Shown one piece after another: positions 1-33,532 of a stretch of DNA of 33,532 nucleotides. This stretch comes from Paracoccaceae bacterium (GTDB lineage Bacteria > Pseudomonadota > Alphaproteobacteria > Rhodobacterales > Rhodobacteraceae): assembly GCA_014879735.1 (NCBI GenBank), contig JACSRN010000124.1, positions 1 to 33,532 on the forward strand. The letters are read 5' to 3'. The notes under the pieces were generated by a model, which saw only the letters and a program-made list of their open reading frames with translations, searched no databases and was not told the origin of the DNA. How positions within the stretch are numbered: position 1 is the stretch's first letter; every line of letters begins with the position of its first letter. The translations under genes and the position numbers were made by a program.

Positions 1-1373
1 TTGTCCGTCCCTTCCTTGGGGCGGACTCTAGTCGCAGATGGAGGAAAAATCCCGGCGCAGGTCAACAGGGCTTCAATCCCCATGTCCAGAAGATGTGGAT
101 GCACCGGCGCTGTCCGATAGGTGCGGGTTTTTACCGACCCCGCATCCGGCGTGATGCGCAGACAGGGTATGCCGCCATCTGTCACAAGGTCTTCCTTCCG
201 CAGTTGCGTCAATTCAGTGATCCGTGCCCCGGTATAGGCACCTATCCAAGGCGTCCAGCGAATGGCCAGCTTGGTCATGGGAGCCATGCGACCGAGGGTG
301 GCCGGATCGCGCAGGGCGCAGGACAGGATCGCCATAGCTTCATCATCGGTGAAGCCCTTCGGACGTGTCCTGATCGCCTTCTGCGACCGCACCCTGATCG
401 GTTCGGCGGGGTTGGTTGTGATCCTACGCTTCTGGCGGGCCAGACCATAGATCGCCTTCACCGTTGCCAGATACTTATCGCTGACAGTCGTGGGCGAGAG
501 TCCCTTGTCGTGGCGCGGATGATCGGTCCAGTCACTGACGTTCGCCTCTGTTACCGCCGCAGCGTCGTCGTGCCCCACGAAAGCGGCAAGACTGTCCAGC
601 TTGTGGCGGAAGCCCTTAACCGTCCGGGGCCGCTTGCTGTCCGCCAGATGTTCTCTTTCCCAGACCGAGAACAGGGCCGCGAAGGTCAGGACAGGGGCAG
701 CAGGGGCGGCGGCAGGGGGTGCAACCACGAGGGCCGGATAGCGCGTTGCTCCCGTATCTGGCGAATAATCGCCTTCCGCCTTCCGCAGGTTGACCGCAGC
801 GGCTTCGTCCATCGCTTCCGCAACGGCGGCGATCAGCGGTGCGCGGTCAGCGGGGTCTAGGATAATGCCCCGTTCCGTCAGGATCATGTCCAGCGCCCTG
901 CCATAGCGATATTCGGCCATTTCGGCAGGGGTCGCTTCCTCCCCAGCCTGACCCGGCACGAACCCCAGACCCCCCTTGATGTGCGTATTGGCCCGCAGGA
1001 CGCCACGCCAGAGGGCAGGGGAGCCGGGGTCATCATCGAACATCGCCAGCACCCGCGCCCGCACCTCACCGGCAAGGGCGAGGCGCTGCTTGTGCGTCAG
1101 GGGCTGAGGGCCACGGCGCAGGTTATCCCAGAACGCCCCTAGAGCCGCCTGCGCCGCGATGAACCGCGCCTTGCCTTCCCCCGGATCACGGGTGGAGAGA
1201 GAGAGTTTCACGAAGGTCTTGCCGACAGTGATCGTGTTGACAGAATCACCGACCGGCAGCGCGACCTTCCGCCCCGGCCCCGTCTTCACCAGATCGGCGG
1301 GCACCCGGACTCGCAGATACAGCATTCCCGTCGAAGGTTCCTTCCAAGGTGAAGCCATCCTAATGCCTGTCAT
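1..1373 (-). CDS. Tyrosine site-specific integrase (partial, 3' end beyond window)
   Basis: The frame is open from 1373 to the left edge, so the C-terminus is missing. It begins MTGIRMASPWKEPSTGMLYL, and the GMLYLRVRVPADL segment resembles the N-terminal domain (DUF6538-type) of proteobacterial phage-like integrases. A core-binding helical region follows (LTFAALFSVWEREHL, with SPTTVSDKYLATVKAIYGLA further on). The start of the catalytic domain is visible as WIGAYTGARITELTQL; its Arg codon at 222-224 is the first catalytic residue of the R-K-H-R-Y set. The remaining catalytic residues would lie left of the window. ATG 1373 has a weak AGGA upstream; ATG 1358 is the alternative. The gene begins just downstream of the tRNA-Met 3' end, the classic position for an integrase that uses the tRNA as its attachment site. 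It presumably integrates and excises an element extending left. Confidence 0.9.
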   Translation of the reverse strand, partial: MTGIRMASPWKEPSTGMLYLRVRVPADLVKTGPGRKVALPVGDSVNTITVGKTFVKLSLSTRDPGEGKARFIAAQAALGAFWDNLRRGPQPLTHKQRLALAGEVRARVLAMFDDDPGSPALWRGVLRANTHIKGGLGFVPGQAGEEATPAEMAEYRYGRALDMILTERGIILDPADRAPLIAAVAEAMDEAAAVNLRKAEGDYSPDTGATRYPALVVAPPAAAPAAPVLTFAALFSVWEREHLADSKRPRTVKGFRHKLDSLAAFVGHDDAAAVTEANVSDWTDHPRHDKGLSPTTVSDKYLATVKAIYGLARQKRRITTNPAEPIRVRSQKAIRTRPKGFTDDEAMAILSCALRDPATLGRMAPMTKLAIRWTPWIGAYTGARITELTQLRKEDLVTDGGIPCLRITPDAGSVKTRTYRTAPVHPHLLDMGIEALLTCAGIFPPSATRVRPKEGTD

Positions 1374-1458
1374 GTATCCCGGTCCTGCATACCAAGGACG
1401 CGGCGCTATGTCTCTGAATTTCAGAGTCTTTTGCGATGTCAATGCGATAGAATGGAAG

Positions 1459-1535
1459 TGGTGGCGAGGGAGGGACTCGAACCCTCGACCTTGCGATTAT
1501 GAGTCGCACGCTCTAACCAGCTGAGCTACCTAGCC
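1459..1535 (-). tRNA. tRNA-Met (CAU anticodon, elongator type)
   Basis: A full cloverleaf folds on the minus strand with CCA encoded at 1459-1461. The D arm is GCTC/GAGC. The anticodon stem is TGCGA/TCGCA with loop CTCATAA (anticodon CAU), and the T arm is GAGGG TTCGAGT CCCTC. The acceptor stem is GGCTAGG/CCTCGCC, with one U4-C69 mismatch (nt 1532 and 1466). The body resembles elongator Met rather than initiator tRNA; a CAU tRNA-Ile2 cannot be fully excluded. The 3' end faces the integrase gene 86 bp away, so the 3' half is the likely attachment site. Confidence 0.95.
1462..1500. other. Probable integration (att) site in the tRNA 3' half
   Basis: Integrases of this type often recombine within the T-arm and acceptor region of a tRNA gene and restore the gene with element-borne sequence. 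The integrase starts 86 bp beyond this tRNA 3' end. The single acceptor-stem mismatch is consistent with a 3' segment brought in by the element. The second att copy would be outside the window, so the exact core cannot be defined here. Confidence 0.5.
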
Positions 1536-1571
1536 ACTGCGCGCGGGGATTACGCGGGCGGTCGGAGGGCG

Positions 1572-3593
1572 TCAAGAGGTAATCGGCGCGGCGTGGTGCG
1601 CGACGCGGGGCCGGCCCGAGGCGGTGACGGTCACGGTCGCCTCAATGAACATCGGATTACCCTCCACTGCGGCCTCGCGGATGTCGTGGCGGGCCTCGAT
1701 CCGCAGGTCGACGGCGCCGGCGGCGCGGGCGCGGGCCTCGGCCTCGGCGCGCAGGGCGGTCTCCATTGCGGCAAGGGCCTCGTTGCGGTCGCCAAAGGCC
1801 TTGGGCGCAGTTACCAGATGGGCAACGTAGCGCCCCTGCGCGGGCGAGGTGACAAGGCCCGACACCCGCTGGCTGACCTGGCCGGCCACCGCACCGATGG
1901 CATTGGCCACCCCCGCATGTTCGGGCAGGATCATCTGGCACCCCAGCCGCCGGCCCACCGCGCCATAATAGAACGGGGCCGAGGCTCCAAGCCCGATCAC
2001 CGGCAGCGCCAGCTGCGCCGACAGCGCCATCACGCCGCGATGTCCCGACAGCGCCGCGGTCAGCAGCCGGTGACGGGCCAGCGCCGCCGGATCTTCCCCG
2101 GCAAAGGCCCTGTCCTCGGCAAAGGCGGCTTCGAGCAGGCAGTCCACCGTCTGCTGCGTCAACTGGTCGACCACGGCCTGCGCCAGCGTCGCCGCATCGG
2201 GGGCCATCCGCTCTCCCGTCCCGATCCGCCGCCGTGCCATCAACAGCAGCGCCTTTTCCGCCGCCGCCCCGTCCCAGGCGGCCAGCCCGCCCAGCACATG
2301 GCTGGCATCCGAGGGTGTGACACCCGACAGCAGCACAAGGCCGCGCGCCACCAGCCGGTCCAGCGCCGCCGCCTCCAACCGCGAGGCCAGCGCCTGCCCC
2401 ATGGGCATGGGCCGGAGGATCCGCGCCAGAACGGCCGTCTCGCGCGGGTTCAATCCGCCGGTATCGCCGCCCATCGGCACCGCAAAGCGACCATCGTATT
2501 CCCCGGCCGTCTCGGCCGAAAGCCAGCGGTCCAGCGCGGCATGCACCATCTCGCCATGATCCACCGCCAGAAGCGACACCGGCATCAGCCGGCGCGGCCC
2601 CAGCCGCAGGCCGCCCTCCAGCCCCTGGGCCACCAGATGCACCTCGCTGTCGCCGCCCAGGCCGGTGGTGCGCATTGCCACCGCCTCGACCATGGTCCGA
2701 AAACCGCCGACGCGGGCACCCTGCGGGTCGATTTCGGGCAGGCCGTCCTTCAGGATCGCCACATCGGTCGTGGTGCCGCCGATGTCGGACACCAGCGCAT
2801 CCTTCGCCCCGGTCAGCCAGCGCGCGCCGACGATGCTGGCGGCGGGACCGGAAAGAATGGTCTCGATCGGCCGCTCCCGCACCATGGCCGCGGAAATCAG
2901 CGCCCCGTCGCCGCGCACAACCATCAGCGGCGCGGCGATGCCGACCAGCGCAAGATGGCGCTCGCAGGCGGCAACAAGACGGTCGATCATTCCGATCAGC
3001 CGGGCATTCAGCACCGCCGTCAGCGCGCGTTTCGGGCCGTTCAACTGGGCGGAAAGCTCGTGGCTGCAGGTGACGGGCCGGCCGGTGGCGCGCCGGATCG
3101 CCTCGCGCGCCGCAATCTCGTGGGCGGGGTTGCGGGTGGCAAAGCGGGCTGCGACCGCAAAGCCCACCACCTGCGGGCCAAGGGCGGCAACCGCCTCTTC
3201 CAGCGCCGCCAGATCCAGCCGCTCGGCCTCGATCCCGGCATGGCTGTGGCCCCCCGCCACGCGGACGACCGGGTCGCCGCGCAGGGCCTCGGCCAGGCCC
3301 GCGCGGGCCATATCCTCGGGCGCAAAGCCGATCGAGACCAGCGCAACGCGCCCGCCCTGCCCCTCGACCAGCGCATTGGTGGCCAGCGTGGTCGACAGCG
3401 AAACCAGCGCAACCTCGGCCGCCGCAACCCCCGAGGCCGCCAGCGCCGCATCGACCGCCTGCCCGATGCCGATGGCCAGATCGGCCCGGGTCGTCAACGC
3501 CTTGGCCTTGCCCAGGACCGCATTTGCCGCCTCGTCCAGCACCACCGCATCGGTATAGGTGCCGCCGGTGTCGACCCCCAGAAAATAGGCCAT
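1572..3593 (-). CDS. Hydantoinase/oxoprolinase family protein (HyuA-type)
   Basis: The protein has 673 residues, close to the usual HyuA length of about 690. It starts MAYFLGVDTGGTYTDAVVLD, the N-terminal phosphate-binding motif of the ASKHA-like hydantoinase/oxoprolinase fold. The second diagnostic motif, VSDIGGTTTDVAIL, lies in the middle. Family members perform ATP-dependent hydrolysis of 5-oxoproline, hydantoins or related cyclic amides, or carboxylation as in acetone carboxylase, usually with a HyuB partner. No HyuB gene is adjacent, so substrate and partner are unknown. It lies 36 bp downstream of rpoN on the same strand and could be cotranscribed with it, though its own ribosome binding site is weak (AGGA far upstream). 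Confidence 0.88.
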   Translation of the reverse strand: MAYFLGVDTGGTYTDAVVLDEAANAVLGKAKALTTRADLAIGIGQAVDAALAASGVAAAEVALVSLSTTLATNALVEGQGGRVALVSIGFAPEDMARAGLAEALRGDPVVRVAGGHSHAGIEAERLDLAALEEAVAALGPQVVGFAVAARFATRNPAHEIAAREAIRRATGRPVTCSHELSAQLNGPKRALTAVLNARLIGMIDRLVAACERHLALVGIAAPLMVVRGDGALISAAMVRERPIETILSGPAASIVGARWLTGAKDALVSDIGGTTTDVAILKDGLPEIDPQGARVGGFRTMVEAVAMRTTGLGGDSEVHLVAQGLEGGLRLGPRRLMPVSLLAVDHGEMVHAALDRWLSAETAGEYDGRFAVPMGGDTGGLNPRETAVLARILRPMPMGQALASRLEAAALDRLVARGLVLLSGVTPSDASHVLGGLAAWDGAAAEKALLLMARRRIGTGERMAPDAATLAQAVVDQLTQQTVDCLLEAAFAEDRAFAGEDPAALARHRLLTAALSGHRGVMALSAQLALPVIGLGASAPFYYGAVGRRLGCQMILPEHAGVANAIGAVAGQVSQRVSGLVTSPAQGRYVAHLVTAPKAFGDRNEALAAMETALRAEAEARARAAGAVDLRIEARHDIREAAVEGNPMFIEATVTVTASGRPRVAHHAAPITS

Positions 3594-3629
3594 CCGCGCC
3601 GTCCGTTGTTCCTGTTTCGCAAGGCCTTC

Positions 3630-4913
3630 CTAGCGGCCCGCGCGCCCGGGGTCACGCCCGGAAACGACAGGGCTTGCGCGTCTGCGGCGGGCATGGGCCG
3701 GCGGAATGCCCAGAAGGCCGCGGTATTTGGCAACCGTGCGGCGGGCGACCGGCTCGCCATCCTGCGCCAGCGCCCGGGCCAGGGCTTCGTCCGACAGCGG
3801 CGCGGCGCGATCTTCGGCGGCAACCAGGCCGGCCAGCCGCGCACGCATTGCCCCGCCCGAGGGGCCGTCCTTTCGCAGTGCCGGCGAAAACATCGCGCGC
3901 AGCCACCAGGTTCCGCGCGGCGTATCGGCCGAGGCCCCGGAGACGACGCGCGACACCGTGGTCTGGTGCAGATCCACCGCCGCGGCGACCTCGGCCATGG
4001 TCATGGGCGACAGCGCGACAAACCCCTGGGCAAGCGTGGCGGACTGCCGCCGGAACACCTCGCGCGCGACCTTCAGAAGCGTGGCATTGCGGCCCTCGAT
4101 CAGCCGGATCAGCGCGCGCGCGGCGGGCCGGCCCGGACCTTCGCCCAGGGCCAGCGCCGGCAGGGCAGAGCGGTTCAGCGCCACCTCCCATCCGTCGCGG
4201 CCAAGCGCAACGGTCAGATCGGGTTCGGCAACCGGCGCCACCCCCGGCCCGAACCGCGCCCCCGGTTTCGGATCGTAGCGCCGCAGCCGGGCGATGCGCA
4301 GCACGATGGCCTCGACCGGGGCGCCCGTCTCGCGCGAGATCCGCTGGAAATTGCCGATGGCCACCAGCGGCAAACGGGCAAGGACGCCCTGCATCGCCGG
4401 ATCCAGCTCTCCGGCATCGGCCGCCTGCAGCGCCAGGCATTCGGAAAGATCGCGGGCAAAAATGCCCGGCGGGTCGATGCGCTGCAATCTGGCCAGGATC
4501 GCCGCAAGCGCCGGCTCTGTCAGCCCCGCCTCGATGGCCAGCGACGCCAGCGGCCGGCCAAGCCAGCCCGAGGGTTCCAGCGCATGGGCCAGCACCTCGG
4601 CGCCGCGCAGTTCGGCCGGGTCAAGGCGCAGGGCGCGGATCTCGGCCAGCACATGGGCGGCAAGGCTCGGATCGGGCGAGACAGGCTCGCCTGCGGCGCC
4701 TTGCAGCCGCGACAGCGCCTCGCCCCAGCGCGGCAGCCAGTCGGTGCGGACGGGCGCCGTCAGGACAAGCGCAGGGTTCTCGGCCGCCTGTTCCTCCAGA
4801 AACCGGGTCAGCCCTGCGGCATCGCTGCGCAGGATCTGGATCGCCGTGTTCAGCGCGGGGTTCAGCGACAGCCGCTGGCTCTGCGCAATGGTGATGCGGG
4901 CGCGCGATGGCAT
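3630..4913 (-). CDS. rpoN: RNA polymerase sigma-54 factor RpoN
   Basis: This 427-residue protein has the sigma-54 architecture. The N-terminal activator-interacting region contains QSQRLSLNPALNTAIQIL. The core-binding domain follows. Near the C-terminus is a helix-turn-helix (MAEVAAAVDLHQTTVSRVVSG) and then the signature RpoN box ARRTVAKYR at residues 390-398. It directs core polymerase to -24/-12 promoters and needs AAA+ enhancer-binding activators. It is shorter than the enterobacterial protein (about 480 residues) because the acidic linker after region I is nearly absent, as known for some Rhodobacter RpoN copies. Rhodobacteraceae often carry several rpoN paralogues; no nif or flagellar genes are nearby to say which copy this is. 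Confidence 0.95.
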   Translation of the reverse strand: MPSRARITIAQSQRLSLNPALNTAIQILRSDAAGLTRFLEEQAAENPALVLTAPVRTDWLPRWGEALSRLQGAAGEPVSPDPSLAAHVLAEIRALRLDPAELRGAEVLAHALEPSGWLGRPLASLAIEAGLTEPALAAILARLQRIDPPGIFARDLSECLALQAADAGELDPAMQGVLARLPLVAIGNFQRISRETGAPVEAIVLRIARLRRYDPKPGARFGPGVAPVAEPDLTVALGRDGWEVALNRSALPALALGEGPGRPAARALIRLIEGRNATLLKVAREVFRRQSATLAQGFVALSPMTMAEVAAAVDLHQTTVSRVVSGASADTPRGTWWLRAMFSPALRKDGPSGGAMRARLAGLVAAEDRAAPLSDEALARALAQDGEPVARRTVAKYRGLLGIPPAHARRRRASPVVSGRDPGRAGR

Positions 4914-4982
4914 GGGTCAGTCAGGACGCAGGTGCAGGGCTGTGGCGCGCGGGACCGCGGGCCGTATCGGCGGGTGGTCGCA

Positions 4983-6149
4983 TCAGCCCGGATCCTCCGG
5001 CCCCGCCTCCAGCCGCAGGATCAGCGCATCGAGCATCGCCTCGCAGCGCGCGATCTGTTCTGCCGTTACATATTCGTCGGGCTTGTGGCCCTGCGCCATG
5101 CTTCCCGGGCCGCAGATCACGGTGGGAATGCCAAGGCGCTGCGCGAAAAGGCCGCCCTCGGTGCCGAAGGCCACCTTGATCGTGCCATTCGCCCCGGTCA
5201 GCGACTGGACAAAGCGCACGACGGCCGCCTCTGACGGCGTGCCGAGACCGGGATAGTCCCACAGCCGTTCCACAGTGATCGCGGCCTCGGGAAATTCGCC
5301 GCGCAGCGGCGCGACGATCGCCTCGGCGCCGGCGCGAATTTCCCCGATCAGCGCCGCGACATCGACCCCGGCCAGCGAGCGGATCTCGAAATCTACCGTC
5401 GCGAGGTTCGGCACGATATTGACCTGCACCCCGCCCTGCATCTTGCCGGCGTGAACGGTGGTATAGGCAACATCATAATCGCCGTCGAACGGCCCCTCGG
5501 CCGCGATCCTGGCCTGCAGCCGGCGCAGGACGCCGATGAACTCGGCCGCCAGATGCAGTGCGTTCAACGCCAGCGGCGCCAGCGCCGAATGCCCCTCGCG
5601 CCCGATGCAGGTGGCGCGCAGCGCAACCTTGCCCTTGTGCCCGGTGGCAACCTGCATCCCCGTGGGTTCTCCCACGATGCAGAACCGCGGGCGTACCGGC
5701 GCGGCGTCCAGCATGTCGATCAGCGAACGCACGCCCATGCAGCCGATTTCCTCGTCATAGGACAGTGCCAGATGCAGCGGCACCCGCAGCGGGCGCGGCG
5801 CGGCCTTCAGCATCGCCGCCACGGCACAGGCGACGAACCCCTTCATGTCGGCAGCGCCGCGCCCGTACCAGCGGCCGGCCTCCTCGGTCAGCGCGAAGGG
5901 CGGTTTCGTCCAGGCCTGCCCCTCGACCGGCACCACATCGGTGTGCCCCGAAAGCATGACGCCCCCCGCGCCCTCGGGCCCGACAGTGGCGTAAAGGTTC
6001 GCCTTGCCGCCCGTGGCATCCGGTATCAGCACTGAATCTATGCCTGCCGCGTCGAGAAGCCTGCGCACATGCGCCATCAGCGCAAGGTTCGGCCGGGCGC
6101 TGACCGTGTCGAAGGCCAGAAGATCGGCCAGGATATCCCGTGTCTGCAT
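4983..6149 (-). CDS. argE: Acetylornithine deacetylase (M20 family, ArgE-type)
   Basis: The protein has 388 residues starting MQTRDILADLLAFDTVSARP. ATG 6149 was chosen because AAGGAG lies 7 bp upstream; the reading frame stays open further 5' without coding character. M20 metal-site motifs are in order: SGHTDVVPV (His69, Asp71), GRGAADMKGF (Asp101), YDEEIGCMG (Glu133 as general base, Glu134 as ligand), and a final His in GPGSMAQGHKPDEY. The cytosolic enzyme deacetylates N-acetylornithine in arginine synthesis. Close relatives such as DapE or N-acyl-amino-acid deacylases cannot be fully separated by eye, but GEPTGMQVATGHKGK and the C-terminal motif favour ArgE. It is divergent from the secreted-protein gene at 6261. 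Confidence 0.88.
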   Translation of the reverse strand: MQTRDILADLLAFDTVSARPNLALMAHVRRLLDAAGIDSVLIPDATGGKANLYATVGPEGAGGVMLSGHTDVVPVEGQAWTKPPFALTEEAGRWYGRGAADMKGFVACAVAAMLKAAPRPLRVPLHLALSYDEEIGCMGVRSLIDMLDAAPVRPRFCIVGEPTGMQVATGHKGKVALRATCIGREGHSALAPLALNALHLAAEFIGVLRRLQARIAAEGPFDGDYDVAYTTVHAGKMQGGVQVNIVPNLATVDFEIRSLAGVDVAALIGEIRAGAEAIVAPLRGEFPEAAITVERLWDYPGLGTPSEAAVVRFVQSLTGANGTIKVAFGTEGGLFAQRLGIPTVICGPGSMAQGHKPDEYVTAEQIARCEAMLDALILRLEAGPEDPG

Positions 6150-6176
6150 CGCGCGTCTCCTTCCCCTCCGTGCTAG

Positions 6177-6220
6177 CGCGAAGGCCGGGTCTGTGGCAAC
6201 AACCCGGCTGGCCTTCCGCG
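6177..6220. promoter_or_regulatory. Imperfect inverted repeat in the argE / 6261 divergent region
   Basis: Within the 111-bp divergent spacer, the arm at 6177-6190 (aaggccgggt core) is mirrored by 6202-6220 (acccggctggcctt core), with a short insertion and an 11-bp loop. It could be an operator or an RNA hairpin. The TGAC-N7-GTCA element found at other promoters of the cluster is absent here. Confidence 0.3.
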
Positions 6221-6260
6221 GCCCGCCACGCCAGACTGCCAAAAACCAAGGATCGACCCC

Positions 6261-6929
6261 ATGTCCCGCTGGCGCCTGCTGATCTGCCTTGTCCTGCTTC
6301 CGCTGTCCGCGGCGGCCGAAGAGGCGCAGGTCCCGGGCACCGTGGGCCGGCTGGATCTTGCGGCCCGGCTTTATTCCCTGGGTCTGGCCACCGACGATGC
6401 GCTGGTCGTGGTTGCCGCGGTGCGCCTGGCCGATGCGGTAGCCCTGCGCGGCGATGCCGGCTGGACCAGGACGACAGTTGCCGCCGACACCGCCGCCCCG
6501 GGGCCGGCGGCCCCTGCCGCAGGCCCCGCCGCGATGGCCGTGCTGTCGGCCGAGGCCCGGCAGGCGGCGCTGCTGATGGCCGAGGGCGACGATGCGCTGA
6601 CCGAGATTGCCGAGGATGCCTTTGCCGAAACCGCCCGCCCGCGCTTTGGCGGGGCGAACAGCGCGGCCGGCCGGCTGGCAGCCGGACAACAGGATGTCTG
6701 GCAGATTGCCTTCGCCGGGCAGCAGCGCGCCGAGATCGGCGTCTTCGGCGACGGAACCGGCGGCCTTGGCTGGCGCGTGGCCAATGCGGCGGGCGTGCCG
6801 GTCTGCCAGGGCACCTCGGTCTCGGCGCCGCTGTTCTGCACCTTCACGCCGGCGGAAAACGCCTGGTATCGCGTGACGGTCCGGTCGGCCGCCGATACCG
6901 GAACCGGCTATCTTCTGATCACCAACTGA
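6261..6929 (+). CDS. Secreted PPC-like domain protein 1 (cluster paralogue)
   Basis: The protein has 222 residues with a signal peptide (MSRWRLLICLVLLPLSAAAEE). A short helical module follows (LAARLYSLGLATDDALVVV), then an Ala/Pro-rich linker and a second helical segment (AALLMAEGDDALTEIAEDAF). The C-terminal beta-rich domain of about 90 residues resembles pre-peptidase C-terminal (PPC) domains. It carries a Cys pair spaced CX10C (CQGTSVSAPLFC) and ends GYLLITN. Proteins at 7057 and 15373 share the same order of modules, the CX10C spacing and the same ending, so all three are paralogues. No catalytic motif is visible. Being beside secreted caspases and a trypsin-like protease, it may be a substrate, inhibitor or scaffold, but this is not shown. 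The start at ATG 6261 fits the signal peptide; no strong Shine-Dalgarno is seen (AAGGA about 10 bp upstream). Confidence 0.8.
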   Translation: MSRWRLLICLVLLPLSAAAEEAQVPGTVGRLDLAARLYSLGLATDDALVVVAAVRLADAVALRGDAGWTRTTVAADTAAPGPAAPAAGPAAMAVLSAEARQAALLMAEGDDALTEIAEDAFAETARPRFGGANSAAGRLAAGQQDVWQIAFAGQQRAEIGVFGDGTGGLGWRVANAAGVPVCQGTSVSAPLFCTFTPAENAWYRVTVRSAADTGTGYLLITN

Positions 6930-6947
6930 CCCGCGGCGCGTGACTCG

Positions 6948-6962
6948 TGACGATATTTGTCA
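6948..6962 (+). promoter_or_regulatory. Operator-like element, copy 1 (TGAC-N3-ATTT-GTCA)
   Basis: TGACgatATTTGTCA is an inverted repeat of TGAC/GTCA half-sites 7 bp apart, extended to CGTGAC/GTCACG. It lies between the genes at 6261 and 7057, about 95 bp upstream of the second start. The same 15-bp pattern, including the ATTT, recurs at 11686-11700 and on the minus strand at 15252-15266. It is probably bound by one regulator, perhaps the response regulator at 13093-13788. Confidence 0.65.
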
Positions 6963-7056
6963 CGGCGATACGGCTTTTCAAACGCCGGCCGGGCTGCCAG
7001 ACTTGACCCGTCGCATATCCCCGCCGCAGGACGCCGGCCCAATTGCAGGATCTGTC

Positions 7057-7875
7057 ATGAAATTCAAATCCCTTTCCCTGGCGCTCATCACCACCGCCCT
7101 GGTCGGCCTGACGCTGCCCTCGCTGGCCGAGGACGGCAAGGGACCGAATATCGATCCCACCGCCACCGGCACGCCGGGCGCCCCCGCAACGCTGGCGATG
7201 GCCTATGAACTTTTCGCCCTTGGCAAGGCCGAGGGCGATGCGCTGACCGTGCTCACGGCGGCAAAACTGGCGGCCGGGGCCGAAAGCGAACCGCAGGAGC
7301 CCGTGGCGCTCGACCCGGCCAAGGTGGCGGTCGAGGAGGCCGGACAGGAGGCGCTGGCAAAGCGCAAGGCAGTACCGGCCGCGCCCGCCGCCCCCGCACC
7401 GATCACGAACGGCGAGCCGCGGCCGGCCGCCAAGGCAAGCTACCAGTCGGGCGAGGCCGGTGACGACGGCACCGCCGCGGCCCCGCCCAGTTCGGCCGAG
7501 ATGTTCGCCCTGGCCACCGAACTGGCCGGCGACGACGAAACCATGAAGGAGTTGATCGCCGATGCCCAGGCCGAGGCGAGCCGCGGCCGCATCGGTGGCG
7601 CCGTGACCTGGAACTCGCGCGTGACCTCGGGCCAGATCGACGTCTGGGAAATCCCGTTCTACGGCAATTCCTATGCCGAGATCGCGGTTTCCGGCGATGG
7701 CGACGCAAACCTCGATGTGGTGGTCACGGACGAGAACGGCAACGTGATCTGCTATGACACCAGCTTTTCGGATCAGGTCTATTGCGATTTCGTGCCGGCC
7801 TGGGACGGCTACTTCTATGTGATGGTGGAAAATGCCGGGCAGCTCCGGAACAGCTATTATCTGATGACCAACTGA
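7057..7875 (+). CDS. Secreted PPC-like domain protein 2 (cluster paralogue)
   Basis: The protein has 272 residues. ATG 7057 is preferred over the upstream in-frame start because a signal peptide follows it directly (MKFKSLSLALITTALVGLTL, cleaved near PSLAED) and AGGA precedes it. The first helical module reads LAMAYELFALGKAEGDALTV. A longer Ala/Pro-rich linker follows (KAVPAAPAAPAPITNGEPRP), then the second helical segment (MFALATELAGDDETMKELI). The C-terminal PPC-like beta domain contains WEIPFYGNSYAEIAVSGDGD and a CX10C pair (CYDTSFSDQVYC), and ends SYYLMTN. It is the longest of the three paralogues, and its promoter carries operator copy 1. No catalytic residues are recognised. It is probably periplasmic or secreted, with a presumed disulfide between the paired cysteines. 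Confidence 0.82.
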   Translation: MKFKSLSLALITTALVGLTLPSLAEDGKGPNIDPTATGTPGAPATLAMAYELFALGKAEGDALTVLTAAKLAAGAESEPQEPVALDPAKVAVEEAGQEALAKRKAVPAAPAAPAPITNGEPRPAAKASYQSGEAGDDGTAAAPPSSAEMFALATELAGDDETMKELIADAQAEASRGRIGGAVTWNSRVTSGQIDVWEIPFYGNSYAEIAVSGDGDANLDVVVTDENGNVICYDTSFSDQVYCDFVPAWDGYFYVMVENAGQLRNSYYLMTN

Positions 7876-7905
7876 CGCCCGCCACAGGTCGCAACAAGCA
7901 AGATC

Positions 7906-7935
7906 AAAGGGGTCCGGCGAAAGCCGGGCCCCTTC
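7906..7935 (+). terminator. Rho-independent-type terminator after PPC-like gene 2
   Basis: A 10-bp G/C stem (7909-7918 with 7923-7932, one G-T pair) is capped by a GAAA loop and extended by A-T pairs on both sides. It lies 31 bp after the stop codon. No long T-run follows (only ttcgtcct), so termination may be partial. Confidence 0.65.
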
Positions 7936-8498
7936 GTCCTGGCAAGGTCTGCCCCAGGACTTCGGCCGCGCGCCCTTTGCCGGGGATCTCGCGCGCCCCA
8001 GGGTCGGCCGGGGCTGGCGTCATGGGCTGCCGGGGCGGGCGCCGTGGGCCACGGTCCCGGCTTTGGACGACGTCCGGCCCAGGCGCCGTTCCGGCGCGGC
8101 CCGGTCGATGCCTGGCCCCGACGCAATCGCCGCCCGCCCCTGCCCGGCCAATGAGACGCAGAGGCTGGCCCTGCGGCCCGCGGATCGGCCGGCCGCCGGG
8201 GCCGCACGGCGCCGCCGGGGTGCAAGCCGCCCGCGGCGGAGACCCTGACGGCCGTACCTCATCCAGCCGTACCACCTCCAGCCATACCCTCTCCGGCCGT
8301 ATCGCCTCCAGCCGGACCGGCCGGTTGGCCGGGATGGTTCCACGGCATGATCCGCCGGTCCCCGGCATCCCGCCTCCCCCGGGGGCTGGCCGGCTCGCCG
8401 GGCTGCCGCGTCCCGGGGGGCAATTGCCCCTTCCCGGCGCTCGGCGGGCTGGCAGGCGCATCGCGCCGGCTCCCGCCAGGGGGATCGGAAATGAAGAC
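7936..8498. other. Non-coding spacer between convergent transcription units
   Basis: About 560 bp of very GC-rich sequence separate the PPC-like gene 2 terminator from the trypsin-like gene terminator. Open frames here lack coding character. The only structure I see is the 15-bp degenerate tandem repeat at 8249-8322. Confidence 0.6.
8249..8322. repeat. Degenerate 15-bp tandem repeat, about 5 units
   Basis: Units at 8263-8277, 8278-8292, 8293-8307 and 8308-8322 follow the pattern CCAGCCGTACCACCT with 3 to 5 changes each; a fifth partial unit starts at 8249. Because 15 is divisible by three, an open minus-strand frame reads 5-residue repeats here (RLEAI-RPERV-WLEVV), but that frame does not look like a real gene. 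Confidence 0.7.
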
Positions 8499-8526
8499 CC
8501 CCTCCCCTCGGCAAGAGGGGAAGGGG
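8499..8526 (-). terminator. Hairpin terminator after the trypsin-like gene
   Basis: Arms at 8499-8509 and 8515-8526 pair over 11 bp with one bulge and a 5-nt loop. On the minus strand a T-containing tail (tcttcattt) follows. It lies about 47 bp downstream of the stop codon at 8574. Confidence 0.55.
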
Positions 8527-8573
8527 CATCGGCCAAAGCCCGGGTGCTCTGTGCCGGCGACTGGAGGTGCCGG

Positions 8574-9641
8574 TCAGGGATTGGCCGAGATCACCTCGTT
8601 CAGCCACGGCACGAATCTCGACACATTGGTATAGGCCGAGAACATTGCCTTTTCCTCGCAGCCGTGCCCGGCCGATCCGGTCAGACCCCAACTGACGATG
8701 CCGGCCTGGATATAGCTGCCATCCTCCAGCGGCACCACCAGCGGGCCGCCCGAATCGCCGCTGCAGCTGGTCTTGCCGCCCTCGAAAGTGCCCGAGCAGA
8801 TCATGTTCTCGCTCATCGGCTGGGGTGCTGCGGCAACAAGCTGGTCCCACAGCGGATAGGCCGCATCGTCGCCCACATCGAGCGCCATCACCGCATAGGA
8901 AAAGCCCTGCGCCGCATCCTCGGCCCGCGCCTCCATCATCGCGGTGTTGCACATCTCGCGGTCAAGCATCTGGATTTGTGCTTCGCGCAGGTCGGCCGAG
9001 GGCGTGCCGCCGTTCTGCAGGCCCCAGCCGGTGACGATCGTGGTGATGCCGGGCTGCTGCAGGATGTCACCGAAGGCCGCGTCGGGCACCTCGACCGTCT
9101 TGTAGGGCGCGGTCGGCTTGCGGGCCAGCTTGATCAGGGCGATGTCATAGTCGAACTGGTCGGCGGTATAGCTCGGGTGGTAGTGGATCGCCTCGACCGG
9201 CACGCGGTCGCCGGTTCCGTCAAGCTTGTTCGTGCCGACAAGGATCGAGATCTCGCCGGGCTGGACGATGATCTCGTTGCCCTGCTCGTCGGGCCAGACC
9301 ACGCAATGCGCGGCCGTCAGCACCCATTGGTCCAGCACCATCGAGCCGCCGCAGAACTGGCTGTCGACGCCGACCGGCTTGTCGGCCATGGTCAGCGCCA
9401 CCTGCCAGGGCCATTCGCCCTGATCGGCAAGCTGGCCGCCGACCACCTTGGCACCGGCCGGATCGGCCGCCGCCTCGGCGGCATCACGCGCGGCCTTCTT
9501 GCCCGATGCGGCATATTCGAAGGGCGAGGCGGTCGACGCGTCGATGGCGGGGGCTGCGGGCGCGGCCGTCTCCGCCAGCGCCGGCAGCGCCGCCCAGACC
9601 AGTGCCAGCGCGGCAAGGGAGGAGGAAAGCGAACGGGTCAT
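8574..9641 (-). CDS. Secreted chymotrypsin-fold serine protease zymogen (S1A)
   Basis: The protein has 355 residues with a signal peptide (MTRSLSSSLAALALVWAALPALA) and a propeptide of about 42 residues ending at Lys65. The mature N-terminus would be VVGGQ, the IVGG-type motif that inserts to form the oxyanion hole. The catalytic triad is His112 (LTAAHC), Asp166 (DYDIALIKL) and Ser297 (GDSGGP). The S1 base residue (chymotrypsin position 189) is Thr291 rather than the trypsin Asp, and position 226 appears to be Ser, so basic P1 preference is not expected. Its start codon overlaps the caspase stop by ATGA, implying translational coupling and cotranscription. Conversion after Lys65 would activate it; the neighbouring caspase is a candidate activator (inference). 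Confidence 0.93.
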   Translation of the reverse strand: MTRSLSSSLAALALVWAALPALAETAAPAAPAIDASTASPFEYAASGKKAARDAAEAAADPAGAKVVGGQLADQGEWPWQVALTMADKPVGVDSQFCGGSMVLDQWVLTAAHCVVWPDEQGNEIIVQPGEISILVGTNKLDGTGDRVPVEAIHYHPSYTADQFDYDIALIKLARKPTAPYKTVEVPDAAFGDILQQPGITTIVTGWGLQNGGTPSADLREAQIQMLDREMCNTAMMEARAEDAAQGFSYAVMALDVGDDAAYPLWDQLVAAAPQPMSENMICSGTFEGGKTSCSGDSGGPLVVPLEDGSYIQAGIVSWGLTGSAGHGCEEKAMFSAYTNVSRFVPWLNEVISANP

Positions 9642-11635
9642 TGCAATGTCCTTTCTATCTCAAACGGGGTCACACCGACCCCGGGGTTCAGGCGCACGAT
9701 CTGGCGGATCATCGTCAGCGCGGCGGGTTTCAGGGAGAAGCCGCGCATCGCGGCGCCGTCTTCGGTCGTCAGCCGGTCCTCCAGCCACAGCGCCATGGCA
9801 TCCGAGGCGCCGGCATAGGCCCGGGTCATTTCGGGGGTGGCCAGGCGGGTCAGGTCGACGCGCTGGCCGCTGTCCTTGTCGACCGGCACACCCAGGATCC
9901 ACAATTCCTCGGTTCCGGCCACGGCGCTGGCCTCGATCTGCAGCCCGATGCGGACGGATTCCCCCGGGGCCAGCCGGTTCACCATGTTCTGCTGCGGCCA
10001 GATCGGCTGCACGGTGAAGTCGGCCGCCATGTACAGGACCGAGACATCCTGCAGCTTGCCCGAGCGGTTGGTCAGCGTCAGCCAGAGCTGATCGCAGGGC
10101 GCGGCCGCGGGGCCGGTCCAGCTGCCGGCCGGGCCGGGGGCGGCACATTCCCCGCCCTCGACCGCCGCGGGCCGGCGCTCGATTGCCATCTCGATCACCG
10201 GGGCAGCGGTCAAGGCGCGGCCGGCCGCACCTGCCAGCGTCTCGCGCAGGCGAAGACCATGGGCCGCCGTCTCCAGCGCACGGGCCAGCGCATCGGCCTC
10301 GGTCTCGCCAGGCTCGCGTTGCACGCGGGGGGTGGAGCCGGGGCCGTCCGGGTCAAGGACGCCATCGCCACCCGCCAGCGCCACGGTTCCATCGACCAGG
10401 ATCGGAACCAGATCGGGTTTCACCCCCGGCGCGGGCAACGCGGCCTGCCATCCGGCATAATCCTGGCCATCGTCCGGATCGGCACGCACGGCAGCGGCCA
10501 GCACCAGCGGTTCTGGCGGCGGCGAAGCCGTCACCTCGGCCCAGAGCGCGCCTTCTGCTGGCGGCGCCGTCAGCGTGGCATCGCGGGCGGTGGCCCCGGC
10601 GACCATCGCCGCGCCCAGGGGATCGCCCCCCGCGCCCTCGGCGTAAAGCGCCAGTTCCGTACCGGCTTCGACGCCCTGCAGCAGCCCGGCTGCCAGCTTG
10701 CCATCCTCGATGCGAAAGCGTTGCATGCCGGCAGCCTCGCCGAAGACGCCGGCATCCAGCATCGGCCCCTCGCCTTCCGGCACCTGCCGGGCGGGACCCT
10801 GCACCATCGCATCTGCGGCGGCGCCCAGCACCTGCCGCCAGGTCGCCTGCGGTGCCGCAGCCAGCACCTGCGCCAGCCGCAGGGTGAATTCGCCATGCCA
10901 TTCGCCGGTGTCGCCCAGCGGATATTCATAGGACCGCTCGTCCGATTGCGAGGAGTAGAGAAAGACGTAATCCCCGCTCAGCCCGAGCGCCTGATCCGGC
11001 CCTTCGGCATCACCCGCGACATCCTCGGGAATGCCCAGATCCGTTTCGTCCAGCACCCGGGCCACACCCTCGCCCTCGACCGAGCGGAAGCCGGTGGCGG
11101 AATGGCAGGCGTCGATCAGGCCCACCAGCCTGACCCCGCGCGCCAACATGCCCTGGGCCCATTGCGCCAGTTCGTCGTCCAGAAGCGCATTCTCGACCAT
11201 GCCGATCTCGCCCTTCCAGCGGGCGGCATCGGCGGGCAGGAAGATCTCGTCATAGCCGCCGCCCTCGTCGCCGGACAGATCCGGCGCCTGGGCGCCATGG
11301 CCCGAGAAATAGAAAACCACGGTATCGCCGGGCTTCGCCGCGGCGGCGGTGGCATCCATCGCGGCCAGGATGCCGTCGCGGGTGGGCGCGCCGCTCGCCG
11401 CACCCTGGGGAAGACCCGCGGGCCCCGTCGTCAGGACCGTCATGTCGCGGGCGGCGACGCCGCGGGCGGCCAGCGTCTCGGCCATCAGCCGCACATCGTC
11501 CTCGGGGCCTTTCAGATCGGCATCCAGGACGGCATAGTCCCCGACCCCGATCAGCAGCGCATGCACCTCGGCCCGGGCCGCCGGGGCCGCAAGCGCGGCC
11601 GCAGCCGCAAGCGCATATGGAAGGATCCGTGTCAT
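9638..11635 (-). CDS. Secreted caspase-fold cysteine protease 1 (peptidase C14, orthocaspase-like)
   Basis: The protein has 665 residues. ATG 11635 was chosen because it begins a signal peptide (MTRILPYALAAAAALAAPAARA). The C14 domain runs from about 24 to 260. It has the catalytic dyad His113 (VVFYFSGHGAQ) and Cys177 (LVGLIDACHS), the YDEIFLPAD segment between them, and ENALLDDEL. The large C-terminal region ends with a beta-rich part (LWLTLTNRSGKLQDVSVLYM) resembling DUF4384-type domains that follow bacterial caspases. It is probably periplasmic or secreted. Family precedent (metacaspases, orthocaspases) indicates cleavage after Arg or Lys, not Asp. It overlaps the trypsin-like gene by 4 bp, and a putative own promoter and operator lie in the 72 bp upstream. 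The second caspase at 15998 is a distant paralogue. Confidence 0.92.
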   Translation of the reverse strand: MTRILPYALAAAAALAAPAARAEVHALLIGVGDYAVLDADLKGPEDDVRLMAETLAARGVAARDMTVLTTGPAGLPQGAASGAPTRDGILAAMDATAAAAKPGDTVVFYFSGHGAQAPDLSGDEGGGYDEIFLPADAARWKGEIGMVENALLDDELAQWAQGMLARGVRLVGLIDACHSATGFRSVEGEGVARVLDETDLGIPEDVAGDAEGPDQALGLSGDYVFLYSSQSDERSYEYPLGDTGEWHGEFTLRLAQVLAAAPQATWRQVLGAAADAMVQGPARQVPEGEGPMLDAGVFGEAAGMQRFRIEDGKLAAGLLQGVEAGTELALYAEGAGGDPLGAAMVAGATARDATLTAPPAEGALWAEVTASPPPEPLVLAAAVRADPDDGQDYAGWQAALPAPGVKPDLVPILVDGTVALAGGDGVLDPDGPGSTPRVQREPGETEADALARALETAAHGLRLRETLAGAAGRALTAAPVIEMAIERRPAAVEGGECAAPGPAGSWTGPAAAPCDQLWLTLTNRSGKLQDVSVLYMAADFTVQPIWPQQNMVNRLAPGESVRIGLQIEASAVAGTEELWILGVPVDKDSGQRVDLTRLATPEMTRAYAGASDAMALWLEDRLTTEDGAAMRGFSLKPAALTMIRQIVRLNPGVGVTPFEIERTLQ

Positions 11636-11642
11636 GCCGCTC

Positions 11643-11670
11643 AGATTAACGTCAGGAAAGCACTGTACAA
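11643..11670 (-). promoter_or_regulatory. Putative promoter of caspase 1
   Basis: On the minus strand, TTGTAC (complement of 11665-11670) and TAATCT (complement of 11643-11648) sit 16 bp apart just before ATG 11635. This leaves a very short leader. The operator-like element at 11686-11700 is centred about 25 bp upstream of the -35 box, a position suited to an activator. Assignment is by eye. Confidence 0.4.
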
Positions 11671-11685
11671 GTGCGGCCGAAAGCA

Positions 11686-11700
11686 TGACTGCATTTGTCA
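11686..11700 (+). promoter_or_regulatory. Operator-like element, copy 2 (TGAC-N3-ATTT-GTCA)
   Basis: TGACtgcATTTGTCA lies in the 72-bp gap between the histidine kinase stop and the caspase 1 start. It has the same half-sites, 7-bp spacing and ATTT as the copies at 6948-6962 and 15252-15266. Together with the -35/-10 candidate it suggests that caspase 1 and the trypsin-like gene are transcribed separately from the upstream signalling genes. Confidence 0.65.
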
Positions 11701-11707
11701 CCGCCCG

Positions 11708-13096
11708 CTAGGCCGGCGCCCTGGGCCAGGCGATTTCCACCGTCAGACCGCGATCGGTCCTGGGCAGGGACAGCCGCGCGCCATGGCGCAGGGCGATGGC
11801 GCGGACCAGCGCCAGGCCAAGACCGTGACCCTTGATGCCGCGGGCGCGGTCGCGCTCGGCCCGGGTGAACCGTTCGAACACCTCTTCGCCCATCCCCTCG
11901 GGCAGGCCCGGCCCGGTGTCGGCCACCCGCAGCACATGGCGGTCGGCGGCAAACAGCGTCAGCGTCAGGCTGTCGCCCGGCGCGCAATATTTGATCGCAT
12001 TGTCGAGCAGGTTGGCCACCATCTGCGCGATCAGGTTGCGGTCGCCCAGCACCCGCAGGCCCGGCGCGATCTCGGCCCGCGGGATCAGGCCCTTTTCCTC
12101 GGCCGGCGCCTCGTACAGCTCCCACATCTCGCCTGCCACCTGCGACAGGTCGACCGGCACCAGCCCGCCGCCGATGCCCTGATCCGCCTCGGCCCGGCTG
12201 ATGTCGAGGAGAGAATCGAAGACCCGGATCGCCTGCCGCATCTCGGCCCTTGCCTCGCGCACCACCTCCTCCTGGCCCTCTATCCGGTCCAGCCGGCCCA
12301 GCATCCGGTTCAGCGGCGTGCGCATCTCATGCGCGATGGTATCGGACAGCCGGTGCGTCGCACGGTTCAGATTGGCGATCCGGTCCAGCATCTGATGGAC
12401 ATGCCTCTCCAGCAGGCCGAATTCGTCGGGGCTGCGCGGTCCGGGCAGCCGCGCATCCAGATCGCCCGCCGCCACCCGGTCGGCCAGGTCATTCAGCCGC
12501 CCGATCCGCCCCATCACCTGCCGCGCCGCCAGCCAGCCCACCCCGGCCGCCGCCAGCGCAATGGCAACCAGCAGCCCCAGCATGCCATGGCGCAACGCCG
12601 CCAGCGTCTGGTCGACCGGCGCAAGCGACCGGCCGACCAGAAGCGGAAACCCCCCCGGCAATTCGCGCGCCACCATCAGCCAGGGCTGGCCATTGACCAG
12701 AATCTCGCGGGCGGGGTCGACGGTGAATCCCTGGCCCTGCGCATCCAGACCCTCGGGCCAGCTGGGCAGCGTGCCGGCCAGCACCTCGCCGCGCCGGTCG
12801 AGCAGCAGAAACATCTCCTCGCCGCCCGAGGTGGCCGAGCGATAGTTGATCGCCTCGCGCAGGGCGATGATGCGCCGCTGCTCGTAAAGCGCCGCAAGCC
12901 CGTCAAGATCGGCGGCAAGCAGCGTCCGCTGCGCCTCGGTCATCCGAAGGTCGACCAGCCGGTACTGCAGGCCCATGGCCAGCAGCGACAGGAGCGCCGC
13001 GCCCGCCGCCATGATCGCCGCCAGCCGCAGGGTGACGCGGGCCCGGATCGGGCGTTCGTCGGCGGGGCGTCCGGACGGCGCGGCCGGGGGCATCAC
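11708..13096 (-). CDS. Two-component sensor histidine kinase (HAMP)
   Basis: The protein has 462 residues. The order is a cytoplasmic N-tail, TM1 (about 24-44), an extracytoplasmic sensor region (about 45-168), TM2 (about 169-190), HAMP (about 191-245), and a DHp domain with phospho-acceptor His256 in SDTIAHEMRTPLN. The HATPase domain follows, with N box NLIAQMVANLLDNAIKY, G1 VADTGPGLP and G2 GHGLGLALV. It is an inner-membrane kinase that phosphorylates the adjacent regulator. Its start overlaps the regulator stop by 4 bp (ATGA). The sensor loop contains FLLLDRRGEVLAGTLPSWPE, not assigned to a named family. Placement between an HtrA-like protease and a caspase suggests an envelope or proteolysis-related signal, which is inference. 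Confidence 0.95.
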   Translation of the reverse strand: MMPPAAPSGRPADERPIRARVTLRLAAIMAAGAALLSLLAMGLQYRLVDLRMTEAQRTLLAADLDGLAALYEQRRIIALREAINYRSATSGGEEMFLLLDRRGEVLAGTLPSWPEGLDAQGQGFTVDPAREILVNGQPWLMVARELPGGFPLLVGRSLAPVDQTLAALRHGMLGLLVAIALAAAGVGWLAARQVMGRIGRLNDLADRVAAGDLDARLPGPRSPDEFGLLERHVHQMLDRIANLNRATHRLSDTIAHEMRTPLNRMLGRLDRIEGQEEVVREARAEMRQAIRVFDSLLDISRAEADQGIGGGLVPVDLSQVAGEMWELYEAPAEEKGLIPRAEIAPGLRVLGDRNLIAQMVANLLDNAIKYCAPGDSLTLTLFAADRHVLRVADTGPGLPEGMGEEVFERFTRAERDRARGIKGHGLGLALVRAIALRHGARLSLPRTDRGLTVEIAWPRAPA

Positions 13097-13788
13097 ACCC
13101 CGGCGGGGGGCAGGGGTGCAAAGATATAGCCTTCGCCGCGGGCGGTCTGGATCGCCTGGCTGCCGGCCTCCTCCAGCTTGCGCCGCAACCGCCCGACATG
13201 GACGTCGACCACATTCGTGCCGGGGTCGAAATGCAGATTCCAGACATTTTCCAGAAGCTGCATCCGCGTCACCACCTGGCCGGCATTGCGGGCAAAGTAG
13301 ATCAGCAGCTCGAACTCCTTCGGCGATACGGCGACATGCGCGCGCCTTACATGCACGGTGCGCGCCTTGAGGCGAATTTCCAGCTCGCCAAAGGCCATCA
13401 GGTCGTTGTCCAGAACCTGCATCGTTCCGCGGCGCAGCAGCGCGCGCAGCCGGGCGCGCAGCTCCTCGGCCTCGAAGGGCTTGGGCAGATAGTCGTCCGC
13501 CCCCTTCTCCAGCCCCTCGACCCGGTTTGCCGCGCGCCCCAGTGCCGAGAGGATCAGGATCAACGCCCGGCTGCCGCCGGCGCGGATGCGCGCCATGCCT
13601 TCCACCCCATCGCCCCCGGGCAGCATCCGGTCAAGGACGATGACCCGGTAGTCGCCCGCGGCGGCCTCGGCGATCCCGCTCTCCAGCGTGTCGCGGTGAA
13701 CGGAAGCACAGCCCAGGGCCTCGACTTCGCGGGTCACGGCGGCGGCGATTTCTGCATCGTCCTCGACGATCAGGATACGGTCGGTCAT
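13093..13788 (-). CDS. OmpR/PhoB-type response regulator
   Basis: The protein has 231 residues from ATG 13788, chosen over an upstream in-frame TTG because AGGAGG lies just before it. The receiver domain has acidic residues in ILIVEDD, phospho-acceptor Asp53 (VIVLDRMLPGGDG) and the Lys of LPKPF. The C-terminal winged helix (about 130-228) carries VSPKEFELLIYFARN and TNVVDVHVGRLRRKL, typical of the OmpR/PhoB class. It is the partner of the kinase at 11708. It may bind the TGAC-N3-ATTT-GTCA elements that recur in this cluster. It is 21 bp downstream of the HtrA-like gene. Confidence 0.95.
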   Translation of the reverse strand: MTDRILIVEDDAEIAAAVTREVEALGCASVHRDTLESGIAEAAAGDYRVIVLDRMLPGGDGVEGMARIRAGGSRALILILSALGRAANRVEGLEKGADDYLPKPFEAEELRARLRALLRRGTMQVLDNDLMAFGELEIRLKARTVHVRRAHVAVSPKEFELLIYFARNAGQVVTRMQLLENVWNLHFDPGTNVVDVHVGRLRRKLEEAGSQAIQTARGEGYIFAPLPPAGV

Positions 13789-13809
13789 GGCACCCTCCTG
13801 CAATCAGGT

Positions 13810-15183
13810 TCAGAACACCACGACCGCCGGGTCAAGCACATTCGCGCCGCCGACCGGCCGGACACCGGGTTCGGATGCCCCCCAGGGGTCGAGATAGATA
13901 TGCCGGGTCTGCCCGCCGGGCGCCGCGACCAGGATCAGCGCCGGCTCGGTGATCTCCAGCGCCGCAAGCGCCGCCGCGTCCATCTCTGCGCCATTGACCG
14001 ACAGGATGCGGTCGCCCTTGGCAAGCCCGGCAAACAGCGCCGGCGAATTCTGGGTGACATCCTTCACGACGCCGTCCGCGCCCAGCACCACGCCCAGCGC
14101 ACCGAGGCGATAGCTGGCAACCCGGGCCGGCGTGCCCATCGAGGCGGGCAGTTCACGCACCTTCAGCCCGATCGAGGGTGCCTCGTCCGCGGTTTCGAAG
14201 GCCAGTGCCAGCGTCAGATCCTCGGTGCCGCGACGCACGCCAAGGGTTGCCACACCGTCGGGCTGCGCGGTCTCGATGGCAAAGGCGAAATCGCCGGGGT
14301 TCGCCAGCGCCTGGCCGTCGACGGCCAGAATGACGTCGCCCGGCAGCAGGCCGGATGCCGCCGCAAGCCCGCCGCGGGTCGTGGCATCGACCAGCAACCC
14401 GGTCGTCGGCACGCCCAGCGCCGCGGCCACCTTGCGGTCGACGGGTCGCGCCGTCAGCCCGAGCTTGGGCAGCGGTGCCAGCGTCTCGTCGATCAGGCCC
14501 TGCACGATGCGGTCCAGATCCGGGGTCGCTATGGCATAGGCAATGCCGACGAACATCCGGCTGCCATCCGCGATCTGGCTGTTCATGCCCAGAAGCCGGC
14601 CCTCGGCATCGACCAGCGGCCCGCCGGAAGAGCCCGGGTTCACCGCAGCATCATGCTGCACCATCTTCAGCGGCACCGTGATTTCGACCTGCCGGGCCGT
14701 GGCCGAGATCCGTCCCTCGGTAAGTGTGAACTCGATCCCGAGGGGGGCCCCCAGCGCATAGACCTCGTCGCCAAGCCCGGCAGGGACCGCCGCGGGCGCA
14801 AGGCCCCGGCGGGGTTGACCATCCTCGCGCGGGGGAAGCGAGATCACCGCCACATCCCGCGTCTCATCCCTGGCGATCACCGATCCGACGACGGCCTCGC
14901 CGTGCCGGTCGACCAGGACCACCTCCTCGGCGTCCCCCACCACATGGGCGTTGGTGACGGCCACCACCGCCTCGTCGCCCCAAAGGAAGGCCGAGCCGAG
15001 AAAGCGCTCCTCGGCATCGTCCGACCGCACCACCAGCACGGCATCCATTGCCGATTCCAGCGGCGCATCCCCTGCCCCGGCCGGCGCGGCAACAACTGCC
15101 CCCGCCGCAACCAGAAAACACGTCACAACCATCGGCACCAATCGCACGCCCATGGCGCGGACTCCGGTCTTGATCGAAAGCAT
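13810..15183 (-). CDS. HtrA/Deg-like serine protease with PDZ domains, exported
   Basis: The protein has 457 residues from ATG 15183 (AGGA just upstream; an in-frame ATG at 15213 would add ten residues). The signal peptide is around MGVRLVPMVVTCFLVAAGAV. The protease domain has His80 (VTNAHVVGD), Asp110 (TRDVAVISL) and Ser186 (NPGSSGGPLVD), the Deg-type triad. Two PDZ-like modules follow, with GLAAASGLLPGDVILAVDGQ and SPALFAGLAKGDRILSVNG. It presumably acts in the periplasm on misfolded or regulatory substrates. It is the first gene of the run that continues with the response regulator and kinase, reminiscent of other envelope-stress loci that pair Deg proteases with signalling genes. Its promoter region is shared with the divergent PPC-like gene 3 and contains operator copy 3. 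Confidence 0.92.
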   Translation of the reverse strand: MLSIKTGVRAMGVRLVPMVVTCFLVAAGAVVAAPAGAGDAPLESAMDAVLVVRSDDAEERFLGSAFLWGDEAVVAVTNAHVVGDAEEVVLVDRHGEAVVGSVIARDETRDVAVISLPPREDGQPRRGLAPAAVPAGLGDEVYALGAPLGIEFTLTEGRISATARQVEITVPLKMVQHDAAVNPGSSGGPLVDAEGRLLGMNSQIADGSRMFVGIAYAIATPDLDRIVQGLIDETLAPLPKLGLTARPVDRKVAAALGVPTTGLLVDATTRGGLAAASGLLPGDVILAVDGQALANPGDFAFAIETAQPDGVATLGVRRGTEDLTLALAFETADEAPSIGLKVRELPASMGTPARVASYRLGALGVVLGADGVVKDVTQNSPALFAGLAKGDRILSVNGAEMDAAALAALEITEPALILVAAPGGQTRHIYLDPWGASEPGVRPVGGANVLDPAVVVF

Positions 15184-15251
15184 CTTGTCCTGTTCCTTGG
15201 GTAACTGCCCCATGGTCCGGGAAGCTACGCGCCTGCCCGTCCGGGGTCACA

Positions 15252-15266
15252 TGACAAATCCGGTCA
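15252..15266 (-). promoter_or_regulatory. Operator-like element, copy 3 (TGAC-N3-ATTT-GTCA)
   Basis: On the minus strand this reads TGACcggATTTGTCA, extended to CATGAC/GTCATG. It sits in the 189-bp divergent spacer, about 69 bp upstream of the HtrA-like start and 106 bp upstream of PPC-like gene 3. Half-sites, spacing and ATTT match copies 1 and 2. A single bound site could serve both directions. Confidence 0.65.
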
Positions 15267-15372
15267 TGAAGGAATTGTGGATTTACAGATGGATGTACGG
15301 ATCGCATCCTCTGTTCGACCGATGAACCCGCGCGCCGCGCCCCGGTGGCTGCCGCACAGCAAGAACGAGACG

Positions 15373-15987
15373 ATGCCCAGAACCGCCGCCCTCGCCCTCT
15401 GCCTTGCGCTGATCGCGCAAACCGCGACAGCGCAGGGTGCCGCAGCCCCGGCCCTGGGCCGGGCCGCGTTGGCGGCCGGGCTCTACCACCTCGGCCTGAC
15501 CCAGGGCGACGCGCTGCTGGTCCTGACCGCGGCCCGGTTGCGCCGCGAGGCCGGCCTGCCCGACCACACGGCCGATGGCGGATCCGTCACGCTGCTGACC
15601 TGGCAGGAAATGCTGACCACGGCCCGGCAGCTGGCCGGCGACGATCCCACCCTTCTGGCGCTGGTCGGCGATGCCGAGGCCGAGCGCGACAAGGGCGTGC
15701 GCGTCGGCCCTGCCTATGTGATCGCCCGCATCGCGCCCGGCCTTGGCCCCGATACGCTGGATTACGAATTCAAGGGTGGCGAGGTCGCCGATGTCTATGT
15801 CGAAGGGGCGGCCGGCACCAACCTCGACCTCTATGTCCACGACGAGGCGGGCCGGCTGATCTGCACCGACACCGACCCCTCGAACATTGCCTATTGCAAC
15901 TGGACGCCGCGCCAGGATGCGATCTTTACCGTCACGGTGGAAAACCGCGGCGCCGCCGCAACCGAGTATTTCCTGATCACCAACTGA
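15373..15987 (+). CDS. Secreted PPC-like domain protein 3 (cluster paralogue)
   Basis: The protein has 204 residues. ATG 15373 begins a signal peptide (MPRTAALALCLALIAQTATA), whereas the upstream in-frame ATG codons at 15277 and 15322 would bury it. The module order matches the genes at 6261 and 7057. Helical module one is LAAGLYHLGLTQGDALLVL, and module two is MLTTARQLAGDDPTLLALV. The PPC-like C-terminal domain has AGTNLDLYVHDEAGR, the CX10C pair CTDTDPSNIAYC, and the ending EYFLITN. It lacks the long Ala/Pro linker of paralogue 2. It is followed after 10 bp by caspase 2 on the same strand, so the two are almost surely cotranscribed. This is the strongest physical link between the PPC-like family and a caspase. 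Confidence 0.85.
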   Translation: MPRTAALALCLALIAQTATAQGAAAPALGRAALAAGLYHLGLTQGDALLVLTAARLRREAGLPDHTADGGSVTLLTWQEMLTTARQLAGDDPTLLALVGDAEAERDKGVRVGPAYVIARIAPGLGPDTLDYEFKGGEVADVYVEGAAGTNLDLYVHDEAGRLICTDTDPSNIAYCNWTPRQDAIFTVTVENRGAAATEYFLITN

Positions 15988-15997
15988 GGACCGAACG

Positions 15998-18097
15998 ATG
16001 CTCCGGACACTCCTGCTGACCTCCGCCCTCTGCCTGTTTGCCCTGCCCGCGCTGGCGCGCGAGAACCATGCCCTGCTGATCGCCGCGTCGAAATACGACA
16101 ACCTCGACGAGAAATGGTGGCTGAACGGGCCGGGAAACGACGCAGTCCTGGTTGAGACCTTCCTCAAGACCGAGGCGCCGGTCCCCTTCGCGGACGACAA
16201 TGTCACCGTGCTGGCGGATGCCCCCGGCCATGACCGCGCCACGCTGGACAATATCCGCAAGGCCTTTGCCGATCTGGCCGCAACGGTCGAGCCGGGCGAT
16301 TTCGTCTATCTGCATTTCTCGGGCCATGGCACGCAGGCGCCGGCGGCCGATCCCGATACCGAGCTTGACGGGCTGGACGAATTGTTCCTGCCGGTCGACA
16401 TCGGCAAATGGAGCGACAAGGTCGGCCAGGTCGAGAATGCGCTGGTCGACGACGAGATCGGCCAGATGATCGACGCCATTCGGGCGAAGGGCGCCGATGT
16501 CTGGGTGGTCTTCGACAGTTGCCATTCCGGGACCGCCACCCGCGCGGTCGAGACCGACGACGATGATGTGAGGGTTCGCCAACTCGACCCCTCGGCCCTT
16601 GGCGTGCCCGATGTCGAGGCGATGTCGGATGTCGTCACCCGAGGGGTGGGCGAGGATCCCCGCGCCACGCCCGAGGCGCCGATGGATCAGGCCGACGAAG
16701 CCAGCGCCGCCGATGCGCCCGGCATGGGCAGCATCGTCGCCTTCTATGCCGCCCAGACCAACGAGGTGACGCCGGAGAAGAAACTGCCCAAGGGCGATCC
16801 GCAGCGAAAGCCGCAGGGCGTCTTCACCTATACGCTGTTCGAGACGCTGGCCGAATATCCCAATGCCACCTATGGACAGGTCGCGCAGGAATTGCTGCGC
16901 AAGTATTCGGTGAAGAACCTGGCCAAGGCGACGCCGCTGTTCGAGGGCGATCTCGACCGGACCGTCTTCGACGCCGCCCCCGGCGAGCGCGTGTCGCAAT
17001 GGCAGGCAGAGGTCGACGGCACCAGCTTCACCATCCCGGCGGGCACGCTGCACGGGCTGTCGCTGGGCGACGAACTGGCGGTCATGCCGACCGCCGCCGG
17101 GGCCACGGACGCGGCCATCGGCTATGCGAAGATCACCCGCATCGACACATTCACCGCCACGGCGGAGCCGGTGGCAGAGGCCGACAAGGTGCTGCCTGCC
17201 GAACTGCCGAAGGGGCTTTACCTGCGCAAGCTCGATTCCGCGGTCGACTATGGTCTGACCGTGGCCCTGCCGCCCGCGGGCAGTGCACCCGCCGACATGC
17301 TGCTTTCGGCGCTTGGCGCGCTGCAGGAGGCCGCGGGGCCGCGGCTGAATTTCGTGCAGGCCGGGCAGGAGGCGGACCTGACGCTGGCCGTCCTGCCCGA
17401 CAGCAGCCGCCCCGATGCGATCTGGGTCCTGCCGGGCACCGGCCTGATCGAGGATCCGGCCACCACGCCCTCGGTCGGCACCGCCGACAAGAGCGCCGAT
17501 CAGGTGGCGTTGACCCTGGTCGACACGTTGCAGCGCATGTCCAAGGCGCTGAACCTGATGAAGGTGGGCAATGCAGTCGGCACCGGCGATCTGGACGTCG
17601 AGATCGAAATGCAGACCCGCAATGCCGACGAGCCGAAGCTGCGCGCCCTGCCGCCCACGCCAGTGCCCACCCTTCTGCCCGATGACGAGGTGCATGTGCT
17701 GGCCCGCAACAACATGGACATCGCGGTGGATGTGAACGTCCTCTACATCGGGGCCGACTATTCGATCACCCACTGGTTCTCGGGCCGCCTGCAGCCGGGC
17801 GACGAGTTGAAAAAGCCGCTCTTTGCCATCGGCGACGAGGAACTGGGCGAGGAACGCATGATCGTGGTCGTCACCCCGGCGAAAAAGCACAGCCAGGTCG
17901 AAGACCTGTCCTATCTGGCGCAGGACGCGCTGGACACGATGCGGGCGGTCGGCGACGGTTTTGACCAGGCGCTCGAGGACGCGGGCTTCGGCGAAACCAC
18001 CCGCAGTGCCGTGCCGCTGGCCGATACCGGCGCGGATGCCGGTCCCGCGCCGATGGTGCTGCAGATCGAGGTCAAGACCCGGGCGGTGGGGGACTGA
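15998..18097 (+). CDS. Secreted caspase-fold cysteine protease 2 (peptidase C14, orthocaspase-like)
   Basis: The protein has 699 residues with a signal peptide (MLRTLLLTSALCLFALPALA). The C14 domain begins ENHALLIAASKYDNL. It has catalytic His110 (FVYLHFSGHGTQ) and Cys175 (WVVFDSCHSGT), with LDELFLPVD between them and the ENALVDDEI motif shared with caspase 1. An acidic insert follows the Cys (ETDDDDVRVRQLDP). The C-terminal half includes ARNNMDIAVDVNVLYIGADY, equivalent to the DUF4384-like region of caspase 1. GAGG precedes the start. It is probably exported and, by family precedent, cleaves after Arg or Lys. It is cotranscribed with PPC-like gene 3 and shares the divergent promoter region with the HtrA-like operon. 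Confidence 0.92.
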   Translation: MLRTLLLTSALCLFALPALARENHALLIAASKYDNLDEKWWLNGPGNDAVLVETFLKTEAPVPFADDNVTVLADAPGHDRATLDNIRKAFADLAATVEPGDFVYLHFSGHGTQAPAADPDTELDGLDELFLPVDIGKWSDKVGQVENALVDDEIGQMIDAIRAKGADVWVVFDSCHSGTATRAVETDDDDVRVRQLDPSALGVPDVEAMSDVVTRGVGEDPRATPEAPMDQADEASAADAPGMGSIVAFYAAQTNEVTPEKKLPKGDPQRKPQGVFTYTLFETLAEYPNATYGQVAQELLRKYSVKNLAKATPLFEGDLDRTVFDAAPGERVSQWQAEVDGTSFTIPAGTLHGLSLGDELAVMPTAAGATDAAIGYAKITRIDTFTATAEPVAEADKVLPAELPKGLYLRKLDSAVDYGLTVALPPAGSAPADMLLSALGALQEAAGPRLNFVQAGQEADLTLAVLPDSSRPDAIWVLPGTGLIEDPATTPSVGTADKSADQVALTLVDTLQRMSKALNLMKVGNAVGTGDLDVEIEMQTRNADEPKLRALPPTPVPTLLPDDEVHVLARNNMDIAVDVNVLYIGADYSITHWFSGRLQPGDELKKPLFAIGDEELGEERMIVVVTPAKKHSQVEDLSYLAQDALDTMRAVGDGFDQALEDAGFGETTRSAVPLADTGADAGPAPMVLQIEVKTRAVGD

Positions 18098-18356
18098 CCC
18101 GCCACCCCGGCCGGGCCATGCGGCGATCACGCCTTCACCACAACAGACAGCAGCGCCGGATGTCTGCCGGTGCTGCTCTCCTTGCCTCTTGCTTCCCCGG
18201 GGGCCTTCTTCCTGGGGGCCTTCTTCCTTCGGCCTGACTGAGGCCGGCGTGGCGGCCGGCGCGGCCAGCGGCCTCTCCGCTCGCTGCCGTGCCAAGGCCG
18301 TACCAGGGACGCCGGCCGCCGGCCATGGCGGACAATCCAGCGCTTTCCGCGGCGTT
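18098..18356. other. Non-coding spacer with a 15-bp direct repeat
   Basis: A 260-bp gap separates convergent caspase 2 and the FAD oxidase. It contains two adjacent copies of a GGGGGCCTTCTTCCT unit (about 18199-18228). G/C-rich imperfect dyads follow but no clear terminator. No gene is supported. Confidence 0.5.
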
Positions 18357-19772
18357 CTATCCGGCGGCGGGAATCACCTTGCCGGGGTTCATCAGCCCTG
18401 CCGGATCCAGCGCGGACTTGACCGCCCGCATCACATCCAGCGCCACCGGATCCTTCCGGCGCCGCATGGACGACAGTTTCGACAGCCCGATCCCGTGCTC
18501 GGCGCTGAAACTGCCGCCGAGTTCCTGCACCACATCCTCGACCGTCTCCATGACGGCATCCTTCAGGCCGGCGTCATCGCGGCTGGGGAATATGGTGAAA
18601 TGCAGGTTTCCATCGCCCAGATGGCCCACCGTCTGCGTGGAATGCCCGGGGTCGAGCCGGGTCAGCCGGGCTGCCGCCTCCTGCAGGAAGGGTTCCACCC
18701 GGTCAAGCGGCAGGCAGACGTCGGTGTCGACCACCGGGCTCAGGCCGACACCGATCTCGGCCGCAGCCTCGCGCCGCGCCCACATCCGCAGGCGCTGCGA
18801 CTCGTTCTGCGCCACTACGGCATCCTGGATCAGCCCCTCGTCCAGCATGCCCACCAGCACCCGCTCCAGCGTCGCCACCAGCGGAACCGAGCCGTCCAGC
18901 CGCGGCGCCGCCTCTTCTGGCACGGTCGTCGCCGCCTCGACCAGCAGCGTCACCTCGGGGATGGCGTCGAAGGCCAGCCCCAGATCGGGCCGCACCTCTG
19001 CCAGCCGGCGTGAATAGGCGGCGGGCATGAATTCGAAGCCTTCGACCCGGCCGCCCGTCGCTTCCTGCAGCCGGTTCAGCAGCGGCAGCGCCTCGGTCAG
19101 CGAGCGCGCGGCCACCGTCGCCGTGGCATAGGCGCGCGGCTTCGGCACCAGCTTCATCACCGCGGCGGTGATGATGCCCAGCGTCCCTTCGGCGCCGATG
19201 AACAACTGCTTCAGATCATAGCCGGAATTGTCCTTGTGCAGTTCGCTCATCAGGTTCAGCACCCGGCCATCGGCCAGCACCACCTCAAGCCCGAGGCACA
19301 GCCCCCGCGTCGAGCCATAGCGCAGCACGTTCGAGCCGCCGGCATTGGTCGACAGCACCCCGCCAATCATGGCCGAGCCACGAGCGCCGAACCACAGCGG
19401 AAAGTACAGGCCTTCGGGCTCCACCGCCTCATGGATGCGCTGCAGGACGACGCCGGCCTCGACAAGGACCAGCCGGGCGTCGCGGCGGATTTCCCGGATG
19501 CGGTTCATCCGTTCCAGGCTGATCATCAGCCCGCCCGTGGTCATGGTGCCGCCGACCAGCCCGGTATTGCCCGAAACGGGAACAACCGGCACGCCATGGG
19601 CCGCCGCGGCCCGCACCGCCGCCGCAACCCCGGCGGTATCGGCCGGCCGCGCCACGGCCAGCGGCGCGCCCTCGTACTTGCCCATCCAATCGCGGGCATG
19701 CCGCGCCGTCTCGGCCCCGGTCAGGACATGGGCTTCACCCAGAATGCCGCGCAACTCGTCGATCAGCCCCAT
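18357..19772 (-). CDS. FAD-binding 2-hydroxyacid oxidase/dehydrogenase (GlcD/DLD family)
   Basis: The protein has 471 residues from ATG 19772, chosen because GGAGGG lies about 7 bp upstream. The N-terminal FAD-binding (PCMH/VAO-type) domain has VVPVSGNTGLVGGT and the STNAGGSNVLRYGSTRG segment. The C-terminal FAD-oxidase domain has GHLGDGNLHF, whose His residues are metal ligands in relatives, and SAEHGIGLSK. Relatives oxidise D-lactate, glycolate or D-2-hydroxyglutarate and pass electrons to quinone or a flavoprotein. The substrate cannot be told from sequence alone. No glcE or glcF is beside it, which argues against glycolate oxidase and for a stand-alone D-2-hydroxyacid dehydrogenase. Confidence 0.9.
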   Translation of the reverse strand: MGLIDELRGILGEAHVLTGAETARHARDWMGKYEGAPLAVARPADTAGVAAAVRAAAAHGVPVVPVSGNTGLVGGTMTTGGLMISLERMNRIREIRRDARLVLVEAGVVLQRIHEAVEPEGLYFPLWFGARGSAMIGGVLSTNAGGSNVLRYGSTRGLCLGLEVVLADGRVLNLMSELHKDNSGYDLKQLFIGAEGTLGIITAAVMKLVPKPRAYATATVAARSLTEALPLLNRLQEATGGRVEGFEFMPAAYSRRLAEVRPDLGLAFDAIPEVTLLVEAATTVPEEAAPRLDGSVPLVATLERVLVGMLDEGLIQDAVVAQNESQRLRMWARREAAAEIGVGLSPVVDTDVCLPLDRVEPFLQEAAARLTRLDPGHSTQTVGHLGDGNLHFTIFPSRDDAGLKDAVMETVEDVVQELGGSFSAEHGIGLSKLSSMRRRKDPVALDVMRAVKSALDPAGLMNPGKVIPAAG

Positions 19773-20201
19773 GGCCTGCCCTCCCCGCCGTCCTGCCATC
19801 CGCGCAGTCCTGCGGTCAGGCTAGCGAATGCCCGCGGGAAGAGCCAGAGGCCGCACTCGCGCCGATGCAGCGCCGGGGCCAGGACGGCCCGCGACACATG
19901 CGGCCTGCAACACATGCGGCTGGCGGCGCATGCGGTCTGCGGCACATGACGCCCGTGCGCGACGGATCTCGGGCGAATGATGGCGCGCGCCATGCCGGTG
20001 GTTTTTCGCCATTCCGCTGGTCCCTCCCGACGGGCCGCGCAACGGCGCGCCCCGCGGCGCCCCTGGCCGGACCGGCACATGCCCGGCGGCCGGCCGTCAG
20101 ACCGTACGGACAGGCAGACCGCGCGCACAGGCGGCCGGGGCCGCCCCGGTGCGGCCTGGCAAAGCGCGGGCGACAGGCGCCGGCGGTGCATGCCGGGTGG
20201 T
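19773..20201. other. Non-coding spacer upstream of the FAD oxidase
   Basis: This 430-bp gap is very GC-rich. Its only clear structure is the 16-bp tandem repeat at 19895-19958. Open frames across it have no recognisable protein features. Confidence 0.55.
19895..19958. repeat. 16-bp tandem repeat, 4 degenerate units
   Basis: Units at 19895-19910, 19911-19926, 19927-19942 and 19943-19958 follow CACATGCGGCCTGCAA with progressive changes. Each unit keeps a CATG core. It lies in non-coding sequence between two minus-strand genes. Confidence 0.75.
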
Positions 20202-22199
20202 TCAGTTTCCGCCCAGCAGCCCTTCCAGCAGTTTGCCCGCTTCCTTTTCCAGCGCCTCCTGCGCCCGGCGTTTCGCGGCATCCTCCAGGCTCTCGCCATC
20301 GGCGCGCTCGATCCCCAGTTCCTCCTGCAGCTTTTTCTCCAGTTCGGCCTTGGCCCTGGCCTCGGTCGCCTTCGCCTCGGCCTCCATCTTCTCGCGCGCG
20401 ATGCTTTCCAGATCGAGGTGGAAAGTCGGATCGGCCCAGGCCCCAGTGATCCGCAGTGGCACCATCACGCCCCCCGTCCCGTCCTCGCCCGGAAAGGCCA
20501 CGGGCCGGATGCTGTAGTCCAGATTGCGCGCGCCCAACCCGACCGTACCGGCCCCGGTTGCCACCAGATAGGGCGCCTGCAGCTTCAGATCGCCATTCGA
20601 CAACACGCCGTCGGCCATCGAGAAACTGCCCGACACGCCGTCGAAGATCGTCTTCTGCCCCTCGCCCACATAGGAGGTGTCCAGCGTCCGCAACATCCCC
20701 GCCACATCCAGCCCGCGCACTTCGCCCTTGCCCAGCGCCAGCCGTCCCTCGCCCTTGAGGCTTTTCATGATCGCGTCGACCGAATTGCCGATGCCCAGAA
20801 ACTTCACGTTCAGGTTGCCCTGGCCGATCAGCCGGTCCCAGCCGATCAGGTCGGACAGCAGATCCTGCATCTGCAGGTTCGCAAACATCAGATCGCCGCC
20901 GACCGACAGGCCGCCCCGCCCGTTCGCCACGAACTGGCCCGCGATCTCGCCGCCATAGGCCGTCACCTTGGCCAGGTCGAAGACTGCGCGGGCGCGGTCC
21001 AGCGTCACGACCATCCGCGTCTCGCCCAGCTTGAGGCCACCCAGATCGACCGACCCCGCAACCAGCGCCACCGCCGCATCCATCGCGCCAAGGCCTGACA
21101 CATCGATCTCTGCCTTGGGCCAGCCGGTTTCGGCCACCGGCGCCGAGCCGCCGCCGCCGCCCGAAGCTGCCGGCGCGGCCGTCCCGGTCGAGAAAGCCAG
21201 CGCGGGGGAACGCAGGCTGGCCGAAAGCTTCGGCCGGTCCTTGCCCGGCGCCAGATCCAGATCGCCGCTCAGCCGGTTGCCATCGGCCTCGATCATGGCG
21301 CCGCGCAGATAGGCCACGCCAGCCTCGTCCAGCGTGAAGCTGCCAGTGACCGCCAGCCGGTCGCGGCCGAAGCCTTGCGGCAATTCGGGCGCCGCCGTTC
21401 CCGCCAGCGCCGACACCGCAGCCAGATCGGCAAGATCGGCCTCCAGCGTCCCTTCGGCTACCAGCGGCTGCCAGCCGGCGCGCCCGTCGAAGGCAAGGCG
21501 TGACCCGCCGGCGGTGGCCGAGAGCGTCACCGGCACCACGCGCCCTTCGGTAAAGGCCGAAAACACGCCGATTTCCGCCACGATTCCGGCCTTTTGCCCA
21601 GCCGTCACCGCCGAGGCCTTCAGCGTGAACGGCCCCGAGAAATCCGGAATCGCCAGGTCAAGATCGACATCGTCCAGCGTCACGTCCCGGCCGGCCGCAT
21701 GGTCGACGAAGCGGATCGTGCCGCCGCGGATCGCCCCCTTTTCCAGCGTATAGGCGCGGCCCACGCCGGGCGTCGCGGCGCTGACCTCTCCGGCAGAGTC
21801 CCCTTCGCCGCCGCCGCCGAAGACCCAGTTCTCCTGCCCGTTCTTCGCCCGTTCCAGCAGGATGCGCGGCCGCTCGGCCGAAAGCCCGAGAATGCGGATA
21901 TCGCCGCCAAGCAGGGCTGAGGCATTGATCTCGATCACCAGCCGGTCGGCCGCGAACATCGGGCCATCCTCGTCCGACCATTCGGCATTGGCAATGGAAA
22001 CCGGCCCGGTTGCCACGCCCAGGACCGGCCAGAACCGCGGCGAGACACCGCCCTCGATCCGCAACTCCCGCCCGGTCAACCGCTGGAACTGTGCCGTCGC
22101 CATCGCGGCGATCCGTTCCGCCGGGATCAGCGCCACCCCGCCGGCAACCACTGCCACCAGGGCCACCAGCACGACAACAATCCGCAAAATCCACCGCAT
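20202..22199 (-). CDS. AsmA family protein (membrane-anchored, periplasmic)
   Basis: The protein has 665 residues. An N-terminal membrane anchor (MRWILRIVVVLVALVAVVAG) is followed by the AsmA N-terminal pattern: IPAERIAAMATAQFQRLTGR, the GVSPRFWPVLGVATGPV segment, and ADRLVIEINASALLGGDIRI. The long beta-rich body is followed by a conserved AsmA C-terminal part (GRLALGKGEVRGLDVAGML, LDLESIAREKMEAEAKATEA) and a charged helical tail. AsmA-like proteins belong to the bridge-like lipid-transfer superfamily and affect outer-membrane phospholipid or LPS homeostasis. It appears to be a single gene, with no obvious operon partner. Confidence 0.9.
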   Translation of the reverse strand: MRWILRIVVVLVALVAVVAGGVALIPAERIAAMATAQFQRLTGRELRIEGGVSPRFWPVLGVATGPVSIANAEWSDEDGPMFAADRLVIEINASALLGGDIRILGLSAERPRILLERAKNGQENWVFGGGGEGDSAGEVSAATPGVGRAYTLEKGAIRGGTIRFVDHAAGRDVTLDDVDLDLAIPDFSGPFTLKASAVTAGQKAGIVAEIGVFSAFTEGRVVPVTLSATAGGSRLAFDGRAGWQPLVAEGTLEADLADLAAVSALAGTAAPELPQGFGRDRLAVTGSFTLDEAGVAYLRGAMIEADGNRLSGDLDLAPGKDRPKLSASLRSPALAFSTGTAAPAASGGGGGSAPVAETGWPKAEIDVSGLGAMDAAVALVAGSVDLGGLKLGETRMVVTLDRARAVFDLAKVTAYGGEIAGQFVANGRGGLSVGGDLMFANLQMQDLLSDLIGWDRLIGQGNLNVKFLGIGNSVDAIMKSLKGEGRLALGKGEVRGLDVAGMLRTLDTSYVGEGQKTIFDGVSGSFSMADGVLSNGDLKLQAPYLVATGAGTVGLGARNLDYSIRPVAFPGEDGTGGVMVPLRITGAWADPTFHLDLESIAREKMEAEAKATEARAKAELEKKLQEELGIERADGESLEDAAKRRAQEALEKEAGKLLEGLLGGN

Positions 22200-22319
22200 C
22201 GTCTGCCTCGAACCGTTTCTCGTTTGGAACCGAGCCTAGGGGGGCGGGGCCGGTCTCGGCAAGCCGCCGCTTGCGAAACCATGCGCTGCGGGCATCATGT
22301 TGCCGAGGGGCCCGGCATT

Positions 22320-22724
22320 CTATTCCGGCGGCGTCCAACTGACGGAATAATTGCCCTGCAGCGCCCGATAGGGGTCGCAGGCGATCCCCTCGCCGACGCT
22401 GACCGTGATCTGGGGATTGCCTCCTTCGACATCGATGTCGCATCCGTCCAGGGTGATCCGCTGGCGGTACCGTTCGTTGATGACGATGAACTCCGCCTGA
22501 ACCGCACCGACGTTGGCGCCATCGCCCGAATCCTTGTCATAAAGGGCGATGGAGGGGCGTTCTGCCCCGTCTGAATTGGAAATGTAATACCAATCGAGAT
22601 AAATGAGCCAAGCCTCCCGGCTGTCGTGTTTCCAGATGCCCGTGCCGCCCATGACGGCATCGGCGGTGACAGGGGCTGCGGCAAAGATCAACCCGCCCAA
22701 AGCCACCAGAAATTGCAGTCGCAT
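22320..22724 (-). CDS. Small secreted protein of unknown function
   Basis: The protein has 134 residues. ATG 22724 is chosen because GGAGGG precedes it and a signal peptide follows ([20 protein letters not shown]). The mature part contains [20 protein letters not shown] and [20 protein letters not shown]. Two cysteines (in LDGCDID and GIACDPY) could form a disulfide. I recognise no family. It is divergent from rimO, and the stop is close to the 5' side of the AsmA gene on the same strand. Confidence 0.7.
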
Positions 22725-22784
22725 GATCGCCCTCCCTTGCCGGTGGTCGGTGCCGAGACCGGCGCCGCGCAAGGATGCGGGAGT

Positions 22785-22838
22785 CCGATTTTTCCGGCAA
22801 TACCGATTTTCCGGGCTTTCCCGGTTTCGCCGGCTTCC
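22785..22838. repeat. 9-bp tandem repeat, 6 degenerate units
   Basis: Six consecutive 9-bp units start at 22785, 22794, 22803, 22812, 22821 and 22830, each beginning CCG or CGG and mostly ending in a T-rich part (CCGATTTTT, CCGATTTTC, CCGGTTTCG). They sit in the divergent spacer between the small secreted protein and rimO, where promoters would be expected. Confidence 0.7.
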
Positions 22839-22914
22839 TGACCGTGCCGCGGGGCGAACCGCTTGCCGCACATCCCCCTACCCTCGCCCGGCGCGAGTGG
22901 CTATATCGGCGGCC

Positions 22915-24273
22915 ATGTCGCAGAACCCGCCGCTCCTCCGCCCCGATCTTGCCCGCGCCACCATCCCAGACGAGCAGCGCGAAGGCCAGCCGACCATCGG
23001 CATGGTCTCGCTCGGCTGTCCCAAGGCGCTGGTCGACAGCGAACGCATCCTGACCCGGCTGCGCGCCGAGGGCTATGCCATCAGCCCGGACTACAAGGGC
23101 GCCGATGCCGTTATCGTCAACACCTGCGGCTTTCTCGACAGCGCCAAGGCGGAAAGCCTTGATGCCATCGGCGAGGCGCTGCGCGAGAATGGCCGGGTCA
23201 TCGTCACCGGCTGCCTGGGCGCCGAACCGGGCTACATCACCGGCGCCCATCCCAAGGTCCTCGCCGTCACTGGCCCGCAGCAATACGAAGCCGTGCTCGA
23301 CGCCGTCCACCGCAGCGTGCCGCCCTCGCCCGATCCCTTTGTCGACCTGATCCCGGCCCAGGGCATCAAGCTGACGCCGCGGCACTACAGCTATCTGAAG
23401 ATCTCTGAAGGCTGCGACCACAAGTGCCGGTTCTGCATCATCCCGGACATGCGCGGACGCCTGGTCAGCCGCCCTGCGCGCGCCGTGCTGCGCGAGGCGG
23501 AAAAGCTGGTCGAGGCGGGGGTGAGGGAGCTTCTGGTCATCAGCCAGGACACTTCGGCCTATGGTACCGACTGGAAGGGCCGCGACGATAAATTTCCCAT
23601 CCTGCCGCTGGCACGCGACCTCGGGTCGCTCGGCGTCTGGGTCAGGATGCACTATGTCTATCCCTATCCGCATGTCCGCGATCTGGTGCCGCTGATGGCC
23701 GAGGGGCGGATCCTGCCCTATCTCGACATCCCGTTCCAGCACGCCCACCCCGATGTGCTGCGGCGCATGGCCCGCCCCGCCGCCGCAGCGCGCACGCTGG
23801 ACGAAATCGCTGCCTGGCGCCGCGACTGCCCCGATATCGTCCTGCGCTCGACCTTCATCGTCGGCTATCCCGGCGAGACGGAGACCGAATTCCAGACCCT
23901 GCTCGACTGGCTGGACGAGGCGCAGCTCGACCGTGTCGGCTGCTTCCAGTACGAAAATGTCGCCGGCGCGCGATCGAATGCGCTGCCCGATCATGTGCCC
24001 GAGGCGGTGAAGGCGGAACGCTACGCACGCTTCATGGAAAAGGCGCAGGCGATATCGGCGGCGAAGCTGGCCGCCAAGGTCGGGCGGCGGATCGAGGTCA
24101 TCGTCGACGAGGTCGACGCCGAGGGCGCCACCTGCCGCAGCATGGCCGATGCGCCGGAAATCGACGGCAACCTTTTTCTCGATTCGGACTTCGAGACCCT
24201 CGTCCCCGGCGACATCCTTACCGTCGAGGTCGACGAGGCCGGCGAATACGACCTCTGGGGCCGGCGCGTCTGA
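22915..24273 (+). CDS. rimO: Ribosomal protein S12 (aspartate)-methylthiotransferase RimO
   Basis: The protein has 452 residues from ATG 22915. The N-terminal MTTase domain has three conserved cysteines, Cys35 ([13 protein letters not shown]), Cys71 ([10 protein letters not shown]) and Cys100 (GCLGAE), for the auxiliary 4Fe-4S cluster. The radical-SAM motif CDHKCRFC (Cys167, 171, 174) binds the second cluster. The [10 protein letters not shown] and [12 protein letters not shown] forms are the RimO rather than the MiaB variants. A C-terminal TRAM domain ends [10 protein letters not shown]. The cytosolic enzyme adds a methylthio group to the conserved Asp of ribosomal protein S12. It is a single gene, convergent with the PRC-barrel gene. 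Confidence 0.96.
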
Positions 24274-24311
24274 TCCCCACGGCCCGATCCCGCGCCTCTG
24301 GCACCATCCGC

Positions 24312-24327
24312 GACCGGCGCGCCGGTC
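24312..24327. terminator. 16-bp perfect palindrome between convergent genes
   Basis: GACCGGCGCGCCGGTC is its own reverse complement and lies in the 60-bp gap between the stops of rimO (+) and the PRC-barrel gene (-). It could act as a bidirectional terminator hairpin, though there is no loop and no T-run. Confidence 0.35.
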
Positions 24328-24333
24328 CTGGCG

Positions 24334-24711
24334 CTAAAGCCAGTAGGGCGCGATGCCATAGTGGCGGAAGGCCAGGCTCTCGTAATCGCGGTTGCGCATC
24401 CAGTCCTGGGGCGGCGGCGGCGCGTTCTCAAGCTGCGAACGGGTGATATCGGTCACATAGCCCGCGGCTGCCTCGTCATAGCGCAGCTTCTGCCAGGGGA
24501 TCGGGTGCTCGTTGGCGCCAAGGCCGAGAAAGCCGCCAAAGTTCATCACCGCATATACGATGCGGCCGGTGATCCGGTCGATCATCAGATGGCCGATGCG
24601 GCCCAGTTGCTCGCCCTCGGGGCTGAAGACCAGTGCGCCATTCACATCGGCGCTGGACACCAGGTTTGTACCGACGCGGGGGCCGGCGACGATCTGGCCG
24701 TGCTGTTCCAT
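24334..24711 (-). CDS. PRC-barrel domain protein
   Basis: The protein has 125 residues, with AAGGAG 6 bp before ATG 24711. The PRC-barrel fold spans roughly 14-95: SADVNGALVFSPEGEQLGRI, then HLMIDRITGRIVYAVMNFGG, then NEHPIPWQKLRYDEAAAGYV. PRC-barrel domains occur in the photosynthetic reaction centre H subunit, in RimM and in many small alphaproteobacterial proteins of unknown role. No membrane segment is present, so it is not a reaction-centre H subunit. The C-terminus is rich in aromatic residues (HYGIAPYWL). Confidence 0.88.
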   Translation of the reverse strand: MEQHGQIVAGPRVGTNLVSSADVNGALVFSPEGEQLGRIGHLMIDRITGRIVYAVMNFGGFLGLGANEHPIPWQKLRYDEAAAGYVTDITRSQLENAPPPPQDWMRNRDYESLAFRHYGIAPYWL

Positions 24712-24820
24712 CCCATTCTCCTTCGGTCACGGGTGAATTGGGGCAAACGCGGCAGCGGCGGCCCGGTTCCCTGCCGCAGGCAGGTTTCCCGCTCCGCCGT
24801 CCGTCAGCACTCCGGCCCGG

Positions 24821-25180
24821 TCAGCCCGCCAGCACGACCAGCCAGGCCACGCCGCCCGCCAGCGCGGCCAGCGCCACCCCCGCGCTGCCACAATCCTTGG
24901 CCTTCTTGGCCAGCGGATGGATCTCTCCCGTGATGTGGTTCACCACGGTCTCGATCGCGGTGTTCAGCAGTTCGGCCGCCAGCACCAGCAGCCCCAGCGC
25001 CAGGATCAGCGCGCGTTCCGCCGGGGTCAGATCCAGCGCGAAGGCCAGCGCCGCCGAGGCGATGTTGACCAGCGTCCATTGTCGCAGCGTCTTTTCGCTG
25101 GCCCAGGCGGCGGTCCAGCCCTGCCAGGACCAGACACAGGTCATCGCAAAGCGCCGCGCTTCGGCCCGGAGAAACTGCAT
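24821..25180 (-). CDS. dgkA: Diacylglycerol kinase (prokaryotic DgkA type)
   Basis: The protein has 119 residues, the normal length. It has an amphipathic N-terminus, a conserved acidic ASEKTLRQ site, and transmembrane helices around VNIASAALAFALDL, ALILALGLLVLAAELLNTAI and GVALAALAGGVAWLVVLAG. The signature ELLNTAIETVVNHIT contains catalytic and metal-binding Glu residues, followed by HPLAKKAKDCGSAGV. This inner-membrane enzyme phosphorylates diacylglycerol (or undecaprenol in some bacteria) for lipid recycling. It precedes the PRC-barrel gene on the same strand by about 110 bp. Confidence 0.92.
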   Translation of the reverse strand: MQFLRAEARRFAMTCVWSWQGWTAAWASEKTLRQWTLVNIASAALAFALDLTPAERALILALGLLVLAAELLNTAIETVVNHITGEIHPLAKKAKDCGSAGVALAALAGGVAWLVVLAG

Positions 25181-25213
25181 TCTCCCTGTCCTCCCTCGTT
25201 CCCCGAAGCGACC

Positions 25214-25576
25214 CTATCCGGCCGCCCGCCGCGCGTCGAGCCAGCTGCGCACGCAGGTCGCGACATGGGCGAAGCGGTCGCCGCCAAGATGCACCCCGCC
25301 ATACCAGCGGGTGACAACCACCACGGTATCGGTCAGCCCCTCGCGCTCCAGCATCCGCAGGATGATCGCCGCGGCACCGCTTTCCCCATCGTCGTTGCGG
25401 ACCGGGCCCGCGTCGGACAGGATCGCGGCCCAGCTGTTGTGGGTGGCCTTGGCGAATTTCTTCTCGCGCTTCAGCGCGGTCAGGAAAGCCTGCACCCCGG
25501 CGCGGCCCTGAACCGGCCCGCCCGAGACGGCATAGCGCGAACCGCGGTCGCGCAGGACATCGGGGATCTGCAGCAT
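25214..25576 (-). CDS. YigZ/IMPACT N-terminal domain protein (UPF0029)
   Basis: The protein has 120 residues. The UPF0029 signature is clear: KATHNSWAAIL, then RNDDGESGAAAIILRMLE, and VVVTRWYGGVHLGGDRFAHV. Most bacterial YigZ proteins are about 200 residues with a second C-terminal domain, and this one has only the IMPACT domain. Eukaryotic IMPACT regulates GCN2; the bacterial role is unclear, probably linked to translation or nucleic-acid binding. It lies 33 bp upstream of dgkA on the same strand, so cotranscription is likely. Confidence 0.88.
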   Translation of the reverse strand: MLQIPDVLRDRGSRYAVSGGPVQGRAGVQAFLTALKREKKFAKATHNSWAAILSDAGPVRNDDGESGAAAIILRMLEREGLTDTVVVVTRWYGGVHLGGDRFAHVATCVRSWLDARRAAG

Positions 25577-25646
25577 GCCGCCTTCTGGCGCGGGTTCGGA
25601 TGCAGGTCAATGGCCCGTGGCGCATCCCGCTGCCGGGCCGCGCCCG

Positions 25647-25901
25647 TCAATCGGCCGCCAGTGCCTCGATCACCGGCCTGTTGGGGCAAAAGCCGGCCAC
25701 GCCGCCCTCGGGACGCGGTTCAGCCAACCAGGCCTCGCAGCGCCGCCGGGCCTGACAGCCTTCGCAGCGGGTGACGATCTCGCCCAGTTCGGTGCGGGTC
25801 AGCCAGCCATCGAAGACCGCGCCCGACAGGCTTACGCCAGCAAGCCGGGCCATGCCGCGGGTCTGCCACCAGACGACGGGAGACTCGGGGTATCCGAACA
25901 T
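25647..25901 (-). CDS. DUF6455-like small protein with four cysteines
   Basis: The protein has 84 residues from ATG 25901, chosen because GAGGGAG lies just upstream. It begins MFGYPESPVVWWQTRGMARL. Four cysteines are arranged CX2C-X5-C-X14-C, in RCEGCQARRRCEAWL and GFCPN, and could bind a metal or an Fe-S cluster. The pattern matches the small DUF6455 family common in Rhodobacterales, whose function is unknown. It is on the same strand as the YigZ-type gene and 70 bp upstream of it. Confidence 0.72.
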   Translation of the reverse strand: MFGYPESPVVWWQTRGMARLAGVSLSGAVFDGWLTRTELGEIVTRCEGCQARRRCEAWLAEPRPEGGVAGFCPNRPVIEALAAD

Positions 25902-25992
25902 GCGCAATCTCCCTCGGCGGACAGGATGACGCATCCTGCCCATCACCGGCCGCACGCACCATGATCCAAATCAAGCCGCCGGCGCGCCGGAA

Positions 25993-26709
25993 TCAGAACG
26001 GCGGACGCGGCGCGGAGGCCTCGGCCTCGGCCACCGCGGCGCGCACGGTCGCCAGGCGCTGCGCCATGCTGGGGTGGCTGGCTGCCCCCTCTGTGCCGGG
26101 ATCGGGCAGGCGGCGGAAAATGCCCGCGCCATGCACCGGATCATAGCCGGCCGCCCAGGCGATCCAGGCGCCCAGTGCATCGGCCTCCAGTTCGAATTCG
26201 CGCGAATACTGCCGGGCCGCGATCTCGGCGCCCATGCCCTGTGCCGCCGCGACATCCGCCTCGCTCAACCCCGAGGCCCGGGCGATGGCGCCCGCCACCA
26301 CCGCGCCGCCGATCGCCTGTTCGCGCCGGCGCGGAATGTGGCCGACCACATGATGCGCTGCCTCGTGACCCAGGACGAAGGCCATCTCGTCGGCATTCCG
26401 CGCCAGATTCAGCAGGCCCATCGTGACCACGATCAGCGGCCGGCCGAAGCTGTCGACCGTCTGGAAGGCATTGGCCGGAAGCTCCGGGTCATCGGCCAGC
26501 GCAATGGTGAAATTGCAGTTCCATGCCACGCCCTCGGCCCGGCATGCCTGTTCGGCCACCGGCTCCACCCGCGCGGCAACCGCAGCCAGCATCGCCACCG
26601 CCGGATCGGCGGGCACCACGGGCATCGAGCTGGCGCCGGGCAGCGATGTGACGCAGCCGGCCAGGGAAAGAAGGGCGGCGATCGGCAGGGCGACGGGACG
26701 AAGGCGCAT
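25993..26709 (-). CDS. M48-family metalloprotease, lipoprotein
   Basis: The protein has 238 residues from ATG 26709. The N-terminus is a lipoprotein signal (MRLRPVALPIAALLSLAGC) with Cys19 as the lipidation site. The zinc motif HEAAHH places His115, Glu116 and His119, and the third ligand lies in REFELEADALG. The mature part before the motif contains ADDPELPANAFQTVDSFGRP, where such proteases carry the edge strand. The protein is most likely anchored in the periplasmic leaflet and related to BepA/LoiP-type peptidases that deal with outer-membrane or envelope proteins. An in-frame ATG at 26727 is possible but gives a less typical signal. Confidence 0.9.
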   Translation of the reverse strand: MRLRPVALPIAALLSLAGCVTSLPGASSMPVVPADPAVAMLAAVAARVEPVAEQACRAEGVAWNCNFTIALADDPELPANAFQTVDSFGRPLIVVTMGLLNLARNADEMAFVLGHEAAHHVVGHIPRRREQAIGGAVVAGAIARASGLSEADVAAAQGMGAEIAARQYSREFELEADALGAWIAWAAGYDPVHGAGIFRRLPDPGTEGAASHPSMAQRLATVRAAVAEAEASAPRPPF

Positions 26710-26909
26710 GGAGCGGGCCGGAAGCAAGAAGGAAGTCGGGAAAGGGCGGAGGGCGGGACGGAACGCCGCGGCGAAGGATGGCGAGAGATTCCGCCCTTCC
26801 TAGCAGCTTTGGCGCCGGCCGAAACCCCGCATCGGCGACCTGTCACCTCCCGCCCGTCGCGGGCGCCGAATCCGTTGCCGCAGCGCCGCGCCCCGGCTAG
26901 CCTCGGCCC

Positions 26910-27152
26910 ATGTTCACCATCGAGCACGAATTCGATTCGACCGTGATCACCCTCATCGACGAGGGCGATGGCCTGCCGCTGATGGGCGACATCACCATCA
27001 CCGCCTTCGACGATTGCGTGACGCTGGAGCAGACCGACCCCGAGGGCGAAATGACAGTTGCGCTGACCCTCTCGATGGCGCAGCTGGCCGATCTGGCCGC
27101 AGCGCTGAACCTGCCGGAGGGCAGCTACCGGCTGAACCAGCACAAGGATTGA
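26910..27152 (+). CDS. Small acidic conserved protein of unknown function
   Basis: The protein has 80 residues, is strongly acidic, and has no signal peptide or membrane segment. It starts MFTIEHEFDSTVITLIDEGD and contains TLSMAQLADLAAALNLPEGS, which suggests a short beta meander followed by a helix. I do not recognise a named family. It is a single gene on the plus strand between the M48 and DUF4405 genes. Confidence 0.7.
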   Translation: MFTIEHEFDSTVITLIDEGDGLPLMGDITITAFDDCVTLEQTDPEGEMTVALTLSMAQLADLAAALNLPEGSYRLNQHKD

Positions 27153-27222
27153 GCGGGCGGCGGCCCTGGCTCCGGCCAGGAATTCCACGGCAGGCCCGCG
27201 GACCGGATCGGTCCGGCCGGTC

Positions 27223-27723
27223 CTAGCCCGCCGGTGCCAGCAGGGCCGCAATCACCACATTGTCGTCGGTGCCCGCTGCACGGGCAGTATCGGCCAGACT
27301 CAGATCGGCCGCGGCGGCGGCGAACCCCCCGGCCCGCAGGCCGGCAACCAGGGCCTCGGGCGTGGTGTCCAGCGCCGCGGCCAGTTCCGCGGGCGTGGCC
27401 TGCAGCACCTTCTGGCCCAGTTGCATCACCGGCGGCCCGCCGCTACCGCCGCCTTGTCCAGGCAGGAGGAACAGGCCCGCCGCTGCAGTTGCCAGCGCCA
27501 GCGACAGTGCCATCGGCAGATGCCGCAGATAGGCGGACATCGGCCGCCAGTTCCGCCACAGATGCAGCACGAAAGGCAGGATCAGCAGCAGGCTCAGCCA
27601 TTCGTGCATGCCGTGAAAGCCCGGCGGCCCGATGTGGAGGAACAGCGCAATCCCCGAAATCAGCGAGACAAGGAAAAGCCCCGTCGTCAGGGGCGTAGCA
27701 TAGCGGGACAGCAGGCGAGACAT
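27223..27723 (-). CDS. DUF4405-type membrane protein
   Basis: The protein has 166 residues from ATG 27723 (AGGA 8 bp upstream). The N-terminal half has two membrane helices, the first around TTGLFLVSLISGIALFLHIG and the second in LSLLLILPFVLHLWRNW. The His residues in HGMHEW and LHLWRNW resemble the cytochrome-b-like DUF4405 pattern and could bind haem. A third helix (MALSLALATAAAGLFLL) leads to a soluble tail with two short repeats (ATPAELAAALDTTPEALVAG and the LADTARAAGTDD segment). Its role is unknown; a membrane redox function is plausible. Confidence 0.75.
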   Translation of the reverse strand: MSRLLSRYATPLTTGLFLVSLISGIALFLHIGPPGFHGMHEWLSLLLILPFVLHLWRNWRPMSAYLRHLPMALSLALATAAAGLFLLPGQGGGSGGPPVMQLGQKVLQATPAELAAALDTTPEALVAGLRAGGFAAAAADLSLADTARAAGTDDNVVIAALLAPAG

Positions 27724-27809
27724 GGCATGATCCTGGTTCGGGCGCGTTCCTGCCACTCTCACGCCGGGAGGCAGCGCTTCCGTCGCGCCAATCCCATCGG
27801 CCAGCGCCC

Positions 27810-27953
27810 GGATTCAATTGCCCCAACGGGTGAGGGTCGCGACGAGGCGGCGGCGGCGAGGACGTTGCGGGCGGGCTTGTCCTGTCTGGGGACGATGTGT
27901 CGCCAGGCCTTGAGGCGGCAGCAGACACGCGCGACCAGGGCTTGTCCTCAATC
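27810..27953 (-). pseudogene. C-terminal remnant of an IS5-family transposase
   Basis: The minus strand reads ALVARVCCRLKAWRHIVPRQ followed by DKPARNVLAAAAS. This matches the conserved C-terminal block of IS5-family DDE transposases (typically RxFCRLKDxRRIATRYDK, then NFLAA). A stop lies just upstream and no N-terminal part remains. It is oriented opposite to the second remnant at 28013. Confidence 0.65.
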
Positions 27954-28012
27954 AGCGGAGCCCCGTTTGTGCATTTGAGCGCTTCACCTCCGGCCTCTGG
28001 CAGGAGGTGGTC

Positions 28013-28833
28013 ATGGGATCTGGTCTGCATCAACTGAGCGATGGGAATGGACGCGGATCGAACCGCATCTGTCCAAGGGGCATCGGGGGCGCAGGGGGCG
28101 GAGAGTGCATCGGGTCGGGGTGCATCGGGTGAATGATCGGCGGGGGATCGCGGGGATCCTCCCCCTGCTGCTGACTTGCGCGGGATGGCGCGGCCGTCCT
28201 GCCGAATACCGCCCTGCCCAACGGTCCTCAGCCGCAGCGATCGCCGGCCGAAACAGGGGTCGGGGATGTCTTCCCCGCCCTGACCGGGTCGGGCGGCTGG
28301 GTGGGGGCAACAGCCGCCGACAGCATCCAGCTCAAGGCGCAGTGTTCGGCAGCAGGTACAAAAGGGGAACCATGCCAATGCGATCGGATGATCACGCGGC
28401 GGAGGAACGACCATGGTTCACACCCTGACCGACGACCGGCGCCGCTGACGCCCAGCCCCGGCCCCCGGCGCAGCCACATGATCCGGCAGATCCTGGAGAG
28501 GTTCTGCGCCGCCGCCCGCAACGCCTGATCGCCGGCCGGACCCACGACGACCGGCAAGCCTCTGGACTGGCTTGCCAAACGCGGCGGCGGCGCCGGGATC
28601 CCGCCAGACCCGACCCGCAAGACCCCATAGCCCTGCCAGCCCTGGGGCCGAACAATCTGCCCGGCCCGAACCGTCACCAAGCCGACGTTCTGCCGCCTCA
28701 AGGGCCTCCGACCCGTCGCAACCCGCAGGCACAAGCGCGCCGGCACACCGCGTCGGCCGTGCTCCCGTCTGCGGTGCTGATTGCGGCAACCGCAGCACTG
28801 CAACATGGCGGACCAATCGAACCCCAGCCCTAG
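28013..28833 (+). pseudogene. Decayed IS5-family transposase
   Basis: The remnant starts at ATG 28013 behind AGGAGG, reads LHQLSDG and then shifts frame; EWTRIEPHLSKGHRGR continues in another frame. Later blocks are recognisable in order: VNDRRGIAGILPLLLTCAGW (normally a DRRVINGIFWVLRTGAPW-like stretch), DSIQLKAQCSAAGTKGEP with the catalytic Asp region, AIG-stop-SRGGGTTMVHTLTDDRRR with CGA changed to TGA, IPPDPTRKTP, and TKPTFCRLKGLRPVATR. The C-terminal stop is at 28831-28833. Several frameshifts and stops make it non-functional. I did not find confident terminal inverted repeats. Confidence 0.8.
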
Positions 28834-29081
28834 TCCAGCCGGAACACCTTGTCGCGAGATCTTGCGCCCCGCACCAGAACCAGCCGGGTTCTGGCCACGC
28901 CCAGCGCGCGGGCCAGCAAGACCTGCGCCGCGGCCGTGGCCTTGCCATCCTCGGGCACCACCGTCACCGCAATGCGGATCGGCGACCCCGGTGCCACCGC
29001 CTCGCGCCGGGCATTGGGCGTCACGCGCACGGCAATCTGGGCGCCCGGTCTGGCAAGGGCGGAAAGGTCGGGCAGATCCAT
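28830..29081 (-). CDS. DUF167 family protein (YggU-type)
   Basis: The protein has 83 residues from ATG 29081, with GAGGAAA just upstream. The family core is visible: QIAVRVTPNARREAVAPG, then VVPEDGKATAAAQVLLARAL, and VLVRGARSRDKVFRL. Members are small alpha/beta proteins of unknown function, often near RNA or cell-division genes. Its stop overlaps the end of the transposase remnant by 4 bp, so the IS inserted at the very edge of this gene. It is divergent from the deacetylase gene with a 64-bp spacer. Confidence 0.9.
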   Translation of the reverse strand: MDLPDLSALARPGAQIAVRVTPNARREAVAPGSPIRIAVTVVPEDGKATAAAQVLLARALGVARTRLVLVRGARSRDKVFRLD

Positions 29082-29145
29082 GGCATTTCCTCTTGCCGCC
29101 AGACTGCCCGGCCGCCACTCTCGCCGCAAGCCGGGAGTACTGCCG

Positions 29146-30246
29146 ATGACCACCGCCTTCTTCACCGACGAACGCTGCTTCTGGCATGGCGGCGGCAATT
29201 ACGCCTTTACCCTGCCCACTGGCGGGCTTGTGCAGCCCGGCGGCGGGCTGCCGGAAAGCCCCGAGACCAAGCGGCGGTTGCGCAACCTGCTGGAAGTGAC
29301 GGGTCTTTTGCAAACCCTTTCCGTCCGCTCTGCCCCAGAGGCCAGCGACGCGGATCTGCGCCGCGTCCACCCGGAAAGCTATCTTTCCGCCTTCAAGGCC
29401 GCCTCCGATGCCGGCGGCGGCGAACTCGGGCTGCGCACGCCGTTCGGCAAGGGCGGGTTCGAGATCGCCGCCCTGTCGGCCGGCCTGGCCACGGCCGCCC
29501 TGCGCGCAGTGCTGACGGGCGAGGCGCGCAACGCCTATGCCCTGTCGCGGCCACCGGGGCACCATTGCCTGCCCGACTGGCCGAACGGCTTCTGCCTGCT
29601 GAACAACATCGCCATCGCCATTCGTGCGGCACAGGCCGCGGGCCTGGCCCGGCGGATTGCCGTGATCGACTGGGATGTGCATCACGGCAACGGCACCGAG
29701 GCGATCTTCTACGAAGACCCCACGGTCCTGACCATCTCGCTGCATCAGGAACGGAACTATCCGCTCGACACCGGCGCGGCCGAAGACCGCGGCCGCGGCC
29801 CGGGCGAGGGGTTCAATCTCAACCTGCCGCTGCCGCCCGGCTGCGGCCATGTCGCCTGGCTGCACGCCTTCCACCGCATCGTCCTGCCCGCCCTGAACCG
29901 TTTCCGCCCCGATGCCATCGTCGTGGCCTGCGGCTTCGATGCCTCGGCCGTCGATCCGCTGGGCCGCATGCTGCTGACCGCCGAGAGCTTTCGCCAGATG
30001 ACCCGCCTAGCCCGCGAGGCCGCCGAGGCACTTTGCGATGGCCGGCTGGTCCTGGTCCATGAGGGCGGCTATTCCGAGGTTCATGTCCCGTTCTGCGGCC
30101 ATGCCGTGATCGAGGAACTGGCGCAAAGCCCGATCCGCGCCCCCGACCCGCTGGCAGAGACCCTGGCCCGCCGCCAGCCCGGCCCGGCCTTCGATGCCTT
30201 CGCCGCCGACTGGATCGAGCGCCTCGCCGCGGTCCACGGTCTCTGA
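29146..30246 (+). CDS. Histone-deacetylase-like amidohydrolase (HDAC superfamily)
   Basis: The protein has 366 residues from ATG 29146 (GGGAG upstream). Motifs of the arginase-deacetylase fold are complete: RPPGHH with His139 and His140, the zinc ligands Asp177 and His179 in VIDWDVHHGNG, Asp265 in ACGFDAS, and the GGY loop in HEGGYSEVH. Bacterial members deacetylate polyamines (acetylpolyamine amidohydrolase), acetoin-related substrates or protein lysines. The length fits class II HDAC-like bacterial enzymes. It is cytosolic, and the substrate cannot be told from sequence. Confidence 0.93.
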   Translation: MTTAFFTDERCFWHGGGNYAFTLPTGGLVQPGGGLPESPETKRRLRNLLEVTGLLQTLSVRSAPEASDADLRRVHPESYLSAFKAASDAGGGELGLRTPFGKGGFEIAALSAGLATAALRAVLTGEARNAYALSRPPGHHCLPDWPNGFCLLNNIAIAIRAAQAAGLARRIAVIDWDVHHGNGTEAIFYEDPTVLTISLHQERNYPLDTGAAEDRGRGPGEGFNLNLPLPPGCGHVAWLHAFHRIVLPALNRFRPDAIVVACGFDASAVDPLGRMLLTAESFRQMTRLAREAAEALCDGRLVLVHEGGYSEVHVPFCGHAVIEELAQSPIRAPDPLAETLARRQPGPAFDAFAADWIERLAAVHGL

Positions 30247-30313
30247 GCGGCGTCCTGCCCAAGCCCAGCCGGCTTGGCCCGCCGGGCATGGCACGCCGCG
30301 CGGCGCCCATGCG

Positions 30314-30361
30314 GCGGGTTGCACTTCGTCCCGTGCCGCGGGCTGCACTTCGTTCCGTGCC
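30314..30361. repeat. 24-bp tandem direct repeat, 2 copies
   Basis: Copies at 30314-30337 and 30338-30361 share the core GCACTTCGT-CCGTGCC and differ at two positions. They lie in the 178-bp spacer between the deacetylase and nitroreductase genes, close to where the nitroreductase promoter would be. Confidence 0.75.
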
Positions 30362-30424
30362 GCCGGTGCTGGAATCCGCCATGCCATGGCAGTACGGTCC
30401 GTCGTCACCGATCAGGAGAATCCG

Positions 30425-31003
30425 ATGCCTGCTGCCAATCCCGCCGTCCTTGATTTCCTCGCCACGCGCCTGTCGCAAAGCGCCAAGCTTTTTACCCCGC
30501 CGGTGCCCGATCGGGCCGCCCTGGAGGAGATCCTCCGCATCGCGCTCCGCGTGCCCGACCATGGCAAGCTGGAACCCTGGCGCCTCATCGTGCTTGCCCG
30601 TCCCGATTTCGCGCGCCTTGCCGAGCTGGTCGAGGTCCGTGGCCGCGAGATCGGCGCCGACGACCAGGCGATCGAGAAGGGACGCGGCGCCTTTGACCGC
30701 GGCCTTTGCGCCGTGGCGGTGATCTCCGCGCCAAAGGCCACCGACCGCATCCCGCTCGAGGAACAGGTTCTCTCGGCCGGCGCGCTCTGCATGGCGCTTC
30801 TCGCCACCGCCACGGCGGCGGGCTGGGGGGCGAACTGGCTGACCGGCTGGCCGGTCCACGATGCCGAGTTCCGCGCCCGCGCCTTCGGCTGCACCGCCGG
30901 CGAAACCGTCGCCGGCCTGATCCATATCGCCACGCCCGGAACCGCCATGACCGACCGGCCGCGCCCGGCGCTGGACCGTGTGGTGCAATGGGGCCTGGCG
31001 TGA
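30425..31003 (+). CDS. Nitroreductase family protein (YdjA-like)
   Basis: The protein has 192 residues from ATG 30425, with AGGAGA just upstream. The FMN-binding nitroreductase fold is shown by ALRVPDHGKLEPWRLIVLA, the conserved Arg/Asn-rich cofactor region. SAGALCMALLATATAAGWGA and NWLTGWPVHD form the C-terminal half. Its short length and these motifs fit the minimal YdjA group. It is an FMN- and NAD(P)H-dependent oxidoreductase acting on unknown substrates. The stop overlaps the start of the next gene by 3 bp (GTGA), indicating a two-gene operon. Confidence 0.9.
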   Translation: MPAANPAVLDFLATRLSQSAKLFTPPVPDRAALEEILRIALRVPDHGKLEPWRLIVLARPDFARLAELVEVRGREIGADDQAIEKGRGAFDRGLCAVAVISAPKATDRIPLEEQVLSAGALCMALLATATAAGWGANWLTGWPVHDAEFRARAFGCTAGETVAGLIHIATPGTAMTDRPRPALDRVVQWGLA

Positions 31004-31695
31004 TCCTGCAAAGCTTTTTTGCGGCCCTGGCCCAGATCGGCGACCCGCGCTTTCGCCGCGTGGTCCTCTTGGGGATCCTGCTGGCTGCCGCGCTCCTGGT
31101 CGCGGTCTATGCGCTGTTCTATCTCGCCATCGCCACCCTGACCCCCGACCTGGTGGAACTGCCGGTCATAGGCCCGGTCGAGGGGCTGCACACCTTGTTC
31201 GGCTGGGTCTCGCTCGGGGCGATGCTGGCCTTGTCGTTCTTCCTGATGGTGCCGGCGGCGGCGGGGTTCGGCGGGCTCTTCCTCGACGACGTGGCCGATG
31301 CAGTCGAAGACCGGCACTATCCCTGGCTTCCTCCGGCACGGCCGCAGGGCTGGGCCGAGGGCTTGCGCGCCGCCGTCAACATGATCGGGGTGATCGTGGC
31401 GATGAACATCGGGCTCTTGCTTCTCCTCCCCGTGACCGGGCCGTTCTGGGTGCCGATTTACTATGGCGTGAACGGCTATCTGCTCAGCCGGGAATATTTC
31501 ACCATGGTCGCCCTGCGCCGCCTGCCGCCCGAGGAGGTGCGCGCCATGCGCCGCCGCAACTTCGGCCGCATCTGGCTTGCAGGTATCCTGATGGCCCTGC
31601 CGCTGTCCTTGCCGCTGGTGAACCTGATCGTCCCCGTGCTCGGCACCGCGACCTTCACGCAACTGTTCCACCGCCTGGCGCGGGCGGGCAGCTAG
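31000..31695 (+). CDS. EI24/CysZ-like integral membrane protein
   Basis: The protein has 231 residues if it starts at GTG 31000, which overlaps the nitroreductase stop; ATG 30988 is an in-frame alternative. It begins ILQSFFAALAQIGDPRFRRV, typical of alphaproteobacterial EI24-domain proteins. Membrane segments are visible around LGILLAAALLVAVYALFYLA, GWVSLGAMLALSFFLMVPAA, NMIGVIVAMNIGLLLLLPVT and AGILMALPLSLPLVNLIVPV. The NGYLLSREYFTMVALRRLP stretch is the family signature. CysZ relatives transport sulfate, but most alphaproteobacterial members are uncharacterised. Confidence 0.87.
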   Translation: MILQSFFAALAQIGDPRFRRVVLLGILLAAALLVAVYALFYLAIATLTPDLVELPVIGPVEGLHTLFGWVSLGAMLALSFFLMVPAAAGFGGLFLDDVADAVEDRHYPWLPPARPQGWAEGLRAAVNMIGVIVAMNIGLLLLLPVTGPFWVPIYYGVNGYLLSREYFTMVALRRLPPEEVRAMRRRNFGRIWLAGILMALPLSLPLVNLIVPVLGTATFTQLFHRLARAGS

Positions 31696-31750
31696 CCCCC
31701 CGGGGCCAGGGCCGGCAGGCCCGGCCGGACAGGACAGGACCCGCGGCCGG

Positions 31751-32038
31751 TCAGCCCGACGCCGGGTTTGAACCCATGATGTTCAGGATATCCATGTCGT
31801 CGATACCGATCCAGCCCGACAGGATGACACCCGCCACCGCGGCCCAGAGCAGCGTGGCCACCAGCGTGGTCAGCTTCGCGACCTTGCCCACTTCCTCGCG
31901 GGCCGGGGCGCCGGCCGGGGTTCCGGGAACGATCCTGCCCTCGTCGGCCTGCGTCCTGCGGATGCGGATCGGCAGGATGATATAGAAGGTCATGAACCAG
32001 ATGACCGCGTAAAGGACGATGGCGCCGGTCAGATTCAT
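31751..32038 (-). CDS. DUF1467 family membrane protein
   Basis: The protein has 95 residues with two membrane helices (NLTGAIVLYAVIWFMTFYII and LTTLVATLLWAAVAGVILSG) and a short cytoplasmic loop containing RIRRTQADEGRIVPGTPA. This matches DUF1467, a small alphaproteobacterial membrane family. Its start overlaps the epimerase stop by ATGA, a linkage typical of Rhodobacteraceae. Its function is unknown. Confidence 0.92.
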   Translation of the reverse strand: MNLTGAIVLYAVIWFMTFYIILPIRIRRTQADEGRIVPGTPAGAPAREEVGKVAKLTTLVATLLWAAVAGVILSGWIGIDDMDILNIMGSNPASG

Positions 32039-32439
32039 ACCTGTTCAAGCTCCACCAGGCAGCCGTTGAAATCCTTCGGATGCAGGAACAGGACAGGCTT
32101 GCCATGCGCGCCGATCTTCGGCTCTCCGGTGCCGAGGACGCGCGCGCCCTTGGCCCGCAGCCGGTCGCGGGCGGCCAGGATGTCGTCCACCTCGTAACAG
32201 ATGTGGTGGATGCCGCCGGCGGGGTTCTTCTCCAGAAATCCCTTGATCGGGGAATTCTCGCCCAGCGGATAAAGCAGTTCGATCTTGGTGTTCGGCAGGT
32301 CGATGAAGACCACCGTCACGCCATGGTCGGGCTCGTCTTGCGGTGCGCCGACCCGGGCACCCAGCGTGTCGCGGTACTGGGCCGCGGCGGCCTCAAGATC
32401 GGGGACAGCAATGGCGACATGGTTCAGACGGCCGATCAT
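32035..32439 (-). CDS. mce: Methylmalonyl-CoA epimerase
   Basis: The protein has 134 residues, the normal length. The vicinal-oxygen-chelate fold is shown by MIGRLNHVAIAVPDLEAAAA (first metal ligand His7), GIHHICYEVDDILAARDRL (second His) and the C-terminal LVELEQV (Glu ligand). FIDLPNTKIELLYPLGENSP is characteristic. The enzyme interconverts (2S)- and (2R)-methylmalonyl-CoA in propionyl-CoA metabolism and the ethylmalonyl-CoA pathway. It is coupled by a 4-bp overlap to the downstream DUF1467 gene. Confidence 0.95.
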   Translation of the reverse strand: MIGRLNHVAIAVPDLEAAAAQYRDTLGARVGAPQDEPDHGVTVVFIDLPNTKIELLYPLGENSPIKGFLEKNPAGGIHHICYEVDDILAARDRLRAKGARVLGTGEPKIGAHGKPVLFLHPKDFNGCLVELEQV

Positions 32440-32604
32440 GGGGGCTCCGGGGCTGGACGTTCGGTTGCGGTTATGGGCGCCACGCGGGCGTTCGGCAAGG
32501 GGGCCCGGGCATGATACCGCGCCGCAGGCGGGGGGCGGCGAAGGGGCGTCTGCACCGTTAACCCCGCCTTTATCCCGCTGGCGCAGGATGGCCCGCAGGC
32601 TATC

Positions 32605-32672
32605 CCGCCCAGAATATCCGCCCAGAATACCTGCTTGATGTCTGCCTGATACCCGCCTGATACCCGCTTGCG
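32605..32672. repeat. Short tandem repeats (13-bp and 11-bp units)
   Basis: Two 13-bp units (CCCAGAATATCCG-like, from about 32608) are followed by 11-bp units reading CCTGATACCCG twice, flanked by variants (CTTGATGTCTG, CTTGCGAGG). They sit directly before the receiver-domain gene, in its leader or promoter. Confidence 0.65.
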
Positions 32673-32682
32673 AGGCCCTGCC

Positions 32683-33438
32683 ATGGCGCGCGCCACCCAA
32701 CCCTGTTCCGCCACGCCCACACGCCCGGAAATGCTGCCCTCGCCCGCGGCATTCGGCCCGGGCCACCTCCACAGCCCGCTGCCATTGCAAGGCCTGACCG
32801 TCCTTCTGGTCGAGGACAGCCGCTTTGCCAGCGATGCGTTGCGGCTGATGTGCCAGCGATCCGGGGCGCGGTTCCGGCGGGCCGGCGACATGGCCGGCGC
32901 CGACCAGCACCTGCGCTGCTACCGGCCCGATGTCGCCATCGTTGACCTCGGCCTGCCCGACGGCCGCGGCGAGGATCTGATCCGCCGCCTGACGGGGTCG
33001 CCGGGCCTGGTCCTCCTCGCCACCAGCGGCGCGCCCGAGGCCGAGGCACAGGCCATCGCCGCGGGCGCACAGGGCTTCCTGCCGAAACCCGTCGCCGGCC
33101 TTGCCACCTTCCAATCGCTGATCCTGTCCTGCCTGCCCGATGCACGACACCGCCCGCCGGCCGCCTCGGGCACCGTCCGCCCCGATCCGCTGGCACTCCG
33201 CGATGACCTGATCCAGGCCGAACGCGCCCTGCGCGACGCGCCGGGGCCTGCCGAACGCGCCTGGCTTGCCGGCTTCCTCTCCGGCCTCGCCCGTCAGGCC
33301 GAGGATGCGGGCCTTGCCGCCGCCTCGGCCCGGCTGCGCAATCCGGCAGCCGAACTTGCACCCGTCCTCCACCTCCTGCGCCAGCGCATCGTCACCGGCG
33401 GCGCATTCAGAGGCGGCGCATTCGCACCGCGCGGCTGA
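32683..33438 (+). CDS. Receiver-domain response regulator without a known output domain
   Basis: The protein has 251 residues from ATG 32683; ATG 32731 is an alternative that would drop a Pro-rich N-tail. The receiver domain spans about 38-155, with acidic Glu44 and Asp45 in LLVEDSRFAS, phospho-acceptor Asp88 in VAIVDLGLPDGRG, and the Lys of GFLPKPVAG. The C-terminal 100 residues are helical (LALRDDLIQAERALRDAPGP, AWLAGFLSGLARQAEDAGLA) with no DNA-binding or enzymatic motif. This could be an HPt-like or protein-binding domain, but no clear phospho-His motif is seen. It is divergent from the epimerase gene with no adjacent kinase in view. Confidence 0.85.
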   Translation: MARATQPCSATPTRPEMLPSPAAFGPGHLHSPLPLQGLTVLLVEDSRFASDALRLMCQRSGARFRRAGDMAGADQHLRCYRPDVAIVDLGLPDGRGEDLIRRLTGSPGLVLLATSGAPEAEAQAIAAGAQGFLPKPVAGLATFQSLILSCLPDARHRPPAASGTVRPDPLALRDDLIQAERALRDAPGPAERAWLAGFLSGLARQAEDAGLAAASARLRNPAAELAPVLHLLRQRIVTGGAFRGGAFAPRG

Positions 33439-33532
33439 CCCGGCTTGCACGCCCGTCGCCGCTTGCCTGCCATCACTTGCCTGCCACCGCAGCGAACCGG
33501 CGCCCGCCCCCCCGGAAAGCGGCGGGGTGGGT

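Follow-up and report, generated by a model that had tools for sequence, protein, structure and literature searches.

Most discussion of bacterial caspases treats them as cytoplasmic proteases for death or defence, and their substrates are mostly unknown. With the prokaryotic metacaspases/orthocaspases (C14B), the two caspases described here share the fold, the His-Cys dyad and the acidic S1 pocket, but they are exported, occur twice per locus, have a long C-terminal region that matches nothing in Pfam, and are tied to an S1A zymogen. The Cpx-type envelope stress response, that is CpxRA with DegP, resembles the locus in that an OmpR-type response regulator (RR) and an envelope kinase adjoin an HtrA protease; here, however, they belong to a dedicated caspase/S1A/PPC/patatin regulon and stay below the cut-offs for CpxA and CpxR. 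Exported zymogens that activate each other are known from the staphylococcal extracellular protease cascade, whose protease families are unrelated to those found here and include no caspases. CBASS, CRISPR type III-E (Craspase) and gasdermin systems employ caspase, CHAT and trypsin effectors in the cytoplasm. In these, and in the nuclease-trypsin pairs as far as the accessible part of PMC12799240 describes them, a protease activates another effector, whereas at our locus the effectors are exported and stand under a two-component system. According to the accessible parts of the respective papers, alphaproteobacteria have trypsin-p20-DUF4384 fusion proteins (PMC6426788) and Rhizobium has a conserved metacaspase operon with a protease and a protease inhibitor (PMC3501461). 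Both link a trypsin-like domain to a caspase domain, but here they are separate proteins, the S1A protease lacks D189, and the set is enlarged by a kinase/RR pair, HtrA, patatin and PPC proteins; of the window proteins that were scanned, none proved to be a serpin. The original prediction knew of no named system with this gene set, and a search of open-access journal papers found no description of the locus. The novelty is at the system level only; the parts belong to familiar families.

Gene content and conservation

The window, i.e. the whole stretch of DNA that was analysed (33,532 nucleotides), was predicted to encode exported caspases, an S1A zymogen, PPC-like proteins and an HtrA-like protease with its own two-component system. 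Each named gene is present as an intact open reading frame and the domain assignments were upheld by Pfam; the likely starts of cas1 (11635), the RR gene (13788), ppc2 (7057) and ppc3 (15373) lie slightly off the predicted ones. The genes for S1A and cas1 overlap by 4 nt, as do those for kinase and RR, and gaps of 21 nt and 10 nt separate RR from htrA and ppc3 from cas2. A crude signal-peptide rule was satisfied by 38 of 38 cas2, 31 of 32 cas1 and 30 of 30 S1A rows, and because nearly all proteins comply, the predicted location outside the cytoplasm is correct. The sole miss is the second piece of the cas1 of locus L048, which is interrupted by a stop.

After removal of six duplicates (L020, L021, L023, L027, L028, L038) and of L001-L003, 37 cas2 loci from Rhodobacteraceae were compared. 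The RR is present in 34, and in 36 a PPC gene lies immediately 5' of cas2. cas1 is found in the same locus in 26 of the 37 and elsewhere in the genome in 5 more (31 genomes in total), and S1A lies directly 3' of cas1 in 30 of these 31, relocated pairs included. Among 394 family genomes, 30 have a cas2 match above 400 bits, and all 23 genomes with an S1A match above 500 bits are among them. Conserved synteny and co-occurrence across genera, which the original prediction had named as its test, were thus found. The distance matrices of seven parts are correlated in all 21 pairs (r 0.40-0.93; 0/500 permutations each), which may result from shared ancestry alone. The modules are loose: L012 has cas1 without S1A, L016 and L018 have only patatin-ppc3-cas2, and L045 has no cas1 in the region. 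A patatin lipoprotein, which this genus lacks, is added in most relatives and exported CHAT and TPR proteins in some; these partners, like the regulatory box described below, were missed by the original prediction. A genome search found no patatin in the source genome or its congener (positive control, 3/3 genomes). Named isolates with the regulon include Pseudosulfitobacter pseudonitzschiae and Shimia.

The locus is also carried by Pseudosulfitobacter plasmids (55 records matched, two regions read). Together with the presence of caspase, CHAT, S1A and patatin, all of them effector types of known defence systems, this would fit a controlled programme of self-lysis, or an abortive response, that runs in the periplasm when phages or predators attack. 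PADLOC indeed matched single proteins, namely the caspases (5e-22 and 4e-22), HtrA to an RT-protease model (8e-13), a phospholipase effector (3e-4) and LmuA (1e-4). However, a scan of the locus proteins with Pfam and PADLOC revealed no defence sensor and no CBASS, Avs or CRISPR partner (cyclase, STAND NTPase, CRISPR gene), the effectors are exported, the locus order repeats across genera and 52 of the 55 plasmid records are typed as non-mobilizable, all of which makes such a response unlikely. A defence system as first reading was rejected, as PADLOC returned only single matches (also to SduA) and no complete system for the window and plasmid proteins, in line with the predicted departure from the usual defence cassette. 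Pfam matched no gasdermin among the ten window proteins scanned. A phage origin was rejected as well, a search of 50,697 phage records having given a single weak match.

Catalytic, pocket and hinge residues

Both cas1 (9638-11635, minus strand; Pfam Peptidase_C14, 2.1e-21) and cas2 (15998-18097, plus strand; 7.6e-18) encode exported metacaspase-type C14 proteases. The closest structure to the AlphaFold2 model of cas1 is Arabidopsis metacaspase 9. Residues were counted without L044, whose cas2 is a pseudo-enzyme, L057 and the broken L048. The catalytic His and Cys are present in 36/36 aligned cas2 and 30/30 cas1 proteins; invariant are H113, C177, D47 and D175 in cas1 (each 30/30) and D48, H110, D173, C175, R182 and R194 in cas2 (each 36/36). 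The Asp pairs D47/D175 of cas1 and D48/D173 of cas2 are equivalent, as read from a metacaspase alignment, to D95 and D211 of TbMCA2, which the accessible part of PMC6426788 gives as the two pocket residues for a basic P1. With this acidic pocket kept, both caspases should prefer K or R at P1. The source genome carries a third caspase (G000:C40).

The S1A protease (8574-9641, minus strand; Pfam Trypsin, 1.9e-45) has the activation site K-VVGG, with K as P1, and, by alignment to PDB structures, Thr at position 189. AAHC, GDSGG and K/R-x-x-GG occur in all 30 caspase-paired S1As, as expected of zymogens of this type, and the P1 residue is K in 14 and R in 16; the site in L042 reads R-G-I-G-G. Since K/R before I/V-x-G-G is widespread among S1A zymogens, the P1 residue by itself is weak proof of a caspase as activator. 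In the specificity pocket, aligned to matriptase, none of the 30 has the Asp189 of trypsin specificity (T 27, G 2, L 1), as opposed to 9 of 10 other S1As of Rhodobacteraceae, a control set counted without L107 and L108, in which the motif was unreadable. The residues suggest a chymotrypsin/elastase-like pocket, without the Asp189 needed to cut the protease's own K/R activation site. cas1 and S1A are separate genes in the 30 loci that have both, and trypsin-caspase fusion proteins were retrieved in three genomes of two other families (L060, L061, L065), with D189 kept in 3/3. A serpin gene adjoins in L065.

The three PPC proteins are encoded on the plus strand by ppc1 (6261-6929), ppc2 (7057-7875) and ppc3 (15373-15987), the last paired with cas2; at the limits used, they gave no match in Pfam, NCBIfam or PADLOC. 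The ppc1 product is an exported protein of helical bundle and PPC jelly roll (PPC profile, 187 bits); those of ppc2 and ppc3 are likewise exported PPC-fold proteins. For ppc3, an AlphaFold2 model (pLDDT 86) predicts a helical bundle plus jelly roll, and its PDB neighbours in Foldseek include the Tk-SP subtilase (8.7e-7) and the PPC/collagen-binding domains of collagenases (ColG; 5sv5, 1.5e-5, TM-score by target 0.69), which supports the modelled PPC fold. A K/R hinge, SRGRIGG in ppc2 and DKGV in ppc3, is present in 60/60 complete PPCs from caspase-bearing genomes (the cut PPC of L010 was left out) but in only 1/6 divergent orphan PPCs (L068-L073), whose genomes have no caspase match. The hinge is also kept by three PPCs (L066, L067, L074) from genomes without a detected caspase, and ppc1 has R-P in place of K/R-G. 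Alternatively, the hinge could simply mark a turn in the structure.

PPC domains are a typical feature of secreted proteases, as the matches to 5sv5 and ColG illustrate, and several of the hosts originate from sea water and from algae. A secreted exoprotease set for nutrition, with the caspases as maturases, could be read from this; it is nevertheless very unlikely, for HtrA, a patatin lipoprotein and stand-alone, hinge-bearing PPCs that are not fused to proteases suit plain digestion poorly.

The regulatory box and the two-component system

The htrA/ppc3 promoters yielded a common box, TGAC-N7-GTCA, and a matrix trained on 32 such regions was applied with a threshold of 10 bits. The box in the window between htrA and ppc3 (15247-15268, plus strand; TCACATGACAAATCCGGTCATG) scores 38.1 bits, being one of the training sites. 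With the matrix trained only on htrA/ppc3 sites, the box about 49 bp 5' of cas1 (11684-11705, minus strand), an exact pattern match, reaches 16.6 bits, and that 5' of ppc2 (6946-6967, minus strand; TGACAAATATCGTCA at 6948-6962), with one mismatch, 12.6 bits. Both exact pattern matches in the source genome fall inside this locus. Across genomes, the box exceeds 10 bits 5' of 24/31 cas1 genes (32 rows, one gene being split in two) and of 19/21 ppc1/ppc2 genes in cas2-bearing genomes, against 2/164 downstream-unit genes (cas2, S1A, pat, RR, HK) and 5/300 control ORFs; in loci without the regulator, 2/13 PPC genes have it. It precedes 4/5 unlinked cas1-S1A pairs, short PPC-type genes (L084, L085, L096) and some CHAT units. 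Because the box recurs 5' of cas1, of PPC genes and of some CHAT genes even where these are relocated, the genes form a regulon rather than a cluster by chance, and the predicted shared regulation was borne out.

The other 7/31 cas1 genes have an upstream box at or below 10 bits; no box was found 5' of ppc1 in the window (-8.7 bits), of ppc3 in L045 or of the CHAT genes of the source genome (L111, L112), and none of the CHAT genes of L009, L010, L016, L018 and L034 has a box of its own that exceeds 13 bits. Two ppc genes carry a box in genomes without the regulator: that of G386 (L066, 12.8 bits), where an orthologous kinase was looked for and not found, and that of G322 (L074, 18.9 bits), a genome 71% complete. 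Of the extra sites of a simple 15-base pattern, 19 were inspected, and those in L084 and L085 precede short PPC-helical genes; the others, next to urease, lipoprotein or unknown genes, were rejected as chance-like or unclear.

The sensor histidine kinase (11708-13096, minus strand; Pfam HAMP/HisKA/HATPase_c) has two hydrophobic segments and, by hydropathy, a periplasmic region at about residues 45-163. The OmpR-type RR (13093-13788, minus strand) has Response_reg and Trans_reg_C domains, and the HtrA-like protease (13810-15213, minus strand) has Trypsin_2 and two PDZ matches with an intact triad, H90/D120/S196. Kinase and RR match many sensor families, but among the 25 matches listed for each, none reaches its curated cut-off (CpxA, 92 bits against 486; CpxR, 101 against 341), so that the two are not Cpx equivalogs. 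The HtrA triad is kept in 32/35 loci and lost as a whole in 2/35 (L034, L041). An HtrA protease with a two-component system recalls Cpx-type control, and HtrA, caspases, S1A and phospholipase could be co-regulated yet act independently in quality control against envelope stress, with no zymogen relay. We consider this doubtful: the caspase-paired S1As have lost D189, cas1 and S1A stay adjacent even after relocation, trypsin-caspase fusions exist, and the PPCs show the hinge pattern described above, all of which speaks for a direct link between the proteases.

A proposed protease-activation relay outside the cytoplasm

An S1A with a K/R site but no Asp189, caspases that keep a K/R pocket and PPCs with a K/R hinge suggest that a two-component system governs the locus as a dedicated regulon, which serves to relay protease activation outside the cytoplasm; we assign this reading a probability of roughly 55%. 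Computation shows how far the genes are conserved and co-occur, where the box lies, which residues form the catalytic sites and pockets and, by a simple rule, that export signals are present. The kinase would sense an envelope signal, and the phosphorylated RR would bind TGAC-N7-GTCA and induce separate units, whose probable limits are htrA-RR-HK(-patatin), ppc3-cas2, cas1-S1A(-TPR) and ppc2(-CHAT). The effectors, with their predicted export signals, would leave the cytoplasm. In the order proposed, the metacaspases would process themselves at the conserved arginines behind the catalytic Cys, cleave the S1A propeptide after the invariant K/R to free a V/I-I/V-G-G N-terminus, and cleave the K/R hinge of the PPCs, which are possibly inhibitors or guards. 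Activated S1A and the lipid-anchored patatin might then damage or remodel the envelope. The regulated proteolytic cascade of the original prediction is supported, as an inference from residues, gene fusion and co-regulation; its observation is confirmed and was too modest.

One may speculate further, tentatively and with more doubt than belief, on a periplasmic execution pathway: the two-component system arms exported caspases, these activate a chymotrypsin-like zymogen and set free the PPC guards locked by their hinge, a lipid-anchored patatin attacks the envelope, and dismantling or remodelling of the cell proceeds from outside the cytoplasm. This would be an apoptosis-like bacterial cascade made of real caspase and trypsin relatives.

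The conserved, dedicated regulon gives a cut-site prediction in named partners and a defined box, which makes the question of caspase substrates directly testable, and the system offers a bacterial counterpart to animal protease relays.

Gene set and conservation of the locus

The original prediction of a cluster of exported proteases with its own two-component system held at the level of the genes, all of which proved intact and correctly typed by an ORF check and Pfam. From left to right these are ppc1 and ppc2 (both +; exported PPC-fold proteins), S1A (−; exported trypsin-like zymogen), cas1 (−; exported metacaspase-type C14 protease), HK and RR (both −; histidine kinase and OmpR-type response regulator) and htrA (−; HtrA-like protease), with ppc3 and cas2 (both +; third PPC protein and second caspase) diverging from the htrA side. 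The cluster is flanked by an argE-like gene and a gene for a glycolate-oxidase-like FAD enzyme. Near it, at 3630-4913, lies a gene for sigma-54 (RpoN), matched by all three of its Pfam domains, next to a hydantoinase/oxoprolinase gene, and the same genome encodes a third, larger C14 protein (L001, G000:C40:7306-8004; open frame 1134 aa).

Searches of named genomes gave 16 cas2 loci, and the Rhodobacteraceae were screened with 394 genomes from 393 genera; cas2 exceeded 400 bits in 30 of the 394 and is thus an accessory trait. Neighbourhoods were analysed by tblastn and profile HMMs, and counts refer to 37 non-redundant family loci that carry cas2. A PPC gene lies directly upstream of cas2 in 36/37 and the regulator is present in 34/37, being missing from L016, L018 and L044, the last a short contig. 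cas1 is found within the same locus in 26 and elsewhere in the genome for five more (L046-L050). In 30/31 cases S1A is the next gene after cas1, in the same orientation, all five moved pairs included; the exception is L012. At more than 500 bits, S1A orthologues are found in 23 of the 394 genomes, every one of them among the 30 with cas2, and S1A also adjoins more distant caspases of the family in five of six regions (L051-L056). In a sample of 385 alphaproteobacterial genomes, a caspase was matched in 11 at the cut-off applied. The gene set is modular and decayed in some loci, and the distance matrices of its parts co-vary, which shows joint inheritance and not interaction.

A gene for a patatin-like phospholipase (PF01734, 4.5e-15) is present in 25 of the 37 loci, in many of them between cas1 and HK. 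The GxSGG and DG motifs are present in 27/27 patatins and a lipobox in 22/27. An amino acid other than D after the lipobox Cys usually means sorting to the outer membrane; since the residue is A, S or G and never D in the lipobox-matching patatins, this destination is expected for them. No patatin was found in the genome of the window or its congener, in a search that did recover three positive controls. In the two Pseudosulfitobacter plasmids read (65 and 82 kb; 55 plasmid records had a match), the operon extends beyond S1A into genes for an exported 908-aa TPR protein, for ppc2 and for a CHAT protease that is likewise exported. CHAT homologues occur in at least 8 of the 37 loci (L009, L010, L016, L018, L033, L034, L035, L037), a lower bound because the sequence stretches end at different places, and also in L047; some are TPR-CHAT fusions, judged by frame length.

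The region L067 (4286-9913) has kept patatin, HK, RR, htrA, ppc3 and the regulatory box described below, and a search of its genome for cas2 and cas1 detected neither. Outside the family, L058 (452-6276) carries on one strand, in this order, genes for a caspase, two PPC proteins, RR and HK, the latter two 34% and 28% identical to those of the window. In L057 (11358-14240) a gene for a WD40-caspase protein adjoins a cas2-like gene.

A shared box in the promoters

The motif ACATGACA is present in 26/32 intergenic regions between htrA and ppc3, against 0.1 expected, and was refined to TCACATGACAAAtccsGTCATG, an inverted repeat TGAC-N7-GTCA. As the training set of the matrix was confined to these 32 regions, all other promoters are an independent test. 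Above 10 bits, the box is found upstream of 24/31 cas1 genes and of 19/21 ppc1/ppc2 genes of cas2-bearing genomes, compared with 2/164 genes in other positions (cas2, S1A, patatin, RR, HK) and 5/300 control ORFs. Over all loci there are 93 sites above 13 bits, training sites counted, versus 5 in shuffled sequence. In the genome of the window both exact matches lie within this locus, as do three of nine with one mismatch allowed; a reversed control pattern had zero matches.

The box also precedes 4/5 moved cas1-S1A pairs and the moved ppc2 genes (L075, L076). It lies upstream of two ppc2-CHAT units (L109, L110) and, among CHAT genes, of those in L047 and L109; those in L009, L010, L016, L018 and L034 are without it. 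Short exported proteins comprising only the helical half of the PPC family, each with an upstream box, are encoded in L084 (1561-1962), L085 and L096. In loci without the regulator, 2/13 PPC genes have the box, those of L066 (12.8 bits) and L074 (18.9 bits). The sole kinase match in the L066 genome (G386) is a distant one (221 bits versus 630-702 for orthologues), and the genome of L074 is 71% complete; for L018, L057 and L058 the absence of the kinase was judged on the region alone. Because box and regulator co-distribute, we infer that the neighbouring regulator would bind the box.

Proteases and PPC proteins

The cas1 model (AlphaFold2; pLDDT 81, pTM 0.58) is nearest to Arabidopsis metacaspases 9 and 4, followed by MALT1. 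The His-Cys dyad and two acidic pocket residues are kept in 36/36 cas2 and 30/30 cas1 proteins; in a metacaspase of T. brucei, the equivalent acidic residues accommodate basic residues at P1 (PMC6426788). In both caspases invariant arginines follow closely on the catalytic Cys (cas2 R182, R194; cas1 R184, R193), as would be expected of self-processing sites. The cas2 of L044 (genome G272) is a pseudo-caspase that has lost both catalytic residues (His to Leu, Cys to Ala).

In 30/30 S1As the last residue of the propeptide is K or R. Aligned with matriptase and TMPRSS6 to locate position 189, the paired S1A has T, G or L there and never D, and D189 is also absent from the S1As adjoining more distant caspases (4/4 readable). 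Of the family S1As encoded away from these caspases, 9/10 possess D189 (12 regions, two without a readable motif; one genome, G040, carries the system elsewhere too). With a basic propeptide end and D189 lost, the paired S1A would not be expected to cleave its own activation site.

Signal peptides of all these proteins were called by a crude rule, which the HtrA-like protein fails in 13/35, the window copy included; its export is therefore argued from its family and an N-terminal hydrophobic stretch. In L034 and L041 all three triad residues are lost, so that HtrA proteolysis is not strictly needed, and perhaps these two copies could be sensors only.

The ppc1-ppc3 proteins gave zero family matches in Pfam, NCBIfam or PADLOC. 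AlphaFold2 folds ppc3 (46-row alignment, pLDDT 86) into a helical bundle and a jelly roll of eight strands, with Foldseek matches to Tk-SP subtilase, the PPC domain of Bacillus collagenase and the binding domain of ColG. The hinge, a low-confidence region between bundle and jelly roll, contains K/R in 60/60 complete PPC proteins of caspase-bearing genomes, divergent ones from other families (L057, L058) included, and this residue is followed by G in 59/60, the exception being ppc1 of the window. About equally divergent orphan PPC proteins (L068-L073), from genomes in which a caspase match was sought and none obtained, have K/R in 1/6 and the K/R-G pair in 0/6. The orphans of L066, L067 and L074 have kept the hinge K/R.

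Relation to known systems

The individual proteins are new members of known families, and no named system with this gene set was found. CBASS/CRISPR-type defence, gasdermin systems, the Cpx system and trypsin-caspase fusion operons were considered and rejected, as the locus lacks a defining feature of each. Trypsin-caspase fusions and a Rhizobium protease/inhibitor operon are already in print (PMC6426788, PMC3501461). The fusions of L060, L061 and L065, from two other alphaproteobacterial families, combine trypsin and caspase in one chain with D189, whereas the paired S1A is without it. In L065 (10513-11778) a serpin gene lies directly 3' of the trypsin-caspase-DUF4384 fusion gene.

The basic S1A activation site without D189, the acidic caspase pockets, the trypsin-caspase fusions and the PPC hinge point to a relay from caspase to S1A, the outcome of which may be repair, remodelling or lysis. 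The most likely reading, to which we give slightly better than even odds (about 0.55), is that an envelope signal would switch on the regulon and the caspases would then activate S1A.
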